A stretch of DNA of 44,801 bases, taken from NCBI GenBank assembly GCA_020721645.1, contig DYMH01000015.1:1-44801 (forward strand), read 5' to 3'. Source of the DNA: Draconibacterium orientale. GTDB lineage: Bacteria > Bacteroidota > Bacteroidia > Bacteroidales > JAADGE01. The first letter of the stretch is position 1; every line of letters begins with the position of its first letter. Of this stretch, positions 1 to 44,801 are shown one piece after another. The notes below the pieces were generated by a model, which saw only the letters and a program-made list of their open reading frames with translations, had not been told where the DNA came from and ran no database searches. A program made the translations under genes and the position numbers.

Positions 1-1
1 T

Positions 2-136
2 ATGAGTCCGGTATAATAAGCCGCATGGCGATTATATTTGCAAAATTATCAAATCGCAAAATACTGTTTTACAGTTAATTAGAAAATCGCCTTGCGGCTT
101 TGATTTCACAAATTCTGCTTTTTATACCGGACTCAT
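2..136. repeat. Long inverted repeat, MITE- or BIME-like
   Basis: The outer arms ATGAGTCCGGTATAA (2-16) and its exact reverse complement (122-136) are 15 bp and perfect. A second nested pair, 18-33 and 85-100, is 16 bp with one mismatch. The right side carries about 20 extra bases between the two arms, so the hairpin is asymmetric. No reading frame of note lies inside. It could be a small non-autonomous element or an interspersed palindromic repeat. The left flank is cut by the window edge, so target-site duplication cannot be judged. Confidence 0.7.
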
Positions 137-271
137 TTATTACAAAAAATAATGAAGAATGTTTATATTCTCCAAATATAATCCGGAATTGGAACTATTC
201 ATGTTTTGTTTGATTTGCAAAAATTCAAAAAAATGAATAATTGTGCAGTAGTTTATTTGCAGTCAAGTACT

Positions 272-1144
272 TTATTTTTTTTGTTTAAAAAGAAATTCTT
301 TCTCTTTTGATGTCAGAGAATCGTATCCTGATTTTGATATTTTATCCAATATTCGGTCCATTTCAGAAATTGTATCTGCTTTATTTTTGTTCCATTGCAT
401 ATCATCTTTCGGCGTTTTGGATTTCGGATTGCGATACGAAATTTTCATCTGTTTGCCCGATGATTTGAACATTGAGAAAAATTCGTCCAAAAAATTACTA
501 AACCACCGGTTGATGTCTTTCCCTGCTCGCATTTTATATCCCCACCATAAGCCGTAAAATGCACCTCCCATGTGAGCAAAATGTGCAACATTGTTGAATC
601 CGGGAGATTTAAGGTCGCTTAAAACACCCACAAAATCCAAGAAAAAAGAGATTAAGGCAATATATTTTATTTTAACAGTTCCAATAAATACCAGATTCAA
701 AGAATAATCCGGTTTGTATGATGAAATAGCAAAAACTATCGACATAACGGCTGCTGATGCTCCTACAACGCCTGCACGTGCGTATTCCGGTAAAAACGAA
801 TTGGTCGCCAAATGAAAAAATGCTCCGAAAAATCCGCCCAGCAAATAGACCGCCAAAAGTTGTTTATTACTTAAAAAGTGCATGAAAATTCCGCCAAACC
901 AATACAACCACAACATATTGAAAAGTATGTGCATAAATCCTTCATGAACAAACATATAACTCAGCACTGTCCATGGGCGATAAAGCAAAAGATGGTAGTC
1001 GCCCGGTATTGCAAAATATTTACTTATCGGGTAAAAAATGTCAGCTACATAGAGCAATGCGAAAAATCCGACATTAATATAAATGATTTTGATATAATAT
1101 GAACTTTGCTTAAAAGAAGCTTTTATTTCATCAATTATCGACAT
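272..1144 (-). CDS. Rhomboid family intramembrane serine protease (C-terminal tail type)
   Basis: This is a 290-residue membrane protein with about six transmembrane segments in residues 20-205, followed by a charged cytoplasmic tail of about 85 residues. Rhomboid landmarks are visible: HILFNM near residue 72, the catalytic serine region GVVGASAA (Ser130) and HFAHMGG (His191). The usual GxSG is GASA here, so the residue after the catalytic Ser is Ala rather than Gly. The tail resembles the short C-terminal domain found on many Bacteroidota rhomboids (DUF6576-like, from memory). It lies 12 nt after the second rhomboid gene on the same strand, in an apparent mutL-rhomboid-rhomboid operon. Rhomboids cleave membrane-anchored substrates; the substrate here is unknown. 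Family certain, activity likely. Confidence 0.9.
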   Translation of the reverse strand: MSIIDEIKASFKQSSYYIKIIYINVGFFALLYVADIFYPISKYFAIPGDYHLLLYRPWTVLSYMFVHEGFMHILFNMLWLYWFGGIFMHFLSNKQLLAVYLLGGFFGAFFHLATNSFLPEYARAGVVGASAAVMSIVFAISSYKPDYSLNLVFIGTVKIKYIALISFFLDFVGVLSDLKSPGFNNVAHFAHMGGAFYGLWWGYKMRAGKDINRWFSNFLDEFFSMFKSSGKQMKISYRNPKSKTPKDDMQWNKNKADTISEMDRILDKISKSGYDSLTSKEKEFLFKQKK

Positions 1145-1156
1145 GTTGTGTGGTTT

Positions 1157-1885
1157 TTAAAAGAAATTTTTCTTGTCTTTATTCCATATTTTTATCATGA
1201 TAAATCCAAACAGCATACCGCCAAGGTGAGCAAAGTGTGCAATGTTATCGTCCGGACGGTTTGCGATACCGCCAAAAAGTTCAATAGCTCCGTATCCCAT
1301 AACAAAATATTTTGCTTTTATCGGTATAGGAATAAACATGAGGTAGAGTTCTGTATTTGGAAACAACATTCCAAAACCGAGTAGTAATCCAAATACCGCT
1401 CCCGATGCTCCAACAGTTGGAATATGAATCAAATAATTTAACTGTGCCATCGATGCATCTACAAAATATTTCCCTTGCTGAATGGCTGTCAGTCCTTTTT
1501 CAAAAACTGTATTGATTGCTTCGGGAGACATGGTTTTCGACACATGATAAACTTGGTAATAAATGACCGCCGAATGCAAAACTGCGGCTCCTAAGCCGGT
1601 AAACATGTAAAAAATAAAAAATCGTTTCGGGCCCCAAACACGTTCGAGAATCTGACCGAACATCCACAAGGCATACATATTGAACAAAATATGCATAAAT
1701 CCGCCATGCATAAACATGTGGGTTATCAATTGAAAAGGACGAAAGGCATCGGACTTGATGTAGTACAACCCCAAAATAGAATTCAAATCGGTTCCGATAG
1801 TAATTTGCAATAATGTTGCAATCACAAAAATTGCAATATTGAGTAACAAAAGATTTTTTACTACCGGAGGCATGTTTTGGAACAT
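1157..1885 (-). CDS. Rhomboid family intramembrane serine protease
   Basis: This is a 242-residue integral membrane protein with the complete rhomboid signature: HILFNM near residues 65-70, GASGAVFG with catalytic Ser161, and HFAHLGG with His220. An insertion of about 45 residues (about 110-155) lies between transmembrane segments ahead of the Ser-bearing helix. It has no long C-terminal tail, unlike its neighbour. The gene follows mutL by 113 nt and precedes the second rhomboid by 12 nt, so the two proteases are probably co-transcribed. Tandem rhomboids beside mutL are, from memory, a common Bacteroidota arrangement; a functional link to mismatch repair is not implied. Substrates are not predictable from sequence. 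Confidence 0.93.
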   Translation of the reverse strand: MFQNMPPVVKNLLLLNIAIFVIATLLQITIGTDLNSILGLYYIKSDAFRPFQLITHMFMHGGFMHILFNMYALWMFGQILERVWGPKRFFIFYMFTGLGAAVLHSAVIYYQVYHVSKTMSPEAINTVFEKGLTAIQQGKYFVDASMAQLNYLIHIPTVGASGAVFGLLLGFGMLFPNTELYLMFIPIPIKAKYFVMGYGAIELFGGIANRPDDNIAHFAHLGGMLFGFIMIKIWNKDKKNFF

Positions 1886-1998
1886 AAATTAAAATTATGA
1901 AAATTATGTAATGTGAAAATTTGAAAAGAATTTGCGAAATTATTAATTCCCGAGTAAAATTTCTTGATTCTTTTGTCTAGTATCTCGTGTCTGTAAAT

Positions 1999-3825
1999 TT
2001 ATTTGAATTTTTTTTCAATTTCATCGGTATTCAATATCGAAATAATTATTTTTCCGGAAGGCGAAAAATTTGGAGAACTGCACGAAAAGAGGCTTTCAAT
2101 AAGTTGGTTTATTTCGGGGCTCGATAATTTCTGTCCATATTTTATTGAAGCAGATTTTGACACCACGCAGGCTATAAATTCCTGAACATTGTTTGAAATG
2201 TTTCCTTCTTCCGATTTGATGTTTTCAATCAAACTGCGAACCAATTCTTCGGGGTCGCTGCCCGTTAAATACGAAGGAATTCCGCTGACTACTATCGTAG
2301 ATTTCCCCAGAGTCCCGATATCAAAACCGGCTTCGCGAATTTGGTTCTGTAATTCGTAAATTAATGAAAATTCGTTGGGCTCTAATTCAAGACTCACAGG
2401 GTAGAGTGTTTGTTGCGAACAACTCGTTTTCGATTTCATTTCGTTGCGAAATCGCTCGTATAATATCCGCTCATGAGCTCGTTTTTGGTCGATAAGCATT
2501 AAACCCGATTTCACCGGTGTTACAATGTATTTGTTTTTTAATTGAACGTAATTGCTTGTAAACAAGGAGTTGTCGGCTTGAATTGTTTTTTGAATTGGCA
2601 GCTTTTCTCCGGGATTTTCAAATGTGCTTAACAATTCGTCCCAATTTCCTAAATTGTCTTTTTCTTGCTGCGTTTTATGAAAATTCTCCGTCGATTGCGA
2701 ATTGTGTTTCGTTTCCGTATCAAATGGATTGTAATTCGGATTTAATGTAATTTCGGGTTGTTTAATAAGTGTATTTTGAGACAGATAGGAAATCTCGAAT
2801 GCTCCTTCCCTGTCGAAATCAATAGAGGGAACGATATTGTATTTTCCCAAGGATTCTTTGATTGATGAACGAAGGATTTGAAATATCATTTGTGCATTTT
2901 CAAAATTAATCTCTGTCTTTTGTGGGTGAATGTTGATGTCGATACTTTCCGGAGCGATATCAAAATAAAGAAAATAAACAGGTGCGGAATCTTTGGCGAT
3001 AATTTGGTCGTAGGCTGATAAAACTGCTTTGTTAAAATAAGCATGTTTCATAAAACGATTGTTGACAAAAAAGAAATTTTCCGATTGTTTATTTCGTGCA
3101 GTTTCGGGTTTACCTATAAATCCTGAAATATTAATAATCGAGCTTTTTGTATTCACCGGAACTAAACTTTGTTGAATGCTTTTCCCGAACAAATTTGCAA
3201 TTCGTTGCAAATAAGAACCGGTAATTAACTTATAAACCACAACATCGTCTTCGATTAATGTGAAATTGACATCGGGGCGGGTCAATGCCGTTTTTCTAAA
3301 TTCGTTGAGGATATGACCGAACTCGGTTGTATTTTTTTTAAGAAACTTGCGACGTGCAGGCACATTGAAAAATAAATTGCGAACAGCAAAATTACACCCT
3401 TCCGAGCAATTGACGACTTCTTGTTTTATAATTTCCGACCCATTGATAACGAGATGTGTTCCCAATTCCGAACCCCGTTGTTTTGTTTTCAGCTCTACAT
3501 GGGCTATTGCTGCAATTGATGCCAAGGCTTCGCCGCGAAAACCCATCGAGCGAAGAGAGAATAATTCTTCCGCTTTGCTTATTTTTGATGTTGCATGGCG
3601 TTCAAATGACATTCGTGCATCGGTTTCCGACATTCCTTTGCCATTATCAATTATCTGAATTAACTGCTTCCCGGCCTCCTTTATTACCACTGTTATTTCC
3701 GTAGAATCGGCATCTAAGGCATTTTCAACCAATTCCTTTACCACTGAAGCCGGTCGCTGTATAACCTCTCCGGCAGCTATCTGATTAGCTACCGAATCGG
3801 GCAGTAAGTGGATAATGTCGCTCAT
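1999..3825 (-). CDS. mutL: DNA mismatch repair protein MutL
   Basis: This 608-residue protein has a GHKL ATPase N-terminus: IAAGEVIQRPASVVKELVEN (Glu34 catalytic, Asn35), DNGKGM near residues 60-65 and FRGEAL at 97-102. A variable linker (about 340-420) leads to the C-terminal dimerisation domain. MutL couples MutS mismatch recognition to downstream strand removal. In the C-terminal domain the endonuclease motif DQHA(X)2E(X)4E reads DQKRAHERILYE (starting near residue 446), with the His replaced by Lys. The CPHGRP-type motif near the end is replaced by SPNFSPSGK. So either this MutL has weak or no nicking activity, or it uses a lineage variant of the metal site. The start is the ATG preceding SDIIHLLPD, the normal family N-terminus. 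Confidence 0.97.
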   Translation of the reverse strand: MSDIIHLLPDSVANQIAAGEVIQRPASVVKELVENALDADSTEITVVIKEAGKQLIQIIDNGKGMSETDARMSFERHATSKISKAEELFSLRSMGFRGEALASIAAIAHVELKTKQRGSELGTHLVINGSEIIKQEVVNCSEGCNFAVRNLFFNVPARRKFLKKNTTEFGHILNEFRKTALTRPDVNFTLIEDDVVVYKLITGSYLQRIANLFGKSIQQSLVPVNTKSSIINISGFIGKPETARNKQSENFFFVNNRFMKHAYFNKAVLSAYDQIIAKDSAPVYFLYFDIAPESIDINIHPQKTEINFENAQMIFQILRSSIKESLGKYNIVPSIDFDREGAFEISYLSQNTLIKQPEITLNPNYNPFDTETKHNSQSTENFHKTQQEKDNLGNWDELLSTFENPGEKLPIQKTIQADNSLFTSNYVQLKNKYIVTPVKSGLMLIDQKRAHERILYERFRNEMKSKTSCSQQTLYPVSLELEPNEFSLIYELQNQIREAGFDIGTLGKSTIVVSGIPSYLTGSDPEELVRSLIENIKSEEGNISNNVQEFIACVVSKSASIKYGQKLSSPEINQLIESLFSCSSPNFSPSGKIIISILNTDEIEKKFK

Positions 3826-3841
3826 TTTCCTTGATTTTTTT

Positions 3842-4077
3842 TTATTTTACGAGCAACAAAGTTATTAAAATTCTTAGAATCCGTATTAACTTTCTAAATA
3901 CGTTTTTTGAAACAATAGATGAGTTTGATATATTAAAACGGCTAAACTTATAAGGTTGGACTTGAAAGTGCACAATCGAGTCTCGGTTAATTAAAATGCG
4001 AAGAACCGAAAGGGCACTGCCGAAAATTATAGCTAAGCCAAAAATTGTCAGATAATCTTTTACCCTGCCGTTTTTTT
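3842..4077 (-). other. Open frame without start codon; possible remnant of a membrane protein
   Basis: On the minus strand 77 codons stay open between a TAA at about 4077 and a TAA at 3842-3844. The translation starts with a hydrophobic stretch (DYLTIFGLAIIFGSALSVLR) followed by a mixed polar region and a basic-hydrophobic end. No ATG lies at its beginning, and it overlaps the putative mutL promoter. In AT-rich DNA such an open run can arise by chance. It may be decayed coding sequence from a gene that once followed the XRE regulator. No family is recognised. Confidence 0.2.
3857..3864 (-). promoter_or_regulatory. Candidate -7 box for mutL
   Basis: On the minus strand the sequence TAACTTTG matches the Bacteroidota TAnnTTTG element and lies about 30 nt upstream of the mutL ATG. 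No clear TTTG is seen at the expected -33 distance, so this is a half-match. Confidence 0.4.
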
Positions 4078-4158
4078 ACAAATCAATCAGCTTTCCAATA
4101 ACTATACTTCGTTATATTTTCATTTCAAACAGAGTATTAGTAATATACTGATATTAAG

Positions 4159-4227
4159 TCTCGCAAAGACGCCAAAACGCAAATGATTCAATATCAACTT
4201 CTATGCGTGCTTTGTGACATTACGAGA
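4159..4227. repeat. Imperfect palindromic intergenic repeat
   Basis: The left arm TCTCGCAAAGACGCCAAAAC (4159-4178) and the right arm ending in CATTACGAGA (4204-4227) are imperfect inverted copies. They would form a hairpin of roughly 23 bp with several mismatches. Words like CGCAAAGACGC are, from memory, common in intergenic repeats of Bacteroidota. The surrounding gap 3865-4380 contains no gene that can be supported. Confidence 0.5.
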
Positions 4228-4380
4228 TAAAAATTACCGACCTATTCCATTAATAAACCTAATAAAAAATGCTAAATTGTATAAACTCCTTCCGAAGATT
4301 ATAACAGTTTAGCGTTAATTAATAAAACATTAAAATAATCGAATAATTTAAACGATTATTTTTTCTTAAATGTTTCTATA

Positions 4381-4540
4381 TTACAGTTTACCGGTGTCAA
4401 TTAACTGTTTGATATCAACGACACTCATTAGGTTTTGTAAATCTTTATATAAACTCGCTTTCGTATGTAAAACTTTGCACAACATATCGAATTTCAATTT
4501 TAAAAACAATCTGTAAAAGAAAAACAATAATAAATGTCAT
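4381..4540 (-). other. Possible decayed small gene downstream of the XRE regulator
   Basis: Minus-strand frames here look protein-like. A 34-codon frame runs from ATG at 4485 to TAA at 4381 and ends LMSVVDIKQLIDTGKL. A different frame starts at ATG 4540 with a hydrophobic peptide (MTFIIVFLLQIVF) and stops after 31 codons within the first. One frameshift would join them into one small membrane-anchored product. Small XRE regulators of this type are often paired with a small membrane protein gene, and this is where it would lie. It may equally be chance. No family can be named. Confidence 0.25.
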
Positions 4541-4628
4541 TCCTTTACAGGTATTTAATAACATTCAGCTTGAAAAGCAAAACGAAAACAATATTGAAAG
4601 CCTCAATGAATTTACAAACGCACAATTC

Positions 4629-4832
4629 TTAATCCGCGTCTTCTAACTTAAAAAGATCTTCAAGCTTTATTTTAAAAAAGCGAGCTATCTTCAATGCTAA
4701 TACAGTCGACGGAACAAACTTCCCCGTTTCAATAGCATGAATAGTTTGTCTCGAAACGTTAACTTTTTCAGCAAGTTCAGCCTGTGTGATTTTTTTCTTG
4801 GCTCGTTCAACTCTTATAGTGTTCTCCATCAT
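4629..4832 (-). CDS. Small XRE-family (Cro/CI type) transcriptional regulator
   Basis: This is a 67-residue protein that is nearly all one helix-turn-helix domain. It has the pattern ITQAELAEKVNVSRQTIHAI (residues 15-34) followed by a helix with VPSTVLALKIARFFKIKLED. Two ATGs are adjacent, so the start could be one codon later. Such single-domain regulators bind a short palindrome as dimers and are typically autoregulated with a partner membrane-protein gene. No intact partner is present, only ambiguous open frames downstream (4381-4540 and 3842-4077). Palindromes containing TGTAAA/TTTACA at 4964-5010 lie 130-180 nt upstream and could be its operator, though this is only a guess. Confidence 0.85.
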   Translation of the reverse strand: MMENTIRVERAKKKITQAELAEKVNVSRQTIHAIETGKFVPSTVLALKIARFFKIKLEDLFKLEDAD

Positions 4833-4963
4833 GGTTTTATGTAAAAAATTATTATTTGAGTATTTTTATAATAGTTTTTCAAAAAGCGTGCCGAAACGTG
4901 TATATTAATATTTTTTTAAATTTTTAATATTTTGAAAACATATATTTTGGATGTAAGTACCTG

Positions 4964-5010
4964 TTTACATCTGTAAATTTTGAAGTTAATAATGTAAAGA
5001 GGGCTTTACA
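4964..5010. promoter_or_regulatory. Clustered TTTACA/TGTAAA palindromes, candidate operator
   Basis: TTTACA-TC-TGTAAA (4964-4977) and TGTAAAG-AGGG-CTTTACA (4993-5010) are two perfect inverted repeats sharing the same half-site, 15 nt apart. They lie upstream of the XRE regulator gene and in the long spacer before gmhA. Repeated half-sites with dyad symmetry are typical of operators. No promoter element can be placed confidently beside them. Confidence 0.35.
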
Positions 5011-5415
5011 GAATGAATTTCTCCTCATTATTTTCGTGTTCTTTCAATTTTAATAAAATACAATTGTAATTTACATAAAAACAAACGGACGTTACAAAAA
5101 GTAAATAAGACTTAACTTTGTAGGAATCCGTTACAACTCGATTTAGCATAAACTATACCAAAATATGCAATTCTCAGGAACTTAAATCATGAACTGTGTA
5201 AGTACTTGATGATGAAGTAGATAGAATTTGATAATCGTTCAAATCCCACATAATATGCATTTTCCCTCCAAATCTCTTGTACTTCATACAATTGTATTTT
5301 TGTATGATATTTTGTAAATATCAGAATATCAATGCTTTAAATCAAATAATGAACTGTTTTCTTTCTTTCTTTTGTGTGATTTTTTTAAAATAGTTTGTGA
5401 AAAAATTCGTCTTAA
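5011..5415. other. Non-coding spacer, no supported gene
   Basis: The stretch is AT-rich and lacks a credible gene. One orphan TAACTTTG (5113-5120, plus) resembles a -7 box but has no -33 partner and no gene directly after it. A 28-codon minus-strand frame (5174-5260) has a GGAGG upstream of its ATG but no other sign of coding. Confidence 0.5.
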
Positions 5416-5445
5416 TTGGGGAGTTGTAGTTTTTTTATAAATTTG
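5416..5445 (+). promoter_or_regulatory. Promoter of gmhA-yifB
   Basis: TTG (5416-5418), a 19-nt spacer and TAAATTTG (5438-5445) match the Bacteroidota -33/-7 consensus. The -7 box ends 14 nt before the gmhA ATG, implying a very short leader. Confidence 0.7.
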
Positions 5446-5459
5446 AAAAAAAAATAGAT

Positions 5460-6053
5460 ATGGATTCTTTTGATATTTTAGATAATTTTACAGAAGCTGA
5501 AAACGTATTAAAAAAATTTATTTCAGAAAAAAAGAATTTTGAAAACATCTGTCGGGTAGGGGAGGCGATGACTACCGCAATTTTAAAGGGAAATAAAATA
5601 ATTGCTTGCGGAAACGGTGGGTCGATGAGCGATGCAATGCACTTTGCCGAAGAACTCAGCGGACGATTCCGAAATTCGCGTCCCTCGATTCCTGCGATTG
5701 CAGTTTCCGACCCCGGATTTATTACTTGCACGGCGAACGATTACGGCTACGATTCAATCTTTTCCCGTTTTATTGAAGGTTTAGGAAAAGAAGGTGATGT
5801 TATTTTACTTATAAGCACAAGCGGAAATTCAAAAAATATTATCAAAGCGGCAGAAGTTGCACACCAAAAAAATATTTTTGTTGTCGGACTCACCGGAAAA
5901 GATGGCGGAAAACTCGCCGAATTATGTGATGCCGAAATCAGAGTTACTCATTTTGGATTCGCAGACAGGATACAAGAAATACATATTAAAATTATTCATT
6001 CGTTGGTTCAATATATTGAAAGACATGTTTTTAGTGTTGATAATATAAAATAA
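5460..6053 (+). CDS. gmhA: D-sedoheptulose 7-phosphate isomerase (SIS domain)
   Basis: This 197-residue cytosolic SIS-domain protein is the usual GmhA length. It matches GmhA along its length: CGNGGSMSDAMHFAEELSGR (residues 50-69, Glu65), STSGNS (119-124), and HFGFADRIQEIHIKIIH (164-180) with His175 and His180. Glu65 and His180 are the catalytic pair described for E. coli GmhA, and the numbering coincides. The reaction converts sedoheptulose 7-phosphate to glycero-manno-heptose 7-phosphate, the first step to ADP-heptose for LPS core or capsule. No other heptose gene is nearby. It heads a two-gene unit with yifB 6 nt downstream and has its own promoter 15 nt upstream. Confidence 0.93.
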   Translation: MDSFDILDNFTEAENVLKKFISEKKNFENICRVGEAMTTAILKGNKIIACGNGGSMSDAMHFAEELSGRFRNSRPSIPAIAVSDPGFITCTANDYGYDSIFSRFIEGLGKEGDVILLISTSGNSKNIIKAAEVAHQKNIFVVGLTGKDGGKLAELCDAEIRVTHFGFADRIQEIHIKIIHSLVQYIERHVFSVDNIK

Positions 6054-6059
6054 AAATTC

Positions 6060-7598
6060 ATGCTTGTAAAAACATACGGAGGTGCGGTTCAGGGTGTAAA
6101 CTCAACCACTATAACAGTGGAGGTTGATATTTCCCGCGGAGCCAATTTTTATATGGTTGGCTTGCCTGATGCGGCTGTTAAAGAAAGTCAGCAACGGGTG
6201 GAATCTGCATTAAGGCAGTATGAGTACAAAATTCCGGGAAAAAAGGTCGTTATCAATATGGCTCCCGCCGATATACGAAAAGAAGGTTCGGCATACGATC
6301 TGACAATAGCAATAGGAATTCTGGCGGCTTCCGAGCAAATGAAATCGGAAGATGTTCATCGTTATGTCATTATGGGGGAGTTATCTTTGGACGGAACATT
6401 GCTTCCAATAAAAGGAGTGTTACCAATAGCGATTCAAGCACGTGCCGAAGGTTTTGAAGGTTTCATCTTACCTGTCGAAAATGCACGGGAAGCCGCCGTG
6501 GTAAATAAATTAAAAGTTTTCGGGGTCGATAATATTAAACAAGTGATAGATTTTTTTGACGGTAAAATCGAAATTCAGCCTACCATTGTCGATACTCGAA
6601 AGGAATTTATGGAGCAATCCAATTTGTCCGATGTCGATTTCACCGATGTTAAGGGACAAGAGAATGTGAAACGAGCTTTGGAAATAGCCGCAGCCGGCGG
6701 ACACAATATTATAATGATAGGACCGCCCGGAGCCGGAAAAACCATGCTGGCAAAGCGATTGCCGACAGTTTTACCGCCTTTGAGCCTACACGAAGCTTTG
6801 GAAACAACGAAAATACATTCCATAGCCGGAAAAACAGAAAAAAATGCATCGTTAATTACGGCACGCCCATTTCGTTCGCCACACCATACAATCAGCGATG
6901 TGGCATTGGTCGGAGGAGGAAGTTTTCCGCAACCCGGCGAAATTTCTTTGGCTCACAACGGTGTTTTATTTTTAGATGAATTGCCTGAATTTAAGCGAAC
7001 TGTCCTTGAAGTAATGCGTCAACCGCTCGAAGACAGAGTGATTAGTATTTCGCGTGCTAAATTTACTGTCGAGTATCCTGCCAATTTCATGTTGGTGGCT
7101 TCGATGAATCCCTGTCCGTGCGGATATTATAATCACCCCGAAAAGGAATGTGTTTGCGGAACCGGAACTGTACAAAAATATCTAAACAAAATTTCGGGAC
7201 CTTTATTAGACAGAATTGATATTCATATCGAAGTTGTTCCTGTGCCGTTTGGGAAACTTTCCGAAATAAAATCTTCTGAAAGCAGCGAAACGGTTCGTAA
7301 AAGAGTTATTGTCGCACGAGAAAAACAGACAGAACGCTTTAAAGATTCCCCCGGAATACATTCCAATGCTCAGATGAGTTCGAAAATGCTTCGGGTGCAT
7401 TGCGAGCTCGATTCGGCAGGCAATACACTTTTGAAAACTGCAATGGAGCGATTGGGTTTATCGGCACGTGCCTACGATAGAATTTTGAAAGTTTCCAGAA
7501 CAATCGCCGATTTGGAAAACAGTGCGGATATTAAAACTGAACATCTTGCAGAAGCAATTCAGTATCGTAGCTTAGACAGAGAGAGCTGGGGCAAATAA
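6060..7598 (+). CDS. YifB/ComM family Mg-chelatase-like AAA+ ATPase
   Basis: This 512-residue cytosolic ATPase has the standard architecture. An N-terminal ChlI-like domain (1-175) precedes the AAA+ core with Walker A GPPGAGKT (221-228), the family stretch RPFRSPHHTISD (269-280) and Walker B GVLFLDELPEF (301-311). A cysteine cluster follows, NPCPCGYY with two further cysteines (352, 354, 364, 366). The C-terminal Mg-chelatase lid domain follows (about 410-505). ComM of this family is a helicase that promotes branch migration during integration of transformed DNA; in Bacteroidota the function is mostly uncharacterised. It starts 6 nt after gmhA, probably in the same transcript. Confidence 0.94.
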   Translation: MLVKTYGGAVQGVNSTTITVEVDISRGANFYMVGLPDAAVKESQQRVESALRQYEYKIPGKKVVINMAPADIRKEGSAYDLTIAIGILAASEQMKSEDVHRYVIMGELSLDGTLLPIKGVLPIAIQARAEGFEGFILPVENAREAAVVNKLKVFGVDNIKQVIDFFDGKIEIQPTIVDTRKEFMEQSNLSDVDFTDVKGQENVKRALEIAAAGGHNIIMIGPPGAGKTMLAKRLPTVLPPLSLHEALETTKIHSIAGKTEKNASLITARPFRSPHHTISDVALVGGGSFPQPGEISLAHNGVLFLDELPEFKRTVLEVMRQPLEDRVISISRAKFTVEYPANFMLVASMNPCPCGYYNHPEKECVCGTGTVQKYLNKISGPLLDRIDIHIEVVPVPFGKLSEIKSSESSETVRKRVIVAREKQTERFKDSPGIHSNAQMSSKMLRVHCELDSAGNTLLKTAMERLGLSARAYDRILKVSRTIADLENSADIKTEHLAEAIQYRSLDRESWGK

Positions 7599-7676
7599 AA
7601 TTTTAGATTTCAGAAAGAAGTATTCAAAATAATAAATATTAGTATTTAAATAAAGTATTCATTAAAAATTAAACTT

Positions 7677-8903
7677 ATGTACACAAAACTGAAAGATTTT
7701 TTAACGAACGAGTTAATAGGCATTAAAGAAGCCGGACTTTATAAAAATGAACGAATTATTTCAACAGCTCAGGGAGCAGAAATTGCACTGACTTCCGGCG
7801 AAAAAGTGATTAATTTTTGTGCCAATAATTATTTGGGATTATCATCGCACCCGAAAGTAATTGCTGCTGCAAAAAATGTATTAGACACACACGGTTACGG
7901 AATGTCATCGGTTCGATTTATTTGTGGAACGCAAGATATTCACAAGCAATTGGAAAAAAAGATTGCTCATTTTTTTGGAACCGAAGATACAATTTTGTAT
8001 GCAGCTGCGTTCGATGCCAACGGTGGTGTTTTTGAACCTTTATTTTTACAAGAAGATGCGATAATTTCAGATGAATTAAATCACGCATCAATTATCGATG
8101 GTGTTCGTTTGGCAAAAGGTGTTCGTTATCGTTACAAACATGCCGATATGGAAGATCTTGAAAATCAGTTAAAAATTGCACAAGCTCAGCGATTCAGAGT
8201 TGTTGTTACCGACGGTGTTTTTTCGATGGACGGTGATATTGCCAAATTGAACCAAATTTGCGATTTAGCCGAAAAATATGATGCCCTTGTGATGGTGGAC
8301 GACAGCCACGCTTCCGGATTTATAGGCAAAACAGGCAGAGGAACTCATGAATATCACAATGTAATGAATCGGGTTGATATTATTTCGAGCACATTGGGAA
8401 AGGCTCTCGGAGGTGCGATGGGGGGATTTATCACAGGAAAAAAAGAAATTGTCGAACTTTTAAGACAACGTTCGCGACCGTATTTATTTTCAAATTCTTT
8501 GTCGCCGGTTATTGTCGGAGCTGCACTTGAAGTATTCAATATCTTAGAAAGCTCTACCGAATTGAGAGATAAATTAATATCAAATGCAGATTTTTTTAAG
8601 AAACGAATGAGCGAAGCCGGTTTTGTATTGAAACATTCAGATTCTGCAATTGTTGCTTTGATGTTATTTAACGCCAAACTGTCTCAAGATTTTGCCTCTA
8701 AATTGTTGAGCGAAGGAATCTATGTAATAGGATTTTATTTCCCCGTCGTAGCAAAAGGACAGGCAAGAATAAGAATTCAACTTTCGGCAGCTCATGAACG
8801 TGCTCATTTAGAAAAGGCAGTTGATGCTTTTATTAAAATTGGAAAGGAATTTAATATTCTTGGAAAATCAAAAGAAGAAATTATTGCAATGTATGGTGAA
8901 TAA
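7677..8903 (+). CDS. kbl: Glycine C-acetyltransferase (2-amino-3-ketobutyrate CoA ligase)
   Basis: This 408-residue PLP enzyme belongs to the alpha-oxoamine synthase family. Visible landmarks are NFCANNYLGL (46-55), DELNHASI with His136, VDDSHASGFIG (207-217) and SSTLGKALGG with the PLP lysine Lys242. Length and N-terminus fit Kbl rather than serine palmitoyltransferase or BioF. The enzyme converts 2-amino-3-ketobutyrate plus CoA to glycine plus acetyl-CoA in threonine breakdown. Its usual partner, threonine dehydrogenase, is not in the window. The gene is 78 nt after yifB, and its stop codon is immediately followed by a strong terminator. Confidence 0.88.
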   Translation: MYTKLKDFLTNELIGIKEAGLYKNERIISTAQGAEIALTSGEKVINFCANNYLGLSSHPKVIAAAKNVLDTHGYGMSSVRFICGTQDIHKQLEKKIAHFFGTEDTILYAAAFDANGGVFEPLFLQEDAIISDELNHASIIDGVRLAKGVRYRYKHADMEDLENQLKIAQAQRFRVVVTDGVFSMDGDIAKLNQICDLAEKYDALVMVDDSHASGFIGKTGRGTHEYHNVMNRVDIISSTLGKALGGAMGGFITGKKEIVELLRQRSRPYLFSNSLSPVIVGAALEVFNILESSTELRDKLISNADFFKKRMSEAGFVLKHSDSAIVALMLFNAKLSQDFASKLLSEGIYVIGFYFPVVAKGQARIRIQLSAAHERAHLEKAVDAFIKIGKEFNILGKSKEEIIAMYGE

Positions 8904-8929
8904 AAAGGAGGGATTTTTCCCTCCTTTTT
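8902..8929. terminator. Bidirectional terminator between kbl and the NamZ-like gene
   Basis: A 12-bp perfect stem AAAAAGGAGGGA / TCCCTCCTTTTT with a TTTT loop gives a U-run in both directions. It overlaps the TAA of kbl (8901-8903) and touches the TGA of the convergent gene (8929-8931), so it serves both genes. Confidence 0.92.
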
Positions 8930-10128
8930 CATTCAAAATCATTGTATAAAAGATATTTTTTACGCATTTTTTTGTAATCGTCAAGTTCCTTTTCCCATGA
9001 TTTTCGAATTTCCGATTCTGTGAGTCCGGATTGAATTTGGTCCAATAATTCTGAATTTCCCGCTAACAAATTAAACCATTTGGGGTTTGTAATCATTTCT
9101 TTATTATAAAATTTTTCGCGAAAGTCGAGAAGGTATTTTAAGGTAAATTTTGTATCTGGTTTTGTGTTCCTTAAATCAATACCGTAACATTTTTTATTTT
9201 CATGAATAGGTTTTGATTCTGCTCCTTTTAATGACTTTGGAATAAAAGAAAATAACCCGCAAGATGAATCAGGATACCCGATAACCTGAAAAGGGACTTC
9301 TGTTCCACGCCCGATGCTGACTTCGGTGGCTTCAAAAAGACAAAGCGAAGGGTAAAGTCTAATCGAAACTAAATTGGGTAAATTGGGTGAAGGTTTTATT
9401 GGTGGAGCCCAAATAGTTGAATGTGTGTAGTTTGCAGCTTTAATAACGATTAAGTCACACGAAAGTCCTTTTTCCAACCAGTGTTCACCATTAATCATCT
9501 GTGCCAATTCGCCGATTGTTAATCCGTGAACAATCGGAAGAGGGTCGACGCCTACGAATGATTCAAATTCTTTTTGTATTATCGGACCTTCGATATAATT
9601 GCCCAAAGGGTTTGGGCGATCGAGTATAATTAATTTTTTGTTGCTTATGGCACATGCTTCCATAACATAGTGCAATGTGCTGATGTATGTGAAAAATCGA
9701 ACGCCGACATCTTGAATATCAAAAATGACAATATCTACATCTTCGATTGTTTGAGGATTCATTTTTTTTGTTGCACCAAAAAGCGGGAAAATGGGGATTT
9801 GAGTTTTTTCATCGATACTTTTATTAAAATCAGTTCCTCGGTCTATATTGCCTCTGAAACCATGTTCGGGAGCAAAAATTTTAATTAAATTGAATTTTTC
9901 AGCAATAAGAATGTCGGTTAAATGTTTGTTGTTGATAACTGCCGTCTGATTTGCAACGATTGCAATTTTTTTGTTTTTAATCAATGGAAAATATAAATCG
10001 AAACGTGCATCTCCGCAAATTATAGAATCTGTTAATTTTTGAGTATCAACTTCCTGTCGGTTGTTCGATTGGCTGCATGCACCGAAGCTGAAAGCATAGA
10101 TAAGAATAAAGAAAGCTGTTTTGAGCAC
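8929..10128 (-). CDS. NamZ-like (DUF1343) exo-beta-N-acetylmuramidase, probable lipoprotein
   Basis: The family is recognised from FAPEHGFRG, FDIQDVGVRFFTYISTL, ILDRPNPLGN and SIGRGTEVPFQVIGYP, all typical of DUF1343/NamZ (glycoside hydrolase family 171). NamZ removes terminal N-acetylmuramic acid from cell-wall fragments, so this probably acts in peptidoglycan recycling. The chosen start is GTG at 10128. It gives a short signal peptide with hydrophobic core and lipobox FGAC (Cys18), and 399 residues in total. An upstream in-frame ATG at 10248 would add 40 residues encoded within the preceding gene and bury the signal peptide, so it is disfavoured. The gene begins 13 nt after the cyclase stop, suggesting co-transcription. 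Confidence 0.88.
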   Translation of the reverse strand: MLKTAFFILIYAFSFGACSQSNNRQEVDTQKLTDSIICGDARFDLYFPLIKNKKIAIVANQTAVINNKHLTDILIAEKFNLIKIFAPEHGFRGNIDRGTDFNKSIDEKTQIPIFPLFGATKKMNPQTIEDVDIVIFDIQDVGVRFFTYISTLHYVMEACAISNKKLIILDRPNPLGNYIEGPIIQKEFESFVGVDPLPIVHGLTIGELAQMINGEHWLEKGLSCDLIVIKAANYTHSTIWAPPIKPSPNLPNLVSIRLYPSLCLFEATEVSIGRGTEVPFQVIGYPDSSCGLFSFIPKSLKGAESKPIHENKKCYGIDLRNTKPDTKFTLKYLLDFREKFYNKEMITNPKWFNLLAGNSELLDQIQSGLTESEIRKSWEKELDDYKKMRKKYLLYNDFE

Positions 10129-10141
10129 GTTATTATTTGTA

Positions 10142-11320
10142 TTAATATGAAGAAAGAATTTCGAGAAATTCGGTACTGGGCGTAATAGGATCGAAGTTTT
10201 TACGAAATTTTGGAATAAGTCCGTGAACAAAATACATATCGATCTCACCTTTATTTTTGGCAGGGATTTTTCCTCGATGCGAACATTCGAAATAGTCTTT
10301 TATATATTCATACGTTTCGCCGGAGATATTTACTTCACCGGCTTCGCCCGAAGATTCCATTCGACTGGCTGTGTTTACGGCATCTCCCCAGATATCGTAG
10401 GCAAATTTTTTTGAGCCGATAACTCCGGCAATAACTTTGCCGGTATGTATTCCGATTCTTAGTTTCCATTCAGGAAGTTTTTTTTCCTTTTTCTCTTGAT
10501 TATATTCTTTAACAAATTTCTGAATTTCAAGAGCTGCAAGTACTGTATCGAAGGGATTACTTTTATTTCGTAAAGGCAAACCGCCAACGCACATGTATGA
10601 ATCTCCTATTGTTTTTATTTTTTCAATGAAATGACGACTTGTAATTTCGTCAAATTTTTGAAAGTATATACCCAACTCTTCAATTAATTCTTCCGGGCTT
10701 AATTCAGCAGAAATATGTGTAAAATCCTTAAAATCAGTAAATAAAATACTTGTTAGTCGGTATGTTTTTGCGTCCACCATACCCTTATTTTTTAATTGTT
10801 CTGCAATTTCATAAGGCAGAATATTTAGAAGTAGTTCATCGGATTTTTGTTTTTCAATTTCAATTTCTTGTTTCTGTTTTTCGAGATGGTCTTGTTGAAT
10901 TTCTAATTCTTCGGTTTGTTTAACGATTCCTTTTATTAATTTAAAAATCGATAGGGTCGATTTAATACGTATTGTTAGTTCGGATTTATCCGGAGGTTTG
11001 CGAATAAAGTCAACAGCTCCGGCTTCAAAAGATTTTTCAAGATCTGCATGTTCGGTTATCATAATAACCGGAATATCAAAAGTGGTTTCGCCTTCTTTGA
11101 TTTTTTTTAAGATACTGATTCCGTGATTATTATCTACCGATATATCAATAATAATCAAATCCGGTTTTTGTGTTTTTGCTGTTTGTATTCCTTTAATGCC
11201 GGAGGATTCATGAAAAATAGAATACATCTGGATTTCTGCTTTAAAAGCAGATTGAAGCAAGTCAAAAATTTTAATGTTTTTGCTGATTAATAGTAATTTA
11301 TATTCAGAAAAAAGATTCAT
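10142..11320 (-). CDS. Response-regulator receiver fused to class III adenylate cyclase
   Basis: This 392-residue cytosolic protein has a receiver domain (about 8-125; phospho-acceptor Asp59, Lys108), a coiled coil (about 130-165) and a class III nucleotide cyclase domain (about 175-365). Metal-binding aspartates are Asp196 (LFTDFKDF) and Asp240 (TIGDSYM). Lys236 and Asp309 (FAYDIWGD) are the residues that select adenine, and Asn316 and Arg320 (NTASR) complete the site, so cAMP is the likely product. Phosphorylation of the receiver presumably controls cyclase activity. No histidine kinase or cAMP-binding regulator is adjacent. The NamZ-like gene lies 13 nt downstream. Confidence 0.9.
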   Translation of the reverse strand: MNLFSEYKLLLISKNIKIFDLLQSAFKAEIQMYSIFHESSGIKGIQTAKTQKPDLIIIDISVDNNHGISILKKIKEGETTFDIPVIMITEHADLEKSFEAGAVDFIRKPPDKSELTIRIKSTLSIFKLIKGIVKQTEELEIQQDHLEKQKQEIEIEKQKSDELLLNILPYEIAEQLKNKGMVDAKTYRLTSILFTDFKDFTHISAELSPEELIEELGIYFQKFDEITSRHFIEKIKTIGDSYMCVGGLPLRNKSNPFDTVLAALEIQKFVKEYNQEKKEKKLPEWKLRIGIHTGKVIAGVIGSKKFAYDIWGDAVNTASRMESSGEAGEVNISGETYEYIKDYFECSHRGKIPAKNKGEIDMYFVHGLIPKFRKNFDPITPSTEFLEILSSY

Positions 11321-11546
11321 CGAAAAATAGGTTCAATATATAAATTAATAGTACGCAATAAAGTTCTACAGATTCGAAAAAATATTAGTAAAGTAAAAAG
11401 ACATTATCTGTGTTGTATGAATAATGGTATTAAATATGTACAATTGAAAAACTCGAATATGTAAAAATAGGAAATATTTTTTACAATTCGTATTACAAAA
11501 AGATTTTCTCATCAAAAAATAATTAGGTAAAATGTGTTTTTTAGTT

Positions 11547-11554
11547 TAAATTTG
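11547..11554 (+). promoter_or_regulatory. Candidate -7 box
   Basis: TAAATTTG matches TAnnTTTG and lies 24 nt before the ATG at 11579, which argues against the earlier in-frame ATG at 11534. No clear -33 element is present. Confidence 0.45.
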
Positions 11555-11578
11555 TCGAAACGCCTGAAAAAAAATAGT

Positions 11579-12136
11579 ATGGATGTAAAAGGAACCGGAA
11601 TTATAACAATACCCGATTACGTAAAAAAATATTATTCTGAACACTACGAGAAGTGGTTTCGAATGCTCCCCACATCAAGCCAAAATTTATTTGAAAATTC
11701 GATAATGGCTGCGGCTTGGTATCCTATTTTGGAAGGACTTATTTACCCAACACAAGCTTTAGCGAGCCTGCTTGGTGAAAGTTCCGAGGAAGCAGCTTTT
11801 CGTTTGGGAAGATATAGTTCCGAAGTTTCGTTGAATGGTGTTTATAAAATATTTCTCAGAGTCAGTTCGCCCTTATTTGTGTTAAGCAGAGCTTCTACAG
11901 TTTTGGGGTCTTATTATCGTCCTGCAAAAATTGAAGTTGTTGAAAAACATGAAGAAAAAGCAGTGATGAAAATTACAGGATTCGGCGGTGAGTCGTCCAT
12001 TGTTTTAAATCGAATAGCAGGCTGGATCGAAAAGACTATCGAAACAACAGGTTTTAAAGAAATTAATGTCTCAGTGGAGAAATATGAAACAGAGATAGTC
12101 CCTTACGGATTGGTTACAGCAGAATGGAAAAAATAA
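11579..12136 (+). CDS. Hypothetical protein, possibly DUF2378/TIGR02265-like
   Basis: This is a 185-residue protein without signal peptide or obvious transmembrane helix. It has an N-terminal helical part and a C-terminal part with alternating beta pattern (PAKIEVVEKHEEKAVMKITG, then INVSVEKYETEIV). The arrangement recalls the DUF2378/TIGR02265 and heme-NO-binding-like ligand folds, but the match is only impressionistic. The ATG at 11579 is preferred because a candidate -7 box lies between it and the earlier in-frame ATG at 11534. It ends 10 nt before the prfB start and may be in the same transcript. Confidence 0.75.
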   Translation: MDVKGTGIITIPDYVKKYYSEHYEKWFRMLPTSSQNLFENSIMAAAWYPILEGLIYPTQALASLLGESSEEAAFRLGRYSSEVSLNGVYKIFLRVSSPLFVLSRASTVLGSYYRPAKIEVVEKHEEKAVMKITGFGGESSIVLNRIAGWIEKTIETTGFKEINVSVEKYETEIVPYGLVTAEWKK

Positions 12137-12146
12137 AATAAAAAAA

Positions 12147-13236
12147 ATGACATCAGAAGAACAACTAAAAGATATGAAAAAACGCACAGATGCGTTGAGG
12201 AGGTATCTTTGACATTGATACTTTAAAAGAAAAAGTATTAGAAGAAGAAAAATTAACACAAATTGATGGATTTTGGGACAATCCGAAAATAGCAGAACAA
12301 AAATTACGAGAAATCAGTAAAATAAAAAATCGCATTTCCGAATACGAAAGAGTTCAAAATGCAGTTGATGATTTTTCTGTATTGTACGATTTTTTTTATT
12401 CCGGCGAAGGAGATGAAATCGAAGTTGAGAAAACGCAAAATCAAGTTCTGAGGATTTTAGAAGATTTGGAATTTAAAAATATGATGGGTGCCGATGAAGA
12501 TCAACTCGGTGCAATATTAAAAATTAATCCCGGAGCCGGAGGAACCGAAAGTTACGATTGGGCAGAAATGCTCATGCGAATGTATATCCGTTGGGGCGAA
12601 ATTAATAATTACAACGTTAAAGAAGTTGCCTACCAAGCAGGCGACGGAGCCGGTATCAAAACCGTAACTTTGGAATTTGAAGGTGAATATGCCTACGGTT
12701 ATTTGAAAGGAGAAAACGGCGTTCATCGTTTGGTTCGTTTGTCGCCTTTCGACTCAGCAAACCGACGACATACTTCATTTGCATCGGTTTTTGTGTCACC
12801 GGCAATCGATGATACCATTGAAATTGTGATTAATTCGGGTGATATTGCATGGGAAACATTTCGTTCCGGTGGAGCCGGAGGGCAAAATGTGAATAAGGTA
12901 GAAACGGGAGTTCGCCTCAGGCATTTGCCGACGGGTATATTTGTTGAAAATACCGAAACGCGTTCGCAACTTAAAAATAAGGAGAATGCGGTTCGTATTT
13001 TAAAATCACATCTGTACGAAATTGAATTACGAAAACAAAGAGAAGAACAGGCTCGCATCGAAGGAAATAAAAAGAAAATCGAATGGGGTTCGCAGATTCG
13101 TAATTATGTTTTACATCCGTATCGAATGGTAAAAGATTTGAGAACAGGGCTCGAAACTTCAAACACACAAGCGGTTCTCGATGGAGAAATAAATGAATTT
13201 ATTAAAGCATATCTTATGGAATTCGGAGGAGAATAA
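12147..13236 (+). CDS. prfB: Peptide chain release factor 2, with programmed +1 frameshift
   Basis: Reading starts at ATG 12147 and meets an in-frame TGA at 12210-12212 after 21 codons. A +1 shift at CTT (12207-12209) skips T12210 and continues from 12211 to the TAA at 13234-13236, giving 362 residues, the normal RF2 length. RF2-specific features are present: [10 protein letters not shown], containing the SPF tripeptide that recognises UAA/UGA, and [15 protein letters not shown] with the catalytic GGQ. RF2 thereby autoregulates its own synthesis: low RF2 favours the shift. The stop codon overlaps the ATG of the downstream methyltransferase gene, so the two genes are translationally coupled. 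Confidence 0.97.
12198..12213 (+). promoter_or_regulatory. RF2 programmed frameshift site
   Basis: AGGAGG (12198-12203), TAT, CTT, TGA, C reproduces the E. coli prfB recoding site AGGGGG-TAT-CTT-TGA-C with identical spacing. The internal Shine-Dalgarno stimulates slippage of the CUU-decoding tRNA into the +1 frame. Confidence 0.96.
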
Positions 13237-13835
13237 TGAAAAGCGAAGAGAAAAAAATCAGTTTTATGTTCAATTCCATCGCACCCATTTATGCACTTTT
13301 TCATAAATCTTTATGTGATGAATTTAAGGAAAATGCAGAACTTCTGAACGCAAAAATTTCCTTATCAGGGTTAAGAATATTAGATGTCGGAACCGGAACC
13401 GGAGCATGGGCTGGAGCTTTGAAACATGCAGGCGCAGAATCTGTTCATGGTATTGATATTTCTGAAAAAATGTTGGTGCAAGCCCAAAAAAAGAAAATTG
13501 AAAATATCACTTATTCATTAGGAAATGCCGTAAATTTAGAACAATTTGCCGATGATTCGTTCGATATTGTAACTGCTTCACTTGTTATGCACGGTTCCAA
13601 AGCCGAATATCGCAAACAAATACTTAATCAAATCAACAGAGTTTCGAAAAAGAATGTTGTTTTTGCCGATTTCTACGGAAAAACGCCACGTTTTGAAAAA
13701 TTTCTCGAATTTATGGAAGGCAGTGATTATAAAAACTTTAAACTTAATTTTGAAGGAGAACTAAATAATCACTTTAAAAATATTGAAATTGTCCCCTTAA
13801 AACAAGGGCGTGCTTTGTATATTGCCGAAAAATAA
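13236..13835 (+). CDS. Class I SAM-dependent methyltransferase
   Basis: This 199-residue cytosolic protein has the Rossmann SAM site RILDVGTGTGAW (47-58), an acidic end of strand 2 in VHGIDISEKML, and motif IV-like SFDIVTASLVMHG. The order fits methyltransferase types 11/25 (UbiE/BioC-like). The substrate cannot be read from sequence. The TAATG overlap with prfB implies translational coupling. A link to modification of the release-factor GGQ is tempting, but that is normally PrmC, which has an NPPY motif absent here. Confidence 0.85.
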   Translation: MKSEEKKISFMFNSIAPIYALFHKSLCDEFKENAELLNAKISLSGLRILDVGTGTGAWAGALKHAGAESVHGIDISEKMLVQAQKKKIENITYSLGNAVNLEQFADDSFDIVTASLVMHGSKAEYRKQILNQINRVSKKNVVFADFYGKTPRFEKFLEFMEGSDYKNFKLNFEGELNNHFKNIEIVPLKQGRALYIAEK

Positions 13836-13900
13836 TCCATATTTAATTTTTGATATTTTTAAAATCAATCATATTTATCAAATCTATCAAACACTTCATT

Positions 13901-15298
13901 ATGAATTTCAGAACAGAACACGACACCATGGGCGAAGTTCAAGTTCCTGCCGATAAATACTGGGGAGCTCAAACGCAACGCTCTATCGGAAATTTTAAAA
14001 TTGGAGAACCTGCATCAATGCCGCGTGAAATTATTGTGGCATTTGGATATCTGAAAAAAGCCGCAGCACACGCAAATTTTGATTTAGGCGTTTTATCAGC
14101 CGAAAAAAAAGAAATGATTTCGAAAGTTTGCGATGAAATAATCGAAGGTAAACTATTCGACCAATTTCCTTTGGTGATTTGGCAAACAGGTTCAGGTACT
14201 CAGTCGAACATGAATGTGAACGAAGTCGTATCCAATCGCTCTCATGTTTTAGCCGGAAATATATTGGGAGAAGGAACGCCTGCAATTCACCCAAACGACG
14301 ATGTGAATAAATCGCAATCGTCGAACGATACTTTCCCAACCGCAATGCACATTGCTGCATATAAAATGTTGATTGAAACCACAATTCCGGGAATTGAATT
14401 ATTGAAAAAAACTTTGACCGAAAAGTCGAAAGCGTTTATGAATATCGTGAAAATCGGAAGAACTCACTGGATGGATGCTACGCCTCTGACCTTGGGGCAA
14501 GAATTTTCGGGTTACGTTTCACAATTGGATCATGCCGTTCGCACAATTAAAAATACTTTGGCTCATCTTTCGGAATTGGCACTCGGCGGAACCGCAGTCG
14601 GAACGGGAATCAACACTCCGAAAGGTTATGATGTTCTGGTTGCCAAAAAAATTGCAGAGATGACCGGTTTACCATTCATTACCGGCGAAAATAAATACGA
14701 AGGTTTAGCTACGCACGATGCAATAGTAGAAGGTTCCGGTGCTTTGAAAACCGCTGCGGTAAGTCTTATGAAAATTGCCAACGACATTCGTGTTATGGCT
14801 TCCGGACCTCGAAGCGGAATCGGCGAAATTATTATTCCCGAAAACGAACCGGGCTCGTCAATCATGCCGGGAAAAGTAAATCCGACACAAGTTGAAGCAC
14901 TCACCATGGTTTGCGCACAGGTTGTAGGTAACGATGCTGCCATTACCGTTGGCGGAATGCAAGGGCATTTTGAATTGAATGTTTTTAAACCTGTTATGAT
15001 TGCAAATTATTTACAAGCCGCAAGATTATTGGGCGAGGCTTGTGTGTCTTTTAACGATAATTTAGCCGTCGGCATAGAACCGAATCTTCCCGTGATTCAA
15101 AAAAATCTGGAAAATTCCTTGATGTTGGTTACTGCACTCAATACAAAAATTGGTTACGAAAAAGCCGCAAAAATTGCCAAAAAAGCTCATCACGAAAATA
15201 AAACTTTACGCGAAGCTGCCTTGGAATTGGGTTATGTTACCAACGAACAATTCAATGAATGGGTTGATCCATCAAAAATGATTGGTTCGTTGAAATAA
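13901..15298 (+). CDS. fumC: Class II fumarate hydratase
   Basis: This 465-residue protein is the usual FumC length, starting at the ATG before [17 protein letters not shown]. The fumarase/aspartase signature [11 protein letters not shown] (318-328, catalytic Ser320) is intact, as are [10 protein letters not shown] (96-105), [11 protein letters not shown] (140-150) and [10 protein letters not shown] (186-195, His189). It catalyses reversible hydration of fumarate to malate in the TCA cycle or its reductive branch. An in-frame ATG 17 codons upstream gives a poor extension. It follows the methyltransferase by 65 nt, and a terminator lies 116 nt after its stop. Confidence 0.96.
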
Positions 15299-15413
15299 TA
15301 CTGATTGGTTGATTATTTGACGTGATGATGTGTCGACAATTTTGAATATCAAATACTTAAAAAAAGGTAGAGTAAACCATTTTTAGTTTCACAAATATCA
15401 GAAGATAAAATCA

Positions 15414-15450
15414 AATCCTCGAAAAACTAAAATTTCGAGGATTTTTTATT
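15414..15450 (+). terminator. Rho-independent terminator after fumC
   Basis: The perfect 11-bp stem AATCCTCGAAA / TTTCGAGGATT (15414-15424 and 15433-15443) has an 8-nt loop and is followed by TTTTATT. It separates fumC from the sirtuin gene. Confidence 0.85.
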
Positions 15451-15476
15451 ATATTGTCCTTTTTAATTTTATAAAA

Positions 15477-16325
15477 ATGAATGTTTCTGAAAATATCACC
15501 AAAGCCGCTGAATTTCTAAAACATGCAGATTCATTATTGATAACAGCCGGTGCAGGTATGGGTGTCGATTCTGGTTTGCCCGATTTCAGGGGAAACGAAG
15601 GATTTTGGGATGCTTATCCGCCGATTCGAAAATTAGGGTTGTCGTTTTCCGAAATGGCAAATCCGGAATGGTTCGACAGGAATCCGCATTTGGCTTGGGC
15701 TTTTTACGGACATCGCCTGAATTTGTATCGTAAGGTAGTTCCACATCAAGGGTTTAAGCAACTTTTGGAAATTGCCGAAAGCAGGCTCGACGGATATTTT
15801 GTTTTCACCTCAAACGTGGACGGGCAATTTCAAAAAGCAGGATTTTCAGGCACATTAATCGAAGAAGCTCACGGTTCGATACATTATTTTCAGTGCGCCG
15901 AGCCTTGCCATGCCGGAATTTGGTCGGCTGAGAATGAAGAGGTTTCTGTTGATATTGAAAAATTTGAAGCCCAAGAGCCATTTCCGATTTGTCCGAAATG
16001 CGGAAGAATTGCTCGCCCTAATATTTTAATGTTTGGCGATTGGTCATGGATTTCGGCTCGTTCAAACGAACAGGCTGTCAAATTTCAAACTTGGTTGAAA
16101 TATCTAAAAAAGCAAAATTCAAAATTGGCTATTGTAGAACTCGGAGCCGGAAATGCAGTTCCGACCGTAAGGCATCGTTCGGCACAAATTTGTCGTGAAA
16201 TCAATGCAAATCTCATTCGTATTAATCCCCGAGATTTCGATTTGCCCGCAGGAAATCATGTTGCAATTCCAATGGGTGCGGCTGATGGAATCCGAAAAAT
16301 TTTCGATATTTATAAAAAAAAGTAA
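15477..16325 (+). CDS. Sir2 family NAD-dependent deacylase-like protein, divergent type
   Basis: This 282-residue sirtuin-fold protein has the NAD site GAGMGVDSGLPDFRG (25-39), TSNVDGQF (111-118) in place of the usual TQNIDxLH, and the catalytic-loop His132 in EAHGSIHYF. Four cysteines (140, 144, 172, 175) form a probable zinc site with C-x3-C and C-x2-C spacing. The stretch PNILMFGDW (181-189) replaces the usual RPxVVxFGE-type motif. Sirtuins use NAD+ to remove acyl groups from lysines; some act as ADP-ribosyltransferases or NADases. No defence or macrodomain partner is adjacent, so a housekeeping deacylase is most likely. It is preceded by a terminator. Confidence 0.9.
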   Translation: MNVSENITKAAEFLKHADSLLITAGAGMGVDSGLPDFRGNEGFWDAYPPIRKLGLSFSEMANPEWFDRNPHLAWAFYGHRLNLYRKVVPHQGFKQLLEIAESRLDGYFVFTSNVDGQFQKAGFSGTLIEEAHGSIHYFQCAEPCHAGIWSAENEEVSVDIEKFEAQEPFPICPKCGRIARPNILMFGDWSWISARSNEQAVKFQTWLKYLKKQNSKLAIVELGAGNAVPTVRHRSAQICREINANLIRINPRDFDLPAGNHVAIPMGAADGIRKIFDIYKKK

Positions 16326-16399
16326 TTCGATAAACATAAAACTTTCTTATTTTTTTTGCTTAAATCTAAAAAAATCACTTCACACCTAAAACAAAAAAA

Positions 16400-18199
16400 A
16401 TGTTTAAAATATCATTTTCAAAACTTTCCGCCGAAGCATTGCTTGCTTTAAAACGATTCCCGGCTGCCTTGTTGGTTGCTTTTATCGGAACAGCGACATT
16501 AATTTATTTGATTGACGCTCCGTACAACGAAAAACATTTTGTCTTGTATAATTTGGTTCATACGGCGGTACTTGGATTTTCGTTTTTAATTTCGATTTCC
16601 GTTTTTTGCGAATCGAAAAAAATGACATTCATTCAAAATCACCTCTTTCAAATCATCGGACTTGCTCTTTTGGCAGGCTATTATTTTTATTTACCCAATG
16701 CCGAATTATCGGAAATCTATTATTTTCGAGCAGCTTTATTGTTTATTATCATGCACTTGTCTGTATCATTTGTACCTTTTATTTTAGGTGGTTCGCAAAA
16801 CGATTTTTGGGAATACAACAAACGAATGTTTATATATATTCTTACGGCAGCACTTTATACTGTGGTTTTATTCGGAGGTTTGGCTTTGGCGATATTAGCT
16901 GTCGATCAGCTTTTTAAAGTAAATATTGATGACGAAATATATCCGCGGCTGTGGATTTTTATGGTCGGTATTTTCAATTCATGGTTTTTCTTGTCGAAAT
17001 TTCCAAAACAATATAATGAGCAACAAGCCGAGTATCCGACAGCACTTCGGCTTTTTACCCAATATGTTTTATTGCCTTTGGTAACAATTTATTTGCTGAT
17101 ATTGTACGGATACGAAATCAAAATTATTGCCTTATGGGAATTGCCGATGGGCTGGGTTTCATATTTGATAATCGGATTTTCGATTGTCGGTATTTTAGCT
17201 TTGCTGCTGTTATTCCCTTTGCAGGAAAACGAACAATTTAAGTGGGTTCGCAAATACACAAAATCGTTCTATTTTGCATTGTTTCCATTGATTTTGCTCT
17301 TGTTTATTGCTATCGGAAAACGAATATCGGATTACGGAATTACGGAGAATCGCTATTTTATACTGATTTTGGCACTCTGGTTGCTCGGAACTTCGGTTTT
17401 TATGCTGATAAAACGACTGAAAAATATCAAAATCATTCCGATAAGTTTGGCTTGTGTTGCTCTGTTTTCAACGGCAGGACCGCAAAGTGCTTTCAGTGTC
17501 GCAAAATACAGTCAATTCTCGCGTTTAGAAAAAATCTTAAAAGAAAACAATGCGTGGAAAAACGGAAAATTCACAGTATTCACCAAGCAACCGAGCGACA
17601 GTGTGAATCGCGAAATATATTCAATTGTAAATCACATTAGTGAATTGTATGATTACAAAACCGTCAGAAAGGATTTTGCCAAACTTTCGGTTAATTTACC
17701 GGATACCACACTTTCGCAATATTTAGTAACCGATATGGTGATGAAGAAAATGGGACTTAACAACGTAAATGTTGCATATAGTGAATCCGGCAGATATTTC
17801 AATTTCACGGGCGATACCCAAAAACCTGATATTATTCCGATAGAAGATTATCAAAATTTTATAGAATACACATCTTATTTCGATTCGTATTCCGATTCCG
17901 CAAAAACCTACACTTTCGAAGCAGATTCTTTAACTATTGATTTTGAATCCGAACATAATATTTTGACGCTTACCGGAAGTAAAGAAAAAAAAGCGGAATT
18001 TGACCTTAATGAGTTTGTTATAAAATATTCAGATGAAAAAGATGATGAATATAAAACTTTCAAAATACAGGATTTAACAATAACCGGTTTGAGTAAAAAT
18101 ATGAAAGCAAAAATGATTATTAAATCAATTTACGGATATCGAAACGGACAAAAAATATCAATACAAAATATCAATGCGTATATTTTTTATTCCGAATAA
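16400..18199 (+). CDS. DUF4153 multi-pass membrane protein
   Basis: This is a 599-residue protein. Residues about 20-375 contain roughly ten to eleven transmembrane helices, and the last about 220 residues are soluble, with clustered Asp/Ser/Tyr and a beta-like pattern. Sequence character and length fit the DUF4153 family of Bacteroidota. The function of the family is not established. The conserved FWEYNKRMF segment lies near residues 137-145. It follows the sirtuin gene by 74 nt and precedes engB by 61 nt on the same strand. No catalytic motif is recognised. Confidence 0.8.
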   Translation: MFKISFSKLSAEALLALKRFPAALLVAFIGTATLIYLIDAPYNEKHFVLYNLVHTAVLGFSFLISISVFCESKKMTFIQNHLFQIIGLALLAGYYFYLPNAELSEIYYFRAALLFIIMHLSVSFVPFILGGSQNDFWEYNKRMFIYILTAALYTVVLFGGLALAILAVDQLFKVNIDDEIYPRLWIFMVGIFNSWFFLSKFPKQYNEQQAEYPTALRLFTQYVLLPLVTIYLLILYGYEIKIIALWELPMGWVSYLIIGFSIVGILALLLLFPLQENEQFKWVRKYTKSFYFALFPLILLLFIAIGKRISDYGITENRYFILILALWLLGTSVFMLIKRLKNIKIIPISLACVALFSTAGPQSAFSVAKYSQFSRLEKILKENNAWKNGKFTVFTKQPSDSVNREIYSIVNHISELYDYKTVRKDFAKLSVNLPDTTLSQYLVTDMVMKKMGLNNVNVAYSESGRYFNFTGDTQKPDIIPIEDYQNFIEYTSYFDSYSDSAKTYTFEADSLTIDFESEHNILTLTGSKEKKAEFDLNEFVIKYSDEKDDEYKTFKIQDLTITGLSKNMKAKMIIKSIYGYRNGQKISIQNINAYIFYSE

Positions 18200-18228
18200 A
18201 TGATGAAAAAAGATGTCAAACAAAATTG

Positions 18229-18236
18229 TACCTTTG
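18229..18236 (+). promoter_or_regulatory. Candidate -7 box for engB
   Basis: TACCTTTG matches TAnnTTTG and lies 24 nt before the engB ATG. No TTTG stands at the -33 distance. Confidence 0.45.
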
Positions 18237-18260
18237 CAAAAAACTTGAATCAATATCAGC

Positions 18261-18863
18261 ATGATAATAAAAACAGCTCAGTTTGTGATGAGCAACACCG
18301 ATGCCAAACAATGTCCAAAACCCGACCGTCCGGAATACGCATTTATCGGTCGGTCGAATGTTGGTAAATCGAGCTTAATCAACATGCTGACAAATCATTC
18401 GGGGCTTGCAAAAATATCGAGCACACCCGGAAAAACCCGTTTGATAAACCATTTCATTATTAACGAACAATGGTATTTGGTAGATTTGCCCGGCTACGGT
18501 TACGCCAAAATCTCGAAAGACAAACGAGAAGCTTGGAGCGGTTTTACGAAAGAATATTTAATTTCGAGGGAAAATTTAATGAATGTTTTTGTGTTGATAG
18601 ATTCACGCATCGAACCGCAAAAAATAGACCTCGATTTTATCACCCAACTCGGTCGCAATCAAATTCCTTTCGTTTTAGTTTTTACAAAAATCGACAAACA
18701 ATCAAGTCGGAAAACCCAAACAACAATCGATGCTTTTAAATTAGAAATGCTGAAAACTTGGGAAGAATTGCCGCCCATATATTCAACATCATCGGAGTTA
18801 AAAGCCGGACGAGACGAAATATTATCATTTATCGAACAAACCAATAAACTATTTAAACAATGA
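18261..18863 (+). CDS. engB: Ribosome biogenesis GTPase EngB/YsxC
   Basis: This 200-residue single-domain GTPase has G1 GRSNVGKSS (30-38), the switch threonines in SSTPGKTRLINHF, G3 DLPGYGYAKIS and G4 TKID. DLPGYGYAK is diagnostic for EngB, which acts in assembly of the large ribosomal subunit. Length and start (IIKTAQFVMS) are standard. Its stop codon overlaps the ATG of the next gene (ATGA), and der lies 500 nt downstream, so two ribosome-assembly GTPases are neighbours. Confidence 0.95.
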   Translation: MIIKTAQFVMSNTDAKQCPKPDRPEYAFIGRSNVGKSSLINMLTNHSGLAKISSTPGKTRLINHFIINEQWYLVDLPGYGYAKISKDKREAWSGFTKEYLISRENLMNVFVLIDSRIEPQKIDLDFITQLGRNQIPFVLVFTKIDKQSSRKTQTTIDAFKLEMLKTWEELPPIYSTSSELKAGRDEILSFIEQTNKLFKQ

Positions 18864-19225
18864 ACCCGCAAATTTCGGAACTCATTATCGGTCTGATAAA
18901 TCGAGTCTATGTTTTTTCAATAGATGCCGTTTCATTTGTTATGACACTCGAAAAATCAGGTCAAGGAAGCGAAACAACGAATCAAGTACGCGAAAATATT
19001 GGGAAATTTTCCCAAAAGGTTTCCGATTTGGAAGATATTCCCGAAAAACAGAAAATAGTTGCCGGTATAGAAAAATCGAATAACTTTGCAGCCAAGATTT
19101 TAGAAAATCTGCAAAAAATCCCTTGTGAAAAAGAACTTTTAAACGAAAAAACAGATTTAATTCTAAGAACCTTCAAAATTATTGAAGAAATAGATGAAAT
19201 TAGGAACGAATTAGGAATTATTTAG
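18860..19225 (+). CDS. Hypothetical helical protein coupled to engB
   Basis: This 121-residue soluble protein is almost entirely alpha-helical in character, with heptad-like hydrophobic spacing and many Glu/Lys. It could be a small helical bundle, loosely reminiscent of the four-helix-bundle (23S rRNA insertion-encoded) proteins, but the hallmark motifs of that family are absent. The 4-nt ATGA overlap with engB indicates translational coupling, so a role near ribosome assembly is conceivable but unproven. The coding frame is clean with normal codon use. Confidence 0.75.
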   Translation: MNPQISELIIGLINRVYVFSIDAVSFVMTLEKSGQGSETTNQVRENIGKFSQKVSDLEDIPEKQKIVAGIEKSNNFAAKILENLQKIPCEKELLNEKTDLILRTFKIIEEIDEIRNELGII

Positions 19226-19354
19226 ACACAAGTATCAAGACACAAGATAGAAGAAAACGGAACGAATACTATAATAACAAAATCATGGTTTAAATTATCA
19301 ATTGTCTATTATCCATTATCAACTGTCCATTTTTAATTGTCCATTATCAATTTT
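19226..19354 (+). repeat. Intergenic repeat words upstream of der
   Basis: The spacer holds two word families. AGACACAAGTATCAAGACACAAGATA-like direct repeats (19224-19250) include AGACACAAG twice. Near-copies of ATTGTCCATTATCAA occur at 19299-19352 (ATTGTCTATTATC, ACTGTCCAT, ATTGTCCATTATCAA). The same words recur elsewhere in the window (1972-1992 inverted, 40409-40426). No gene is present. Confidence 0.6.
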
Positions 19355-19362
19355 GAAAAAAA

Positions 19363-20673
19363 ATGAGTAATATTTTAGCCATAGTCGGTCGTCCGAACGT
19401 AGGAAAATCGACACTTTTTAACCGATTAATTGAACAGAGAAAAGCCATCGTACACGAAGAAAGCGGCGTAACACGCGACCGTCATTACGGCAAATCGGAA
19501 TGGAACGGCGTTGAATTTTCGGTTATCGACACAGGAGGTTACGTGAAAGGTTCTGACGATATTTTTGAAGACGAAATCCGAAAACAAGTGTTGCTTGCAA
19601 TAGATGAAGCCGACGTGATTTTGTTTGTAGTTGATATTCTTTCGGGCGTTACCGATTTGGACGATGCTGTTGCCGCCATTTTGAGAAAAATTAAAAAACC
19701 GGTTTTTCTGTGTTCAAATAAAGTCGATACCCCCGATAAACATTATTACAGCAGCGAATTTTATTCTCTCGGTTTGGGCGATCCGTATGATATTTCGGCT
19801 GTAAACGGCTCAGGCACCGGCGATTTGCTTGATAAAGTGGTTGAAGCGTTTCCTTCCGATGAAAAATTAATTGACGAAACCGAACATCTTCCGCGATTTA
19901 CGGTTGTCGGTCGCCCGAATGTCGGCAAATCATCTTTGATAAATGCACTTTTGGGTGAAAATAGAAATATCGTAACACCAATTTCCGGAACCACGCGCGA
20001 TGCTGTTCATGTAAGATACCAAAAATTCGGGCACGATTTCATTTTTACCGATACAGCCGGTTTGCGAAAAAAATCGAAAGTCGATGAAAATATCGAATTT
20101 TTCTCTGTAATGCGCTCCGTGCGTGCCATCGAAGAATCCGACGTTTGTCTGCTGATGATTGATGCCGAACGAGGAATCGAATCGCAGGACATGAACATTT
20201 TCAGTTTGATACAAAAAAATCAAAAAGGAATCGTACTGCTTATCAATAAATGGGATTTGGTGGAAAAAGAAACCAACACCATGAAAGAATTTACCAAAGA
20301 AATTGAACGCCAAATTGCACCTTTTACCGATATTCCGATTTTGTTCATTTCGGCTTTGACCAAACAAAGAATCTATAACGTGATTGAAGAAGCCGTTCAA
20401 GTCTTTGCAAACCGAACGCGTAAAATTCCGACTTCAAAATTGAATACCATTTTGCTTGAAGATATCGAAAACAATCCGCCGCCGGCAAGCAAAGGGAAAC
20501 TCGTGAAAATTAAATATGTAACCCAATTGCCAACACACGCACCGGCATTTGCTTTTTTCTGTAATTTGCCGCAATACGTTCGAGAACCCTACAAACGCTT
20601 TCTGGAAAACAGAATCCGCGAACATTTCGATTTCAAAGGAGCGCCCATGCAAATATTTATCAGAAAAAAATAA
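19363..20673 (+). CDS. der: Ribosome assembly GTPase Der (EngA)
   Basis: This 436-residue protein has two tandem GTPase domains and a C-terminal KH-like domain, the diagnostic Der layout. G1 motifs are [11 protein letters not shown] (8-18) and [11 protein letters not shown] (about 184-194). G3 motifs are DTGGY and DTAGL, and G4 motifs are NKVD and NKWD. The C-terminus (about 350-436) carries the KIKYVTQ and PAFAFFCN segments typical of the family. Der acts in late assembly of the 50S subunit. The start is supported by the conserved N-terminus [11 protein letters not shown]. Confidence 0.97.
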
Positions 20674-20746
20674 TTGATAATTGATTAAAAATGAAATGAA
20701 AACGATATTCCATATTCAAATTCTCAATTTTTCAAATCATTTTCGT

Positions 20747-21307
20747 ATGAAGAGAGAAAAATCGGCACAAACAATTTTGTTGATATTTTTTATAGTCGCA
20801 TTCAGTCTTTTAACATGCACTAAACCACAAGAATACTCAAATATTCCGGCAATTACTTTCGATAAGGTGATATTGAAAGACACCTTGGAAAAAGTAGGAA
20901 GTACTTACGATACGGTAAAATTAGTTAAGATTGTTTTTAATGTTATAGACGGAGACGGCGATCTCGGCTTGAAACCCGAGGAGACAGAAATAAAATACTT
21001 CTTTCGAGATTCGCTGTGGAATAACAATTATTTTTCAACGAGATTTCACATCGAAAACGGATTTCCAATCGAGATTTCCGATACCTTGGCTCCGCCTTTT
21101 TACAGAATACCCTACTTTGTTCCGATTGGACAAAATAAAACTCTCAAAGCCTCAATCAGTATCGACATCACATATCCTTATTATTCTACCGGATTGCAAT
21201 TCGACACGGTGGTGTACGAATTTTTTATTGTGGACAGAGCATTAAATAAAAGTAATGTTGAGTTTACTCCCAAAATTCCGCTCGATTCGGTCGGAATTGT
21301 TCGGTAA
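20747..21307 (+). CDS. Hypothetical lipoprotein
   Basis: This is a 186-residue protein from ATG 20747. It has a basic start (MKREK), a hydrophobic core and lipobox SLLTC, so it is exported and lipid-anchored. The mature part is rich in beta-type segments and contains NVIDGDGDLGL, an Asp-rich loop that could bind calcium. An in-frame ATG 22 codons upstream would put the signal peptide inside the protein and is rejected. From its context beside der no function can be inferred. Similar small lipoproteins with a GDGDLG motif are frequent in Bacteroidota (from memory). Confidence 0.8.
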   Translation: MKREKSAQTILLIFFIVAFSLLTCTKPQEYSNIPAITFDKVILKDTLEKVGSTYDTVKLVKIVFNVIDGDGDLGLKPEETEIKYFFRDSLWNNNYFSTRFHIENGFPIEISDTLAPPFYRIPYFVPIGQNKTLKASISIDITYPYYSTGLQFDTVVYEFFIVDRALNKSNVEFTPKIPLDSVGIVR

Positions 21308-21415
21308 TAAATTCATTTTCAGAGTTTCAAATTCTTAATTCATAGTAAAAAAAAAAGATATTTTTAAAAATATCAAATAAACATGACATTGTGAAATCAA
21401 ATTCAAAAAGTTTTT

Positions 21416-21423
21416 TATCTTTG
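21416..21423 (+). promoter_or_regulatory. Candidate promoter of the Sia-like operon
   Basis: TATCTTTG (21416-21423) matches TAnnTTTG. The nearest TTG (21389-21391) gives a long 24-nt spacer. A second TATTTTTG (21446-21453) lies only 10 nt before the ATG at 21464, with TTTG 22 nt upstream. Either could drive the operon. Confidence 0.45.
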
Positions 21424-21463
21424 GAAGTTAAAGAAATATAATTTATATTTTTGTTCGGCTTCT

Positions 21464-24118
21464 ATGAAATTCCCAAAGCAAACCATAAAATTTCATTTGT
21501 TGATGCTTCTTGCGTCCGGATTTGCCGGCAGTTTGCTGTCTTTATTTTTTTTCTTCACCTTGTCCGGCAGAATACAAATCGAAGACGATAAAAATAAAGT
21601 AATTCAAAGGAATATTACCGAAATTCAAAACATTTCCTACAATTTACGCCTTATCGATACCCCAAATCCCCAATTCGATGAAATTGATTATTCGGTTCGT
21701 ATCATCGATTTATCAACCATTTGCATCGTTGAAGGAGGAATACCTCCCGATTTTATAAAAGTATCGAATCTTCCGAAAGCTGATAATTCGATGATAGCAG
21801 AACTTGAAAATATTCAAAAAATTTGGGAGAAATTTAAGGAAAAAAAGAGCACCATTATCGGAGAACCTCTATACAACAACATTAAAACTCCTTTCGATAC
21901 AATTATCAACGGCAACAGAATAGAACATTTCAAAACAACGGTTGTTTATAATCCGAAAATAGCCGAAGCTCAATCCGAAATTCAAAAACTGATAATCGAG
22001 TATCGTACTGAAAACGAAAAATTGAGTCAGTTAATAGAAACAAAAAAATCAAAATTAATTTTATATCAAAGTCTAAGTATTTTACTGATAATTTTATTAA
22101 TTGGGTTTGTTTCTTTTCGTATCTATAAAATTGTAAAAAATAGAGTACTAAAAAACATAAAAACTGTTGAAACAGCAACACACAAGATTATCAACGGCGA
22201 AGTAGAGAATATGGATTTAGCCTACTCGCAGGAAGATGAATTGAAACAGCTTTATGAAACTGCCAATCAGTTGAAATTCAAAATATTGGATATAACGCAG
22301 TATGTTCAAAATCTTGAAAATGATAATTTTTTAACACGTTTAGACCAATATAACAAAACGAACAAGCTCGACATTGCTTTAGTGGCTTTGCGTCGGAATT
22401 TAAACAAGAAAAAAATAGAAGAGCAAACCCGAATTTCTGAAGAAAAAATAAGGCAGTGGTCATTAGAAGGGCAAACAAAATTTAATGAAATACTTCGCAG
22501 CCATGCTTCAGATTTTAACGAATTGGCAGATGATATTATTAAAAATTTAGTTTTATTTCTAAATGCAGCCCAAGGCGGTTTATTTATATACAACGATAAT
22601 GATTTGCAGGAGCCGTTCTTGGAATTAAAATCGGCATTTGCCTACGACCGAAAAAAATTCCTGACAAAAAGAATAGCACTCGGAGAAGGTTTGATAGGAA
22701 TGTGTGCCGTAGAACGAAATTTAGTTTATTTAACAAATATTCCGCCCGATTATATGGAAATCGAATCGGGGCTTGGAGATGCTATTCCTAAAAGTCTATT
22801 AATTTTCCCTTTGAAAACTGAAACCGAACTCATGGGGGTTATCGAAATTGCATCATTTTTTGAAATCAAGCAATACGAAGTTGAATTTATTGAAAATATC
22901 GGGCAAAATATTACTTCAACCCTAGCAAACTCGCGAATTGGTACACGAACTTCGGAATTATTGAAAGAATCTCAGAAAAAATCCGAAGAACTTGCAATGC
23001 GTGATGCCGAAATGCAGAAAAGTATTCGGGAAATGCGTTCAACACAAGAAGAAGCACAACAAAAAGAAGCCGAAATGAACAGCATTCTTTCTGCTGTTGA
23101 TCAAACCCTGCTAAAAGCCGAATTTTTAACCGATGGCAGCATTATTTCGATGAATAGGTTGTATTTATCAAAAATGGAATATCATTTTGAGGAATTAAAA
23201 CATAAAAAAGTTTTCGATTTTTTTCGGGCTGAAGAAGTTGCCTCATTCAGAGAAATTTGGCAAAAACTTATTGCAGACCAAACTTCCGGATTAGAACATA
23301 GACAACTATCAAAAAATAAAAATATTTTATGGTTTTTATCTCAATATTCACCCATAAAAAATGAGAGTGGAAACGTTGTGAGAATCCTGTATTTAGGTAA
23401 TGACGTAACACATCAAGAAGAACTCGAAGAACGTAATCAAAACCTGCTCAACGAAACCCTCGGAAAAACTATTTTGATTTCGACCCACGAAAATACGATT
23501 AAACAACAATCAGCCGAGCTTCATCACAAACAAGAACAGGTTCAAAATCAAGATGTCGAAATTAGCTCACTTCAAACAGCAATCGACAATAGCTTGCTCA
23601 AAGCCGAATATTCGACACGAGGAAGTATTATAAATGCAAATATCAAATTTTTATCAACTTACAAAATAGGTTTCGACTCGTTAAACACACAAAATGTTCG
23701 AGACTTTATCCCCAAAGACCATTTGCCCGCTTTCGAGCAGCAGTGGAGCAATTTGCATTTGGGAATTCCATTTCATGGCATTTCTCAGAGAATGACCGAA
23801 AACGCTCAAGAACTGTGGCTTTCGGAAGCCTACACTCCAATTGAAGACAAAGACGGCATTATCTTTAAAATCATATATTTAGCCATAGATATTACAGAAC
23901 TCATAACGAATAAAAAATCGGGCGATATTTCAAGAGAAGAATTGAATAAAACCAATCAGGAATTAGTGAATAATTTCAATGAAATCAGTAAACAAACAAA
24001 TTTACTGAAAAAAGAAATTCAAGCCAAAAAAGATTATAATGCCGCATTGATGAAAAGATTTGAATCTCCGGCAGATAAAAAATATTATACATGGTTACAA
24101 AATTTAAAAATATCTTAA
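21464..24118 (+). CDS. Membrane sensor with GAF and two PAS domains, no recognised output domain
   Basis: This is an 884-residue protein with a transmembrane helix at about 11-33, a periplasmic region of about 160 residues, a second helix at about 197-220 and a HAMP-like linker. A GAF domain follows (about 335-490), then a coiled coil, a PAS-like domain (about 545-655), another coiled coil and a second PAS-like domain (about 705-820), ending in coiled coil. No histidine kinase, GGDEF or PP2C domain follows. The GAF domain is a clear paralogue of that in the next protein; both share a GLFIY/GAFYIY start, GEGLIG/GQGLVG and IPPDYMEI/IPDEYMSI. It probably senses an envelope signal and works with the phosphatase downstream. 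The two genes are separated by 113 nt. Confidence 0.85.
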   Translation: MKFPKQTIKFHLLMLLASGFAGSLLSLFFFFTLSGRIQIEDDKNKVIQRNITEIQNISYNLRLIDTPNPQFDEIDYSVRIIDLSTICIVEGGIPPDFIKVSNLPKADNSMIAELENIQKIWEKFKEKKSTIIGEPLYNNIKTPFDTIINGNRIEHFKTTVVYNPKIAEAQSEIQKLIIEYRTENEKLSQLIETKKSKLILYQSLSILLIILLIGFVSFRIYKIVKNRVLKNIKTVETATHKIINGEVENMDLAYSQEDELKQLYETANQLKFKILDITQYVQNLENDNFLTRLDQYNKTNKLDIALVALRRNLNKKKIEEQTRISEEKIRQWSLEGQTKFNEILRSHASDFNELADDIIKNLVLFLNAAQGGLFIYNDNDLQEPFLELKSAFAYDRKKFLTKRIALGEGLIGMCAVERNLVYLTNIPPDYMEIESGLGDAIPKSLLIFPLKTETELMGVIEIASFFEIKQYEVEFIENIGQNITSTLANSRIGTRTSELLKESQKKSEELAMRDAEMQKSIREMRSTQEEAQQKEAEMNSILSAVDQTLLKAEFLTDGSIISMNRLYLSKMEYHFEELKHKKVFDFFRAEEVASFREIWQKLIADQTSGLEHRQLSKNKNILWFLSQYSPIKNESGNVVRILYLGNDVTHQEELEERNQNLLNETLGKTILISTHENTIKQQSAELHHKQEQVQNQDVEISSLQTAIDNSLLKAEYSTRGSIINANIKFLSTYKIGFDSLNTQNVRDFIPKDHLPAFEQQWSNLHLGIPFHGISQRMTENAQELWLSEAYTPIEDKDGIIFKIIYLAIDITELITNKKSGDISREELNKTNQELVNNFNEISKQTNLLKKEIQAKKDYNAALMKRFESPADKKYYTWLQNLKIS

Positions 24119-24231
24119 AAATTTGTTATAGTTTGAAAAAATGTAAATTTGAAAATCATTTTCAACCAAAATTCACAACTAAATCTCAATATCACCAAAC
24201 AAAAAATACGGTCAATTCAGAAACAGCATTA

Positions 24232-26832
24232 ATGAAAGTATTCAATCCAAATCGAAAAAATACAAACTATGCACGGAAATATATCCTTGCGTGGGCTTTC
24301 TTTGGTTTGCTACTCACACTGACTGTTTGGACCTACGAAATCTTTATTAAAGATTTATCACAGCGATTCAACGATATCCTGAATCTGCATTTTAATAATC
24401 CGGAATTATTTCTTATCGACATATTACCGTTACTATTTGGATTCATTGCCCATAGGATAACTCGCAACTACAAAGAAAAAATTAAAAATCTGCTTGAAGA
24501 CATCTCGCAAAAAGACCAACTTATTAATAAAAATACAGAATTTGCTAAAAATATTGGCAAAGGCGATTTTTCATCACTTCCGACAATTATTTCCGCCGAC
24601 GATACTATCGGAAATTCTTTACTTCTGATGCGAGACAACTTAGTGGCAAATTATCAAAAAGAAAACGAACAAAACTGGATTGCACGAGGAAAAGAAATCA
24701 TTCGAGATGTATTAAGTCACCATACGAATATCGAAATATTGGCTTACGAAACATTGGTCAGCCTTATCAATTATACAAATACAATACAAGGGGCTTTTTA
24801 TATTTACGATGATACAGAAAAAAAATTAATCAACATTGCTTCATATGCCTATAATCGAAAAAAATACGTAAATCAAGAATTCCGAATCGGACAAGGATTG
24901 GTGGGACAAGCTGCATACGAGAAAGATTTTATTTATCGTCGCGAAATTCCGGACGAATACATGAGCATCAGTTCCGGAATATTAGGAACAAAAAAACCTA
25001 AAACAATTTTACTCGTACCTCTTATCAGCGATGAAAAATTACAAGGTGTGGTCGAATTTGCATCACTCGACCACGATTTAGACCCGCCCGTTATTGCTTT
25101 AATCCGAGAATTAGGTGAAATTATCGCCCAAACACTCTACACTCTCAAAGTTAATACACAGACCGAAAATCTTTTGCGAGAATCACAAGAATTGACCAAA
25201 AGACTTCAAAAAAATGAAGACGATTTACGACGAAATGCCGAGCAAATGCAACGAACACAAAAAGAGCTCGAAAACTCGAACCGGGAATTAGCTTCGCAAA
25301 TTGCCGAAGTCGAAAAAGGACAAAATCGCCTCTTTGCACTACTCCAAAACGCATCGGAAGTTATTACCATTTACGATTCCGATGGGATTGTTAAATATGT
25401 CAGCCCTTCGGTGAAAAGCATACTTGGTTTTGACACCGATGAAATGATAGGAAAAAACAGATTCGACCGAGGCGAATCGATTTTGCAAGACGCATTTAAT
25501 CAGTTACTCAGAGAACCACACGTGCCCCGAACTTTTGAATATCACTATCAAAATAAAAATAAAGAACAACTGTGGCTTGAAACAACAGGGCGAAATCTTC
25601 TAAACAATTCTGCAATCAGCGGAATTCTTTTCAATACCCGAGATATAACCGTTCGGAAAGTTGCCGAAAAAGCACAACGTATGAGCGGGGAAATGCAAGC
25701 CCTGTCGGAAAATTCTCCCGATTTAATCATTCGTATTGCCCCCGATGGAAAATTCTATTATGCTAACCCCATGATATCCGATTATATGGGCGTTACACCC
25801 ATACAAGTTATCAAAAAAGGGATTGACGAAATCAATATTAACAATCAAATTAAAGAAATTTTTCGAAACGTTTTAACAACAGTTTTGGAATCAGGCAAAA
25901 AATTTGATGCAGAAACTCTGTTCAAAACTGATGAAAGCGAACGGATTATTCACTTAAATGCCATTCCGGAATACAACAAACAACGGGAAATGGAAACTGT
26001 TTTGTTTGTAGCACACGACATCACGGAACGAAAAAGAATTGAAACCGAAATTGAAGAAAAAAATAAAAGTATCACAGAAAGTATCAATTATGCCCAAAGA
26101 ATTCAAACGGCAATAATTCCGGATAACGATTTAATAATGAGGTTTTTACCCAAGTCGTTTGTCATGTATAAACCACGAGATGTCGTCAGCGGTGATTTTC
26201 CATGGTTTTTTGAAAACGGAGATTTTGTGTATATTGCAGCCGTCGATTGCACAGGTCATGGTGTTCCGGGAGCCTTGTTATCGTTTATCGGATACTTTAT
26301 TCTCAACAACATTGTGGACCACGACAACACGCTCAATGCAGGACAAATATTGGATAAACTCCACGAACAAGTGCGAAAAACTTTAAAACAAGATACACCC
26401 GAAGCAAATGCAAGAGATGGCATGGATATTGCTTTGTGTAAAATAAATTCTCGTGCAAAAGAAATTCATTATGCCGGAGCTCATCGACCGATGTATTTTT
26501 GCAGAGGAAATGAAATTACACAATATAAGGGAGATCCAAAAGCAGTTGGAGGAATTCCGGTAAAAAGAGGGAAAAAAGAAGACGATTTCGTAAATTATGC
26601 CATAAAAATTGAAACAGGTGATAAAATTTTTATATTTTCGGACGGTTTACCCGACCAAATCGGAGGCGAAGACGGTCGGAAATATCAAGCTAAAAGAATA
26701 CGAGACATAATCGCCGAAAAAAATGAGCTGAGCATGCCCGAATATCAAGAATATTTTGAGAGTGATTTATTGAATTGGAAAGGAAAATACAAACAAATTG
26801 ATGATATTCTATTAATAGGAATTGAGTTTTAG
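24232..26832 (+). CDS. SiaA/RsbU-like membrane PP2C phosphatase with GAF and PAS sensors
   Basis: This is an 866-residue protein from ATG 24232; an earlier in-frame ATG at 24091 lies inside the preceding gene and adds a poor extension. It has transmembrane helices at about 17-37 and 58-74, a GAF domain (about 165-305), coiled coil, PAS (about 365-475), PAS (about 487-600), the linker SINYAQRIQTAIIP and a SpoIIE/PP2C domain (about 630-866). Metal-site aspartates are visible: Asp655 (VVSGDF), Asp672 (VDCTGHGVPGA), FSDG, and QIDDILL at the end. Such phosphatases dephosphorylate a partner protein; the SiaC-like protein two genes downstream is the obvious substrate. Confidence 0.92.
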   Translation: MKVFNPNRKNTNYARKYILAWAFFGLLLTLTVWTYEIFIKDLSQRFNDILNLHFNNPELFLIDILPLLFGFIAHRITRNYKEKIKNLLEDISQKDQLINKNTEFAKNIGKGDFSSLPTIISADDTIGNSLLLMRDNLVANYQKENEQNWIARGKEIIRDVLSHHTNIEILAYETLVSLINYTNTIQGAFYIYDDTEKKLINIASYAYNRKKYVNQEFRIGQGLVGQAAYEKDFIYRREIPDEYMSISSGILGTKKPKTILLVPLISDEKLQGVVEFASLDHDLDPPVIALIRELGEIIAQTLYTLKVNTQTENLLRESQELTKRLQKNEDDLRRNAEQMQRTQKELENSNRELASQIAEVEKGQNRLFALLQNASEVITIYDSDGIVKYVSPSVKSILGFDTDEMIGKNRFDRGESILQDAFNQLLREPHVPRTFEYHYQNKNKEQLWLETTGRNLLNNSAISGILFNTRDITVRKVAEKAQRMSGEMQALSENSPDLIIRIAPDGKFYYANPMISDYMGVTPIQVIKKGIDEININNQIKEIFRNVLTTVLESGKKFDAETLFKTDESERIIHLNAIPEYNKQREMETVLFVAHDITERKRIETEIEEKNKSITESINYAQRIQTAIIPDNDLIMRFLPKSFVMYKPRDVVSGDFPWFFENGDFVYIAAVDCTGHGVPGALLSFIGYFILNNIVDHDNTLNAGQILDKLHEQVRKTLKQDTPEANARDGMDIALCKINSRAKEIHYAGAHRPMYFCRGNEITQYKGDPKAVGGIPVKRGKKEDDFVNYAIKIETGDKIFIFSDGLPDQIGGEDGRKYQAKRIRDIIAEKNELSMPEYQEYFESDLLNWKGKYKQIDDILLIGIEF

Positions 26833-26856
26833 TAAAGATATACAAAACGTTGAGTT

Positions 26857-27435
26857 ATGACAGAAACAAACGATAAACAATCATCTTTAGACTTTGTCTA
26901 TGATTTTTATGTCAAGATGAAAAAAAATCGGATTAATTTGGCTTACGAAGGAGAAATCACACACCAAATTACCAAAGCTTTTACATCATTGACCGAGAAC
27001 AATATGGCATTGGACGATGACTCGAACACGGTTCAGAAGAAAGTTTTCCATGTCATGGTTGAATGTTTGCAAAATATAAGCAAACATGCCGAAAATAGAC
27101 ATAGTGTTGTTACCTCAAAAGACGGGCGCGGTATTTTTATGGTCAGCAAAGGTGAACATGAATATAATGTAACCACAGGAAACATTATCAGAAATGATAA
27201 GGTGGCTGAACTAAAAAAAATGCTCGAAAATATCAACAGTCTTGACAAAGAAGGTCTCAAAAATTTATATAAACAACAAATGCGAGAGGGGCGGCTGTCA
27301 GAAAAAGGCGGAGCTGGGCTCGGATTTATCGACATCGTTCGCAAAACAGGCGAAAAATTGATATTTTCATTTCTCGATATCGATGAGTCCAATTCTTTCT
27401 TTGTTCTAACTTCAACCATTTCCAGAATCAGCTAA
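26857..27435 (+). CDS. SiaB-family protein kinase (DUF6272)
   Basis: This 192-residue cytosolic protein is related to GHKL-type anti-sigma kinases. An N-box-like segment, VECLQNISKHAE (68-79), and a glycine-rich box, EKGGAGLGFIDI (149-160), are visible. Family placement (SiaB/DUF6272) rests on these motifs and on gene order. In Pseudomonas aeruginosa SiaB phosphorylates a threonine of SiaC and SiaA reverses this. Here the gene starts 24 nt after the PP2C phosphatase gene and ends 13 nt before the SiaC-like gene, the same A-B-C order. The kinase target is therefore inferred to be the next gene product. Confidence 0.87.
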   Translation: MTETNDKQSSLDFVYDFYVKMKKNRINLAYEGEITHQITKAFTSLTENNMALDDDSNTVQKKVFHVMVECLQNISKHAENRHSVVTSKDGRGIFMVSKGEHEYNVTTGNIIRNDKVAELKKMLENINSLDKEGLKNLYKQQMREGRLSEKGGAGLGFIDIVRKTGEKLIFSFLDIDESNSFFVLTSTISRIS

Positions 27436-27448
27436 TTAAATCAACAAT

Positions 27449-27838
27449 ATGCAAGCAATAAAAATTCCCGGCTCTGATGATACGCCAAAAGTAATATTAG
27501 ACGCCACGGCAGAAAACCCTCTTTTTGAAATTTCCGGACGTTCGCTTCCCGAAGATGTTGTCGCATTCTACGATCCCATTCTCGAATGGCTCGATGAATA
27601 TGCCCAGAAACCATTGAAAAAAACAATTTTCAATTTCAAACTCGAGTATTTCAATACCGCTTCCTCAAAATTATTACTTGATATTCTTCTCAAACTCGAA
27701 GATATGCACCAAGACGGAGCCGATGTTCTGGTTCGATGGCATTTTCCCGATGACGATGAAGATATGGAAGAGGCCGGTGAAGAATATGCCGACATCGTTG
27801 AAGTTCCCTTCGAACAAGTCAGTTATTCTATTGATTAG
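27449..27838 (+). CDS. SiaC-family regulatory phosphoprotein (DUF1987)
   Basis: This is a 129-residue acidic cytosolic protein. It has the DUF1987/SiaC pattern: an N-terminal PKVILDATAENPLFEISGRS segment, then LPEDVVAFYDPILEWLDEY, then FKLEYFNTASSKLLLDIL (63-80). The Thr in YFNTASSK (Thr70) lies close to the position of the phosphorylated Thr68 reported for P. aeruginosa SiaC and is the candidate phospho-site. SiaC acts as a switch whose unphosphorylated form binds and activates an output enzyme. There the output is the diguanylate cyclase SiaD; here no GGDEF protein is encoded, and an ABC transporter gene follows by 59 nt. Confidence 0.9.
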   Translation: MQAIKIPGSDDTPKVILDATAENPLFEISGRSLPEDVVAFYDPILEWLDEYAQKPLKKTIFNFKLEYFNTASSKLLLDILLKLEDMHQDGADVLVRWHFPDDDEDMEEAGEEYADIVEVPFEQVSYSID

Positions 27839-27897
27839 TTTTGAAAATCAAAACTCCCGCCGTGTATTTTCTGTGGTCTTTTGAAATAAGATAACCC

Positions 27898-30800
27898 ATG
27901 AGTGAAGAAATATTAAAAGCCTTAATGCAATTGTTTGCAATCATTGCAAAACAAGATGAAGGCGTTGAAAAAAACGAAGTTAAATATGTCGAAACTTTTC
28001 TTCGATCGCAGCTCAGTGAAGATGCTGTTGAGGAATATATGGATTTATTCACAAAAAAAGCCGCAGCCGAAGAACGAACCCTAAAACGAAAATCGCAGGT
28101 ACGCGATTCAGATGCCAAAAGAACCAGCGTTATTGATTCGGTTCGCGTTCTGGGAATATGCAAAAAGATCAATAAAACACTTAGCCAAAAGCAAAAAGTG
28201 ATTGTTTTGGCTCGTTTGTACGAACTCATTAATGTTGATAAAAAATTCTCCAAATTGCGAATGGAGATTATCAACACGGTAGCCGAAGTATTTAACATCA
28301 CAAAATCGGAATTTGTTGATATCGAGACCTTTGTCATGCAAGACATCATGCGAGAACTCGACAGGGAAACTCTTTTGGTAATCAACGACAGCAACGACCG
28401 AGGCTTGCACGCCAAACACATTAAAACAGAGTCGCTTCACGGAAATATTGTCATTTTGCAAGTAAAAAGTGCAGAACTTTTTTTCTTGAAATATACAGGC
28501 AAACAAGACGTTTTTTTGAACGGATTGACCATTTACAACAATCGGATTTATCTTTTCGCACCCGGAAGTACCATAAAACTACCCAAAGGAAGACCCGTTT
28601 ATTACAGCGATGTTGTAGCCAATTACATGGCAGATTTAAAAATCTCCAAACTTTCCTTTGAAGTAAAAGACCTGCAATTTACATTCCAAACCGGCGACAT
28701 CGGCTTACGCAATATCAATTTTTCGGTCAATCACGGAAAATTAGTCGGAATTATGGGAGCAAGCGGTTCCGGTAAAACCACCATGCTCAATGCCCTGTCC
28801 GGTATTACGGCACCTTCATCGGGTGAAGTGCTTATCAACGGAATCGATTTGCATCGCCAACACGAGCGCCTCGAAGGCGTTATTGGTTATATTCCGCAAG
28901 ACGATTTGTTAATAGAAGAACTCACAGTTTTTCAAAACTTATATTACAACGCCAAACTCTGTTTTAAAGAAAAAAATGAAGAAGAACTCGTTGCCGTTGT
29001 CAATAAAACACTCAAAGATTTAGGACTTTTCGACCGAAAAGACCTAAAAGTAGGTAACGCCATGAACAAAATGATAAGCGGCGGACAACGAAAACGCCTT
29101 AATATTGCTTTGGAATTGATACGCGAACCCTCTATTCTTTTTGTTGATGAACCAACATCGGGGCTTTCATCGCGCGATTCCGAAAATGTCATGGAGCTAC
29201 TCTCCGAATTAACTTTGAAGGGGAAATTGATATTTGTCGTAATCCATCAACCGGCATCGGATATTTACAAAATGTTCGACCGAATGATGATACTCGATAA
29301 CGGCGGATACCTTATTTATTACGGAAATCCGGTAGAAGCCATCGTCTATTTCAAAACCATTGACAACCAAATAAACAGCGAAGTGGGCGAATGTCCAACA
29401 TGCGGCAATGTAACCCCCGAGTTGATATTTAATATCGTAGAAGCCAAAGTTGTTGATGAATTTGGACAATATACCGAACAGCGAAAAATTACACCACCTC
29501 AATGGGAAAATCACTTTAAAACAAAAGAAATTCTCGAAGAGGTAGAAAAAAATTCCGACAACCCAATATCAACATTAAACATTCCGGGGTGGTTTCGACA
29601 ATTAAAAATATTCACGATTCGCGATGTTCTGTCAAAAATTAGCAATCGACAATATTTAGTTCTCAATCTGATAGAATCGCCTCTCTTAGGATTTATATTA
29701 GCTTTTTTGATTCGCTATATTGCCGACCCCGCATCGAATATCTACATTTTTTACGACAATAAAAATATACCACCCTATATTTTTATGAGTATTGTCGTTG
29801 CATTGTTTTTGGGTTTAACAGTCAGTGCGGAAGAAATTTACAGAGACAGAAAAATATTAAAACGTGAAAAATTTCTGAATTTAAGTCGTTCGTCATATTT
29901 AATGTCTAAAATATCAATCCTCGTTTTTATATCCGCAGTTCAAGCAATTCTTTATGTGCTCATCGGAAATTCGATACTCGGCATTCGCGGCATGATATTC
30001 GAATATTGGTTGTTTTTGTTTACCACCTTTGTCTTTGCCAACATGATGGGCTTAAATATATCGGCAACATTCAATTCAGCAGTTACCATCTACATACTTA
30101 TTCCTTTGTTACTCATACCTCAAATGGCACTCGGAGGAGCGATGTTCAGTTTCGATAAACTCAACCGCATGATAGGCAGTGTGGATAAAGTGCCCTTGGT
30201 TGCAGAATTTATGGCTTCACGCTGGGCTTATGAAGCCTTGATGGTGCATCAATTTAAACACAATGAATTTGAAGAAGTCTATTTTGAAGTAGATCGTTTG
30301 AAAAGTATCGCCGGATTTAAACAAACCTATTTTTTGCCACAACTCATCGAAAGTCTTGATGCAATAGAAATTCTGCAAGAAGAAATAAATGAAAAAGGAG
30401 CCAATAAAGATTCCATCAGAAAAGAAATGAACATTGAGTTTGCGTTACTCAAAAACGAAATGAGTAAAGAAAATACACGAATTATTAAAGTGAAAAATGA
30501 ACTCATCAACCGAAAATTAATATCAACTGTCGATGACGATACACATATTCTTGTTCCGCCAGATGTTTTTAAATTGATGAATCCGCAGAAATTCGATTCT
30601 GAAGCAAATGAAGAAGTTAGGGAATATATTAAAATTTGGGACGAATTTTATTCGGTCGTCTTTGCCAAAGCCGATACAAAAAAAGAAAAAATGAAGGACT
30701 GGCAGAATAACAATGAAGCAGGATCCTTTAATCAACGCAGAAAAGATTATCATAACGAAAATTTAGATGATATTGTACGAAATGTATATGAAAAAAATAA

Positions 30801-31140
30801 AATTTTACGTTACAAAGACAAGTTAATCCAGCAAGATGAGCCAATATTTTTAGACCCCGACGATTCTGATTTTATTGGTTTCAGAACCCATTTTTTTGCC
30901 CCCAAAAAATATTTTTTAGGTCAATTTTATGAAACTTTTTGGTTTAATATTACCGTTATTTGGTTCATGTCTATTTCCTTGTATATCCCTTTGTATTATG
31001 AGCATTTGAAAAAGATTATTGATATGTTTGATAATATTTCGACAAGCTTGAAAAAACGAAAGAAAAAGAAAATTAAAGCAATTCAGGAAGTTAAAGTTAA
31101 AAGTGCCGAAGAACCGGAAGAAGAGAAAAACGACGATTAA
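27898..31140 (+). CDS. ABCG-type ABC transporter with N-terminal TerB-like and FHA-like regions
   Basis: This is a 1080-residue half-transporter. Residues 1-150 form a helical, TerB-like region. Residues about 160-245 have a beta pattern vaguely like an FHA domain (VFLNGLTIYNNRIYLFAPGS). The nucleotide-binding domain has Walker A GASGSGKT (287-294), signature ISGGQRKR (393-400), Walker B ILFVDEPTSGL (413-423) and H-loop His450, all ABCG/White-like. A CPTC pair (499-502) follows. Five to six transmembrane helices begin near residue 610, with a large charged loop (about 790-1010) before the last helix and a Lys-rich tail. It probably exports an unknown substrate and, by operon position, may be the output of the Sia-like switch. 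Confidence 0.88.
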   Translation: MSEEILKALMQLFAIIAKQDEGVEKNEVKYVETFLRSQLSEDAVEEYMDLFTKKAAAEERTLKRKSQVRDSDAKRTSVIDSVRVLGICKKINKTLSQKQKVIVLARLYELINVDKKFSKLRMEIINTVAEVFNITKSEFVDIETFVMQDIMRELDRETLLVINDSNDRGLHAKHIKTESLHGNIVILQVKSAELFFLKYTGKQDVFLNGLTIYNNRIYLFAPGSTIKLPKGRPVYYSDVVANYMADLKISKLSFEVKDLQFTFQTGDIGLRNINFSVNHGKLVGIMGASGSGKTTMLNALSGITAPSSGEVLINGIDLHRQHERLEGVIGYIPQDDLLIEELTVFQNLYYNAKLCFKEKNEEELVAVVNKTLKDLGLFDRKDLKVGNAMNKMISGGQRKRLNIALELIREPSILFVDEPTSGLSSRDSENVMELLSELTLKGKLIFVVIHQPASDIYKMFDRMMILDNGGYLIYYGNPVEAIVYFKTIDNQINSEVGECPTCGNVTPELIFNIVEAKVVDEFGQYTEQRKITPPQWENHFKTKEILEEVEKNSDNPISTLNIPGWFRQLKIFTIRDVLSKISNRQYLVLNLIESPLLGFILAFLIRYIADPASNIYIFYDNKNIPPYIFMSIVVALFLGLTVSAEEIYRDRKILKREKFLNLSRSSYLMSKISILVFISAVQAILYVLIGNSILGIRGMIFEYWLFLFTTFVFANMMGLNISATFNSAVTIYILIPLLLIPQMALGGAMFSFDKLNRMIGSVDKVPLVAEFMASRWAYEALMVHQFKHNEFEEVYFEVDRLKSIAGFKQTYFLPQLIESLDAIEILQEEINEKGANKDSIRKEMNIEFALLKNEMSKENTRIIKVKNELINRKLISTVDDDTHILVPPDVFKLMNPQKFDSEANEEVREYIKIWDEFYSVVFAKADTKKEKMKDWQNNNEAGSFNQRRKDYHNENLDDIVRNVYEKNKILRYKDKLIQQDEPIFLDPDDSDFIGFRTHFFAPKKYFLGQFYETFWFNITVIWFMSISLYIPLYYEHLKKIIDMFDNISTSLKKRKKKKIKAIQEVKVKSAEEPEEEKNDD

Positions 31141-31165
31141 TTTTTTTACTAAAAAATATTTTTAA

Positions 31166-31186
31166 TATCTTTGAACATTAGTTCAA
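31166..31186 (+). promoter_or_regulatory. Candidate promoter with adjoining palindrome
   Basis: TATCTTTG (31166-31173) fits the -7 consensus, 33 nt before the lipoprotein ATG. It overlaps the perfect dyad TTGAAC-ATTA-GTTCAA (31171-31186), which sits at the expected transcription start and could be a repressor site. A -33 element is not obvious. Confidence 0.4.
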
Positions 31187-31206
31187 AATATTAATCAACG
31201 CTGAAT

Positions 31207-32103
31207 ATGAATAAAAAAATCTTACTACTGCTGTTAATTTCGTTTATCATAACCGTTTCATGCAATAGTGGCGGTGATTCGAATAAGCCACCTGAAAATA
31301 TCGGAACCGAAGACGGACCTATTGTTGACCCGGAAGCTATCAATAAAATTATTGAAAGTTTTTCATCGCCTATCGAAACCGCAGCACTTATTGAAGACCT
31401 TAAAGTTGCGTATTCAAATAAATATTTAATTCCAACAGAAGTTGCTTCTGAATTTGACTCAAATTATAAAAAAGCACTCGGCTTAGGCATGCTCAGTTCT
31501 GATTTAGGATATTTGAACGTCTATCAAAGAACAAATTCAATTGTTGAATATTTAACCGTAATACGTCGCCTGTCGGACGATTTAGATGTAGATCAATTTT
31601 TTGATTTCCAAACCTTGAAACGTTTGGCAACCAATAATGAAGATTTAGATTCTTTGATGTTTCTTTCGGTAAACAGCTACAATCGGATGGACGAACACTT
31701 GCGGAAAACCCAACGCAGCGATTTAAGTGCTTTGATGGTTACCGGTGTGTGGCTCGAAGGATTGTATCTTGCCTGTCAAGTGAATAAACAAGCCGATAAT
31801 AAAGAATTTAGGGATAGAATCGGCGAACAAAAAAATATTTTAAATGACCTTATTTTGGTATTGAAATTTTTTGAAAAAAAGCCTCATTTTCCCGAAATTA
31901 TTGCCTCTTTTGCCGAATTAAAAGAACTTTACGATAATGTAAAAATTACCATTCAGGTAGGCGAATCAAAATCGCAACTCGATGAAAAAGGTGTCTATGT
32001 TATTGTGCAAGATGAATACACAGTTGTTGAAATGAGTGATGAACAACTCGAAGAAATATCTAAATTAGTTGAAAAAATACGTAACAAATTAATTTCTGCA
32101 TAA
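31207..32103 (+). CDS. Hypothetical lipoprotein of the Sia-like locus
   Basis: This 298-residue protein has a lysine-rich start, hydrophobic core and lipobox ITVSC followed by a Gly/Ser/Asn linker, so it is a membrane-anchored lipoprotein. The mature part is predominantly helical and acidic, with no recognised enzyme motif. It lies 66 nt after the ABC transporter gene and 1 nt before the secreted-protein gene. The tight pairing with the next gene and location after the exporter suggest a shared envelope function, perhaps as accessory or substrate-handling protein. A possible local promoter would allow separate expression. Confidence 0.82.
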   Translation: MNKKILLLLLISFIITVSCNSGGDSNKPPENIGTEDGPIVDPEAINKIIESFSSPIETAALIEDLKVAYSNKYLIPTEVASEFDSNYKKALGLGMLSSDLGYLNVYQRTNSIVEYLTVIRRLSDDLDVDQFFDFQTLKRLATNNEDLDSLMFLSVNSYNRMDEHLRKTQRSDLSALMVTGVWLEGLYLACQVNKQADNKEFRDRIGEQKNILNDLILVLKFFEKKPHFPEIIASFAELKELYDNVKITIQVGESKSQLDEKGVYVIVQDEYTVVEMSDEQLEEISKLVEKIRNKLISA

Positions 32104-32104
32104 A

Positions 32105-32557
32105 ATGAAGAAGATAACAGTAATATTATTTCCGGTTCTATTTTTTGTGCTTTTTAACCACATTGAAGCCATTGCTCAATGTAAGCAACAAATGGTTTAT
32201 GATTGTGCTACAAACACAAAAGATGCGATTTATTTGAGAGATTTCAATACAAAATTGAAAAAATCTCATCCTGACGAAATGTCCGGGACTAAATGGACGG
32301 TTGTTTTGAATAAAGGAACACGTTATCGGTTCAATTTGTGTACTCCGGAGGGAAACCAAGATGTATTATTAACCCTCTACGACAGTCAACATCCTGAGGC
32401 TACGGCTCCTTATGGTTCTACAAAAGAACGTGATTCGTTTGATTTTATTTGTAAAAAATCCGGTATGTACTATGTTTCAATTCGTTTTAAAGATGAAGGT
32501 GAAAAGAAAAAAACATGTGCCGTCGGAATATTATCTTTTGTTGGTAAAAATCAATAA
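32105..32557 (+). CDS. Hypothetical secreted beta-rich protein of the Sia-like locus
   Basis: This is a 150-residue protein with a classical signal peptide (cleavage probably after IEAIAQ). The mature region (about 50-145) has the rhythm of a small beta-sandwich: WTVVLNKGTRYRFNLCTPEG, DVLLTLYDSQ, FDFICKKSGMYYVSIRF. This recalls the pre-peptidase C-terminal (PPC) type fold, but that is an impression only. Five to six cysteines could form disulfides. The start codon is 1 nt after the lipoprotein stop, indicating translational coupling. It is the last gene before a strong bidirectional terminator. Confidence 0.8.
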   Translation: MKKITVILFPVLFFVLFNHIEAIAQCKQQMVYDCATNTKDAIYLRDFNTKLKKSHPDEMSGTKWTVVLNKGTRYRFNLCTPEGNQDVLLTLYDSQHPEATAPYGSTKERDSFDFICKKSGMYYVSIRFKDEGEKKKTCAVGILSFVGKNQ

Positions 32558-32661
32558 TGCCATTGTATTATTAAAAACACCGCAGGCAAGTTATTAACTT
32601 GTTTGCTTTGTTATTTTACCTTTTTCCCATGATATAAAAGCTTAATTTGAAATAACTCAAT

Positions 32662-32690
32662 AAAAAAACCGAGAATCTCTCGGTTTTTTT
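32662..32690. terminator. Bidirectional terminator between the Sia-like locus and infB
   Basis: The stem AAAAAAACCGAGA / TCTCGGTTTTTTT is perfect over 13 bp with a 3-nt loop and yields a U-run on both strands. It ends the plus-strand operon and the minus-strand rimP-nusA-infB unit. Confidence 0.93.
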
Positions 32691-32713
32691 ATTTCGAAAT
32701 CAATGATAATTGA

Positions 32714-35700
32714 TTAACGAAGTTTTTTGGCAACTTCCACAATATTGTATGCTTCAATAATATCACCTTCTTTTATATCGTTGAATTTGTCGATATTTAA
32801 ACCGCATTCAAAACCTTTACCAATTTCTTTTACATCGTCTTTAAATCGGCGTAACGAACCCAAATTGCCATCGTAAACAACAATTCCGTCTCGAATTAAG
32901 CGGACTTTTGAATCGCGGGTAATTTTTCCGTCTAAAACATAACAGCCTGCAACTTTGCCCACTTTTGTAATTTTAAAGACCTCTCGAACTTCGACAGTTG
33001 CGGTTATCTCTTCCTTCATTTCAGGAGACAACATGCCTTCCATGGCATCTTTGAGGTCTTCTATTGCATCGTAGATAACTGAATAGAGTCGGATTTCGAT
33101 TTCTTCTTTTTCGGCTAATTTTCGTGCATTCGAAGCGGGGCGTACTTGGAATCCGATAATTACTGCATCGGAAGCTGCGGCAAGCATAATATCGGCTTCG
33201 GAAATTTGGCCTACGGCTTGATGAATGACGTTGATCTGAATTTCTTCGGTTGATAATTTCAACAGTGAATCTGCAAGAGCTTCTATCGAGCCGTCCACAT
33301 CGCCTTTGACAATAACATTGAGTTGTTGGAAATTACCGATTTTTAATCGTCTTCCGATTTCATCGAGTGTGATATGCTTTTGAGCTCGTAAAGCTTGTTC
33401 TCGTTTGATTCGTCCGTATTTAGCTGCTAATTCGCGTGCTTCGCGTTCGTTTTGCAGAACCACAAAATTGTCGCCGGCTTGCGGTGCTCCATCCAAACCA
33501 AGTATCATTGCCGGTTCCGAAGGACTTGCAACATCAATTTTTTGATTTCGCTCGTTGAACATCGCTTTTATTTTGCCCGAATATGAACCTGCCAAAACAA
33601 TATCGCCCGTTTTCATTGTTCCTGTTTGTACTAATACTGTTGCAATGTAACCCCGTCCTTTATCCAAAGAAGATTCGATAACCGAACCTTTTGCCCGTCG
33701 TTTGGGATTTGCTGTGAGTTCAAGCATTTCGGCGGCAAGCAAAATTTCGTCTAATAAAGCGTCCACGTTCAAACCTTGTTTTGCGGATATATCTTTTGAT
33801 TGATATTTCCCTCCCCAATCTTCAACTAAAAGATTCATGGCGGCAAGTTCTTGTTTGATACGTTCAGGATTTGCTCCAGTTTTATCTATTTTATTAATCG
33901 CAAATATTATCGGAACTCCAGCAGCCTGAGCATGATTTATAGCTTCAATGGTTTGAGGCATGATGCTGTCGTCGGCAGATATTACAATAATGGCGATGTC
34001 TGTAACTTGTGCTCCGCGGGCTCTCATGGCGGTAAAAGCTTCATGCCCCGGAGTGTCTAAGAATGTGATTTTTTGTCCGCCTTTCAATTCGACACTGTAT
34101 GCTCCGATATGTTGGGTGATTCCGCCGGCTTCACCTGCAATAACATTCGTATTTCTGATGTAATCCAAGAGTGAAGTTTTTCCGTGATCCACATGCCCCA
34201 TAACCGTTACAATGGGCGGACGCGAAATTTGTTCTGCTTGGTCGTCTTCTTCTTCGTCCTGAATGCTTTCCTGCGCTGTTACTGATACAAAATTTACCTG
34301 AAATCCATTTTCTTCGGCTACGATGGCAATAGTTTCTGCATCTAGCCGTTGATTTATTTGAACGATTTTTCCTAAATCAAAACATGTTGATATCACCTGG
34401 TTGACAGGAATATTCATCAACGAAGCCAGTTCGTTTGCCGATACAAATTCGGTAACTTTCAGTATTTTTTCCTCTATTTGTCGTTGTTCATTTTCTTCCC
34501 GATGTTTTTCGCGAATTTCATCGCGTTTATCGCGTCGGTATTTAATGGTGGATTTTTTCTTTTTTGCCGTTAATTTGGCTAAGGTTTCTTTTACTTGATT
34601 TTGGACTTCTTTATCATCAACTTCAAGTTTTAATGTTTTTTTCTTCGGGGCTGTTTTCTTTTTCTTTTCGAGGGTAAAAGTGCCTTTTTCGTGTGCCGTT
34701 ACCGCTTCCGGGTCAACAGGTTTGTTGATTCGTTTACGTTTGCGTTTTTTTCGTTTCTTCTTTTTATCATCGGAAATTTTTTCTTCTTTGAGCTCAATTT
34801 TTCCAACGACAGTAGGACCGCTTAGTTGGGTAAATTTTGTTTCGATAAAATCTTCTTCGCCAACTTTTAAAATCGGTTTTTTTGTTGAAATTTCGACTTC
34901 AGCCGTTTTTTCGGTCGATTCTTTTAGTTTCTCGTTTTTTTGCTTTTCTCTTTCAATGCGTTCATTTTCTCTTTCGCGGCGCGTCTTCTTTTCGGGACGG
35001 GTTCGTTGATTGAGCAAATTTAGGTCTATTTTCCCTAAAATTTTCAATTCCTTTTCTTCTTCTTCAACAGCAATTTTCTTTATTGGAGTTTCCGTCTGTA
35101 ATTTTTTCGGCTTTTCAGCTGTTTCGATGTGTTCTTCGGGGTGCTTTGTTGAAATTTCTTCTGAAATGATACCGATTTCTTTTAGTGTAATTTCTTCAAC
35201 AATTTCCGGGAGTGTCTCGTGTATTACAATTTCTTCTTTAATCGGATTTTCTTGTTCTTGAATTGGAACATCTATTTTTTTTGTCTCATTCAAATTAATT
35301 TTCCCGATAATTTTTGGTCCTTCTATTTTAACAGGAATTTCTTCGATATCTTTCAGGATTTCGGCTTTTTCTTCAATTTTAGGCTCTGTATTTTTTTCTT
35401 TTACATGTATTTCTTTTTCTTTGCTTGCCGAGCTTTCCAAAAGTGAAATATTTTCATTTTTATGAATTTTTTCATTTTCGGATTGATAATTTTCGCGAAT
35501 ACTGATTTTACGACGACTGATTTTTTCAGATTCCATTTTTGCCGATTTATCGGAACGGAAAGCGGTTAACAATATATCGTATTGTTCGGATTCTATTTTT
35601 GAATTGGGCGATGAATCGATTTCAAAGCCCTTTTTATGCAGATATTCAACAATTGTTGAAATACCAACATTGAGTTCTCTTGCGACTTGACTGAGTCTTT

Positions 35701-35719
35701 TTGCGTTTGTAACTGCCAT
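32714..35719 (-). CDS. infB: Translation initiation factor IF-2
   Basis: This 1001-residue protein is long for IF-2, as is usual in Bacteroidota. Residues 1-55 are an IF2_N domain, and about 60-415 are a highly charged Lys/Glu linker. A second IF2_N-like domain lies at about 420-478, and the GTPase begins at [17 protein letters not shown] (G1 508-515). G3 DTPGHEAF and G4 NKID follow, then the beta-barrel, IF-2 core and fMet-tRNA-binding C-terminus. The linker contains three related short repeats, [19 protein letters not shown] and [10 protein letters not shown], near residues 134, 226 and 301. It delivers initiator tRNA to the 30S subunit. It is last in the rimP-nusA-infB operon, 129 nt after nusA. 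Confidence 0.97.
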
Positions 35720-35848
35720 ATTTTAAAATTCTTGTCAGCCTTAATAACTTGGTGTTAAAAGCCGCACAATATTAATACTTTTTTAATCGGTTTAAAAATA
35801 AATTGAGATTTTTCGTTCTTTTGTGTTGATATTGTGCCTTTGCTTTAT

Positions 35849-37093
35849 TTATGATTCAAATTCGGATTTTAAAATTCGGATTACTTCTTCCACTGTTTCT
35901 GTTTCGAGATCTGTTCTGCGAACGAGTTCTTCTACAGGAATATCTAAAACACTTTTTGCCGTGTCGCAACCAATATTTTTAAATTGTTCCAATACCCACG
36001 CATCAATTTCGTCCGAAAATTCCATAATATCTACATCTTCCTCTTCTTCTACCTCTTCAATATCGCGGTAAACGTCTATTTCGTATCCCGTGAGTTGGCT
36101 TGCCAGTTTGATGTTCAATCCGCCTTTCCCAATGGCTTTTGAGACTTCTTCCGGGTCCAAATATACATCGGCTTTCTTTTTCTCTTCATCAATTTTAACA
36201 CTGTTTACTTTTGCAGGGCTGAGTGCTCTCGAAATGAAGAGTTTTGTATTTGCGGAATAGTTGATAACATCGATATTTTCGTTTCGTAGTTCGCGAACAA
36301 TGCCATGTATGCGTGCTCCTTTCATTCCAACGCAGGCACCAACGGGGTCGATGCGTTCATCGTAAGATTCAACTGCTACCTTGGCTCGTTCTCCGGCAGA
36401 GCGGACAATTTTTTTTATGGTAATCAGTCCGTCGAAAATTTCGGGGACTTCTAATTCAAAGAGGCGTTCGAGAAACTCAGGTGATGTTCGCGATAAAATA
36501 ATGGAAGGGGTGTTGTTTTTCATTTCAACACGTTTGACTACCGACCGAACGGGGTCGCCTTTTCTGAAAAAATCGCCCGGTATTTGTTCGCGTTTCGGAA
36601 TCACTAATTCATTGCCTTCCTCGTCTAAGATGAGCATCTCTTTTTTCCACACCTGATAGACTTCTCCTGAGATGATTTCGCCGACTTTTTTACTGTATTT
36701 ATTGAAAATATTTTCTTTTTCGAGTTCTAATATCTTTGAGGTGAGATTTTGACGGAGTGCTAATATCGAGCGACGCCCAAAATGTTCTAATTTTACTTCA
36801 TCGGCAAATTCTTCGCCCACACTGTATGATGTGTCTTTTTTTCGGACATCGCTGATGGCTATTTCAAGATTTGGGTCTTCAACTTCTCCGTCTTCAACAA
36901 CTTCGCGATTTCTCCATATTTCAAAATCGCCCTTATCGATATTGATTATGATGTCAAAATTTTCATCGGTTCCGAATTGTTTGATGAGTAAATTTCGGAA
37001 AACATCTTCCAAAACACTCATCATTGTTGCTCGATCGATACTTTTATGTTCTTTAAAGTCGGCAAATGTGTCTATTAAATTTACATTCTCCAT
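35849..37093 (-). CDS. nusA: Transcription termination/antitermination factor NusA
   Basis: This 414-residue protein has an N-terminal RNAP-binding domain (about 1-130), an S1 domain (about 135-205, with FRKGDPVRSVVKRVE), and KH1 and KH2 domains. KH landmarks are RIDPVGACVGMKGARI and EVSKAIGKGGLNIKLAS. It ends in a short helix-hairpin-helix-like domain (about 360-414). It binds RNA polymerase and influences pausing, termination and antitermination. A terminator-like hairpin in the leader of its own operon raises the possibility of autoregulation. It is preceded by rimP with 23 nt between them. Confidence 0.97.
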   Translation of the reverse strand: MENVNLIDTFADFKEHKSIDRATMMSVLEDVFRNLLIKQFGTDENFDIIINIDKGDFEIWRNREVVEDGEVEDPNLEIAISDVRKKDTSYSVGEEFADEVKLEHFGRRSILALRQNLTSKILELEKENIFNKYSKKVGEIISGEVYQVWKKEMLILDEEGNELVIPKREQIPGDFFRKGDPVRSVVKRVEMKNNTPSIILSRTSPEFLERLFELEVPEIFDGLITIKKIVRSAGERAKVAVESYDERIDPVGACVGMKGARIHGIVRELRNENIDVINYSANTKLFISRALSPAKVNSVKIDEEKKKADVYLDPEEVSKAIGKGGLNIKLASQLTGYEIDVYRDIEEVEEEEDVDIMEFSDEIDAWVLEQFKNIGCDTAKSVLDIPVEELVRRTDLETETVEEVIRILKSEFES

Positions 37094-37116
37094 TTTGTCT
37101 GCTTATTTGTTTTTTT

Positions 37117-37602
37117 TTATTTTTTTTGATTGAAATTAATATGTGGTATTGCTGCTTTTATTTCGGAGAAATTCCACGTGTGATTTATTTTGATTTCTTG
37201 TTTCTTAGAGCTTTTTTCGATTTTTATTTTTTTCGTTTCTTCTGCTGATATTCCGTTTTCGGTAATTTCAGAAAGGGTGCAAATTATTTTTTCGCCTTTT
37301 TGGGTGAGTACGCTGATTTCTTTACCCAGATATTTTTGGTATTGTCGTTGAATTTTGAAAGGAGTACTCAATCCTGCCGAGCCTACGGTGAGTTCGTAAT
37401 CTTCTTGGTCGCGGTCGAATGTGTTTTCAATATGGCGGCTTATGGTTGAGCAATCCAAAATATCAACCCCAAAATTACTGTCAATAATCAGGCTGATTTC
37501 ATTTTTGGGACTTATGGTAATATCAACAATAAATAATTCTTTTTCAGAGAGTTCTCCGTTGAGTATCTCGTTTACAACGAGTTCTAATTTTGTTTGTTCC
37601 AT
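37117..37602 (-). CDS. rimP: Ribosome maturation factor RimP
   Basis: This 161-residue protein has the RimP two-domain layout. The N-terminal alpha/beta domain contains DCSTISRHIENTF and DYELTVGSAGLSTPF (the family motif is EVSSPGLxRPL). The C-terminal SH3-like domain contains LGKEISVLTQKGEKIICTL. It assists maturation of the 30S subunit. Position as first gene of rimP-nusA-infB is canonical. A promoter and a strong hairpin lie in the 90 nt upstream. Confidence 0.93.
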   Translation of the reverse strand: MEQTKLELVVNEILNGELSEKELFIVDITISPKNEISLIIDSNFGVDILDCSTISRHIENTFDRDQEDYELTVGSAGLSTPFKIQRQYQKYLGKEISVLTQKGEKIICTLSEITENGISAEETKKIKIEKSSKKQEIKINHTWNFSEIKAAIPHINFNQKK

Positions 37603-37609
37603 ACTTTTT

Positions 37610-37640
37610 TACAATAAAACAGGGGACATCTGTCCCCTGT
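37610..37640 (-). promoter_or_regulatory. Terminator-like hairpin in the rimP-nusA-infB leader
   Basis: ACAGGGGACA and TGTCCCCTGT (37619-37628 and 37631-37640) form a perfect 10-bp stem; on the minus strand it is followed by TTTATTG. It lies 17 nt before the rimP ATG and after the predicted transcription start (promoter at 37662-37692), so it would be inside the leader mRNA. It may be an attenuator, or merely the terminator of the upstream nuclease gene. Confidence 0.7.
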
Positions 37641-37661
37641 CATCTTTTCTCTAATCTGGTG

Positions 37662-37692
37662 CAAATGTAATTCAATTTATTTTAGAATCAAA
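37662..37692 (-). promoter_or_regulatory. Promoter of rimP-nusA-infB
   Basis: On the minus strand TTTG (37689-37692), a 19-nt spacer and TACATTTG (37662-37669) match the Bacteroidota -33/-7 consensus exactly. It lies about 60-90 nt upstream of the rimP ATG. Confidence 0.78.
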
Positions 37693-37702
37693 ATATTCGT
37701 GT

Positions 37703-38935
37703 TTAATCGTTTAAATTTTCTTGTTCTTCCTCCAAAATTAATATTTGTTCTTCTTTGTTGATGCTCATCGAAGGTTGTCCGTATTTTAGTTTAATTTCTC
37801 CTGTAACACATATTTTTTTATTGATGAGGTATTTTTGAGGATCGTAAGAGAAATTGACGCGATTGTTTTGCCAGATAGTACACCAAAATATTTGATTTGG
37901 AAAATTTTGGTCTAAATTAATAAATGTATTTCCGGATTTTGGCACATATTTAATTGAAACAACGGTTCCGCAGACGGTTGCCGATTCATCGATATGCGTT
38001 TTCGCTTCGATGGTGTTGATAGTGCCCGATGGCAGTTCGTTTTTTGTGAGAGGTTTGGTGTTGCCGTTGGCATAGCCTATTTGCCATAATTTTATATCGA
38101 ACTTAGATTCAATTTTGTTTTCGAGAGTATCGGGTAAGGAAGCAAAAAAATTGATTCCGGTAATTTTCTCAACACTGTCGATACTCAGGGCAAAATTTAT
38201 TACGGGATAAGTCGATTTTTGGTTGGGAATAATAAAGCCAATGCCGGCTTGCGTATCGCTGCTTGGGTCTATTATTACTTTGAAAAATTTTTTGGGAATA
38301 CTCACTTGGTTTTTTCCAATTTGAGGTAATTCGTCTTTGAGAATTCCGCCTGTTACAACATATACTTGGTGGTTTTTATCGACAGCATATTCGCGAATAA
38401 AACTTTCCAAATCTGCCCATATTTCTTGATTAAATTCAGGCTTTTGAGGCGACATATTTGAATAATAATACGATTCGCTCAGAGCAATTTTTGACCAACG
38501 AAAATCTGCAGAAGGGGCTAAGTGTCCGCGGTCGTAGCCGCTTTCCCAATAATCAACTTTTTCGGCTGAACCGGTTGAAACGCTTGAGTCGACACGAAAA
38601 TCGTTGGTGCGGCTCACCACACCATGCTTAATATCAGGAAGAATAATGTGTGCTACCCAGCGTGCTTGTTCGTGTTTTTCATCGTAACTCAAAAACATTG
38701 CACTGTGTTTTATCAAAGTTTCGTTGGTTTTCAGTGCCGGAAGACCGAAGGCTTGTAAGTCGTCTCTTAGTTTTTCAAGTTTGTTTTGTTCTAAAACAAC
38801 TGATAAACGTACGATGGAATCACTGTAATTTGAAATCTTTTGTTCGGTTATTAAAATTTTTTTTTCAGTTTCAGTTTGCGAAAACCCTAAAGTGCTTATT
38901 AGAATGAATAAGCTGAGTATAATTTTTTTTTTCAT
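37703..38935 (-). CDS. Secreted DNA/RNA non-specific endonuclease with C-terminal OB-like domain
   Basis: This 410-residue protein has a signal peptide (cleavage probably after GFSQ) and a beta-beta-alpha-metal nuclease domain. The motif DRGHLAPSADF (135-145, catalytic His138), SNMSPQ (Asn160) and FNQEIW (Asn169) are the NUC1-type active-site elements. The C-terminal about 110 residues (ATVCGTVVSIKYVPKSGNTF onward) look like an OB-fold nucleic-acid-binding domain. It likely degrades extracellular or periplasmic nucleic acids for nutrition. It precedes the rimP operon on the same strand. The active site looks intact. Confidence 0.92.
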   Translation of the reverse strand: MKKKIILSLFILISTLGFSQTETEKKILITEQKISNYSDSIVRLSVVLEQNKLEKLRDDLQAFGLPALKTNETLIKHSAMFLSYDEKHEQARWVAHIILPDIKHGVVSRTNDFRVDSSVSTGSAEKVDYWESGYDRGHLAPSADFRWSKIALSESYYYSNMSPQKPEFNQEIWADLESFIREYAVDKNHQVYVVTGGILKDELPQIGKNQVSIPKKFFKVIIDPSSDTQAGIGFIIPNQKSTYPVINFALSIDSVEKITGINFFASLPDTLENKIESKFDIKLWQIGYANGNTKPLTKNELPSGTINTIEAKTHIDESATVCGTVVSIKYVPKSGNTFINLDQNFPNQIFWCTIWQNNRVNFSYDPQKYLINKKICVTGEIKLKYGQPSMSINKEEQILILEEEQENLND

Positions 38936-39064
38936 TTTATGCTGTTGAATTATTTTTTAGGAGTCGTTAATTTTTAGCAATGTTCTCTATAATTTGTGTT
39001 TCGAGAGGATAATTTGTTTAGAGCGATAGCCAAATGAGTGATTTTTTTTTGATGTGATTTTTAT

Positions 39065-40309
39065 TTATTCTCTCGGAATCACATCAATTTTTTCTAAATC
39101 GGGCAGTGATTTTTTCTCCGATGAGCTGCCGAGACTTTCCAATTTCTTCACGCCCGGCATCACTCTGCTTTCCCACGAACCGACGGCTTGATTATAGGTT
39201 TTTACGGTAGATGCCAATTGATTTCCTAATTTTTGCAGATAATCGGTAAAAACAACAAGACGTTCGAATAAATCTTTGCCCGATTTCCAAATTTTAACGG
39301 CATTTTCAGTCGCTGTTTGTTGCTTCCAGCTGTATGCCACGGTTTGAAGTAGGGCAATGAGTGTTGTGGGCGTTGCAAAAACAATGCGATTCGATACTGC
39401 TTCTGCCAACAAATTTTTCTGAACCGAGAGTGCAGCTCCGAAAGCCGGTTCAACTTCGATGTACATAACCACAAAATCAACTGTTTCGTCGAATTGTGCC
39501 CAATAATTTTTGGCGGATAATTCTCGCATGTGGCGTGCTACTGCTTTGGCATGATTTTCGGATAATTCTGCTTTTTCTTTTTCGTTGTCGGTTTCGAGCA
39601 TTTCCAAGAAGGAGTTCAGCGGCACTTTGGAGTCCACGGCAATGCGTTTTCCGCCCGGCAAATTCACAATCATATCCGGACGCATTCGCCCATCTTCGCC
39701 CGAAACGTGGACTTGCATTTCGAAATCGCAATATTCCGACATGCCCGAAAATTCAACGATTCGTTTCAGTCCTATCTCGCCCCACCGTCCGCGTACTTTT
39801 GGAGATTTCAAAGCATTAACCAAGGCTCCGGTTTCCTTTTCCAAACTTTGCTGACTTTTATTCAACTCTTCGAGATACGTTCGCAGGCTGCCGAAGGTTT
39901 TGTTGCTGTTTTCGTTCAGATTTTTTACCAATTCCTCGTGTTTGTCCAAACTTTCCTTCAGCGGTTTCAGCATTTCACCTACGGCTTCTTTGTTGTAGTT
40001 AAAATCTTTACGCGCATCTGATGTATATTTATTAAGCGATTCGCCGGCAATTTGCAAAAAAAGTTCGCTGTTTTTTTGTAACACATTTCCGGCAATGGAT
40101 TCAAAAGATTTCCGTTGCATTTCGTCCGACTTTTTGAGTGCCGAAAGTTCCGATTCGGCTTTGATTCGTTCTCCGGATTCGCGTTTTAGTTCACTTTCGA
40201 GTTGTTGAATTTGAGTACGGTTTTGCTCACGATTTTTTTTATCGGAAAAAATCCATGCAATTAAAAATCCGATGGATAAACCGGCAGCAAATATTAAAAA
40301 TTCAGTCAT
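39065..40309 (-). CDS. rmuC: DNA recombination protein RmuC
   Basis: This is a 414-residue protein with an N-terminal membrane helix (about 4-21), a coiled coil (about 25-150) and the RmuC core. Landmarks are SPKVRGRWGEIGLKRIVE and GGKRIAVDSKVPLNSFLE; the latter resembles a PD-(D/E)xK nuclease core. RmuC reduces inversions and other rearrangements between short inverted repeats; its biochemical action is not settled. The length is in the usual range. It is flanked by the nuclease gene downstream and a hairpin repeat upstream. Confidence 0.94.
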   Translation of the reverse strand: MTEFLIFAAGLSIGFLIAWIFSDKKNREQNRTQIQQLESELKRESGERIKAESELSALKKSDEMQRKSFESIAGNVLQKNSELFLQIAGESLNKYTSDARKDFNYNKEAVGEMLKPLKESLDKHEELVKNLNENSNKTFGSLRTYLEELNKSQQSLEKETGALVNALKSPKVRGRWGEIGLKRIVEFSGMSEYCDFEMQVHVSGEDGRMRPDMIVNLPGGKRIAVDSKVPLNSFLEMLETDNEKEKAELSENHAKAVARHMRELSAKNYWAQFDETVDFVVMYIEVEPAFGAALSVQKNLLAEAVSNRIVFATPTTLIALLQTVAYSWKQQTATENAVKIWKSGKDLFERLVVFTDYLQKLGNQLASTVKTYNQAVGSWESRVMPGVKKLESLGSSSEKKSLPDLEKIDVIPRE

Positions 40310-40353
40310 AGATTCGTATTGAATATGGGCAATGGAACACTTTAATCGGTAAA

Positions 40354-40398
40354 ACCTTCAAGGTTTCTTCTTAATAAAGAAAATTTAACCTTGAAGGT
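40354..40398. repeat. Perfect 12-bp inverted repeat between rmuC and the dehydrogenase gene
   Basis: ACCTTCAAGGTT (40354-40365) and AACCTTGAAGGT (40387-40398) are exact reverse complements with a 21-nt A/T-rich loop. Each arm is itself nearly palindromic. On the minus strand the hairpin follows the dehydrogenase gene and is trailed by TTTT, so it may act as a weak terminator or be a dispersed palindromic repeat. Confidence 0.7.
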
Positions 40399-40422
40399 CT
40401 AAAAATATTTGTCAATTGTCCA

Positions 40423-41310
40423 TTATATAAATTGTTCGGCAACGATTAAATCTTTGCCTCCTGCGGTCCATTTATAGAATCCTTCGCCCGATTTAACGCC
40501 GAGATTTCCGGCAGCCACCATATTTTTCAAAAGCGGACAAGCCGAATATTTGTCGTTTCCCAGACCATGATACAAAACGTCCATAATCGAAAGGCACACA
40601 TCGAGACCGATAAAATCGGCTAATTGCAATGGCCCCATGGGGTGTGCCATGCCGAGTTTCATCACGGTATCAATTTCGGCAACGCCGGCAATTCCTTCGT
40701 TTAAAGTAATAATTGCTTCGTTAATCATCGGCATCAAAATTCGATTGGCGACAAATCCCGGATAATCGTTCACTTCGACCGGTGTTTTCCCGAGTTTTTT
40801 TGAAGTTTCCATAATTGTTTTAGTAACTTCATCGGTGGTTTTGTAACCGCGAATAATTTCGACTAATTGCATTACCGGAACGGGATTCATAAAGTGCATT
40901 CCGATAACTTTTTCGGGACGTTTGGTAACGGCGGCAATTTCTGTAATGGAGATTGAGGAGGTGTTGGTGGCTAATATGGCTTCGGGCTTGGCATCAGCAT
41001 CAATTTGGCGGAAAATATCCAATTTTATTTTTTTGTTTTCGGTGGCGGCTTCTATTATTAAATCGGCTTCGGCAATTCCTTTTTTAATATCGGTAAAGGT
41101 TTGCATTCGATTGACGGTGTTGTCTTTATCCTGCTCCGTAATTTTTTCTTTGGAGATTAATCGGTCCAAATTTTTCTTAATTGTGGCAACGGCTTTTTCC
41201 AATGCCGAATCGTTCACATCAATTAATGATACTTCAAATCCGCTTTGTGCAAACACGTGTGCAATGCCGTTTCCCATGGTGCCGGCGCCGATAACTGCAA
41301 TTTTTTTCAT
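40423..41310 (-). CDS. hbd: 3-hydroxyacyl-CoA (3-hydroxybutyryl-CoA) dehydrogenase
   Basis: This 295-residue protein is the size of a stand-alone short-chain enzyme. It has the NAD-binding GAGTMGNGIA (8-17), TNTSSISITE (115-124), GMHFMNPVPVMQLVE (137-151, catalytic His139 and Glu151) and NDYPGFVANRI (181-191, Asn189). It oxidises 3-hydroxyacyl-CoA to 3-ketoacyl-CoA, or runs in reverse in butyrate-type pathways. No thiolase, crotonase or acyl-CoA dehydrogenase is adjacent. A remnant of etfA lies 3 kb away on the other strand, which could reflect a disrupted electron-bifurcation or beta-oxidation cluster. Confidence 0.93.
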   Translation of the reverse strand: MKKIAVIGAGTMGNGIAHVFAQSGFEVSLIDVNDSALEKAVATIKKNLDRLISKEKITEQDKDNTVNRMQTFTDIKKGIAEADLIIEAATENKKIKLDIFRQIDADAKPEAILATNTSSISITEIAAVTKRPEKVIGMHFMNPVPVMQLVEIIRGYKTTDEVTKTIMETSKKLGKTPVEVNDYPGFVANRILMPMINEAIITLNEGIAGVAEIDTVMKLGMAHPMGPLQLADFIGLDVCLSIMDVLYHGLGNDKYSACPLLKNMVAAGNLGVKSGEGFYKWTAGGKDLIVAEQFI

Positions 41311-41448
41311 GTGATAATTTATTTAGTAGTTAGAATTTGGTGTATAGAAAGTTTTTGAAAATGAGCTTGTTATGTTACAAATTGATAAAATTTTCTATTC
41401 TGTTCTATATTTCTTACAAATTTAAAAAAACATTCGACTTTATAAAAC

Positions 41449-41481
41449 AAAAAAAATCCCTGTCGGCACCACCCGACAGGG
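41449..41481 (-). terminator. Terminator of the lysozyme-like gene
   Basis: The stem CCCTGTCGG / CCGACAGGG (41458-41466 and 41473-41481) with a 6-nt loop is followed on the minus strand by ATTTTTTTTG. It lies 33 nt after the lysozyme-like stop codon. Confidence 0.92.
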
Positions 41482-41513
41482 ACAACTAAATCAATCATTA
41501 TGAAAAAAAATCT

Positions 41514-42104
41514 CTATTCTCTGTTGTACATTTCCAATTCCCAGAGACGTATATTATATGCGTGTTCGCTTTTGATAAGTTCGCCTTTAACGCTTCTGTA
41601 AAAACTCCATCGTGTCAATTCTTCTCGAATGTCTTGATTACTCAGAATCTTCTTTTTCAATACGCTTTTTGCAAAATTTCCAATTCCCCGTGTAAATACA
41701 AAATGTGCCATGGCTATTTTTTTGTATCCGGTTAGGTGTGTTTCGTTTTCGACTGCACGGATTGCTTTGTCGAAATCTTGTCTCACCAATCTGTCGGCAA
41801 TTTGCCGGCTTATCGGTCCAGTAAACGTATCCGTAGGTAATACTACATGTCCGTAGCCTATGGTGTTGATTCCGCAAACATCGGCGTAAATTGCACCGCC
41901 GACAAAACCTTCCGTTCTTTTTATAAATTTTATTGCTTCTTCGTAACCGATTTCAAATTGATATTTGCTGACAAATTTAGTGTTTATTTTTGAATTTTCG
42001 GTTTTTTCTTTTTTTCCTATTTCTTTGAAGTCTGAATAAATGACTTCCGGTGATAAAATCCAGCTTAATAATAATACAATTGAAATTTTAATAAAATGTT
42101 TCAT
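41514..42104 (-). CDS. Secreted lysozyme-like protein (GH24 type)
   Basis: This is a 196-residue protein with an N-terminal signal sequence or anchor (hydrophobic 5-20). The catalytic region reads RTEGFVGGAIYADVCGINTI (63-82) then GYGH. Glu65, Asp75 and Thr81 align with the Glu-Asp-Thr triad of T4-type lysozymes (GH24): the Asp-Thr spacing is the same and the Glu-Asp spacing one residue longer. It should cleave the glycan strand of peptidoglycan in the periplasm. There are no phage genes around it, so it is probably a cellular muramidase. A strong promoter 210 nt upstream gives it a long leader, and a terminator follows. Confidence 0.82.
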   Translation of the reverse strand: MKHFIKISIVLLLSWILSPEVIYSDFKEIGKKEKTENSKINTKFVSKYQFEIGYEEAIKFIKRTEGFVGGAIYADVCGINTIGYGHVVLPTDTFTGPISRQIADRLVRQDFDKAIRAVENETHLTGYKKIAMAHFVFTRGIGNFAKSVLKKKILSNQDIREELTRWSFYRSVKGELIKSEHAYNIRLWELEMYNRE

Positions 42105-42314
42105 TCTTTATAATTTTCGTTCACACTGCACCGAATTTTCGATTTATCTTGTTTTACCGGCCGATTTCGGTTGAAATAATCCGGGATTTAGTTTTTTTAA
42201 AACCTCGATTCCTTTTTTTTCGGTGTGCGGGAGTTTCCCGCGGCACTTACAAACGCAACAATAATTTGATTTTGGTTAATGATGTGTTTTTTCAGTGATT
42301 GTTTTTCGAAAAAC
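42105..42314 (-). ncRNA. Long 5' leader of the lysozyme-like gene, possible structured RNA
   Basis: The consensus promoter at 42320-42350 implies a leader of about 210 nt. It contains a GC-rich hairpin, GCGGGA-AAC-TCCCGC on the minus strand (42227-42241), flanked by GTG/CAC, and a second potential stem of the ACCG...CGGT type near 42150-42170. GC-rich islands in such AT-rich DNA are typical of structured RNA. No known RNA family was recognised; a small RNA ending before the gene is an alternative. Confidence 0.4.
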
Positions 42315-42319
42315 GACCA

Positions 42320-42350
42320 CAAAGGTAAATCTATATTTTTATTCTCCAAA
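42320..42350 (-). promoter_or_regulatory. Promoter upstream of the lysozyme-like gene
   Basis: On the minus strand TTTG (42347-42350), a 19-nt spacer and TACCTTTG (42320-42327) match the Bacteroidota consensus exactly. No gene starts until 42104, leaving a leader of about 210 nt. Confidence 0.75.
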
Positions 42351-42873
42351 TTTTGGGGTATTTGCCGGCTTTTTCGGTTTATTTGATTTTGATATGTTAT
42401 TCTTTTAAAAATCTTCCCGATAAAATCTTTTCTTTTATTCTGTTTTCAGGTGATTCACCTTTATTTAAGTCTGATTTATTTTAATTTTTGGAAATGGTTC
42501 AAATGTTAAATTTGTAACACAAATGATATTTAATTATTTAAACTAAATATTTCATATCATATTGAATACTAAATCAAAATAAAGCAATTATTTTGAAAAT
42601 TGCAAATATTTATGAATATATTGTATTATGAAATTTACAATTAAGATATTTTATTATACATTTATTATCTTTCAACCTTTTTATATTGCTAAATATGAGC
42701 GAATTGTGAAAATTATTAAAAAATATTAGAATTATGTGTATATTTTGACCAAATGGCTTTTTGAAGTGTTAAATAAAAGCCCGTTTTGTCGAATTCGATT
42801 AACTCTCTGTAATACAAGTTTATCTGTTTTCTGCAAATCTCACAAACGGTTTAAATCAAGGTTTTTGAGATGT
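42351..42873. other. AT-rich spacer, no supported gene
   Basis: No credible gene is present. A minus-strand frame without ATG stays open for 44 codons (42716-42850) and reads protein-like (ICRKQINLYYRELIEFDKTG within it), so it may be a decayed fragment. One plus-strand TAAATTTG (42507-42514) resembles a -7 box but has no downstream gene. Confidence 0.45.
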
Positions 42874-42874
42874 T

Positions 42875-42911
42875 AAAAAAAAAGTGAACGGCATTTGCAC
42901 ATTCACTTTTT
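42875..42911 (-). terminator. Terminator of ahcY
   Basis: AAAAAGTGAA and TTCACTTTTT form a 10-bp stem with a 13-nt loop. On the minus strand it follows the ahcY stop by 19 nt and is trailed by a further T-run. Confidence 0.8.
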
Positions 42912-42930
42912 AAAATATGGGTTTAGAATT

Positions 42931-44349
42931 TTAATATCGATAATGATCGGCTTTGTACGGTCCGTTTTTCGGAACGTTCAAATAATTTGCCTGGTCATCG
43001 GAGAGAACGGTGAGTTTTACGCCAACGTGTTCCAAATGCAAACGTGCCACTTCTTCGTCGAGATGTTTGGGCAAACGATAAACTCCCACATCATATTTTT
43101 TGGTCCATAATTCCATTTGTGCCAGTGTTTGGTTGGTAAACGAATTACTCATTACAAACGATGGGTGTCCGGTGGCATTTCCCAGATTCACCAATCGCCC
43201 TTCGGAAAGAAGAATGATGGAATGTTTGTCGGGAAAAACATATTGATCTACTTGCGGTTTGATATTTATTCGTTCGATTCCGGCGAATTTTTGCAGTTTA
43301 TCGACTTGAATTTCGTTGTCGAAATGCCCGATATTGCAAACAATGGCTTTATCGTTCATTTGTTTCATGTGCTCCAAAGTGATAACATCGCGGTTGCCGG
43401 TAGTGGTTACAAAAATATTTCCTTCATCAAGAGCTTCTTCAACCGGTTTTACTTCATAACCTTCCATCGATGCTTGCAGTGCACAAATGGGGTCGATTTC
43501 GGTTACGATAACACGTGCTCCGTAACCGCTCATTGAGCGAGCACAACCTTTGCCCACGTCGCCGTATCCGCAAACAACAACAACTTTACCTGCCAACATA
43601 ATATCTGTGGCTCGTTTGATACCGTCTGCCAACGATTCGCGACAGCCATACAAGTTGTCGAATTTCGATTTTGTAACCGAATCGTTTACGTTAATTGCCG
43701 GAAAAATCAATCGTCCTTTTTCCATCAATTGATACAAACGATGAACTCCGGTTGTGGTTTCTTCCGACACACCTTTAAGTTTTGCAGCGGCTTTTGTCCA
43801 TTTGCCATTGCTTTCGGAAATTGAGAGTTTGAGTCTTTTGAACAGTTCTCGTTCGTCTTCCTGTTCGTATTTTGCATCGAGAATCGAAGGATTTTTTTCG
43901 GCTTCGTATCCGTTAAGAACCATCATTGTGGCGTCACCTCCATCGTCCACAATTAAATCAGGTGTCTCGCCGCCCGGAAATGTGAGTGCCATTTCGGTAC
44001 ACCACCAATATTCTTCCAAATTTTCGCCTTTCCATGCAAATACAGGGATTCCGGCTTTTGCGATTGCGGCTGCTGCGTGGTCTTGTGTGGAGAAAATATT
44101 GCAACTTGCCCAGCGCACATCGGCACCCAATTCGGTGAGGGTTTCAATAAGTACCGCAGTTTGAATGGTCATGTGCAGTGAACCTGTAATTTTCGCACCT
44201 TTCAAGGGTTTGGTCGCACCGTATTTTTTGCGTAAAGACATTAATCCCGGCATTTCGGCTTCGGCAAGGAGTATTTCTTTTCGTCCCCAGTCTGCTAAAC
44301 TTAAATCGGCAACTTTGTAGGGAAGATTTTGAAGAGCTGTTTCTGTCAT
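42931..44349 (-). CDS. ahcY: Adenosylhomocysteinase
   Basis: This 472-residue cytosolic enzyme has the expected bacterial length. Recognisable segments are [16 protein letters not shown] (57-72), [14 protein letters not shown], the NAD-binding [20 protein letters not shown] (260-279), [21 protein letters not shown] and the C-terminal KADHYRY, whose Lys/Tyr contact the cofactor. It reversibly splits S-adenosylhomocysteine into adenosine and homocysteine, relieving product inhibition of methyltransferases. It is a single-gene unit with its own promoter and terminator. No SAH riboswitch is visible in the short leader. Confidence 0.98.
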
Positions 44350-44382
44350 TTTATGTATTTTGTTAAATGATTTTTAAAAATA

Positions 44383-44412
44383 CAAAGTTAATGTTTATAT
44401 TTTTTATTCAAA
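44383..44412 (-). promoter_or_regulatory. Promoter of ahcY
   Basis: On the minus strand TTTG (44409-44412), an 18-nt spacer and TAACTTTG (44383-44390) match the -33/-7 consensus. It lies about 35-60 nt upstream of the ahcY ATG. Confidence 0.75.
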
Positions 44413-44466
44413 GAAAGTTGAAAATCAGTTTTGAGAAAAAATATTTAAGTACTCGTTTTTAATTTT

Positions 44467-44658
44467 CTTTCTGCAATTCAGTACATTGTCGGAATGAAAG
44501 AAGCTGAAAAAATTGTAGCTATCGACCACAATCCAAAAGCAACAAAATTTAAAAATGCCGATTTCGGCATCGTGGGAGAATATAACGATATTTTGCCCGA
44601 ACTCATCGAAAGAGTAAAATCAGGTTTTACTTTCGGTATTACTGCAAAGAAAGCCTAA
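44467..44658 (+). pseudogene. etfA: C-terminal remnant of electron transfer flavoprotein alpha subunit
   Basis: The frame LSAIQYIVGMKEAEKIVAI, then DHNPKATKFKNADFGIVGEY, then NDILPELIER matches the C-terminal FAD-binding end of EtfA (family pattern SGAIQHLAGM, IVAINKDPxAPIF, ADYGIVGD, VVPxL). Only about 64 codons remain. Upstream of the match the frame loses similarity and meets a stop at 44446-44448, so the first about 80 percent of the gene is absent. The codon before KEAEK is an ATG (44494), which would allow a 54-residue product, but it would lack the rest of the FAD domain. The former stop codon and terminator remain. The junction lies about 50 nt from the ahcY promoter. Confidence 0.85.
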
Positions 44659-44665
44659 CAATAGA

Positions 44666-44700
44666 AAAAGAGTAGATAGAATCTGCTCTTTTCTTTTTTT
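44666..44700 (+). terminator. Terminator following the etfA remnant
   Basis: AAAAGAGTAGAT (44666-44677) pairs with ATCTGCTCTTTT (44681-44692) with one T-G wobble and a 3-nt loop, followed by CTTTTTTT. It appears to be the original terminator of the truncated gene. Confidence 0.82.
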
Positions 44701-44778
44701 TACTTCAATTGGTATCGAAAGCAATATACAAAACACTTCCTCCAATAAATTTATAGACTTAATTACATAAATAATATT

Positions 44779-44786
44779 TATTTTTG
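44779..44786 (+). promoter_or_regulatory. Candidate -7 box of a gene beyond the window
   Basis: TATTTTTG fits TAnnTTTG and lies 15 nt before the right edge. No -33 element is evident and no start codon follows inside the window. Confidence 0.3.
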
Positions 44787-44801
44787 CAGAAAACACTGAT
44801 T

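Follow-up and report, generated by a model that had tools for sequence, protein, structure and literature searches.

A SiaABC-type phosphoswitch linked to an ABCG-type transporter gene in Draconibacterium orientale and other Bacteroidota

What does a SiaABC-type switch control when the gene that follows siaC encodes an ABC transporter? SiaC biology has had one output so far, a diguanylate cyclase; there, SiaC functions by binding SiaD (PMC8457831). We analysed a locus of Draconibacterium orientale (GCA_020721645.1, contig DYMH01000015.1, positions 1-44,801 of the forward strand; this whole stretch of 44,801 nucleotides is the window). Seven genes, all on the plus strand, occupy positions 21464-32557 and encode a GAF/PAS membrane sensor, a SiaA-type PP2C phosphatase, a SiaB-family kinase, SiaC, an ABCG-fold transporter, a lipoprotein and a small secreted protein. 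All the genes and domain assignments of a preliminary description of this DNA are present, on that strand. The features are:

21420-21453, plus strand: candidate Bacteroidota-type promoter, TTTG-N22-TATTTTTG, 10 nt 5' of the sensor gene (consensus match only)
21464-24118, plus strand: membrane sensor, 884 aa, with two TM segments around a periplasmic loop, GAF, two PAS and a coiled coil
24122-24151, plus strand: second candidate Bacteroidota-type promoter, 5' of the phosphatase gene (consensus match only)
24232-26832, plus strand: SiaA-like phosphatase with N-terminal TM segments, GAF, two PAS and C-terminal SpoIIE/PP2C
26857-27435, plus strand: SiaB-family kinase (DUF6272), 192 aa, by profile and solved-structure matches
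27449-27838, plus strand: SiaC-like STAS-fold phosphoprotein, 129 aa, predicted phospho-site Thr70
27898-31140, plus strand: ABCG-type transporter, 1080 aa, by domains and fold
31207-32103, plus strand: lipoprotein, 298 aa, with a lipobox cysteine
32105-32557, plus strand: small secreted protein, 150 aa, with faint PPC beta-sandwich similarity
32582-32606, plus strand: terminator-like hairpin with a T-run at the end of the block (consensus match only)

The promoter pattern was matched 10 times in the window, against 4.4 matches expected. The longest open reading frame of the phosphatase begins at 24091; its start, however, is probably the ATG at 24232, because the resulting 866 aa product matches the 862-876 aa orthologues in the order. 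With this start the intergenic spacings are 113, 24, 13, 59, 66 and 1 nt, and the 59 nt reported earlier between siaC and the transporter gene is exact.

The first question is whether the three switch proteins are what they appear to be. The SiaA model matches the C-terminal part of the phosphatase with 183 bits, the solved SiaA PP2C domain matches it at E 4e-40, and the SpoIIE/PP2C domain is preceded by a sensory N-terminal part. The kinase scores 174.8 bits against NF038262 (cut-off 85) and is matched by the solved SiaB structure at E 1e-15. SiaC scores 133 bits against PF09345 (cut-off 24.5), and Thr70, within the motif YFNTASSK, aligns with the phospho-site of P. aeruginosa SiaC; the STAS-like nature of SiaC is taken from published structures. 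Judged by sequence, the phosphatase, the kinase and a phosphothreonine SiaC thus form a SiaABC module in the broad sense. The scores lie far under the Pseudomonas equivalog cut-offs (183 of 700 bits for SiaA, 90 of 225 for SiaB and 80 of 150 for SiaC). The locus nevertheless shares with the P. aeruginosa SiaABCD system the PP2C phosphatase, SiaB, the SiaC phosphothreonine, the gene order and an output gene right after siaC (PMC7647112, PMC8457831). It differs in its inputs, which are GAF/PAS or CheR-CheB-GAF, and in its output gene, an ABCG transporter in place of the diguanylate cyclase. (A Capnocytophaga sialidase also called SiaC is unrelated.) A domain search of the 884 aa sensor found no catalytic domain.

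The transporter begins with a TerB domain (residues 8-142) and a beta-rich domain (about 158-235), followed by the ATPase and six TM segments, of which TM5 and TM6 are separated by a large domain (about 753-1013). The ATPase lies N-terminal to a six-TM ABC-2 domain and the fold is that of ABCG proteins. Indeed, Foldseek matched human ABCG5/G8, ABCG1 and ABCG2 at E about 1e-25 to 1e-20, with TM-scores of 0.68-0.79 on target length and 20-25% identity. The transporter shares the ATPase-then-membrane architecture and the fold with the human proteins; the N-terminal region of ~250 residues and the TM5-TM6 domain of ~260 residues are extra. The beta-rich region is at most a candidate FHA domain: a profile comparison matched it to FHA of MEK1 (E 0.02), and only 1 of 74 relatives matches FHA in its N-terminal region, weakly (E 0.08). 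None of the Pfam domains matched by the seven proteins is MlaE or MCE. A scan of genome contigs returned three genuine relatives and one unrelated ABC protein, and the genome encodes two additional full-length ABCG paralogues. Together with these, genome-wide domain matches to SiaC (15) and SiaB (20) show that the cell has many SiaC circuits besides this one, among which cross-talk is possible. Other SiaC copies lie near unrelated genes, for example RuvA-SprA.

The lipoprotein is predominantly helical and its lipobox cysteine is invariant in 61 relatives; searches of the PDB by fold and of sequences returned no meaningful match. The small secreted protein is homologous to the secreted protein adjoining a second group of relatives, the B-type transporters. 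Both proteins bear export signals, whereas SiaB and SiaC have neither a membrane nor a signal segment. The earlier proposal that SiaC might gate this pair directly is therefore unlikely, as the compartments differ, and the transporter is the sole other cytosol-exposed product of the module.

Is the association of SiaC with the transporter more than local? The last six genes form a conserved block across 16 sampled families of the class, with a sharp boundary on the 3' side, where conservation drops to 6% and then to 0%. Judged on A-type loci with sufficient flanking sequence, the order PP2C-SiaB-SiaC-ABCG-lipoprotein-secreted protein recurs both within the taxonomic order and in families further removed. 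Of the seven-gene order proposed at the outset, these six genes stand; the first, the sensor, is family-specific, varies among families and is often replaced by CheR-CheB-GAF. Among the matches listed for a class-wide sample, SiaC lies within 2.5 kb of the transporter in 32 of 148 cases against about 0.37 expected, an estimate that is based on the matches listed and assumes random placement; given that model and the kinship of the genomes, the comparison measures enrichment and is not a probability. SiaC occurs there in two layouts only: either it precedes the transporter on the same strand, or it lies downstream in convergent orientation. Of 60 related genomes, 38 carry a close transporter, and it is these 38 that also carry a close SiaC; the search tables place the two genes side by side at the G055 locus too. 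A lack of neighbourhood between siaC and transporter in relatives had been named beforehand as the observation that could refute the proposal; the two are neighbours, in two layouts, and the proposal came through this check strongly. The SiaC tree and the transporter tree also divide into matching A and B partners. SiaC is missing beside many B-type transporters, B-type linkage is missing in this genome, and C-type transporters are mostly without SiaC; a neighbouring SiaC is thus not required by the transporter family. The SiaABC genes and the A-type transporter gene are, in sum, linked.

A rare gene fusion points to the part of the transporter that may be involved. In three genomes (G100, G174 and G279) from two families, one protein combines a SiaC domain, its phospho-Thr motif intact, with a copy of the transporter N-terminal region; this protein has no ATPase and no membrane part. 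The fusion gene sits between siaC and the transporter gene. Together with the conserved block, the fusion suggests that these bacteria may use the switch to turn the pump on or off.

We consider it probable that the locus encodes a SiaABC-type partner switch dedicated to the ABCG-type transporter, the lipoprotein and the secreted protein, acting via the cytosolic N-terminal region. A signal would be perceived by the membrane sensor and by the phosphatase through its GAF/PAS input; the SiaB-family kinase would phosphorylate Thr70 of SiaC and the PP2C phosphatase would take the phosphate off; one form of SiaC would dock on the TerB and beta-rich domains and alter transporter activity. By analogy with SiaC-SiaD and MlaB-MlaF, the binding form would most likely be unphosphorylated SiaC. 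Direct binding, the form that binds, control of activity and transport as the output are what we infer from this arrangement, and we lean towards the stricter version, in which SiaC docks on the TerB-containing region under phospho-control and would thereby directly gate the pump and its exported partners.

Alternatively, the switch could act on a target from a different locus, such as a transcription regulator or a further SiaC circuit, the transporter being co-operonic as part of the same envelope response. The many SiaC and SiaB matches, which permit cross-talk, and the SiaC copies near unrelated genes speak for this. It does not account, however, for a SiaC that is fused to the transporter N-terminal region; the convergent layout provides no shared transcript, and the block contains no regulator gene. 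We regard it as unlikely, if the most serious competitor to a dedicated switch. Information could also flow in reverse, with the transporter N-terminal region and the envelope partners holding or releasing SiaC, so that the transporter is the sensory input. Transporter-coupled sensing occurs in other systems, the TM5-TM6 domain and the exported partners could act as envelope sensors, and the fusion and linkage data also fit this direction. Yet the switch has inputs of its own (the sensor and the GAF/PAS phosphatase, or an upstream CheR-CheB-GAF) and the block offers no alternative output gene, which makes this direction improbable. That the adjacency is passive synteny without function has in its favour that flanking genes are partly conserved as well within one family; we reject it as very improbable, as the block outlasts the downstream flanks, which are lost between families, as the linkage recurs in a second layout, and as the fusion exists. 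Finally, although the SiaA, SiaB and SiaC homologues are clear, Pseudomonas-like action on a diguanylate cyclase encoded elsewhere, and with it a c-di-GMP output, can be dismissed, since the lack of a GGDEF gene noted for this DNA extends to the whole 97%-complete genome and to 59 of the 60 genomes searched (its own included), while 8 of 14 control genomes were positive, and a SiaD-type output is very unlikely in a genome without a GGDEF match.

A dedicated switch on a transporter has partial parallels. In MlaFEDB, too, a small STAS-type protein is paired with an ABC transporter: MlaB binds the ATPase, a phosphomimetic substitution weakens binding, and phosphorylation of the STAS protein has been proposed as a control (PMC7367683). 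The ATPase that MlaB binds, however, belongs to an MCE lipid system, whereas the fusion here points to the extra ABCG N-terminal region, and the kinase and phosphatase, unknown for MlaB (PMC7367683), here adjoin the switch gene. The ABC exporter Rv1747 of M. tuberculosis also starts with a cytosolic regulatory region; it shares an operon with a Ser/Thr kinase, PknF, and is controlled via a threonine-phosphorylated partner, as proposed here (PMC5549992, PMC3908365). Its FHA domains read phospho-threonine; here a TerB and a beta-rich domain are combined with a SiaB/PP2C/SiaC switch.

The literature searched contained no publication that connects SiaC to an ABC transporter. A general role of DUF1987 proteins in modulating adjacent proteins was suggested together with the SiaC-SiaD structure, and the available portion of that paper gives no second worked example (PMC8457831); phosphorylation-based STAS control of ABC transporters was posed as an open question by the MlaFB authors (PMC7367683). 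The operon offers a ready test case for both, in which a single conserved block encodes the kinase, the phosphatase, the switch protein and the transporter. It also places the SiaABC switch in bacteria for which the searches returned no GGDEF enzyme. If the proposal is true, it would represent a widespread and undescribed post-translational control of transporters in Bacteroidota that operates without c-di-GMP.

Gene calling placed the Sia genes and the ABCG transporter gene in a single head-to-tail array, accompanied by candidate expression signals:

21464-32557, forward strand: seven genes, head to tail
21420-21453: candidate Bacteroidota promoter
24122-24151: candidate Bacteroidota promoter
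32582-32606: terminator-like hairpin

Both gene order and domain matches confirmed the preliminary description of a seven-gene Sia/ABCG operon. With Pfam and NCBIfam models, the sensor encoded by the first gene matched GAF and two PAS domains, and the phosphatase (probably starting at 24232) matched GAF, two PAS and SpoIIE/PP2C. The SiaB-family kinase scored 174.8 bits (cut-off 85), and SiaC 133 bits (cut-off 24.5); the transporter carries an N-terminal TerB domain, an ABC ATPase and an ABC-2 membrane domain. Solved P. aeruginosa proteins were matched by the PP2C domain, the kinase and SiaC alike, and SiaC retains the phospho-threonine motif (Thr70 in YFNTASSK). The last two proteins had no above-threshold family match in Pfam/NCBIfam; the lipoprotein cysteine at residue 19 is invariant across 61 relatives, and the 150-aa secreted protein begins with a signal segment.

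In Pseudomonas, SiaC acts on the diguanylate cyclase SiaD. A GGDEF search of the window's genome gave no match, while 8 of 14 control genomes were positive. Among the 60 genomes searched (its own included), the sole GGDEF-positive one, G059, lacks the transporter family.

The transporter family splits into three main groups, A, B and C, the window's transporter being A-type. The PP2C-SiaB-SiaC-ABCG-lipoprotein-secreted order was found again in the fetched A-type relatives within the window's order, and also in families from other orders of the class. When loci were compared pairwise, one per family across 16 families, block positions -3 to +2 had a homologue in the other neighbourhood for 74-100% of locus pairs, and the first genes downstream of the block for 6%, then 0%. 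Upstream, the input genes differ between families: the GAF/PAS sensor occurs in the window's family, and in others its place before the phosphatase is taken by CheR, CheB and a GAF protein (L111, 3608-5794, and equivalent loci). SiaC is the best-conserved member (mean identity 72%), followed by the transporter (60%) and the exported pair (45-47%).

In group A, SiaC lies upstream of the transporter on the same strand. In group B, the lipoprotein and secreted protein are upstream, and many genomes have a convergent siaC-siaB pair downstream of the transporter; group C transporters are mostly without SiaC. Across 247 genomes of the class, SiaC among the matches listed lay within 2.5 kb of 32 of the 148 listed transporter matches, with about 0.37 expected under random placement. 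All of these 32 linked pairs, among the matches listed, were confined to the A and B layouts (13 and 19, respectively). The secreted proteins of the two groups are homologous (98.1% probability). The SiaC tree, which is short and has many weak forks, largely parts A from B partners, as does the transporter tree, and one locus, L168, is basal to A in both. In the window's own genome a B-type SiaC (contig C264) and the B-type transporter (C67) are not adjacent, C67 ending just past the transporter. On C264 (L009, 1530-5614) rlmL-siaB-siaC is followed by a transposase; in relatives this trio is convergent with the B-type transporter. A sodium:dicarboxylate symporter gene precedes the C-type copy on contig C102 (L022, 7902-12571), as it does in several relatives of the family.

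An AlphaFold2 model of the transporter, built from 92 relatives, was confident (mean pLDDT 87.7, pTM 0.78), and its top solved matches were ABCG transporters, human ABCG5/G8 first. Unlike a standard ABCG protein, the window's transporter carries about 250 additional cytosolic residues at its N-terminus, comprising a TerB-like helical domain (Pfam match in 57 of 70 relatives) followed by a beta-rich domain that shows no more than a faint FHA signal. It also differs in an extra domain between TM5 and TM6:

30154-30936: TM5-TM6 domain of the transporter, about 260 residues, long helices

This domain, unusual among ABCG proteins, is expected from ABCG topology to be periplasmic, and could contact the lipoprotein.

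In three genomes from two families (G100, G174 and G279), a gene between siaC and the transporter gene encodes a 367-377 aa protein in which a homologue of the transporter N-terminal region is followed by a SiaC domain. It has no ATPase or membrane part, and its phospho-Thr motif is intact. Pfam confirmed the SiaC domain in G100 and G174. Searched against the small transporter set, the N-terminal parts gave best E values of 4e-12, 7e-9 and 3e-17. Such fusions are rare: when the G100 protein was used as query across the class, G100 and G174 were the sole genomes with a match at E up to 1e-35. Such a fusion is classical evidence of a joint function for SiaC and the transporter N-terminal region.

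The lipoprotein and secreted protein are exported, which leaves the transporter as the sole cytosol-exposed product of the core block besides the switch proteins. Most simply, one phosphorylation state of SiaC would bind the transporter N-terminal region and set transporter activity. Unphosphorylated SiaC is the binder and activator of SiaD (PMC8457831), and a phosphomimetic weakens MlaB-MlaF binding (PMC7367683); these analogies favour unphosphorylated SiaC as the form that would bind the transporter. An envelope lipid as substrate is a reasonable guess, no more, given that lipid and drug exporters are the nearest matches among solved folds. The main alternative, that the transporter merely shares a response with the switch, is compatible with the operon arrangement but fits neither the SiaC fusion nor the convergent layout. 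Signal flow in reverse, with the transporter as sensor for the switch, is compatible with the same data and seems improbable. The initial proposal that SiaC phosphorylation gates the transporter or the lipoprotein/secreted pair is supported as to coupling, and gating itself is putative.

The window's genome contains 15 SiaC and 20 SiaB domain matches (loci L009-L025), an expansion of the switch. On contig C224 (L019, 6030-12318), a 505-aa SiaB-SiaB-SiaC fusion adjoins a 1313-aa SpoIIE protein; this locus also encodes a paralogue of the window's secreted protein (40% identity), and no ABCG transporter was present within the stretch read. On C211 (L012, 9431-11959) a double-SiaB protein precedes three tandem siaC genes. 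On C58 (L018, 4392-13835) siaB-siaC is directly followed by ruvA and sprA. The large SprA protein belongs to type IX secretion/gliding, and this arrangement may connect a SiaC switch with secretion.

We found no published description of SiaABC-transporter coupling in the literature searched. The transporter is probably a new output for the known SiaABC switch, one that recurs widely within a Bacteroidota class.
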